DNA of 25,169 nucleotides from a virus: positions 1 through 25,169 of the IMG/VR virus record IMGVR_UViG_3300018428_000169. The stretch is one strand, 5' to 3'. The notes beneath the pieces were generated by a model, which saw only the letters and a program-made list of their open reading frames with translations, did not search any database and was not told the origin of the DNA. Shown here one piece after another: positions 1 through 25,169 of this stretch. How positions within the stretch are numbered: position 1 is the first letter of the stretch; every line of letters begins with the position of its first letter. The translations under genes and the position numbers were made by a program.

Positions 1-666
1 AGCGGCATCAGCGCACTCCATAACGGCACTGAGTTGTGGATATCCCACACCAGTTTGGATACGAGTAGTGCAAACGCTACCAGGCCCGATACCCACTTTA
101 ACAATGTCTGCTCCTGCAAGAATAAGTTCCTCCGTCATTTCACCAGTAACTACGTTACCTGCTATAATTACAATATGTGGATACTGTTGTCTAAATTCTC
201 TTACGAACTTTACAAATCGTTGACTGTAACCGTTTGCGACATCAATACAAACATATTTTAGATTGCCATCTACTTGCTTGTAAACACGTTCAAACTTTGC
301 TTGGTCGCTGTCAGTAATACCAATACTCATTGCAACATAGTTAGTACGCTCTATTATGTTTGCATTAAAGTAATGAACAAGGTCAGCTTCTGAATAAGTT
401 TTTACTAAACATGTAAACACTTCGCCTTCTGCTAGTTTGTCAGCCATTTCAAATGTGCCAACACCATCCATATTAGACGCCATAATAGGCACACCTCGCC
501 AATGGTCAATATCACGTATCATTTCCATTGACATATCTTCTGGACGCCAATTGCGCCAAGTATATCCTCGTTCTAGATCTACTTCTTTGCGACTGCCTAG
601 TGTGCTACGCTTAGGACGAATAAGAACGTCCTTATAGTCCAATTTCATATCTTCTTCGATACGCAT
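1..666 (-). CDS. guaC: GMP reductase, 3'-truncated by the window edge
   Basis: Converts GMP to IMP with NADPH, returning guanine nucleotides to the adenine branch. The 222 codons seen begin [20 protein letters not shown], almost the same as the start of E. coli GuaC, and run through [37 protein letters not shown] (with the catalytic cysteine loop) to [17 protein letters not shown]. The usual protein is about 346 residues, so roughly the last third lies outside the window. GMP reductase rather than IMP dehydrogenase is supported by the N-terminal signature, the text around the Cys loop and the lack of CBS domains in the part seen. It carries an insertion of about 12 residues near residues 39-51 ([16 protein letters not shown]) relative to E. 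coli. The ATG overlaps the stop of the upstream oxygenase gene as TAATG, so translation is probably coupled. Confidence 0.93.
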
Positions 667-1244
667 TACCTTTTTTCTCCGTAATTAAAACTAATGGATA
701 TTCTATCTCTTCTTGAAGTATTTCCTTGTACACTATGTTTTAGCCAACTTGGAAATATATAAAGAGCATTTGTTTTAGAAGCATAACTTGCCCTTGTGCT
801 AGTAAAGTATGTGTGTTTTTCTACGTCTACCGGTAAGTGATAATCTGCATTATCACTTCTATCAAATTGTATATTACCTTGAGAGGGGTCTGCTTCAACG
901 TAGTAGACGCCGCTGAATACACTTCCTACATGATTGTGTAATTCGTTATAGCATCCGGGTGGGTTAATGTTAATCCAAACATTATAAAGTTCTAAAGGCT
1001 TTAGGCCAACTTGCTGTCTACAAAAATCAACTTCAGAATCTATAGTTTCTAGTAATCTATCTAATGCTTTGCATTCACCTTTAGAAATATCACGGCTTTG
1101 ATAGCCACCATAGTTACTAATTACTCTAGTAGGTTCGTTCTTTTTTAATTTATAAGCAAAGTCTAGAAGATCACTATTCTTACCCGTGTGTAATACAGAA
1201 CTCCATATTACACTAGGAAACCATAGTTCCGTGTGCATGGCCAT
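666..1244 (-). CDS. Putative 2OG-Fe(II) oxygenase (phage type)
   Basis: 192 residues resembling the 2OG-Fe(II) oxygenase family found widely in T4-like marine phages. The core reads [23 protein letters not shown], with the first iron-ligand histidine region, followed by a beta-strand region and then [26 protein letters not shown]. That last block carries the distal His ligand and the Arg expected to bind the 2-oxoglutarate carboxylate. The substrate cannot be read from the sequence; relatives hydroxylate proteins or small molecules. It starts one base after the stop of the bS21 gene and its own stop overlaps the guaC start, so the three are probably on one transcript. Two in-frame ATGs lie at the start (MAMHTE); either could be used. 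Confidence 0.8.
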
Positions 1245-1245
1245 C

Positions 1246-1515
1246 TTAGTAACCTAGATCTTGTTGTCTTTTTGCTAGTGCTTTTTTGTGTCGATTAATT
1301 GCCGCCTTCTTTTTTCTATTTCTTTTATTACAAGGCTTTTCATAAAATTGGCGTTCTCTTACTTCTTGTATAATGCCAGCTTCTTGAACTTTCTTTTTGA
1401 AAATACGCAATGCTTTATTTACATCACCATTTCTTACTTCGACACATAGACCTTTTGGTTGTTCTTTAGGTTTGTTATCCCACTTTGGTCTATAATTAAA
1501 TTTATTTTTTCGCAC
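1246..1515 (-). CDS. rpsU: Ribosomal protein bS21 homologue
   Basis: A small very basic protein with the bS21 core: VEVRNGDVNKALRIFKKKVQ, then EAGIIQEVRERQFYEKPCNKR and a Lys/Arg-rich tail (NRKKKAAINRHKKALAKRQ). In bacteria bS21 sits on the 30S subunit near the anti-Shine-Dalgarno site and helps mRNA selection; phage copies are thought to join host ribosomes. I chose the GTG at 1515 because GGAAGGAG lies 6 bases upstream; a TTG at 1518 is possible but gives only a 3-base spacing. The start lies inside the end of the upstream gene (14-base overlap). An unusually good sigma70-like promoter lies inside that gene at 1571-1600, so it may be made separately from its neighbours. Confidence 0.92.
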   Translation of the reverse strand: MRKNKFNYRPKWDNKPKEQPKGLCVEVRNGDVNKALRIFKKKVQEAGIIQEVRERQFYEKPCNKRNRKKKAAINRHKKALAKRQQDLGY

Positions 1516-1891
1516 CAAGCTCTCCTTCCGTTAAAAATTGTAGATCATATATCCTATTAATACTCAACTTATTATACACTGATTCGACAGCATTTGTCAA
1601 CCAATAAGTTTTATTATGAGCAACGATAAATGATGCTAAGTCGCGAATTTGTGCGTCACAGTTATCAATGTCCATGATAGTAATATCACACGACTTAACT
1701 AATGACAGTAGCCAGTCTAACTTATGATCTTTAGGGTGTTGACTGTAAATGTAAAGATTAAATGATAAGTCCCAATCTTGGACTTTTGTTTGAAAATCTT
1801 CTTTTAATGTATTGCTTGGATATATTAGAAGTATACTAGGATCAAGATTATGAAGTATATCAGGTGGTGTAATAACTTTTATTTGAGGCAT
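1502..1891 (-). CDS. Conserved phage protein of unknown function
   Basis: 129 residues beginning MPQIKVITPPDILHN. I recognise no domain. The protein alternates hydrophobic strands and helices (SILLIYPSN, FNLYIYSQH, CDITIMDIDNCD, KTYWLTNAV), which suggests a small soluble alpha/beta fold. The ATG at 1891 overlaps the stop of the upstream membrane-protein gene as TAATG. This is more likely than a frame extension eight codons further upstream, which would run into that gene. Its own end overlaps the bS21 start and it contains the bS21 promoter. Confidence 0.7.
   Translation of the reverse strand: MPQIKVITPPDILHNLDPSILLIYPSNTLKEDFQTKVQDWDLSFNLYIYSQHPKDHKLDWLLSLVKSCDITIMDIDNCDAQIRDLASFIVAHNKTYWLTNAVESVYNKLSINRIYDLQFLTEGELGAKK
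1571..1600 (-). promoter_or_regulatory. Sigma70-like promoter for bS21, inside a gene
   Basis: On the minus strand TTGACA (1600-1595) is followed after 18 bases by TATAAT (1576-1571). Both hexamers match the bacterial consensus exactly. Initiation would fall near 1564, about 50 bases before the bS21 GTG. It lies wholly within the preceding coding region. Confidence 0.72.
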
Positions 1892-3681
1892 TAATCTTTT
1901 TTCAACCGATTCCAAATTGTATTTTCAGATTGTTCGCCGTTTTGTACATACCCTTCTTCTGGTATCCACGGTAACTTATCAATCCTACCTTGTATATATA
2001 AGGTTTTCCAACTCTTAAGGTTCTCATTTGGATTGTCTAGTTTCCATTGCCTCTTACGTTCACTTATGGTTGCATCTGACTCTAGTGCATCAACATATTC
2101 TCTGCGTTGCTTTTCTTCTGGAGTTTCAGTTTCTGCTTTAAGTCTCAGATCTTTTTTTTTAGATTGTTCTATTTCGCCTGCATAAAAGAATGCATTTCTA
2201 GTGTCGGGATATTCTTTTACTGTTTCGGTATCGTCAGGTGTAGATCCTGTATCTTCCTCCACTGTCTCCCCTGTTGGAACAGGTTCTTCATTGACAGTAT
2301 CGACAGTTGATTCATTATCTGCCAAGTTGTCTTCTTGTAGATTTGTGTCGTCTCCGTCCCTAGAATCTTGTCCATTAGTTCTAGGTTCGCTATGTGTATC
2401 TTCAGCAGGTTGTATATCATCTACTTCTTCCTTTTTGTTTGGCTCGAAACCTGGATTGGCAATAATCTTTTCGGCTCTAGCTCTTTCATACTCTTTCCAA
2501 GAGTCGTCTTTTTTATTAGTTTTTCTCCATTCAAAAGTATATTGACTTGCTATAAGAAGTAAAACAGCAAGTGGATCGAAAACAAAAATAATAGTAATAA
2601 TAACCCAACGAACAGCTTCTTCTAGTAAGTTGCGGTCAGCATCTTCACCATAGACAAATTCTGCTATGTATTTGATAGGACCTACTTCTGCTTCTAGTTT
2701 TCTGTACTCTGCTTCAATTTCAAATTTTTGATCTGTTAGAATTTCAATTTCATCGTTTGCGGCTCTAACACGTTCAAACTGTTCATCTATTAGAGCATCT
2801 ACATCTTCTACGCCAGTGCCTAGTCGTTCTCTAAGTCTATTAATTAATCTGTTTGATTCTGCAATTTGATCTTCTGCTACTTGACGTAGTCTTGCAATTT
2901 CTTGTCGTGCATTTTGTATTGCTAGGTTGTCAGTAGCAATATCTTCAATTTTTTGAATAAGTTCTGCATGCTTGGCTCTGTTTTCTTCTCGCCAGTTATC
3001 TACAGCATTTGATGTTAAGAATCCCCAACTGCCATCTGGACTAGTTCCTACCATACCTTGGACACGTTTAATAGCTTCTTTGGTGCCTTCGTTAATCCAC
3101 GCTTGTATTTGTTCAAAGTCTCTATCTAACGTTTCGATTTGCGATGTGTAAAGATTCGTTTGATCTTGGATAATTTGATTTTGCTCATCAATAGCAGGCT
3201 GAATACGATCGTAAGCATTGTCGATCCTTTCTTGCTCTTTATCAATTTGCTCTTGAATTTGCGTATCATTATTAAATGTTTTGCCTTCAAGTTCGCGAAT
3301 TTTATTTTCAGCACGACCGACAATACTAAGTTGTCTTGCGATTTCTCCGTCAAGTCTTTCAATTTGTGCTACTGATTCATCTGTTGCACTAGTTTGTTCA
3401 ATATGTGCTTTTGAGAGAAACCCAAAGATACCCATACTTGTGATAAGCATAAGCACAAGAACAGCGGTAGACAAATATGTTTTAAGCCACCACGTTGCTT
3501 GTTTCCAATGTTTGTGTAACCATACAGCGGTAACTAGTTTGCCTATTTCAAGTACGCCACCCATTATCATAATGGGTATTGCGGCCGCCGCAAAAATAGC
3601 AACAAGCCCTGCTACTGAATAGTATATTGCCACAGCCGATATAGAAAGGGCCGTGATTAGTGTTAACAATCCTAGTGCCAT
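1891..3681 (-). CDS. Large membrane-anchored coiled-coil protein, unknown function
   Basis: 596 residues. Hydrophobic segments lie at about residues 3-25, 27-48 and 68-92 (LSTAVLVLMLITSMGIFGFL). A long charged Gln/Glu/Lys/Arg-rich helical stretch follows at about 100-350, typical of coiled coil. A further hydrophobic segment is at about 362-385 (WVIITIIFVFDPLAVLLLIA). The last 200 residues are acidic and low-complexity (many Asp, Glu, Thr), then a basic end. A large soluble coiled coil held between membrane segments suits a protein spanning or scaffolding the host inner membrane. It could be virion-associated or lysis-related, but nothing decides this. GAGGGAAATAA precedes the ATG, and a late-promoter-like motif lies at 3697-3704. 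Confidence 0.75.
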   Translation of the reverse strand: MALGLLTLITALSISAVAIYYSVAGLVAIFAAAAIPIMIMGGVLEIGKLVTAVWLHKHWKQATWWLKTYLSTAVLVLMLITSMGIFGFLSKAHIEQTSATDESVAQIERLDGEIARQLSIVGRAENKIRELEGKTFNNDTQIQEQIDKEQERIDNAYDRIQPAIDEQNQIIQDQTNLYTSQIETLDRDFEQIQAWINEGTKEAIKRVQGMVGTSPDGSWGFLTSNAVDNWREENRAKHAELIQKIEDIATDNLAIQNARQEIARLRQVAEDQIAESNRLINRLRERLGTGVEDVDALIDEQFERVRAANDEIEILTDQKFEIEAEYRKLEAEVGPIKYIAEFVYGEDADRNLLEEAVRWVIITIIFVFDPLAVLLLIASQYTFEWRKTNKKDDSWKEYERARAEKIIANPGFEPNKKEEVDDIQPAEDTHSEPRTNGQDSRDGDDTNLQEDNLADNESTVDTVNEEPVPTGETVEEDTGSTPDDTETVKEYPDTRNAFFYAGEIEQSKKKDLRLKAETETPEEKQRREYVDALESDATISERKRQWKLDNPNENLKSWKTLYIQGRIDKLPWIPEEGYVQNGEQSENTIWNRLKKD

Positions 3682-3696
3682 TTATTTCCCTCATTG

Positions 3697-3704
3697 TATT
3701 TATC
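3697..3704 (-). promoter_or_regulatory. Late-promoter-like motif
   Basis: Minus-strand GATAAATA, one mismatch from the T4 late consensus TATAAATA, placed 16 bases before the start of the large coiled-coil membrane protein and in the short gap after the lipoprotein cluster. Confidence 0.5.
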
Positions 3705-3705
3705 G

Positions 3706-4146
3706 TTATTTTCGAACAATGTGCCACCTAGTATCGTCTAAATGCTTTTTACAAACTGTTTCTTCAAAATGTCTTGAACGTCCTTTTACTGTAACTTGAC
3801 TGTAAATTACTCTACAAAATCCTCTACCTTGAGGATAACCATGCACCGCTTTTACATGCCCCATCGCATCGCGTTCATACCAACTAATAACTTTGCCGTA
3901 ATCACTCTCTAGAGCTGTATAAAATGCCGCTGTTTGTTTTTGCTTTTGTTCATTATCAAGTCCGTATCTAGAAGTGATATAAACAGCATTAACAACATCG
4001 ACCATCAAACTTACTCCGCCATACGGAGATTGCACAGTTGGAACTTCTATTGCTCTAGTTTGATACGGTGTTGAAGAACACGCAACTAGACTACCTAGTG
4101 TTGCCGTCAATATTAACGATTTCAGTACTACCGTCAAGTTTTTCAC
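3706..4146 (-). CDS. Lipoprotein with surface-antigen-like C-terminal domain
   Basis: 146 residues with a lipoprotein signal: MKNLTVV, a hydrophobic stretch, then the lipobox LVAC with Cys23 as the lipidated residue. The C-terminal half (ISWYERDAMGHVKAVHGY, then GFCRVIYSQV, then ETVCKKHLDDTRWHIV) has the layout of the 17-kDa surface antigen family common in alphaproteobacteria: a Trp-rich strand, two cysteines and a final RW.IV strand. This is a pattern-level match, not a search result. The start is GTG at 4146 with GGGGAG 6 bases upstream, giving a 56-base overlap with the preceding lipoprotein gene. Third gene of a three-lipoprotein cluster. Confidence 0.78.
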   Translation of the reverse strand: MKNLTVVLKSLILTATLGSLVACSSTPYQTRAIEVPTVQSPYGGVSLMVDVVNAVYITSRYGLDNEQKQKQTAAFYTALESDYGKVISWYERDAMGHVKAVHGYPQGRGFCRVIYSQVTVKGRSRHFEETVCKKHLDDTRWHIVRK

Positions 4147-4420
4147 AATAAACTCCCCTTGTTGGTACTAGTTTGCCGTGTCTGTATTCGTCGTACCAAA
4201 ACTCTTTACAGCCTGCATCTATTCCAGCACGTTGTATTGCTACTTGTTGTCCTGGACGATCAGTACACATGTGAGTTGCTGTACCAGCAACGGTCTGATC
4301 ACTTTTTGTTACTACAGTTTCTTCTGTATAACAGTAAGGTGCTTGATAGTTGTAGTCGGGCGTAGTTGAACACCCGACACTACTAATTACTAGAAAGCTG
4401 AGTAGCAGATACTTGGTCAT
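4091..4420 (-). CDS. Small Cys-containing lipoprotein
   Basis: 109 residues. The signal MTKYLLLSFLVISSVGC ends in the lipobox SVGC with Cys17 as the lipid attachment site. The mature part is short, with four further cysteines (APYCYTEE, THMCTDR, GCKEFW, YCEKLDG) that could form disulfides in the periplasm. I do not recognise the domain. It overlaps the previous gene by 38 bases and the next by 56, with its own GAGG six bases upstream of the ATG, so all three are probably translated from one message. Confidence 0.78.
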   Translation of the reverse strand: MTKYLLLSFLVISSVGCSTTPDYNYQAPYCYTEETVVTKSDQTVAGTATHMCTDRPGQQVAIQRAGIDAGCKEFWYDEYRHGKLVPTRGVYCEKLDGSTEIVNIDGNTR

Positions 4421-4895
4421 TTCTTGCCTCGCTAATCAGTCTATCAAACACATCTAATGGCATTTTAATTCGTACATAGGTATGGATGTTACCAGTAGAT
4501 GCAAGTTGATACGATCTCTTTTTAACTTCAAGATGTTCTCGGATTACAGTATCTTGTACTGTATGCTCAACAATAGTCCTTGTAGTTCTACGATCGTTAT
4601 TGATGTCAACAACTGTAGAGCTGTTTACAGTTCCGTTAATACGTTCTGCAAAGCCTTTTACAGCAAACGCATATGCCTGAGCTTCTGATGCCTGTTCATA
4701 CAAACTTTCGCCCATACCGCATGCATAAGCATAGTCTGTTTTCCAAAACAAGAAACCTTCGGAACCAATTTGTTCACAATCCTCATACCAATTAGGATTA
4801 GCCTTTGTTTCTCTAACGTCAATTGTTTTCATAGTGCTACATGCACCAAGCGTTGCTAATACAGCCACAAGAGCTGTCGTCTTAATAATGTTCAT
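4383..4895 (-). CDS. Lipoprotein, LPP20-like
   Basis: 170 residues. MNIIKTTALVAVLATLGAC gives a clear lipobox (LGAC, Cys19). The mature part has P-N-W-Y near its start, an Ala-rich helix (YEQASEAQAYAFAVKGFAERI), then alternating strands (RTTRTIVEHTVQD, VKKRSYQLASTGNIHTYVRIKMP). This layout resembles LPP20-type lipoproteins of Gram-negative outer membranes; I offer it as fold resemblance only. The ATG at 4895 has GGAGG 5 bases upstream; a TTG extension to 4907 is rejected. It is the first gene after the perfect promoter at 4930-4958. Confidence 0.8.
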   Translation of the reverse strand: MNIIKTTALVAVLATLGACSTMKTIDVRETKANPNWYEDCEQIGSEGFLFWKTDYAYACGMGESLYEQASEAQAYAFAVKGFAERINGTVNSSTVVDINNDRRTTRTIVEHTVQDTVIREHLEVKKRSYQLASTGNIHTYVRIKMPLDVFDRLISEARNDQVSATQLSSN

Positions 4896-4929
4896 ATGAG
4901 CCTCCAATTAGCCTATTCATTAAGTTTAA

Positions 4930-4958
4930 ATTATATTTGATTTTTAGTCTTTTGTCAA
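4930..4958 (-). promoter_or_regulatory. Perfect sigma70-type promoter for the lipoprotein cluster
   Basis: Minus strand TTGACA (4958-4953), exactly 17 bases, TATAAT (4935-4930). Initiation would fall near 4923, about 28 bases before the first lipoprotein ATG. An exact consensus with ideal spacing suggests use of unmodified host RNA polymerase, so early expression. Confidence 0.85.
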
Positions 4959-4963
4959 CCACT

Positions 4964-5533
4964 TTATGGCCAACGGTAAAAAACATGTGCTCCAATACGT
5001 CCTACTTGGTCTAATTCTCTAGCCCATTTAGGTGAAACATATGTTGCATGATAGTGAGTTGCGCCTTCTGAGATACCTCTATAATTACGCAATTCAATAA
5101 TTCTGTATGCAATTTCCTGTGCTTTTCGCCACGAATCGAGATCATGTGTTGTATCACTACGTCCATCACACCACCAACTGAACTGACATTGATGTCGTAC
5201 AGGAACAAATGATCTCTCACTGTCGGACAGGTCTGGATTATCTCTTGTTTTCCAGCTCTCTCTAACAGGTCCTTGCATCACAACTTCGCAAATTGTGTCG
5301 GGGTAACGACTATCCTTAACACGATTTAGAACAACATCTGCAACAGCATATTGTCCTGCTAGGTTATCTGCTCGTGCTTCGTGATATATGTTCATTGCCA
5401 AACAGTACATGCCCGGTCTGTTTGTTTCGCTATACAGTTCACCTTCTATAGGTTCCTGAAATGTTGACGATTGTGCAAAAGCGGAAGTTAGAAGTGCAGC
5501 CGTAAATGCAATAAAACCTGTAAAATATTTCAT
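4964..5533 (-). CDS. Secreted cell-wall hydrolase, SleB/Hydrolase_2 family
   Basis: 189 residues with an N-terminal Sec signal (MKYFTGFIAFTAALLTSAFA, likely cleaved after AFA), so exported to the periplasm. The catalytic domain follows: YCLAMNIYHEARADNLAGQYAVADVVLNRV contains the family's catalytic glutamate in HEAR. Later come QCQFSWWCDG and GATHYHATYVSPKWA, both typical of this peptidoglycan-cutting family. The role is probably wall degradation at lysis. It has no transmembrane anchor besides the signal peptide, so it may not need a holin to reach the wall. The ATG overlaps the upstream stop as TAATG, with GGAGA just upstream. Confidence 0.9.
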   Translation of the reverse strand: MKYFTGFIAFTAALLTSAFAQSSTFQEPIEGELYSETNRPGMYCLAMNIYHEARADNLAGQYAVADVVLNRVKDSRYPDTICEVVMQGPVRESWKTRDNPDLSDSERSFVPVRHQCQFSWWCDGRSDTTHDLDSWRKAQEIAYRIIELRNYRGISEGATHYHATYVSPKWARELDQVGRIGAHVFYRWP

Positions 5534-5988
5534 TATGATCTCCTCATGTTGGCAATATCCTTTGCCTGTTGTTTATTAATAATAGGTACAGCATTTGATT
5601 TATGCATTGTTGCTATACCTTTTATAAGAGTGCCTGTGTATTTTAAAGATTCTTTTTTTGGTGTGCCGCCACTTTGCTTTGCCCAAGTGCCATCGGCGAT
5701 CATCTGTTCCATCAATGAAGGAATATTACGTGTAGGGTCCTCTCTTGTGTGCGAGGGTTTCACATATGGTTTGAATTCTGTGTTACGAACTTTGCATTCG
5801 CCTCTACAATAAGCAATATAATCTTCTACTGTATCATATTGCAGATCATGCATATTTTTACGGCGCATGTCTTTATTATACTTACGCCATTCAACTGTGT
5901 ATTTCTCTATATCTTTTTGAGTAAGGGGCTTCTTTTTACGCTTAGATGTATTAATGGTGGTCAAGCCTCTGGCTAGATGCATAGTCAT
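5533..5988 (-). CDS. Conserved basic phage protein, unknown function
   Basis: 151 residues, Lys/Arg-rich at the N-terminus (TSKRKKKPLTQKDIEKYT), then a helical middle with W and Y (VEWRKYNKDMRRKNMHDL, EDYIAYCRGECKVR) and a short C-terminal region rich in Lys. I recall similar proteins in T4-like cyanophages, but no function. The start ATG at 5988 has AAGGAG 6 bases upstream. It is the first gene after the promoter at 6022-6050 and is coupled to the wall hydrolase by TAATG. Confidence 0.75.
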   Translation of the reverse strand: MTMHLARGLTTINTSKRKKKPLTQKDIEKYTVEWRKYNKDMRRKNMHDLQYDTVEDYIAYCRGECKVRNTEFKPYVKPSHTREDPTRNIPSLMEQMIADGTWAKQSGGTPKKESLKYTGTLIKGIATMHKSNAVPIINKQQAKDIANMRRS

Positions 5989-6021
5989 ACAAGTCTCCTT
6001 AATATTACAGTTTAGTATATT

Positions 6022-6050
6022 ATTATAACTTAAGGTATGACCTATGTCAA
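6022..6050 (-). promoter_or_regulatory. Perfect sigma70-type promoter
   Basis: Minus strand TTGACA (6050-6045), 17 bases, TATAAT (6027-6022). It drives the conserved basic protein and the SleB-type hydrolase, with a leader of about 25-30 bases. It is the second exact-consensus promoter within 1.1 kb. Confidence 0.85.
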
Positions 6051-6058
6051 CCGAAAAA

Positions 6059-6511
6059 TTATTTAAGGACTACTTTTCCTTCTGCTAGTAGTTTTTCTCT
6101 ATTTTTCATGTGTGCATCTTGCACTTTTTCTTTTGCTTGACCGCTGTATGCAACAGCGTAGCCTTCTTTAATCATTACCTTTGTAACAAATTGTTCTCTA
6201 TCTTCTGGAGGATAGTAAACTTTGAAGTCTCCTAGAATTCGTCCGAACTTGCCTTTTTTGTCTTCTCCGGACTTATCTATTTGAGTTTTTAAGACCTGCA
6301 TAGATCCTACTGGTAACATATCTTTTAAGAATTTTTTACTTGCTAGGCCAAATTGTTTTTCTACTTTGTCTCGTGTTCTTGATTCAGGAGTATCTATACC
6401 CATTATTCTCACACGCTCTCTATGTAACCAAACTCCAAAGCCTAAGTCGATATCTATATCAACTGTGTCTCCATCTACAATTCTTAAAATTTTACATTTA
6501 TATTCGTACAT
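6059..6511 (-). CDS. Thermonuclease-like nuclease (SNase family)
   Basis: 150 residues covering one staphylococcal-nuclease OB-fold. Key residues are visible: IVDGDTVD (residues 11-18, calcium site), RVRIMGIDTPES with Arg35 and Glu43 matching the catalytic pair, and KFGRILGDF with Arg91 as the second catalytic arginine. There is no signal peptide, so it would act in the cytoplasm, perhaps on host DNA or RNA. The start lies two bases after the stop of the upstream coiled-coil gene, so the two are co-transcribed. Confidence 0.9.
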   Translation of the reverse strand: MYEYKCKILRIVDGDTVDIDIDLGFGVWLHRERVRIMGIDTPESRTRDKVEKQFGLASKKFLKDMLPVGSMQVLKTQIDKSGEDKKGKFGRILGDFKVYYPPEDREQFVTKVMIKEGYAVAYSGQAKEKVQDAHMKNREKLLAEGKVVLK

Positions 6512-6513
6512 AA

Positions 6514-6951
6514 TTAGTGTTTATGATCCTTTATTCTATCACTTAGTTTTTTATCTAAGTCTACAATATCTTCGTCTATCTCATCAATCCAACCTTCAAC
6601 TACAGTAAAGCTATTTTGAACTTTTTCTTCAAAATCTGTCATTTGTTTGGCAAAGGTATCGTTAATAAGTTTGTCTTGACTGTTTACAAAACTCTCTAGG
6701 GCTTTAAAATTTTTGTCAATATCTAAAATTGCTTCTAGTGTTTTATCGTTCAATTCTTTTACATCTTTTTGTAATTGCTTGACATCATTTATAAGTGTAA
6801 CTTCTTTTTCAACTTGACTTTTTGCTGTAAGTTCTGCTACTTCACCTTTAAGTGTGTCAATAGTTTGTGATTGCTGTGCAATCCACCAAACAAATCCTGA
6901 AATTTGTAAAACAATGGCAATTACAACACCTATACTAAATTTTGTATTCAT
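6514..6951 (-). CDS. Membrane-anchored coiled-coil protein (possible inner-membrane spanin)
   Basis: 145 residues: a short positive N-terminus, one transmembrane helix at about 6-24 (SIGVVIAIVLQISGFVWWIA), then almost wholly helical charged sequence to the end, with heptad-like Leu/Ile/Val spacing. An N-in membrane anchor with a periplasmic coiled coil is the layout of inner-membrane spanins, and lipoproteins that could act as partners are encoded nearby. That role is inference; other membrane-tethered coiled coils fit as well. No family-specific residues are visible. Confidence 0.68.
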   Translation of the reverse strand: MNTKFSIGVVIAIVLQISGFVWWIAQQSQTIDTLKGEVAELTAKSQVEKEVTLINDVKQLQKDVKELNDKTLEAILDIDKNFKALESFVNSQDKLINDTFAKQMTDFEEKVQNSFTVVEGWIDEIDEDIVDLDKKLSDRIKDHKH

Positions 6952-6970
6952 TCATTTCTCCCGTTCAATT

Positions 6971-6978
6971 TATTTACC
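6971..6978 (-). promoter_or_regulatory. Weak late-promoter-like motif
   Basis: Minus-strand GGTAAATA, two mismatches from TATAAATA, directly after the terminator of the outer-membrane protein gene and 20 bases before the coiled-coil gene start. Its position makes sense because the terminator would otherwise leave the downstream genes without a promoter. Confidence 0.35.
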
Positions 6979-7002
6979 AAAAAAAAAGGGCCCGAAGGCC
7001 CT
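6979..7002 (-). terminator. Rho-independent terminator of the outer-membrane protein gene
   Basis: On the minus strand a six-pair stem AGGGCC / GGCCCT closes a UUCG tetraloop and is followed by a run of eight further T. It lies 23 bases after the stop codon of the beta-barrel gene. Confidence 0.93.
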
Positions 7003-7024
7003 AAATTTTGTTATCAATTTGTTA

Positions 7025-7624
7025 TTATAGTTTGTAGTTAAAACCTAATACAAATTCTCTGTCTAGACTGTCAAAGTCTTTGTCGGACTTTTGTAAGATA
7101 CCTGCATTGATTGCAAGTTTATCGCTTACGTCTAGCTTTGCACCAACTTGAATGTAACTGTCTTTTCTATCAAAGTCAAACCAATCACCTTCAATTGAAC
7201 TAATGTCGTAACCTAGTTCTGCATATGGTGTCAAAGAACCAGCACCAAACTCTACGCCTACGACTGGACTAAGAACTAGTCTATCGTTTGCGAATGAATC
7301 CCCAAAGTCGTAATGAACTTCGGCTACTCCGTAAAAGTTTACGTTGAGTAAGGTAAGGTCAGCTCTTTGTCCTACATTTAATCTGTAATCATCAGTTGAT
7401 CCATTACTGATTACTTGTAAGCCTAAGTTAACTGGTAAACCACTATAACCTAAACTGAAAACATCTGCTTCGTCGTCAAAGTCACGTGATGCACCTGTTG
7501 CGTAGCCAAGCGATAACTCGCCTGATTGAACAACACCAGATAATCCTGTTTTATCAAAATCTTCTGCATATGCTGTTGTTGACATAAATGCCATTGCTAC
7601 TAATGCTAAAAATAGTTTTTTCAT
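7025..7624 (-). CDS. Outer-membrane beta-barrel protein with signal peptide
   Basis: 199 residues. MKKLFLALVAMAFMSTTAYA is a classic Sec signal, cleaved after AYA. The mature protein is made of alternating polar/hydrophobic strands (GELSLGYATG, LGLQVISNG, NVNFYGVAEVHYDFG, LSPVVGVEFGAGSLTPYAELGYDI, SYIQVGAKLDVSD, KLAINAGILQ) joined by Asp/Gly/Ser-rich turns. It ends EFVLGFNYKL, like a BAM-recognised last strand. The size suits an 8-stranded barrel. Phage Lom-type barrels in the host outer membrane are linked to altered adhesion or superinfection block; whether that holds here is unknown. It is transcribed alone, with its own late motif and terminator. AAAGGA lies 7 bases before the ATG. Confidence 0.85.
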   Translation of the reverse strand: MKKLFLALVAMAFMSTTAYAEDFDKTGLSGVVQSGELSLGYATGASRDFDDEADVFSLGYSGLPVNLGLQVISNGSTDDYRLNVGQRADLTLLNVNFYGVAEVHYDFGDSFANDRLVLSPVVGVEFGAGSLTPYAELGYDISSIEGDWFDFDRKDSYIQVGAKLDVSDKLAINAGILQKSDKDFDSLDREFVLGFNYKL

Positions 7625-7685
7625 AAAAACATCCTTTTCTTTTTATTTTATCTGCATACTACTCAGACGAGGAGCACACAAGAAT

Positions 7686-7693
7686 TATTTATC
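7686..7693 (-). promoter_or_regulatory. Late-promoter-like motif of the outer-membrane protein gene
   Basis: Minus-strand GATAAATA, 61 bases before the ATG of the beta-barrel gene. No TTGACA-type -35 box is placed correctly, so this looks like a phage late promoter. Confidence 0.55.
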
Positions 7694-7724
7694 ACCTTGG
7701 TTAAAATCTGTTACAGTTTTTGAT

Positions 7725-7934
7725 TTAGGTAAAAAATAAAGTTTTTGTATTACCTGCAATAATCATTATACAGGTAATAATGTGCAAGACAATCCAGAAA
7801 GTGCGTAACGCAAGAGCACTACGCACACTTTTCTGGGTGATCGGTAAAAATGTTGGTTCATCGTCATCTGTAATGCCTATTGGCATTCCAACAACTCTAG
7901 ACCAAGTTTTTAACCACGATCGTTGTCCGCTCAT
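7725..7934 (-). CDS. Small conserved membrane protein
   Basis: 69 residues. The soluble N-terminus (SWLKTWSRVVGMPIGITDDDEPTFLPIT) is followed by one transmembrane helix (TFWIVLHIITCIMIIAG). I recall closely similar small proteins in T4-like cyanophages, all of unknown function. The ATG overlaps the preceding stop as TAATG. It is the last gene of the nrdA-to-here gene run. Confidence 0.72.
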   Translation of the reverse strand: MSGQRSWLKTWSRVVGMPIGITDDDEPTFLPITQKSVRSALALRTFWIVLHIITCIMIIAGNTKTLFFT

Positions 7935-8110
7935 TACATTGAGTTCTTTTTCTCAATGATTTCTTTTCTGCGGTCTTTAGTAAGTTTACCAAGATCGCCA
8001 AGTGCTTTACGAGCTCTTGTTGCAGCCGCCTTTACACCTTTTTCTTCAAAAGTTGTATGTTCAGCTAGATAATTGTTGTACGCTTGTACAATTTCTTCAT
8101 GTGTTGCCAT
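7934..8110 (-). CDS. Small basic histone-H1-like phage protein
   Basis: 58 residues: MATHEEIVQAYNNYLAEHTT, then FEEKGVKAAATRARKALGDL, then GKLTKDRRKEIIEKKNSM. The middle (KG-K-AA-TRARKAL..L.KL.K.RRKEI) is the signature of small Hc1/H1-like phage proteins thought to bind DNA. It is helical and basic. The start ATG at 8110 follows GGAGACATT, and the stop TAA overlaps the next gene's ATG. A role in organising phage or host DNA is inferred from the family label only. Confidence 0.8.
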   Translation of the reverse strand: MATHEEIVQAYNNYLAEHTTFEEKGVKAAATRARKALGDLGKLTKDRRKEIIEKKNSM

Positions 8111-8136
8111 AATGTCTCCTATTATGATTTACAGTT

Positions 8137-8144
8137 TATTTAAT
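8137..8144 (-). promoter_or_regulatory. Weak late-promoter-like motif
   Basis: Minus-strand ATTAAATA in the 65-base gap between the PAAR and H1-like genes, 26 bases before the H1-like ATG. It shares the TAAATA core with the other sites but has two mismatches to TATAAATA. Confidence 0.35.
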
Positions 8145-8175
8145 GAAACCACGTCTTAAGGGGCTTTAAAAGTGG

Positions 8176-8436
8176 TTAGTCACCTACAAACACATCGCCA
8201 CTACCTGTGGCAGTGTGGCCACAATCAGCAACGTCTCCTATATTCACAACCGCTTTCTTATCTGCGCCTGCAAATACATTATTAGATCCTGCATTGATTG
8301 CATTTGTAGGATGACTTCCGTGACCTACAACGGTATCTCTGTCTACAATAATTTCTTCATTGTTAGCAAAGACTGTTGTAACAGAAGGAACTAGATCGCC
8401 TCCTGCTGTGTCATTATCTCGACTAATGCCAGGCAT
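8176..8436 (-). CDS. PAAR-repeat tail-spike tip protein
   Basis: 86 residues with the PAAR pattern: an N-terminal MPGISRDNDTAGG, then repeated Gly/His/Asn-rich short strands (RDTVVGHGSHP, AGSNNVFAGADKKAVVNIGD, ADCGHTATGSGDVFVGD). PAAR proteins form a small cone with a metal-binding tip that sharpens the contractile tail spike, as T4 gp5.4 does on gp5. The Cys and the spaced histidines could hold the metal. The length suits a single PAAR domain with no effector fused. The ATG overlaps the upstream stop as TAATG. Confidence 0.9.
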   Translation of the reverse strand: MPGISRDNDTAGGDLVPSVTTVFANNEEIIVDRDTVVGHGSHPTNAINAGSNNVFAGADKKAVVNIGDVADCGHTATGSGDVFVGD

Positions 8437-8723
8437 TAGGTGACAATTCCTGTTGTTTGTTCAATATATTGTTTACTAATTTCGTCAAGTGTTTTACCAA
8501 CAGTAAACACTTTAGTTTTATCAAAAGTAAAGGTCTGATCATTTGTTGTACTAAACATAAATGGTGCAAGGGCAAGTCCTTGCGCTCCCATTACAATAGC
8601 CATTGGCTTTCTAATTTTGTAATGAGTATCTGATTCTTCTTCTAGTCTACCTATAATTTCTTCACCAGTGCTAAGTTTTAAACTTACTGTATCACTGACA
8701 GCATATTTCTTTTCAATTAACAT
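8436..8723 (-). CDS. Conserved phage protein with Sm-like N-terminal region
   Basis: 95 residues. The start (VSLKLSTGEEIIGRLEEESDTHYKIRKPMAIV) has the strand-turn-strand form of an Sm/LSm-type small barrel, in which a G-E-E-I-I-G-R strand pair is common. The second half has QGLALAPFMFSTTNDQTFTF and a short C-terminal helix. I recall similar proteins beside nrd/glutaredoxin genes in marine T4-like phages, with no known role. RNA binding is possible from the fold alone but unsupported. Coupled to the glutaredoxin and PAAR genes by TAATG on both sides. Confidence 0.72.
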   Translation of the reverse strand: MLIEKKYAVSDTVSLKLSTGEEIIGRLEEESDTHYKIRKPMAIVMGAQGLALAPFMFSTTNDQTFTFDKTKVFTVGKTLDEISKQYIEQTTGIVT

Positions 8724-8989
8724 TATGATCCTACCTCAAAACCAGTTCCGTTGAAACCAGTATCTTCAATATATTTTAAAAGTTCTGTGTAACCGCCAAT
8801 GTTCTCTCCATTAATTTGGATTTGTGGTACACTCCGTGCGCCTGGTACAGCCTCTAATAAATCTTCTAACTGTACATCAGTACCTATCATCTTTACTTCG
8901 TAGTTAACATGTAAAGAATCTAATTTTGCTTTTGCTTTGTCACAAAATGGACAAAGCGGTTTACTCCATACTACAATACTACTCATCAT
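8723..8989 (-). CDS. nrdC: Glutaredoxin
   Basis: 88 residues with the thioredoxin fold of glutaredoxins: SIVVWSKPLCPFCDKAKAKL contains the active-site CPFC at residues 13-16, VPGARSVPQIQINGENIGGYTEL contains the cis-proline loop (SVPQI) and the glutathione-binding GG. It would re-reduce the ribonucleotide reductase and other disulfides in the cytoplasm. It follows nrdB with a 4-base ATGA overlap, supporting a role as the reductase's electron donor. Two adjacent ATGs could start it. Confidence 0.93.
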   Translation of the reverse strand: MMSSIVVWSKPLCPFCDKAKAKLDSLHVNYEVKMIGTDVQLEDLLEAVPGARSVPQIQINGENIGGYTELLKYIEDTGFNGTGFEVGS

Positions 8990-10089
8990 AAACTAAATCC
9001 TTTAAGTGACTCTTCACTTACGTCTTGTTTAATACCACCAATAACATAAGACTCAACTTCAGTCTCTTGTGGGGCTACCTGCAAGCCTGAACTACTCAAC
9101 CAATGGGTAGTCCACGGTAATGGGTTAGTGTTTACAGGTTGATCAAAGATTGCATCTAATCCTAATGCCTTCAATCTACGGTTAGCAATATACTCTACAT
9201 ATTGATTAAGTAGTGTTGCATTAAGACCAATCATTGACCCGTCTTTAAACAAGTACTCCGCCCATGCCTTTTCTTCTTCTACACAGGTGCGCCACATTTC
9301 GTATACTTCTTCCTTGCACTCCTTGGCAATCTTAACCATTTCTGGATCGTCTTTGCCGTTAGCCCAATTCTTAAGAACGTGTGTGCTTAGTGCCAAATGC
9401 TGTGCTTCATCCCTAGCGATAAGACTGATAATCTTAGCACTACCTTCCATTAGTTTTAGTTCTCCAAAACCAAATGTACAAGCAAATGATACATAGAAGC
9501 GAAGTCCTTCTAGGATATTTACATTCATCATAGCCAAGTAGAGCTTCTTTTTGACATCTTTCATGCTACCTTCTTTGCGATGCTGGAAAGCATCAGCGGC
9601 TTCAGTAAACGCATCATAGTTTTTAGTTACCGCGGTAGCACGTTTTAGAATCTCTTTATCATCTAAAATTGTGTCAAACACTTCAGAAGGGTCAGCGTAT
9701 ACGTTTTTCATAATATGTGTATAGCTACGTGAGTGTATTGTTTCAAAGAAGTCCCAAGTAACAATACATCCTTCTAGTTCAGGAAGTGAAACATGCGGCA
9801 AAAATGCTAGGCATGGACCACGTCCTTGGACACTATCTAATAGTGTTTGATATTTTAAATTTGCTGTAAAAATATGTTTCTGCTCAGGACGGAAGTTTGC
9901 ATAGTCTGCTCTGTCCTTTTGTAGAGAAACTTCTTCTGGTCTCCAAAAATATCCAAGCATGGTTTGGTTAAGTTTATCAAATACTGGAAATTTAAATACA
10001 TCATAACGCTGTGTATTTTGATCTGCTCCGAAGAACATATTCTGTTTTGTAAAGTCAACCTTATCCTGGTTGAATACTGTTTTAGCCAT
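8986..10089 (-). CDS. nrdB: Ribonucleoside-diphosphate reductase small subunit (class Ia)
   Basis: 367 residues. It builds the di-iron centre and tyrosyl radical used by NrdA. Ligands are all visible and spaced as in E. coli: Asp85 in YQTLLDSVQG, Glu116 and His119 in FFETIHSRSYTHIM, Glu194 in NILEGLRF, Glu228 and His231 in ARDEAQHL. The radical Tyr123 is present in SRSYTHIM, so this is a true class Ia enzyme rather than a Phe-type class Ic. The C-terminus DVSEESLKGFSL would dock on NrdA. AAGGA lies 9 bases before the ATG, and there is a separate promoter-like pair at 10117-10145. Confidence 0.97.
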   Translation of the reverse strand: MAKTVFNQDKVDFTKQNMFFGADQNTQRYDVFKFPVFDKLNQTMLGYFWRPEEVSLQKDRADYANFRPEQKHIFTANLKYQTLLDSVQGRGPCLAFLPHVSLPELEGCIVTWDFFETIHSRSYTHIMKNVYADPSEVFDTILDDKEILKRATAVTKNYDAFTEAADAFQHRKEGSMKDVKKKLYLAMMNVNILEGLRFYVSFACTFGFGELKLMEGSAKIISLIARDEAQHLALSTHVLKNWANGKDDPEMVKIAKECKEEVYEMWRTCVEEEKAWAEYLFKDGSMIGLNATLLNQYVEYIANRRLKALGLDAIFDQPVNTNPLPWTTHWLSSSGLQVAPQETEVESYVIGGIKQDVSEESLKGFSL

Positions 10090-10116
10090 TTTCTTTATAT
10101 CCTTATCTATGTAGCA

Positions 10117-10145
10117 ATACTACTATCTATCTTTCGTAATGTCAA
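10117..10145 (-). promoter_or_regulatory. Sigma70-like promoter for nrdB
   Basis: Minus strand TTGACA (10145-10140), 17 bases, TAGTAT (10122-10117; four of six matches to TATAAT). It lies in the 58-base gap between nrdA and nrdB. A separate promoter would let nrdB and glutaredoxin be made without nrdA. Confidence 0.55.
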
Positions 10146-10147
10146 GA

Positions 10148-12457
10148 TTAAATTGCACATGCTTCGCAATATTCATCATCTTCTTGACTTTCGGGCAATT
10201 CTGCCTGCAATGGTTGTGCAGGTGCCTCTTCTTCTATTTCACTAGGATCTGTTTTGTAATCGTAAGTATTTTGATAGTACGATGTTTTCCAGCCTAGTTT
10301 GTATGTGTTTAATAAGTCCCCAATCATTACACTCATCGGAACTTCGTTGTTTTCAAAATGTGTTGGATTGTAACTCCAGTTCCCACTAATCGCTTGGTCA
10401 AAGAACTTTTGCATGACAGCAACAACATTAATATAACCTTCGTTGCTTGGCATATCCCAAAGCAAACTGTAATAATTTTTTAGTGTCTGATACTGTGGAA
10501 CAATCTGCTTAAGAGGCCCTTTCTTTGACTTCTTAGTGGACAAGTAGCCTCTAGGTGGTTCAATTCCGTTTGTTGCGTTCGACACAACGGAGCTGCTCTC
10601 TGATGGCATCTGTGCGGACAAAGTTGAGTGCCTGAGCCCGTGTTCCCTAATGTCATTGCGTAAAGACTTCCAATCATAGTTTAACTTGTTAGGTACAACA
10701 GTATCCACATCTTTCTTGTAAGTATCAATAGGCAGAACGCCTGTGCTGTATTTAGTGCGATTAAAATACTCACACGCACCTCTTTCCTGCGCTAAATTGT
10801 TGCTGGCTTTTAATAGATAGTATTGGAATGCTTCAGTTAAATCATGCACTAATTTCCATGCTTCTTTATCTTCATACTTTACTTTATGCTTCGCAAGATA
10901 ATGTGCAAGCCCAATATATCCAATACCCAATGAGCGTCTTGCCTTAGTAGACTTTTCTGCAGCCAATATTGGATACTTTTGATAATCAATAATTTCTTCT
11001 AATGCACGAACAGCAAGATCACATAGTTCTTCTAGGTCATCTAGTGTTTTTAGTGTTCCTACATTAATAGCACTTAGAATACACAGAGCAATTTCACCTT
11101 CAGGATCATCAATGTGTTGTAGTGGCTTTGTTGGTAACGTAATCTCTTGGCACAAGTTGCTCATGTAAACAGTGTCCTTAAATGAGCTGTGTGTATTACA
11201 GTGATCTACATTCATAATGTATATACGACCGGTTTCAGCACGTTCTTTTACTAATGCACTAAACAATTCCATTGCTTTGATTGTTTTCTTTTTGATGCTA
11301 GTTTTGCGCTCATACATTTCATACATTTCTTTAAATGCTTCTGAGTCGCCAAAGTATGCTTCGTATAAACCTGGCACATCATGTGGTGAGAAAAGAGTTA
11401 TGTCACCACCAGATAACAACCTTTCGTACATTGTTTTGTTAAGTTGAATTGAATAGTCTAGTTTACGCACACGGTTGTCTTCTGTGCCTTTGTTGTTCTT
11501 TAGCACAAGGATGTCTTCAATCTCTTGATGCCAAAACGGGAAGTGTGTAGTAGCACTACCGCCACGCACACCATTTTGTGTGCAACATCTTACGGTTGAT
11601 TCGAACTTCTTGAGGAAAGGAATGATACCAGTGTGTGCCACTTCCCCGCCACGTATTTTGCTGTTAACCCCACGTATTCTGCCAGCATTAATACCAATGC
11701 CAGCACGTTGAGCTGTATAACGACCAATAGCCATATCACTAGCAAAAATACTATCCAGAGTATCGTCGCTGTCCACAAGAACACAGGATGCAAATTGCTT
11801 AACAGGCGTTCTAACCCCGGCCATGACTGGCGTTGGGATATTGATTTTAAAAAGTGAGGTCGCATCATAGTATCTCTTAACATAGTGCATTCTATCCTCT
11901 TTAGGATAGTTAGCAAATAGTGTTGCCGCAATCATCATATACATAAATTGTGGCGTTTCAAATATCTGTCCCGAACTTCTGTCCTGACACAAGTACTTAT
12001 CTACAACTTGTCTCAACCCTGCATAGGTGAAATTTTCATCACGCTTGTGTTTTATATAACTGTCTAGTATTTTTAATTCTTCATCAGTGTATAGATCCAA
12101 TATTTCTTTATCGTATACACCTCTACTAATATTCTTTTCAATCATATCACGTAAAGTACAATGTTCATATTGTCCAAACACATCTTTGTTCACACCGTAC
12201 GATAGAAGCCGAGCCGCCGCAAATTGATAGTTAGGATTATCAAGGCTAATTAAATCGTTTGCACTTCTAACTAGTATTTCTTGTATTTCTGCTGTACTCA
12301 TGCCGTCATAGAATTGTATATTTGCATTCATTTCAATTTGGCTACTACTCACTCCTGCCAAGTTTTCACAAGCAAATTCTACTACTTTGTGTATTTTTTC
12401 AATGTTAAGGGGTTCGTGATTGCCATTTCTTTTTATGATTTGAATGCCGTTGGACAT
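10148..12457 (-). CDS. nrdA: Ribonucleoside-diphosphate reductase large subunit (class Ia)
   Basis: 769 residues, close to the 761 of E. coli NrdA. It reduces ribonucleoside diphosphates to deoxy forms. Catalytic residues are present: Cys225 in FASCVLVD, the Asn434-Cys436-Glu438 trio in MSNLCQEIT, Cys459 in EIALCILSAINVG, the Tyr pair in TSYYQNTYDY for radical transfer, and a C-terminal CEACAI with two swinging-arm cysteines. An ATP-cone is recognisable at about residues 5-90 (IIKRNGNHEPLNIEKIHKVV), so allosteric control of overall activity may be kept. GGAGAACAAC precedes the ATG. No intron or intein interrupts it. Confidence 0.98.
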   Translation of the reverse strand: MSNGIQIIKRNGNHEPLNIEKIHKVVEFACENLAGVSSSQIEMNANIQFYDGMSTAEIQEILVRSANDLISLDNPNYQFAAARLLSYGVNKDVFGQYEHCTLRDMIEKNISRGVYDKEILDLYTDEELKILDSYIKHKRDENFTYAGLRQVVDKYLCQDRSSGQIFETPQFMYMMIAATLFANYPKEDRMHYVKRYYDATSLFKINIPTPVMAGVRTPVKQFASCVLVDSDDTLDSIFASDMAIGRYTAQRAGIGINAGRIRGVNSKIRGGEVAHTGIIPFLKKFESTVRCCTQNGVRGGSATTHFPFWHQEIEDILVLKNNKGTEDNRVRKLDYSIQLNKTMYERLLSGGDITLFSPHDVPGLYEAYFGDSEAFKEMYEMYERKTSIKKKTIKAMELFSALVKERAETGRIYIMNVDHCNTHSSFKDTVYMSNLCQEITLPTKPLQHIDDPEGEIALCILSAINVGTLKTLDDLEELCDLAVRALEEIIDYQKYPILAAEKSTKARRSLGIGYIGLAHYLAKHKVKYEDKEAWKLVHDLTEAFQYYLLKASNNLAQERGACEYFNRTKYSTGVLPIDTYKKDVDTVVPNKLNYDWKSLRNDIREHGLRHSTLSAQMPSESSSVVSNATNGIEPPRGYLSTKKSKKGPLKQIVPQYQTLKNYYSLLWDMPSNEGYINVVAVMQKFFDQAISGNWSYNPTHFENNEVPMSVMIGDLLNTYKLGWKTSYYQNTYDYKTDPSEIEEEAPAQPLQAELPESQEDDEYCEACAI

Positions 12458-12488
12458 GTTGTTCTCCTATCTTTCCTATTAAGTTTAA

Positions 12489-12496
12489 TATTTATT
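12489..12496 (-). promoter_or_regulatory. Late-promoter-like motif before nrdA
   Basis: Minus-strand AATAAATA, overlapping the end of the upstream gene and 31 bases before the nrdA ATG. One mismatch to TATAAATA. Confidence 0.42.
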
Positions 12497-12917
12497 GTAG
12501 ACGCGGCATGTGGTACACACGTTGCGAAATTACACTTTCGGGCAGATCTTTTTGGGCAATGTGCGTCTCTGGATCATAGCCAATTACTCTGTCTTTAAGA
12601 TGTAATAGATAGTAGGTTTCATTATTCTCTCTATCTATACAGATATGTATCTCTGCTTCTGCGTCAATAAAACGTTGTGTTAACTGTAAAGAATAGCACA
12701 TTCCTAATACGGTGCAAAACTCACAGTACTGGTTTTCGGATATCAGTTCCCAAGGTTGAGGCCATACCTTTTGATCCCAAGGGTCAGTATGAATGCTGAC
12801 ACGAGGAACTCGCTTGTATGCATCTATTACATGTTGAAAAGGGTCGGGGTGAGCTTCTAACTCTTCTCTAAAATCATGCCATGATTGAAGTCTTAATTCA
12901 TATGTGTCTTCAAACAT
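12492..12917 (-). CDS. Conserved phage protein of unknown function
   Basis: 141 residues. Rich in aromatic residues and in Asp/Glu/His (SWHDFREELEAHPDPFQHVIDAYK, DPWDQKVWPQPWELISENQYCEFCTVLG). It has a Cys-x-x-Cys (CEFC) and later strands (AEIHICIDRENNETYYLLHLKDRVIGYD) that could form a beta sheet. I recognise no family. It is four bases downstream of the tail-fibre gene and probably on the same transcript, so it could be a fibre chaperone or accessory protein, but this rests on position alone. Confidence 0.68.
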   Translation of the reverse strand: MFEDTYELRLQSWHDFREELEAHPDPFQHVIDAYKRVPRVSIHTDPWDQKVWPQPWELISENQYCEFCTVLGMCYSLQLTQRFIDAEAEIHICIDRENNETYYLLHLKDRVIGYDPETHIAQKDLPESVISQRVYHMPRLQ

Positions 12918-12921
12918 GAAT

Positions 12922-14523
12922 CTAGCTTCTAGATCTGATTTTAAATGTTAAATTCCCTGAATCAATTTGGTTAATATACTTAACCTGTGCCGACCATGCT
13001 GATTCTAATTGATTCAGAACCGCACTAAATTGCAAGCTCTCTCCAATTGAATCTAAGCCACTGATATCATATTCATCCATAACACTAACGCTGTTGTTCT
13101 CTCTATTTACAAATACTGTCAAAGTTCCTGATCTAGAAAAAACTCTACCTTGCACGTCAGTCTTATACCAATAGTCTATATCAAAAGACTTAGTGGTATC
13201 AGCGGGTAGTCTGAATAGTAATTGAGGTGTGCCAACTTGTGACAACTCTACCGATTCAGTATACCCGTGTTCGTAGAAAACAGGTCCTTCAACTTCTGGA
13301 ATAAATGGTTTAGTTACCAAGTACGCCTGATTAATACTAAGATTATATGTTCTATCGAACTCGTTGTCAACTGAAATATTGCCTGCTTCACCAAATTTTA
13401 TAATGCTGTGAGCAACTGTTGCTTCACTACCTCCGTTGTTACCAACGCTAGGTCCAAATCTACAATTAATCGTAGAGTTACGGGTTCCGTTCTCTATGTG
13501 TATCGCTTGCTGTTCAATGTTCTCAAAATAGCATTCTCTAATATTGTTATCAGTAGCATTTTCTTGGCCAATAGTTGGTGTTACACCAAACTCTATTGCT
13601 TTTGTAATATTAAAGAACTTACAAGAATCAATTTCGTTACGTGATATATTATGATTAGATTGAATTGCATACCCTGTTGATACAAATTCACAGTCTATAA
13701 AGCGATTAAATTCTGATCTCACAGCATTACTTTTACTTCTGATAGTAACAGAAGGGTTAGTTGCTGTGTTTGTTAATTTACTTCCTTCAAATTTAACGTT
13801 TTCAAAACGACTGTCTCTACAACTATTAAGAATCAACAATGTTCCGTCTTCTGATTCTGTTTGTAGGGTACAATCTTTTAGTGTAATATACCTTGCACTA
13901 TCTGCATAGGTTAGCAATGGATCTTCTATAGGTACAGCACTATTTAATGCGCCTGTATATGTAGAATTACTACTAATAGTTTTGAACATCGCAAAGTCTC
14001 CAGTTTTTATAAAAACTGTTTTTTCTTTGCCTGCACCTGCAATAGTTGCATATGGTGGTATGTGAACTGTATTACTTATTCTGTAAATGCCTGGTTCCAC
14101 ATGCAATACAACTCTGCTTTGCGGATTTGTTTTGTTTGAAGGATTTAGATAAAGTTCATATAGGGCTTTTTGTAATTGTGCTGTACAGTCAGAACCATCG
14201 CCTCTACAACCAAATGACCTTACACTTACAATATCATCTAGCCTTGCATTAAGGGTGCGTTCAATAACAACACCTTCGCCAGTATCAATATCGCCTCGTC
14301 TGTAAGAATATGTTCCTACTAGGTCAAAAAGGTTATCATGCTCTGTTAAAACCTTTGTATTGCCAACAGAAGGAGATCCTTCTGCTACTGAGCCATTACC
14401 AATGTAAAGTTCTTGGTTATCTACAGCCCAGCCAAATTCACCACCAGCAAGCTGTGGGATTCCTGATCCAGTATTTGCTTGTCCTCTACGAACTTGGATA
14501 CGACTGATTTGAACTACGGCCAC
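12922..14523 (-). CDS. Tail fibre/spike with pectate-lyase-like beta-helix
   Basis: 533 residues. The first 65 (ISRIQVRRGQANTGSGIPQLAGGEFGWAVDNQELYIGNG) match the small N-terminal domain seen in Mtd-like and many other phage fibres. After a linker comes the VRSFGCRGDGSDCTAQLQKAL motif that opens pectate-lyase-3 right-handed beta-helices. Repeating short strands with Asn ladders follow (SRFENVKFEG, EFNRFIDCEFVSTG, NEIDSCKFFNIT, NNIRECYFENIE, STINCRFG) to about residue 400, and a beta-rich C-terminus follows. It probably sits at a fibre or baseplate position and binds or cuts host surface sugars; no catalytic residues are assignable. GTG start at 14523 with GGAG 7 bases upstream. Confidence 0.85.
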   Translation of the reverse strand: MAVVQISRIQVRRGQANTGSGIPQLAGGEFGWAVDNQELYIGNGSVAEGSPSVGNTKVLTEHDNLFDLVGTYSYRRGDIDTGEGVVIERTLNARLDDIVSVRSFGCRGDGSDCTAQLQKALYELYLNPSNKTNPQSRVVLHVEPGIYRISNTVHIPPYATIAGAGKEKTVFIKTGDFAMFKTISSNSTYTGALNSAVPIEDPLLTYADSARYITLKDCTLQTESEDGTLLILNSCRDSRFENVKFEGSKLTNTATNPSVTIRSKSNAVRSEFNRFIDCEFVSTGYAIQSNHNISRNEIDSCKFFNITKAIEFGVTPTIGQENATDNNIRECYFENIEQQAIHIENGTRNSTINCRFGPSVGNNGGSEATVAHSIIKFGEAGNISVDNEFDRTYNLSINQAYLVTKPFIPEVEGPVFYEHGYTESVELSQVGTPQLLFRLPADTTKSFDIDYWYKTDVQGRVFSRSGTLTVFVNRENNSVSVMDEYDISGLDSIGESLQFSAVLNQLESAWSAQVKYINQIDSGNLTFKIRSRS

Positions 14524-14552
14524 TATATTCTCCTACATTAACTTTTATAATG

Positions 14553-14560
14553 TATTTATG
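14553..14560 (-). promoter_or_regulatory. Late-promoter-like motif of the tail-fibre gene
   Basis: Minus-strand CATAAATA, 29 bases before the GTG of the fibre gene, overlapping the stop region of the nuclease gene. One mismatch to TATAAATA, and a late gene is the expected target. Confidence 0.55.
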
Positions 14561-15236
14561 CTTGCATCTCATAATAAGAGTATACTCGTTTCCACCATTC
14601 TTCTTTCCACTCGTCAAATTCATCTGGCCATATGTCAAACTGTTGATATTCACCTGCTCTACTACACATAAACACATGTCCTTCGCGTATGTCTGTTCCG
14701 TGTACTTCATTATGTGCTATTGCATATGCTGTTAATTGTAGGAAATAGTCATAAACCCATTCTAGTTTCTTAGGTTTATTAGTTTGTTTAAAGTCCATAA
14801 TACACGGCTGACCTTTGTATTGTCCTACAAGGTCAGTTGTGCCTGCATAAATTCCTGGCACATACAACGGAACTTCACTACCCCATATTTCATCAACATC
14901 AACCATTGCATTTTCTTTAATTTGTGTTGCCATCATGTGCGCTTGTTGAGCGTAGGGATTACTACCTGGTTGAGGCCATTCACCTGTGTCAATATAGTCT
15001 TCAAGGTATTTGTGCATACGGGTACCAACACCGGCAGCTTCTGTTACAATCTCTTGTGCTTTTTGTTCACCCACCCTTTTTCGCCATGCAATTAGATGTG
15101 TTTTATCTTTTGTTGCGTCTAAGATAGTTGTTACACTTGCTACTGGTACACCGCCAGGTGCGGCATACTTACGTTTGCCGTTAACTTCAACTCGCTGAAG
15201 TTTTTCATATACAAATTTTTCGGTAATTAATGACAT
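14556..15236 (-). CDS. PD-(D/E)XK nuclease (RecB/Cas4-like exonuclease)
   Basis: 226 residues. Core motifs: GVGTRMHKYLEDY (the conserved His-bearing helix), YAGTTDLVGQYKG (catalytic Asp in TDLVG), IMDFKQTNK (D-x-K of the active site), then YFLQLTAYAIAHNEV (the Q-x-x-x-Y helix of RecB-like nucleases). I recall similar genes annotated as exonucleases in cyanophages and pelagiphages. It probably processes DNA ends during recombination or host DNA breakdown. The ATG at 15236 has AAAGGA 7 bases upstream, so it is preferred over an extension to 15269 that would run into the promoter at 15258-15286. Confidence 0.88.
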   Translation of the reverse strand: MSLITEKFVYEKLQRVEVNGKRKYAAPGGVPVASVTTILDATKDKTHLIAWRKRVGEQKAQEIVTEAAGVGTRMHKYLEDYIDTGEWPQPGSNPYAQQAHMMATQIKENAMVDVDEIWGSEVPLYVPGIYAGTTDLVGQYKGQPCIMDFKQTNKPKKLEWVYDYFLQLTAYAIAHNEVHGTDIREGHVFMCSRAGEYQQFDIWPDEFDEWKEEWWKRVYSYYEMQA

Positions 15237-15257
15237 GAATAGGTCCTTTAGATTATT

Positions 15258-15286
15258 ATTGTACAACAATAACTATGGAATGTCAA
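15258..15286 (-). promoter_or_regulatory. Sigma70-like promoter for the nuclease gene
   Basis: Minus strand TTGACA (15286-15281), 17 bases, TACAAT (15263-15258; five of six matches). The leader is only about 15 bases, enough to hold the AAAGGA ribosome site. Confidence 0.78.
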
Positions 15287-15287
15287 C

Positions 15288-15617
15288 CTATAAGTCGCTT
15301 AAATCAGTTGCTCTCTTTGCCATATCGCCTACTGTATCGGCAGAGCTTGGCTCAGTACTACCTAGTTGATCCATTGAGCTATCATTAATAGTTACCCCTT
15401 TAGGATCAAACTTAACTAGTTTCTGAAGTTGTGGATTAGTATCGTATGTTTCTTTGAATGTGTTATAATCAAACTGTGGCACGCCTGCTTTCTTCATATA
15501 GCCATTTAGACTATCCCAAGTGATAGTTGTGCCTGGTTTGATTGTTTTGATTATCTGAACTAAAGTGCCGGCTTCGTCTAAAGCTTCAGCTATCTTTTTT
15601 TTTGAATCAGTTAGATC
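15288..15617 (-). CDS. Downstream -1-frame ORF, probable C-terminal part of the scaffold-like protein
   Basis: Open frame beginning right at an A9 run and reading DLTDSKKKIAEALDEAGTLV, then QIIKTIKPGTTITWDSLNGY, then 69 more residues from MKKAGVPQFDY to RATDLSDL. The first internal ATG (15497) has no Shine-Dalgarno sequence, so an independent gene is unlikely. The frame joins the upstream 245-residue ORF if the ribosome or polymerase slips by one at A9, or if a near-repeat of 23 bases is collapsed. The joined product would be about 345-353 residues. Function unknown; it could be the genuine C-terminus of a head protein. Confidence 0.6.
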   Translation of the reverse strand, partial: DLTDSKKKIAEALDEAGTLVQIIKTIKPGTTITWDSLNGYMKKAGVPQFDYNTFKETYDTNPQLQKLVKFDPKGVTINDSSMDQLGSTEPSSADTVGDMAKRATDLSDL

Positions 15618-15630
15618 TTTTTTTTTGAAT
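15592..15630 (-). repeat. 16-base direct repeat containing two A9 runs
   Basis: ATTCAAAAAAAAAGAT occurs twice on the minus strand (15630-15615 and 15607-15592), spaced 23 bases start to start. The spacing is not a multiple of three, and the stop codon of the upstream ORF (15613-15611) lies between the copies. Confidence 0.95.
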
Positions 15631-16348
15631 TGTCTACGCTTTCACGCTTTTCACGACCAGCTTCTTCTTCGCCGCCTGCAGCCGCATCATCTGCACCGAA
15701 GTCGTCGCCCATGTCATCTACAGGTGCTTCTGCATCCATATCCATGTCGTCTGTTGGTTCCATGTCGCCCATGTCCCCCATGTCGTCAGATCCCATTGGC
15801 TCTGCCATGTCACCTTCACCAGTTAGCATACCTACACCATTTGTAAGTGCATCACGTGTTGTTTCCATTGTTGCGTATAGTTGCTCTAGTGCTGGCTTGA
15901 CTGTGTTAACAAATGATTCAGACTGTTCGCTTCCTAGTTCGTCACGGATAGCATCAGCAAGTTCTAGCATTGATTCTGTTTGCATCTCTGCTGTATCTTC
16001 CATCCAACCTGTAACTCTGTCAACCATATCTTTGGCAGCCATTACTAGTTCTGCTTCGTCTTCTTTACCTTCTACAATTTTTTCAGCTTCGTCAATATCA
16101 CCTCTTTCACCAATTTCAGCATTAATAACATCTAGGAATAGTTTTGATTTTTGGTATGCTGGATTTTGTGTAGAGCTAAAACTTTCTTTAGTTTCAACTT
16201 GGCTTAATTGAGTACGTAATTTGTTTTGTGCGTCCTGTAATTGACTTAAACTAAATTCTTCTAAGTTTAGACGCTGGCCAAACTTTGTTGCTAGGCTTTC
16301 ATTTAGAGCCTTTGCTGTAATCGGTTTTGATATTTCTCTAATGTTCAT
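15611..16348 (-). CDS. Acidic head-associated/scaffold-like protein (N-terminal part)
   Basis: 245 residues. It begins MNIREISKPITAKALNES, like other genes of this cluster, with an L-N-E that matches the T4 prohead protease recognition pattern. A helical region follows (about 20-190), with the Gln/Leu-rich NLEEFSLSQLQDAQNKLRTQ and WMEDTAEMQTESMLELADAI. Then comes an extremely acidic low-complexity stretch of Asp, Met, Gly and Ala repeats (about 190-232) and a basic SKKKI end. A similar N-terminus occurs in T4-like cyanophage head-region proteins in my memory. An acidic helical protein of this kind suits an internal scaffold or core protein. The reading frame ends just after an A9 run and the same theme continues in the -1 frame. 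Confidence 0.72.
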   Translation of the reverse strand: MNIREISKPITAKALNESLATKFGQRLNLEEFSLSQLQDAQNKLRTQLSQVETKESFSSTQNPAYQKSKLFLDVINAEIGERGDIDEAEKIVEGKEDEAELVMAAKDMVDRVTGWMEDTAEMQTESMLELADAIRDELGSEQSESFVNTVKPALEQLYATMETTRDALTNGVGMLTGEGDMAEPMGSDDMGDMGDMEPTDDMDMDAEAPVDDMGDDFGADDAAAGGEEEAGREKRESVDNSKKKI

Positions 16349-16383
16349 TGTTCAACTTCCTAAATGTTGTTCTTTTGTATATT

Positions 16384-16391
16384 TATTTATC
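16384..16391 (-). promoter_or_regulatory. Late-promoter-like motif
   Basis: Minus-strand GATAAATA, 35 bases before the ATG of the acidic head-associated protein, in the 45-base gap after the upstream gene. Confidence 0.52.
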
Positions 16392-16393
16392 AT

Positions 16394-16819
16394 TTAATAC
16401 AGGATAATGTCATCCAGTTGCGACTTGACATCATATGCTATATCATAACTTATGTCAAATCTAGTGGCTAGCACATCATATCTGGTCATGTCTTTTGTCT
16501 TTTTCATAGAATGATTATAAAAAACACAATCCTGATAGTGTTTACTTAATTGATCATCTAATTTTTTTATGTTTTGCAATGACCAAGTATTGTCAGTTGA
16601 TGACAATACCTTTGCATACGCAAGAGCGGCAGACTTTGCAAAGAATCTACCAACTTGTACACCTTTTGCACAATCGTATACAAGCCATCCTGCCTTCTTG
16701 CTAAACCTTACTACGTAATTTTTTATCCGAATGGAATTTCCTTTAACTATGGGTAAAGGATAATCTTTTATTTTGCTATTGATTAAGTGTTCAAGCCTCT
16801 TGGCTAGTTCCGAATTCAT
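16394..16819 (-). CDS. Conserved phage protein of unknown function
   Basis: 141 residues. The sequence IKDYPLPIVKGNSIRIKNYVVRFSKKAGWLVYDC, followed by GRFFAKSAALAYAK, resembles conserved proteins I recall from T4-like cyanophages. Strand-rich N-terminal half, then helices. No function is known to me. It overlaps the upstream gene by 29 bases, so it is co-transcribed with the small-protein cluster. Confidence 0.72.
   Translation of the reverse strand: MNSELAKRLEHLINSKIKDYPLPIVKGNSIRIKNYVVRFSKKAGWLVYDCAKGVQVGRFFAKSAALAYAKVLSSTDNTWSLQNIKKLDDQLSKHYQDCVFYNHSMKKTKDMTRYDVLATRFDISYDIAYDVKSQLDDIILY
16430..16458 (-). promoter_or_regulatory. Possible sigma70-like promoter inside a gene
   Basis: Minus strand TTGACA (16458-16453), 17 bases, TATGAT (16435-16430; five of six). 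It lies in the 3' part of the preceding gene and points at the acidic head-associated gene. It may be chance in AT-rich DNA, but the spacing is ideal. Confidence 0.42.
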
Positions 16820-17012
16820 TTTGCACCACCATTACCATATTTTTACGAACTACTTTACTTACTAAACTTTTGCGTATCAAGTTCTCGATTACGACTTGTT
16901 CTCTATCTGTGAAACTGTGCAACGGTTGCACTGGCTTTACTTTTTCTAAAACTTCTGCTTCTTCGTTTGATAGAGCTATTCTAAAACTAGTAATTAAATC
17001 ATTTAACTTCAT
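16791..17012 (-). CDS. Small conserved phage protein
   Basis: 73 residues: MKLNDLITSFRIALSNEEAE, then a helix with HSFTDREQVVIENLIRKSLV and a short beta end MVMVVQNEFG. I recall near-identical small proteins in cyanophages. The layout suggests a small winged-helix-like or helical protein, with no proven role. The start shares ATGA with the upstream stop. The N-terminal M-K-L-N-D-L echoes M-K-I-N-E-I/L of neighbouring genes. Confidence 0.72.
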   Translation of the reverse strand: MKLNDLITSFRIALSNEEAEVLEKVKPVQPLHSFTDREQVVIENLIRKSLVSKVVRKNMVMVVQNEFGTSQEA

Positions 17013-17257
17013 GGCTGGACAATAACCTTGTCGCCTCTTTTTGCTTGAGTGGCTGGATTAACTTTTTGTCCCGGTTGTGGCTTTTTAACAAGAGACACTT
17101 TCTTTGTCTTAGGATCTTTTTGTAGTGCATTTGGGTTTTTCTTAAGATCTATAATTGTTTTTGTGCCATCCATATGATCTACTTCTGCTGACTGTCCAGG
17201 CTTAAGGTTTTTAATAATTGATGGTTTGCCCGCTTGTACTATCTCATTTATTTTCAT
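17009..17257 (-). CDS. Small basic protein with MKINEI N-terminus
   Basis: 82 residues. MKINEIVQAGKPSIIKNLKP is followed by a strand pair (SAEVDHMDGTKTIIDLKK), then a Lys/Pro-rich tail (KTKKVSLVKKPQPGQKVNPATQAKRGDKVIVQP). No family recognised. The M-K-I-N-E start matches the gene at 19544-19909 and is similar to four other cluster genes. The basic tail and cluster position fit a small DNA-associated virion protein. Confidence 0.68.
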   Translation of the reverse strand: MKINEIVQAGKPSIIKNLKPGQSAEVDHMDGTKTIIDLKKNPNALQKDPKTKKVSLVKKPQPGQKVNPATQAKRGDKVIVQP

Positions 17258-17258
17258 T

Positions 17259-17567
17259 TTAAATCCTTTTTGCCTTAGACTTTTTACGTCTAGTTCTCAT
17301 ATTAATATTTACCCTAGGTAATCTGCGTGATGCTGGATTTGCACGTTTTGTTCTTGTGCTTTTTACCTTTATAGTGGGCGCCTTAGACCTTTTTATTTTT
17401 TTAAGAGTAGTGGCCTTCTTTACACTCTTTGGCGCTGTACAAGTAGACATTTTTGCAACAATACGTCCTTTACGTGGACCACTGTTACATCTATACCTAC
17501 GAACATTCTTCCCGCCTTTGCGTCCGTAGATTGAAGTTGCACCTTCTGTAATCTCTCTCAAAAACAT
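17259..17567 (-). CDS. Very basic small protein, paralogue of its upstream neighbour
   Basis: 102 residues, about one third Lys/Arg. After MFLREITEGATSIYGRKGG comes RRYRCNSGPRKGRIVAKMST with a further Cys, then a long Lys/Arg-rich tail containing RANPASRR. It shares with its upstream neighbour both the R-C-x-x-G...GRIVA...S-x-C block and the NPASRR block, so the two are tandem duplicates. Charge suggests packaging with DNA. The N-terminal I-T-E fits a T4-type prohead protease site. Coupled by TAATG to the neighbour. Confidence 0.72.
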   Translation of the reverse strand: MFLREITEGATSIYGRKGGKNVRRYRCNSGPRKGRIVAKMSTCTAPKSVKKATTLKKIKRSKAPTIKVKSTRTKRANPASRRLPRVNINMRTRRKKSKAKRI

Positions 17568-17863
17568 TAGATTCTCTTTGGTCTACTTGCTTTATTAAGA
17601 GCTGCTACTCTACGACTTGCTGGATTAACTCTTTTTGTTTTACGAGCCTTTCTAGCCATCTTTGAACCTAGTCTTGCTTTTGTCATTTTTAACTTGATAC
17701 GCTTTTTCATATCAGGTTTTGCAAAACATTGTGATATATTAGCAACAATCCTACCATGGCGCTTTCCGCCTGTGCATCTAAACTTACGTACAACTTTGTT
17801 GCCGCGTTTAGCCCAGGCCATTTTAGATTCGTCAAGTGGTAAGGTAATCTCTCTTAATAACAT
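17567..17863 (-). CDS. Very basic small protein, paralogue of its downstream neighbour
   Basis: 98 residues: MLLREITLPLDESKMAWAKR, then VVRKFRCTGGKRHGRIVANI with a second Cys, then a Lys/Arg-rich stretch ending KRVNPASRRVAALNKASRPK. The two cysteines are spaced as in the neighbour. The strong positive charge points to nucleic-acid binding, perhaps condensed DNA inside the head. A late motif ends only 5 bases before the ATG, so that transcript would have almost no leader; an internal ATG (codon 15) is the alternative start but would lose the leader-like N-terminus. Confidence 0.72.
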   Translation of the reverse strand: MLLREITLPLDESKMAWAKRGNKVVRKFRCTGGKRHGRIVANISQCFAKPDMKKRIKLKMTKARLGSKMARKARKTKRVNPASRRVAALNKASRPKRI

Positions 17864-17868
17864 ATAGT

Positions 17869-17876
17869 TATTTATC
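17869..17876 (-). promoter_or_regulatory. Late-promoter-like motif
   Basis: Minus-strand GATAAATA in the short gap upstream of the paired basic proteins. It is very close to the annotated ATG at 17863, so either the transcript is nearly leaderless or the motif is not used for this gene. Confidence 0.42.
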
Positions 17877-17879
17877 GGA

Positions 17880-18119
17880 TTATTGTGCGTTTAATAGTAT
17901 TACGACTATGGTAGATAGTAAACCAGCAACGATTGTGCCAGCTGTTCCGATTAACACTTTGGTCATTGACTTTTGACCTTCTGTTATATCGTGATGTATA
18001 TCTTCTACTTTTTGTTCAATCTTAGTAAGACGTCCTTCTAGTACTTCATAACGCTGAGCGCATAAGTCTACATGTGCTTCTAAGTTTTCTCTTTCTAGTT
18101 TTGTTGTGGCATTGGCCAT
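17880..18119 (-). CDS. Small membrane protein with coiled-coil head
   Basis: 79 residues: a charged helical region (KLERENLEAHVDLCAQRYEV, then RLTKIEQKVEDIHHDI) and a C-terminal transmembrane helix (MTKVLIGTAGTIVAGLLSTIVVILL). I recall close relatives in T4-like cyanophages. A tail-anchored or C-terminal membrane helix behind a coiled coil leaves open a holin-like or membrane-adaptor role; nothing decides. GGAG lies 7 bases upstream of the ATG, and a late motif is at 18212-18219. Confidence 0.72.
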   Translation of the reverse strand: MANATTKLERENLEAHVDLCAQRYEVLEGRLTKIEQKVEDIHHDITEGQKSMTKVLIGTAGTIVAGLLSTIVVILLNAQ

Positions 18120-18217
18120 CTATATCTCCGTTATCCTGCTCAAGGATTATTGTTTAAGTAAACTCGTAGTTGGCCTTAAAATAGATTGCCTGATATGCCT
18201 CTGTATAATTTTATTTA
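18120..18217 (-). other. 98-base intergenic leader with unexplained open stretch
   Basis: Between two genes, carrying the late motif at its edge and the leader of the small membrane protein. In the -1 frame relative to the upstream gene, after a stop, it reads NYTEAYQAIYFKANYEFT and then stops. That looks like a protein C-terminus rather than random sequence and could be the lost end of the upstream gene. Confidence 0.3.
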
Positions 18218-18219
18218 TC
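18212..18219 (-). promoter_or_regulatory. Late-promoter-like motif
   Basis: Minus-strand GATAAATA, overlapping the stop of the upstream gene and 93 bases before the ATG of the small membrane protein. Confidence 0.5.
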
Positions 18220-18592
18220 ATATTTCATAAAAAACAGTATTAATATTTTTCATATCAGTAGACTGAAATACAGGATTTTGAATGTCTATAGTTTCATCTA
18301 GGTCTTTAATAAAAGGCACTAGATCAAAGTCCTCTACTAATTGACTAACTTCTAAACTACCTTCTCTTTCTACTTCAAATGTTAATGTCCAGACTTTGTG
18401 TTTGCCTTTAAAACGAGTGCCAAACTCATTTTCTTGTAATTCTTCTTCGCCTGAATCTACCGTTATCTTACTAGGGTTACTACGCAAACCAAGAGTTTGT
18501 ACAGCGGTCATGTAGTTCTGATGTTGATTGTACATAAACCTATCTTCGGTACGCCTTGTGTATGTAGGCGTAATATCAATTAGTGTTTTCAT
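18218..18592 (-). CDS. Conserved phage structural-type protein, unknown function
   Basis: 124 residues from MKTLIDITPTYTRRTEDRFM. The protein is beta-rich (KVWTLTFEVEREG, LVEDFDLVPFI) and resembles small proteins I recall from T4-like cyanophages that share the start M-x-T-x-I-x-I-x-P-T-Y-x-R-R. An extension to an ATG at 18622 would overlap the terminator and has no ribosome site, so the ATG at 18592 is preferred. Start choice is uncertain: the nearest late motif (18610-18617) lies 17 bases upstream. The end may be shortened (see the following intergenic stretch). Confidence 0.68.
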   Translation of the reverse strand: MKTLIDITPTYTRRTEDRFMYNQHQNYMTAVQTLGLRSNPSKITVDSGEEELQENEFGTRFKGKHKVWTLTFEVEREGSLEVSQLVEDFDLVPFIKDLDETIDIQNPVFQSTDMKNINTVFYEI

Positions 18593-18609
18593 CTTGAAGA
18601 GCATAGTAC

Positions 18610-18617
18610 TATTTAAG
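18610..18617 (-). promoter_or_regulatory. Weak late-promoter-like motif
   Basis: Minus-strand CTTAAATA, directly downstream of a terminator and 17 bases before the ATG at 18592. It keeps the TAAATA core. Confidence 0.35.
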
Positions 18618-18622
18618 GTCAT

Positions 18623-18655
18623 AAAAAAAGGGTTCAGTAAAAACTGAACCCTTTT
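18623..18655 (-). terminator. Rho-independent terminator of the small Ala/Val-rich protein gene
   Basis: On the minus strand AAAAGGGTTCAG pairs with CTGAACCCTTTT around a six-base loop (TTTTTA), and three more T follow. The stem is 12 pairs. It lies 42 bases after the stop of the gene at 18697. Confidence 0.93.
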
Positions 18656-18696
18656 AGTGACGCCTGGTAACGTCGGTTCCTAAAGGTAGCTAGGAA

Positions 18697-19080
18697 TTAT
18701 GCTAATTCGCTAAATGCTAAAGTTAGAGCTGCTACAGTAACGTCTGATTTACCTGTACCTGCTGAAACTAATGCATCAATAGCTGCACCAACATCGCTGT
18801 CGCTGTTAGCTGAAACATATGCGTTTGCAGATGCGCCGTCTACCATAACAACGAAGCCTGCGTCTTCACGTGCACCAATGTGTACGATTGACATTTGCTG
18901 TTGAATAGCACGGATTGACTTTGAGAAGTTACCTTCTGTGAAAGCCGCTACACCGTCAACTGACGCTGTGTCTGCTGTTCCGATATCAGCTGCTGTGTTA
19001 GTAACTGAAAATACTAGTGGATCGTAGCCGTAAAAACTACCTGCGGTTGTTAAACCATTAACTTTTGGTTGTGTTGCCAT
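18697..19080 (-). CDS. Small Ala/Val/Ser-rich protein, insulated gene, unknown function
   Basis: 127 residues, acidic, low in Lys and with no Cys. Ala, Val, Ser, Asp and Gly dominate (VTNTAADIGTADTASVDG, GFVVMVDGASANAYVSANSD). It has no signal peptide and no transmembrane helix. Composition and length suggest an abundant soluble or virion surface protein such as a decoration protein; that is inference. It has its own late motif (19141-19148), a leader hairpin (19114-19130), a good ribosome site (TAGGAG 7 bases upstream) and a strong terminator, all signs of high and independent expression. Confidence 0.75.
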   Translation of the reverse strand: MATQPKVNGLTTAGSFYGYDPLVFSVTNTAADIGTADTASVDGVAAFTEGNFSKSIRAIQQQMSIVHIGAREDAGFVVMVDGASANAYVSANSDSDVGAAIDALVSAGTGKSDVTVAALTLAFSELA

Positions 19081-19113
19081 TTTATTTCTCCTATAAATTA
19101 TCTAATGACACAT

Positions 19114-19130
19114 CTTCGAGCTCCTCGAAG
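19114..19130 (-). promoter_or_regulatory. 5' leader hairpin
   Basis: Minus strand CTTCGAG-GAG-CTCGAAG: seven perfect pairs around a three-base loop, about 10 bases inside the predicted transcript. Such a structure near the 5' end often protects an mRNA from decay. Confidence 0.6.
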
Positions 19131-19140
19131 TGCTTATTAT

Positions 19141-19148
19141 TATTTAGT
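19141..19148 (-). promoter_or_regulatory. Late-promoter-like motif
   Basis: Minus-strand ACTAAATA, 61 bases before the ATG of the insulated small-protein gene. Two mismatches to TATAAATA but the TAAATA core is kept. Confidence 0.45.
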
Positions 19149-19169
19149 CTTTTTAGGAAAAAAAGGCGT

Positions 19170-19544
19170 TTATCGACCTTTTTTGGCTCTCTGATGCAAT
19201 AATCTAAGCATTTGCACGTATCCAGGGCCTGCTGTAACTATATCATCAAGCATTTGTAGTGCAGGAATAAAGCCTTTTACTATTGTTCCTGGCACTGGTT
19301 TACCGTCTAATGCTAGTTCTAGAAACTTTTTGGTGAGCATCATATTGCTTTGACCTACAATCATTCTATAAAGAGCTAGGTCTCTTGCTTCAACACGTTT
19401 TTCAATACGGTCAAATGCGCCTTCATCTAGCTCTTCTAGATCGTTAAAAACTAACTGTAGCTCTTCCAACTTGTCAAGAAATTCAGCACTATCTTTATCA
19501 GATATCACTTCTTGATTGTTTTCTAATGCTCTTATAAAGTCCAT
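19170..19544 (-). CDS. Conserved phage helical protein, unknown function
   Basis: 124 residues, acidic first half (AEFLDKLEELQLVFNDLEEL), helical throughout, basic C-terminus (RLLHQRAKKGR). No recognised domain. The ATG overlaps the stop of the upstream gene as TAATG, so the two are translated together. Position inside the head-protein cluster is the only hint of role. Confidence 0.68.
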   Translation of the reverse strand: MDFIRALENNQEVISDKDSAEFLDKLEELQLVFNDLEELDEGAFDRIEKRVEARDLALYRMIVGQSNMMLTKKFLELALDGKPVPGTIVKGFIPALQMLDDIVTAGPGYVQMLRLLHQRAKKGR

Positions 19545-19909
19545 TACTTTTTCTTACGTAAAATATTTAGAATTGACATTAAGCCTTCTGAGCTTTGGAT
19601 TTTTTGTTGTAGTGCTAGTTTTTGCTCTGGCTTACCAGGACCTTTAAGTACCTTAAGTATTGCCATTGCTTCTGGACGCTCAACTCTAATTTCTTTGCCG
19701 TCGTCGGTCTTAACACTTCTAACTGGATTCTTAATATCTGGATCGTCCTCAGAGTCTTCAATTCTCATAAGTTGGACTTGCATTGGTTCGCCCTTCAGTT
19801 TAATAGCAACAGTATCATCATCTTTGTCAAGCTCTGATCCGTGTGTGTCAAACCCTGGACGGTAATCCATATCAAAGTCTGCTTCTAAAATTAATTCATT
19901 AATTTTCAT
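19544..19909 (-). CDS. Small head-cluster protein with MKINELILEA N-terminus
   Basis: 121 residues. MKINELILEADF matches the length and form of the T4 capsid-targeting peptide (MKTYQEFIAEA), with I-L-E before Ala as a possible cleavage site. The rest is a beta-rich region (DDTVAIKLKGEPMQVQLMRI, SVKTDDGKEIRV) and a C-terminal helical part (EGLMSILNILRKKK). I recognise no enzyme motif. Confidence 0.7.
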   Translation of the reverse strand: MKINELILEADFDMDYRPGFDTHGSELDKDDDTVAIKLKGEPMQVQLMRIEDSEDDPDIKNPVRSVKTDDGKEIRVERPEAMAILKVLKGPGKPEQKLALQQKIQSSEGLMSILNILRKKK

Positions 19910-19921
19910 TTTCTTTTCCTT

Positions 19922-21013
19922 TTAGTTTGGTTGCCATCTAGCTCGTGGAACCAGTTTTACTTTTGACTTCTGAGCAACGTAGCCTTCGCCGCCTTGCTCA
20001 TCGCCTGTTGATGCTTTTATATCTGCATCAGCTTGATCTAGTTGATTTATGATATCATCCTTGGCCGCCATTATTTGCTTAACAAGTGCAAATATTGCTG
20101 GCAATGCTTTTGGATTTTGTTCATTCATAGCCGCTAGTTTTGCCTGTTGTCCTTGACTGACTTTACTTGTTTTTAGCCAATCAAAAAATCCTTTTTCGAT
20201 ATTATTAATTTGTTGTGTACGAGTCATATGATTCATATAAGTGTAAATAATCGCTGAAGGATTGCTTAATCCTTGGGTGCCTGCTAAGAATGAGTCTATT
20301 GCTTGGGCATTTGCGTTTACTTGCTTACGTATTGTATCAGTTCCTTTTGCATCAACACTAGGTTGGTGACTTACATACGTTTGTCCTAGTACAACTACAT
20401 CTTTGTTATTTAATTCGCCTGTTTGTTGTATAGGCTGTCCTGACTTATCGCCGAACTCATCATAACGAGTGTGTACTGTTACACCTACTTTAGATTGTGC
20501 TATCCTTTTGCCTAACTCGCTGTTAGCGTCAACAGTGTAAGTTACTTTGTTTGGTGTGAACTTAATCTTTCCATCTTGAATTGTGTAAGGTTTACCAGGA
20601 TGATATAACAAATCTCCGTAAACATATTGATCAACGCTCGGCGGTGTTGCATTTTTTAGTATATTAAATATACCGGCCATATCGTTGCCAAATTTCTCAC
20701 GCCAATCTTCTCCCTTGCCACTATTTTTAATAAATTTTGCTAGGTCTTCTGCGCTAGTACTTTTGTTACGACCCCATCCGTTTTTACCTACCATTACAAA
20801 CTGTCCGTCGTTTTCTCTACCCCAGTAGATAGTTGGATTGCCGTCCCACTTAATTGCAACATCTGAACTATCTTTACCTAAGTTATCTAAAATGTCTGCG
20901 GCTTTAAGAGCACCTTTAGACCCGTCAACAAACACTAGGTCTTCTAAGTGCTGGTACTCTCTACCAACCTTTGCCGCTTCTGTTAGGACATGTCTAAATT
21001 CTGTAAATCTCAT
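19922..21013 (-). CDS. Head-cluster protein with ligase-like KxDG motif (phage DUF6267-like)
   Basis: 363 residues. The first 13 (MRFTEFRHVLTEA) match the T4 capsid-targeting form, with L-T-E before Ala. VAIKWDGNPTIYWGR holds Lys55-x-Asp57-Gly58, the motif I of nucleotidyltransferase-type ligases, and is followed by FVMVGKNGWG. VYGDLLY (about 131-137) could be motif III, and the C-terminus KSKVKLVPRARW could hold motif V-like lysines. From memory the family occurs in T4-like marine phages as uncharacterised DUF6267 proteins. The ligase idea is inference from motif spacing. It overlaps the upstream nucleotidyltransferase gene by ATGA, so the two are made together. Confidence 0.78.
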   Translation of the reverse strand: MRFTEFRHVLTEAAKVGREYQHLEDLVFVDGSKGALKAADILDNLGKDSSDVAIKWDGNPTIYWGRENDGQFVMVGKNGWGRNKSTSAEDLAKFIKNSGKGEDWREKFGNDMAGIFNILKNATPPSVDQYVYGDLLYHPGKPYTIQDGKIKFTPNKVTYTVDANSELGKRIAQSKVGVTVHTRYDEFGDKSGQPIQQTGELNNKDVVVLGQTYVSHQPSVDAKGTDTIRKQVNANAQAIDSFLAGTQGLSNPSAIIYTYMNHMTRTQQINNIEKGFFDWLKTSKVSQGQQAKLAAMNEQNPKALPAIFALVKQIMAAKDDIINQLDQADADIKASTGDEQGGEGYVAQKSKVKLVPRARWQPN

Positions 21014-21780
21014 CTAGGTAGTAACTCTCTTATTCTGCGTAATTCTCTATCGGAAAAACTTTCAGTGTTAACTTTTGATTTTTTCCATGGATGCTTTGGA
21101 TCGTCGTTTGCTTCTAGTGCATCAACAAGTTCTTTTGCTTTTGGACTTACTTTAACCATTGCTTCAACTGATCCTAAATCTTTAGCACTAGCATTGCCGC
21201 CTAATAGTATTTTAGCAATTTCGTCTAAGTTACTAGATACTAGAGCATCATCTCTACGATCTAGTAGTCCTTTATATGCACTCCACTTAAACCCTTCTGG
21301 GTGATCGTCTGTTACTGTGTTCTTTGCAAGGTCTGCAATTAGTATTTGTTTGTGTACGCCTTTGTATGGCGAACCTTTAGGAATATCATGAACATGGAAC
21401 TTCTGTGCTGTTTCGCCATTGTCAACAACCATGATGTCAACTTGCTGTGCAGAATCGCCAATTGTTGTTTTAACATGTACGCTTGTTCCTGTTTTCTTTG
21501 TATCGAAACCTGCTTGTTGGAACATTTTTTCTAGTTCAACTCTAGCATCTTTAGGAGTCTTAACTTTAAAGAAGTTTAATAATGTGCCAGCATCAATAAT
21601 CATGTCTAAGTCGCCTGAACGTTTACCAGGGGTAGGTGTTGCACCTGACCCAATTGGCAGAGCTTTTGCACCAGTTTTAGATACTACACTATTAATCTGC
21701 TTCATCATATCACCTATGATGGCGTGATCAAAGTCTTCAGTTTCATCTGGCCAAATGTTGCCGCCTTCATTCAGTATCAT
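21010..21780 (-). CDS. Polymerase-beta-like nucleotidyltransferase
   Basis: 256 residues. LPIGSGATPTPGKRSGDLDMIID has the hallmark Gly-Ser helix start and two metal-binding aspartates (Asp57 and Asp59), and QQVDIMVV supplies the third (Asp115), so the whole metal-binding triad is present. The family adds nucleotides to RNA, proteins or small molecules. The substrate is unknown. The N-terminus MILNEGG has L-N-E before Gly, again like a prohead-protease site. The ATG at 21780 has GGAGG 9 bases upstream, preferred over a TTG at 21807. ATGA links it to the KxDG protein. Confidence 0.86.
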   Translation of the reverse strand: MILNEGGNIWPDETEDFDHAIIGDMMKQINSVVSKTGAKALPIGSGATPTPGKRSGDLDMIIDAGTLLNFFKVKTPKDARVELEKMFQQAGFDTKKTGTSVHVKTTIGDSAQQVDIMVVDNGETAQKFHVHDIPKGSPYKGVHKQILIADLAKNTVTDDHPEGFKWSAYKGLLDRRDDALVSSNLDEIAKILLGGNASAKDLGSVEAMVKVSPKAKELVDALEANDDPKHPWKKSKVNTESFSDRELRRIRELLPR

Positions 21781-22030
21781 TATCTTTTGCCTCCATAATT
21801 CTAGCAATGCTTCTTTTAAACTTTCTTGGATCTCCCGATCTGATACTGTTAAGAAAACGCCTTTCTAGTTCAGCGGCATTGTCTTGGTCGTAAACACGGT
21901 GAATCATATTAAGTAGATTAATAGAGCTTTCAATTATATTACTTGCTGTGGTCTCAATTAACAGATCATCATTCTTTGGCCTGCCAAGATTATTAAGTTC
22001 CTCAAGTATGCTTCTCGTCTTTTTACGCAT
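21767..22030 (-). CDS. Small conserved phage protein
   Basis: 87 residues: MRKKTRSILEELNNLGRPKN, DLLIETTASNIIESSINLLN, then a helical, mixed-charge C-terminus (RRFLNSIRSGDPRKFKRSIARIMEAKD). I recall close matches in T4-like cyanophages, without function. The ATG at 22030 follows AGGAACGGAACC; a longer frame to 22069 has no ribosome site. It is the first minus-strand gene of the head cluster and overlaps the nucleotidyltransferase start by 14 bases. Confidence 0.73.
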   Translation of the reverse strand: MRKKTRSILEELNNLGRPKNDDLLIETTASNIIESSINLLNMIHRVYDQDNAAELERRFLNSIRSGDPRKFKRSIARIMEAKDNDTE

Positions 22031-22050
22031 GGTTCCGTTCCTATATGTAG

Positions 22051-22058
22051 TATTTAGT
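22051..22058 (-). promoter_or_regulatory. Late-promoter-like motif starting the head-protein cluster
   Basis: Minus-strand ACTAAATA, 21 bases before the ATG at 22030. It is identical to the motif before the insulated small-protein gene (19141-19148). Confidence 0.42.
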
Positions 22059-22067
22059 GTAGAGAAC

Positions 22068-22075
22068 AATAAATA
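22068..22075 (+). promoter_or_regulatory. Late-promoter-like motif for the plus-strand lipase gene
   Basis: Plus-strand AATAAATA, 32 bases before the lipase ATG and only 10 bases from the divergent minus-strand motif, forming a compact two-way promoter region. Confidence 0.5.
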
Positions 22076-22106
22076 ACTGTACTACTTGGGCAACACGGAG
22101 GGAGAA

Positions 22107-22871
22107 ATGTATAAGATAAATGATTTAAATATTTTAGAAAGATCATTATTATTCGCTAAGTTATCAAAGATAGCATATAATAACATCGACGAAGCGAAAA
22201 AGCAAGCAAAAACATTAGGATTTACTACTACAGAGTTTTACGATAAAAAAGGCGCACAAGCATACCGCTTTATGAATAAAACCGATTTAGTAATAGCATG
22301 TAGAGGTACACAACCTACAGAATTTAACGATATAAAAGCAGACGCAAATGCTCTACCAGTAGTTGCGGAAACTATTTCCAGAGTACATAAAGGTTTTAAA
22401 GCAGAAGTTGATGAACTTTGGCCTATGGTATTAGAAGATATAAATCGTAAGGCTAACGACAATAAAAAACTTTGGTTTTGTGGACATAGTTTAGGTGCGG
22501 CAATGGCAACTATAATGGCTAGTCGTTGTCATTTATATCCTGATATAAATCCTGTAGAAGAACTTTATACATATGGATCACCTAGAGTAGGTTGGCCCGG
22601 ATATTGTGACAGTTTAGGTATTGTGCATCATCGTTGGAAAAATAACAATGATATAGTTACTACTGTACCTTTTAACATTATGGGTTACAAACACCATGGA
22701 GAAGAACATTACATAAATGCTTACGGTCTTTTAAGAAATCCAACTGGCTGGCAAAGAGTAAAAGATAAGTTACGAGGCATCTGGATGGGGTGGAAACAGG
22801 GAAAAATTGACAGTTTTTCCGACCATAGCATCGATGAATATATCAAGCATATAGAAAATGCTAAATCCTAA
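22107..22871 (+). CDS. Class 3 lipase-like alpha/beta hydrolase
   Basis: 254 residues, the only gene on the plus strand. The nucleophile elbow is [11 protein letters not shown] with Ser128. [13 protein letters not shown] is typical of Lipase_3. Asp182 in [11 protein letters not shown] and His240 in SDHSIDEYI complete a plausible triad. There is no signal peptide, so it would act in the cytoplasm or on the inner face of the membrane. It could release fatty acids or loosen membranes; the substrate is unknown. The ATG at 22107 has GGAGGGAGAA directly upstream and is preferred to a TTG at 22086. Its end overlaps the convergent prs end by 11 bases. Confidence 0.88.
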
Positions 22872-23823
22872 GTTCAAATAAACTTGACACAGATTCTTCA
22901 TTAGACACTCGTCTAATTGCTTCACCAAAAAGTGCTCCAACTGATACTTGGCGCACTTTTTTTACAGTCCTAGGACACTTATATGTAATGCTGTCAGTAA
23001 CTACTAATTCGTCAAGAACACTCTTTTCCACACGCTGACATGCTTCTCCGCTTAGTACACCGTGTGTAATATATGCACGAACACTTAAAGCCCCTGCATC
23101 CATAATTGCTTTAGCGGCATTACATAATGTGCCGCCACTATCAACAATATCGTCTACAAGGATTGCATGTTTATCTTTTACATCACCAATTAGATTCATT
23201 ACCTCTGACTTGCCTGCTTCGGGTCTGCGCTTGTCAACAATAGCAATTTCACCGTGAAACATATCTGCAAATTTACGAGCTCTTACAACACCCCCTGCAT
23301 CAGGACTTACAAAAACTGTACCTGCTTGTTCTACTTCAGGATCGTCAATTATACCAAGTGTGCGTTTTATGTCTTTGGCAAATACTACACGGCTTGTTAA
23401 ATCGTCCACAGGAATATCAAAGAAGCCTTGTATCTGTCCAGCATGTAAATCCATTGTAAGCACTCTATCAGCACCAGCCTGAACAATTAGATTAGCAACT
23501 AGTTTTGCTGTGATAGGTGTGCGGCTCGCACTTTTACGATCCTGTCGTGCATAACCAAAATAAGGAATGACCGCTGTTATACGTTTCACACTAGAACGTC
23601 TTGCGGCATCTATCATTACTAGAAGTTCCATTAAATTGTCATTTACCGGTGTTGATGTAGGTTGTACAATAAAAACATCTTCACCTCTAATATTTTCTAA
23701 AAATTCAACACTTGTTTCTCCGTCTGCAAATGTTGTAACTTTAGATGGAACTAGGCCTGCAAAACAGTGTTCAGCTATTGCCTCTGCTAAATCTGGATTA
23801 GCATTTCCTGAGATAATTTTCAT
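22861..23823 (-). CDS. prs: Ribose-phosphate pyrophosphokinase (PRPP synthetase)
   Basis: About 320 residues, full length for the class I enzyme (E. coli 315). It makes PRPP from ribose 5-phosphate and ATP, for purine, pyrimidine and NAD synthesis. Motifs in order: [39 protein letters not shown] (ATP-binding RQD), [16 protein letters not shown], and the PRPP loop [15 protein letters not shown]. All catalytic segments look intact. An in-frame TTG at 23829 has better spacing to AAAGGA (6 bases rather than 12) and may be the true start. In other phages prs goes with NAD salvage; no nadV-type gene is in this window. Confidence 0.96.
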
Positions 23824-23903
23824 TTTCAAACTGTGTCCTTTCCCGTGTGGAAGTTGTTAATTGCTATTTTTATATTTAAACATAGTTCATTACAAAAGTC
23901 AAG

Positions 23904-23933
23904 AAAAAAGGTTGTGCCGTCGAACACAACCTT
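23904..23933 (-). terminator. Rho-independent terminator after the phosphate permease gene
   Basis: On the minus strand AAGGTTGTG pairs perfectly with CACAACCTT (nine pairs, eight-base loop) and is followed by four more T. It lies 10 bases after the PiT stop codon, so prs downstream needs its own promoter. A possible -35 (TTGACT, 23902-23897) follows it, but no convincing -10 is visible. Confidence 0.93.
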
Positions 23934-23942
23934 ACCGCTTTC

Positions 23943-24908
23943 TTAAAGTCCTATTTGATAAGGAACAATCAAGTAATGAATCATAAGAACAAGTGCTACT
24001 GACGCACCCAAACCTATCATCATTTTTTGGAAGTCTTTTGCAACTAGTGGAAAGACTGCCTTGGTCTTCTTCTTGCCAGTGAATGTAGCAATAGCAAGTT
24101 CACGACCTGCAAGCATACCAACGAACACCCAAGTAGTACTCATAGGAATATCGTTTAGCTCTTTGAAGAAGTACAAACACAACCAATAAAAAAGGTCAAT
24201 TAATGTAGCTGACCTTACGTATCTAGTGTTGTGTTTTTCTAGTACAATTTCTTGTATCTTGCCGCCACGTTCTCTAAACATAAAGAACAAGCCAGCAACG
24301 AATACTAAACTAACAAAAATCATTAGGTCAACTGGTATTACACGTGGTAGGAATACAGCAATGTTTGCCATATCGTGACTGAGCCACGTCCACCACAAAC
24401 CGCCAGTTGCTACCCATTGTGCTATCCGCCAATAATTTTTATTTTCTTCTTTAACAGGGACACTTTCGTCTAGGTATCTGCTTACTACATACCAAACTCC
24501 GTATGCGAACAGTGCCGCAATACCATATCCCATTATGCTTTTCATCAACATCTTTTCTAGCACAAAAGTACTTGCGAAAGCACTTAACACTAAAAAGGAA
24601 GTTGATACCGGTACACCTAGTCGTGTCAATGCAACTAGAATTGCCGGTGCGGCTGCGTGATACCATTGTATCTCTTGCCACGGTATTTTATTCAACCTGC
24701 CGTATGATATGTCGCCACCGTTGACTGACCAGCCATACCATAGCGTACATAATAAAACCGCACTAGCGGCGGCCCATAAAGTTTTATAGTTGAATCTCTC
24801 ATTGTTTGATGCCATCCACGTACCGAGAGTCTGTACTGAGTCGTTGGCAATAACCGCATATGCGGCAAATAGGAACCCTGCCAGGCTCCATAAGGTGAGT
24901 GCGTCCAT
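23943..24908 (-). CDS. PiT-family phosphate permease
   Basis: 321 residues with about nine or ten hydrophobic helices. The first repeat has the PiT signature AVIANDSVQTLGTWM and TRLGVPVSTSFLVL. The second has SHDMANIAVFLPR and DIPMSTTWVFVGMLAGRE. These paired ND/G...PxST motifs mark PHO4/PiT carriers that take up inorganic phosphate with a cation. It is shorter than cellular PiT proteins (often 400-500), the central loop being reduced, but both signatures are kept. GGAG lies 8 bases before the ATG. It stands alone with a consensus late motif, two leader hairpins and a terminator. Confidence 0.9.
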   Translation of the reverse strand: MDALTLWSLAGFLFAAYAVIANDSVQTLGTWMASNNERFNYKTLWAAASAVLLCTLWYGWSVNGGDISYGRLNKIPWQEIQWYHAAAPAILVALTRLGVPVSTSFLVLSAFASTFVLEKMLMKSIMGYGIAALFAYGVWYVVSRYLDESVPVKEENKNYWRIAQWVATGGLWWTWLSHDMANIAVFLPRVIPVDLMIFVSLVFVAGLFFMFRERGGKIQEIVLEKHNTRYVRSATLIDLFYWLCLYFFKELNDIPMSTTWVFVGMLAGRELAIATFTGKKKTKAVFPLVAKDFQKMMIGLGASVALVLMIHYLIVPYQIGL

Positions 24909-24925
24909 TTTATTCTCCTCTGCTT

Positions 24926-24942
24926 GACGGCTTTACCCCGTC
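24926..24942 (-). promoter_or_regulatory. Second leader hairpin of the phosphate permease transcript
   Basis: Minus strand GACGG and CCGTC flank a seven-base loop (GGTAAAG). Five pairs only; it lies just before the ribosome site and could be a weak translation control or chance. Confidence 0.35.
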
Positions 24943-24953
24943 GCTCACTTTGG

Positions 24954-24975
24954 GACAAGCTCGACGTTGCTTGTC
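24954..24975 (-). promoter_or_regulatory. First leader hairpin of the phosphate permease transcript
   Basis: Minus strand GACAAGC and GCTTGTC (seven pairs) flank an eight-base loop. It starts within the first few bases of the predicted transcript, as does the hairpin before the gene at 18697. Confidence 0.55.
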
Positions 24976-24980
24976 ACATT

Positions 24981-24988
24981 TATTTATA
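24981..24988 (-). promoter_or_regulatory. Consensus T4-type late promoter for the phosphate permease gene
   Basis: Minus-strand TATAAATA, an exact match to the T4 late-promoter box, 73 bases before the permease ATG. It overlaps the stop codon of the upstream gene. Confidence 0.72.
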
Positions 24989-25169
24989 GTGTATACTCTA
25001 AGTAGGTTCCATACAAGACATTTTGATGTCGATAGTCTTCTGTCGCACCTCTTTCTATAAAAGGTGTAATCTTTAATCTACCTGTCACAAATTGTATCCC
25101 CAATTGATCGCGAGCATCAAAACTTGTTTTGTCTTTGAAACTCCATCTAGGTTGTACCTTTGCCCAAAG
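24984..25169 (-). CDS. 3' end of an unidentified gene, cut by the window edge
   Basis: The last 61 codons of a gene whose start lies beyond the window. The sequence LWAKVQPRWSFKDKTSFDAR, DQLGIQFVTGRLKITPFIE, RGATEDYRHQNVLYGTYLEYTL ends in alternating polar and aromatic residues, as the closing strands of an outer-membrane barrel or a beta-rich virion protein often do. No family can be named from so short a piece. The stop TAA overlaps the late box of the next gene. Confidence 0.6.
   Translation of the reverse strand, partial: LWAKVQPRWSFKDKTSFDARDQLGIQFVTGRLKITPFIERGATEDYRHQNVLYGTYLEYTL

Follow-up and report, generated by a model that had tools for sequence, protein, structure and literature searches.

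A run of minus-strand genes at positions 15611-21780 of a 25,169-nt stretch of DNA from an uncultured marine giant-type phage (IMGVR_UViG_3300018428_000169; the whole stretch analysed is called the window) encodes proteins that begin with short, similar leader peptides, and in five protein families this leader, variable in sequence and mostly also in length, ends with (L/I/V)-x-E at the very point where the conserved domain begins. This arrangement quite probably reflects a T4-type capsid-targeting and propeptide system, in which cargo proteins, including a predicted pair of repair enzymes, would be targeted to the head, cleaved there and delivered. The genes of the cluster are as follows, with predicted cuts marked by a slash:

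21767..22030, minus strand: g1, conserved cluster member without a leader; matches phrog_11854 virion structural protein (E 4.3e-14)
21010..21780, minus strand: g2, Pol-X-like nucleotidyltransferase (NTase), 256 aa; start MILNEGG at 21780; leader MILNE (21766-21780), predicted cut LNE/GGNIW
19922..21013, minus strand: g3, DUF6267 protein, ligase-like, 363 aa; start MRFTEFRHVLTEA at 21013; leader MRFTEFRHVLTE (20978-21013), predicted cut LTE/AAKVG
19544..19909, minus strand: g4, 121 aa; start MKINELILEA at 19909; leader MKINELILE (19883-19909), predicted cut ILE/A
19170..19544, minus strand: g5, cluster member without a leader; the longer homologous ORFs of relatives match Atu_ph07 gp64 and Phosso 448
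17567..17863, minus strand: g9, basic protein (pI 12), 98 aa; start MLLREITLPLDES at 17863; leader MLLREITLPLDE (17828-17863), predicted cut LDE/S
17259..17567, minus strand: g10, basic, apparent paralogue of g9, 102 aa; start MFLREITEG at 17567; leader MFLREITE (17544-17567), predicted cut ITE/G
17009..17257, minus strand: g11, MKINEIV protein, 82 aa, pI 10.1; leader-like start MKINEIV at 17257, without a conserved junction
16791..17012, minus strand: g12, MKLNDLI protein, 73 aa; leader-like start, without a conserved junction
15611..16348, minus strand: g14, acidic MNIREI protein (pI 4.1), 245 aa; start MNIREISKPITAKALNES at 16348; leader MNIREISKPITAKALNE (16298-16348), predicted cut LNE/S
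14556..15236, minus strand: g16, exonuclease-like, closing the syntenic block; Atu_ph07 gp35 is ~45-47% identical to the orthologue in relatives

A sequence-only reading of the window had listed seven of these start peptides as similar N-termini on one gene run, and this is borne out, given that an ORF check of the window found all seven encoded by minus-strand ORFs within 15611-21780 and that such starts are enriched above chance; MKLNDLI at 17012 (g12) is an eighth start of similar kind. Of the 45 ORFs of the window, 8 begin with the pattern M-x-[LIFMVWY]-x-[EDNQ]-[LIFMVW], where the frequency at internal methionines predicts 0.3 (p=1.8e-9, a value that is partly circular because the pattern was derived from these same peptides). 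A 236-kb relative (G001) offers a more independent test, with the pattern at 22 of 360 ORFs versus 5.9 expected (p=2.2e-7), yet it contains homologues of the same genes. The same reading took the proteins to be unrelated, which is correct for g2, g3, the g9/g10 pair and g14, since these differ in fold and charge, but not for g9 (MLLREI) and g10 (MFLREI), which look like paralogues because each matches 93 ORFs in 47 loci and both carry an RCxxGxRxGRIVA motif. These two are also very basic, in line with the basic proteins that had been noted in the cluster, the mature part of g9 consisting of 36% K/R and 1% D/E.

Alignment of homologous N-termini across related phages, which had been proposed as a check, revealed a conserved junction in the families of g2, g3, g9, g10 and g14. 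With V and F counted together with L and I, (L/I/V/F)xE is kept at the junction in 91-100% of sequences across these five families, including 100% of 22 distinct g9 sequences and 91% of g10 sequences, whereas none of 12 control families shows such a junction. In g14 the motif is LNE in 100% of 23 sequences, in g3 E12 is invariant, and in g2 residues L3, E5, G6 and G7 are invariant among 24 homologues. What is conserved is the glutamate of the junction together with the hydrophobic residue at the second position before it, while the remaining leader drifts, its length among homologues ranging over 11-39 residues for g3, 8-27 for g10, 12-18 for g9, 5-6 for g2 and 16-17 for g14. Consistent with a removable segment, the leader is the low-confidence end of both structure models (g2 and g3), and leaderless relatives, namely the cyanophage DUF6267 proteins and the NTases Atu_ph07 gp65 and Phosso 447 (M-GG), start at the junction. 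The expectation that most of the peptides carry an (L/I)-x-E site thus stands for five families and not for all: homologues of g11 and g12 have no conserved (L/I)-x-E junction, and the 10 homologues of g4 have just 3 distinct N-termini, too few for this test, so that its predicted leader and cut are plausible but weak. The conserved LEE and IIE of g1 were set aside as cleavage sites, as the protein is of constant length and lacks a leader.

Two further observations concern the junction region in relatives. Polyprotein-like fusions keep the junction (MRWSEVTE/KWSQKYKRS, ...VEVNE/KWSQKYKRS and ...DIFE/KWSNKYKKS). A Cys4 cassette has been inserted close to cleavage sites in proteins that are otherwise unrelated, and in g10 relatives it lies within the leader; a 31-residue query with the cassette found no match among cultured phage records.

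In T4, gp21 cuts at L/I-X-E, and internal protein (IP) propeptides of 10-19 residues act as capsid-targeting sequences (CTS) (PMC9026906). As in T4 IPI-III and Alt, the window has a short N-terminal peptide ending in (L/I)-x-E on otherwise unrelated proteins, basic members in the cluster, and gp21 and gp23 homologues in the lineage. In contrast to the T4 system, the cargo here, for which no relationship to the IPs was found, includes polymerase-X-like and ligase-like enzymes, and the leaders differ in length and register and are far more variable, some relatives carrying the Cys4 cassette in the leader. The leader and the T4 CTS are similar in kind only, with the hydrophobic/acidic register shifted by one residue, in a peptide too short for an alignment test. 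In phiKZ and SPN3US, too, head proteolysis removes N-terminal propeptides from numerous cargo proteins of the head, frequently at several sites, but the motif there is S/A-X-E instead of (L/I/V)-x-E, and the lineage studied here belongs to the T4 superfamily. This placement comes from the terminase of a relative, which is nearest to those of PA5oct, Phosso and Atu_ph07 and overturned a first guess, made from DUF6267 matches, of a cyanophage-type virus. The sister contig G013 encodes a gp21-type S77 protease, a scaffold-like gene and a gp23 capsid protein whose site, YLSE/SATAGAT, has L-x-E at the expected place (LME/NATAGAT in the Atu_ph07 counterpart); no DUF6267 gene was found in this fragment. 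Neither gp23 nor the S77 protease was found in the window or in its closest large relatives (G001-G012), probably because these contigs are fragments.

The two enzyme-like proteins claimed for the cluster were assessed from predicted folds and motifs, and their genes overlap by 4 nt. The AF2 model of g2 (pLDDT 87, with residues 1-6 below 50) gave a Foldseek match to DNA polymerase lambda/beta (E 8.8e-7) and, in structure comparison, a match to the palm and thumb of these polymerases (Z 11.8, ~170 residues). It has the palm fold, G-[GS]...DxD motif and third Asp that mark the Pol-beta superfamily, the catalytic S-G-D-x-D (S55, G56, D57, D59) and D115 being invariant, and it looks like a family-X polymerase. 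The g3 protein matches DUF6267 (E 5e-33), on which our literature search found no paper, and conserves KWDG, EGYVA and K-x-K, with K55, W56, D57, G58, E343, G344, V346 and K353 invariant even in cyanophage homologues. These residues are presumably ligase motif I (KxDG), motif IV (EGxV) and the lysine of motif V, the three motifs by which membership of the ATP-dependent nucleic-acid ligase superfamily was judged. In structure comparison (VIA), 48 of the best 50 rows were RNA or DNA ligases, with Z of only 4.6-6.0, and Foldseek matches were not significant (E >0.1); g3 looks like an ATP-dependent ligase. Profile searches of PDB sequences gave no match for g2 or g3.

Together g2 and g3 look like a gap-fill-and-seal pair, and their substrates are probably nucleic acids, because the enzymes resemble polymerase X and ligase. 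That the pair would repair RNA, such as tRNAs cut by host anticodon nucleases, and not DNA has somewhat less than an even chance and is compatible with a capsid-targeting system. RNA ligases and tRNA ligases top the VIA list of g3, in jumbo phages RlaP-family Pol-beta NTases are predicted to act together with RNA ligases (PMC7824862), and a KLDG protein at the same locus in Atu_ph07 and Phosso has a weak Pfam RNA_ligase match, below the cut-off; however, the palm and thumb matched by g2 are those of DNA polymerases, and the DNA ligase matches of g3 come within 1 Z of its RNA ligase matches. Multi-domain or paired enzymes with a supposed role as infection begins are known from phage polyvalent proteins (PMC5512222) and from repair by RlaP and RNA ligase (PMC7824862), whereas the window encodes separate proteins with putatively cleavable leaders.

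For this cluster, published virion data come from the cultured jumbo phage Atu_ph07, in which 29 products of CDS 31-76, counted regionwide, were detected in the virion by MS (PMC6102473). The syntenic cluster falls within this region, and Atu_ph07, like Phosso, shares with the window the syntenic set of exonuclease, g14, g12, g5, NTase, ligase-like gene and g1 (g14 is a homologue of gp44, g1 is a relative of gp68 and, by eye, g12 resembles gp46). Many leaders, of the form MKW/MRWxQL(T/N)E, occur there too, but on the paralogous gp53-gp63 family, whereas the NTase and ligase-like genes have none; since these counterparts are leaderless in both Atu_ph07 and Phosso, packaging of the pair is not general. 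Genes with the leader pattern are only weakly enriched in the virion clusters of Atu_ph07 (20/151 versus 60/702, p=0.054). Assignment of gp53-gp62 (YRG motif) as ADP-ribosyltransferases was dropped for want of Pfam or PDB-profile support, the sole ART-type match being a weak one of gp381 to ART-PolyVal, below the cut-off.

The T4-like reading is therefore well supported for five families, on the strength of their junctions, leaderless orthologues, the gp21/gp23 pair of the lineage and synteny with Atu_ph07, and is not supported for the MKINEIV and MKLNDLI proteins. We infer targeting, cleavage, retention, injection and substrate as follows. The leaders of g2, g3, g9, g10 and g14, and probably g4, would be capsid-targeting propeptides whose N-terminal half (M-x-hydrophobic-x-E-hydrophobic) carries the protein into the core of the prohead during assembly, where a gp21-type S77 prohead protease would cut after (L/I/V)-x-E and free the mature protein inside the head. 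This cargo would remain with the DNA and be delivered at infection; g9 and g10 may bind packaged DNA, and g2 and g3 may enter the cell as a gap-filling, end-sealing pair that works before phage gene expression, its substrate being either phage DNA with nicks or gaps or RNA that has been cleaved.

It is unlikely that the leader proteins instead belong to the prohead core or scaffold, as T4 gp67, gp68 and gp22 do, and are cut and mostly lost before DNA packaging, with no injection. In T4 the prohead protease also cleaves the core proteins, which are then largely removed (PMC9026906), and g14, which has 25% D/E and matches phrog_14154 virion structural protein (E 1.3e-13), may be a head core protein rather than cargo; but neither the very basic g9 and g10 nor the two enzymes, whose catalytic motifs are intact, resemble scaffold, and T4-like basic internal proteins stay in the head. 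Still less probable is a docking signal with another purpose, such as assembly of the tail or baseplate or recruitment to a replication compartment, with (L/I)-x-E incidental: the start motif does occur where there is no junction, on g11 and g12, and in Atu_ph07 many small genes that lie beyond the virion clusters have it, yet conservation sits at the junction and not in the rest of the leader, and the fusions retain the junction only. Chance composition or common ancestry, which the likely paralogy of g9 and g10 would favour, is very improbable and largely refuted by the enrichment and junction results, by families unrelated in fold and charge and by the leaderless relatives of two of them.

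A broader proposal can be made, though it is less likely than not: that a widespread uncultured marine jumbo-phage lineage loads its head with a repair kit (polymerase X and ligase and, in relatives, a cytidylyltransferase-like protein, 5'-nucleotidase and tRNA nucleotidyltransferase), made as leader-bearing single proteins or as longer polyproteins with (L/I/V)-x-E cleavage sites, the Cys4 cassette between sites being set free in the prohead as a separate peptide that binds metal. In the literature searched, which took in a minority of subscription papers, no description of such leaders was found for marine jumbo phages, and this does not prove their absence. If T4-type targeting is confirmed, T4-style protein loading would be a general code readable from sequence, and a leader plus junction would mark candidate virion cargo in these phages, so that a large number of genes now lacking annotation would gain a prediction open to test; the leaders might also be used to tag proteins for loading into the heads of large phages. 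With leaders on Pol-X-like and ligase-like enzymes, a small repair kit may arrive with the genome, and a virion-borne gap-fill-and-seal pair would mean repair at infection time zero, ahead of host nucleases or anticodon nucleases.

All seven N-terminal peptides listed in the sequence-only reading are encoded in the window as stated there, within a minus-strand cluster of the 25,169-base IMG/VR virus fragment. The cluster and the ORFs on its flank are as follows:

15288-22030, minus strand, leader-peptide cluster
22107-22871, plus strand, lipase-like ORF (assigned by eye), which interrupts the minus-strand run
22861-23829 and 23943-24908, minus strand, PRPP-synthetase-like and phosphate-permease-like ORFs (assigned by eye), adjoining the lipase-like ORF

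A start pattern derived from the window's own peptides (M-x-hydrophobic-x-[E/D/N/Q]-hydrophobic) was found at 8 of 45 ORF starts in the window where internal methionines predict 0.3 (p=1.8e-9); this p-value is partly circular, as the window itself supplied the pattern. The same pattern is present at 22 of 360 ORFs of G001, a 236-kb relative (p=2.2e-7), mostly in two groups at ~97-103 kb and ~201-208 kb, and this second p-value is the better guide, though homologues of the same genes are present in G001. Enzyme-like proteins were also found in a second leader cluster of this relative:

L092:11033-14214 (G001 201033-204214), cytidylyltransferase-like protein (MLLRQLFEE) and 5'-nucleotidase-like protein (MRWSEVTE)

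The claim that these proteins carry a T4-like cleavable N-terminus was examined by comparing the N-termini of homologues from 80 related loci. It held for five families, namely the Pol-X-like nucleotidyltransferase (NTase) g2, the DUF6267 ligase-like g3, the basic paralogues g9 and g10 and the acidic MNIREI protein g14, in which a glutamate preceded two residues earlier by L/I/V/F was detected in 91-100% of the distinct sequences; it did not hold for the MKINEIV protein g11 and the MKLNDLI protein g12, whose homologues fail the junction conservation test. In the five families the conserved domain borders on this glutamate, and the sequence upstream of the glutamate varies. Leader length is strongly variable among homologues of g3 (11-39 residues), g10 (8-27) and g9 (12-18), and is 5-6 residues in g2 and 16-17 in g14. 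The junction pattern was absent from all 12 control families taken from the related loci, and in the leaderless member g1 the (L/I/V/F)xE matches are internal and constant in length. For g4, the MKINELILEA protein, homologues were too few for the comparison.

Relatives that lack the leader start close to the predicted cut. DUF6267 proteins of cyanophages begin at about the junction of g3, and the NTase orthologues of Atu_ph07 and the Sinorhizobium phage Phosso begin with M-GG, and GG is also what comes directly after LNE in g2 of the window. A cytidylyltransferase of the cyanophage P-TIM40 (L306:5171-6244), which adjoins a leaderless DUF6267 gene, has a leader-like start, MRFLDFIKEA.

The model of g2 contains the palm and thumb of the Pol-beta superfamily, with a Foldseek E-value of 8.8e-7 to polymerase lambda, a structural match of Z 11.8 across ~170 residues and invariant catalytic aspartates. 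Ligase motifs (KWDG, EGYV and K) are present in g3, and RNA or DNA ligases account for 48 of the 50 best rows in structure comparison, at low Z-scores (4.6-6.0) and with no significant Foldseek E-value. In both models the leader falls within the low-confidence end (pLDDT <50, residues 1-6 of g2 and 1-19 of g3). The g2 and g3 genes overlap by four bases, and a Pol-beta-like NTase beside a ligase-like gene was found again in Atu_ph07 and Phosso, where the ligase-like gene resembles another ligase family than g3. For jumbo phages, a helper role beside RNA ligases has been predicted for RlaP NTases (PMC7824862); g2 and g3 may act on DNA or on RNA.

The terminase of G001 is nearest to those of PA5oct-like, Phosso, BF and Atu_ph07 phages. 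The sister contig G013, which has a long gene run in common with G001, encodes both a Peptidase_S77 protein and a gp23 capsid protein, and the sequence KYLSE/SATAGATSAGN of the latter (slash, predicted cut) matches SAPLME/NATAGATSSGN of Atu_ph07. L/I-X-E is the T4 protease motif, and T4 internal proteins are targeted by propeptides of 10-19 residues (PMC9026906).

A cluster syntenic with that of the window was found in the cultured jumbo phage Atu_ph07:

gp35, exonuclease
gp44, g14 counterpart
gp46, g12 counterpart, matched by eye
gp53-gp63, proteins with leaders such as MRWEQLTE
gp64, counterpart of the leaderless g5
gp65, g2 counterpart
gp66, KLDG ligase-like protein
gp68, g1 counterpart

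CDS 31-76 of this phage form one of three regions rich in virion proteins by mass spectrometry, with 29 identified, a figure for the region as a whole (PMC6102473). Genome-wide, leader-pattern genes are weakly enriched in such regions (p=0.054). The proteins gp53-gp63 (L095), together with gp381 and gp408 (L186), belong to a paralogous family with leaders M(R/K)WxQL(T/N/I)E or similar and a common YRG domain; in gp53 a Zeta-toxin-like kinase domain was detected as well (E 1.5e-14). The annotated start of gp66 (L095:32164-33138, minus strand) looks too late: MKHIYDL, found in frame upstream of that start, is similar to the N-terminus of the Phosso counterpart.

A Cys4 cassette, approximately [ED]W(V/F)CGxCxx[ED]PCxC, recurs across the related loci, with 69 distinct contexts, of which two or so are probably due to chance; in 57 of them (L/I/V/F)xE follows within eight residues. 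Leaders of relatives of g3 and g10 contain the cassette between two (L/I/V/F)xE sites, and longer proteins contain it internally; a search with a 31-residue query gave no match among records of cultured phages. The contexts lie in unrelated marine-phage proteins (L034, L051, L052, L080, L229, L290, L302 and ~60 others). At two loci, domains that G001 encodes separately are joined in one protein; the start codon is gone but the junction glutamate is kept:

L302:51-4325 and L229:6830-7837, minus strand, polyprotein-like fusions of G001 leader-bearing domains, with the junction (V/I)xE/KWSxKYKxSINC kept

The L302 fusion has 1,425 residues and includes a tRNA nucleotidyltransferase-like domain.

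For g2, g3, g9, g10 and g14 the best explanation is quite probably a T4-type system of targeting and cleavage. Such a system is of a known kind; what seems new is its cargo, together with the variability of the leaders, the Cys cassette and the fusions. The leader-bearing proteins may be injected, and g2 and g3 may have a role in repair.
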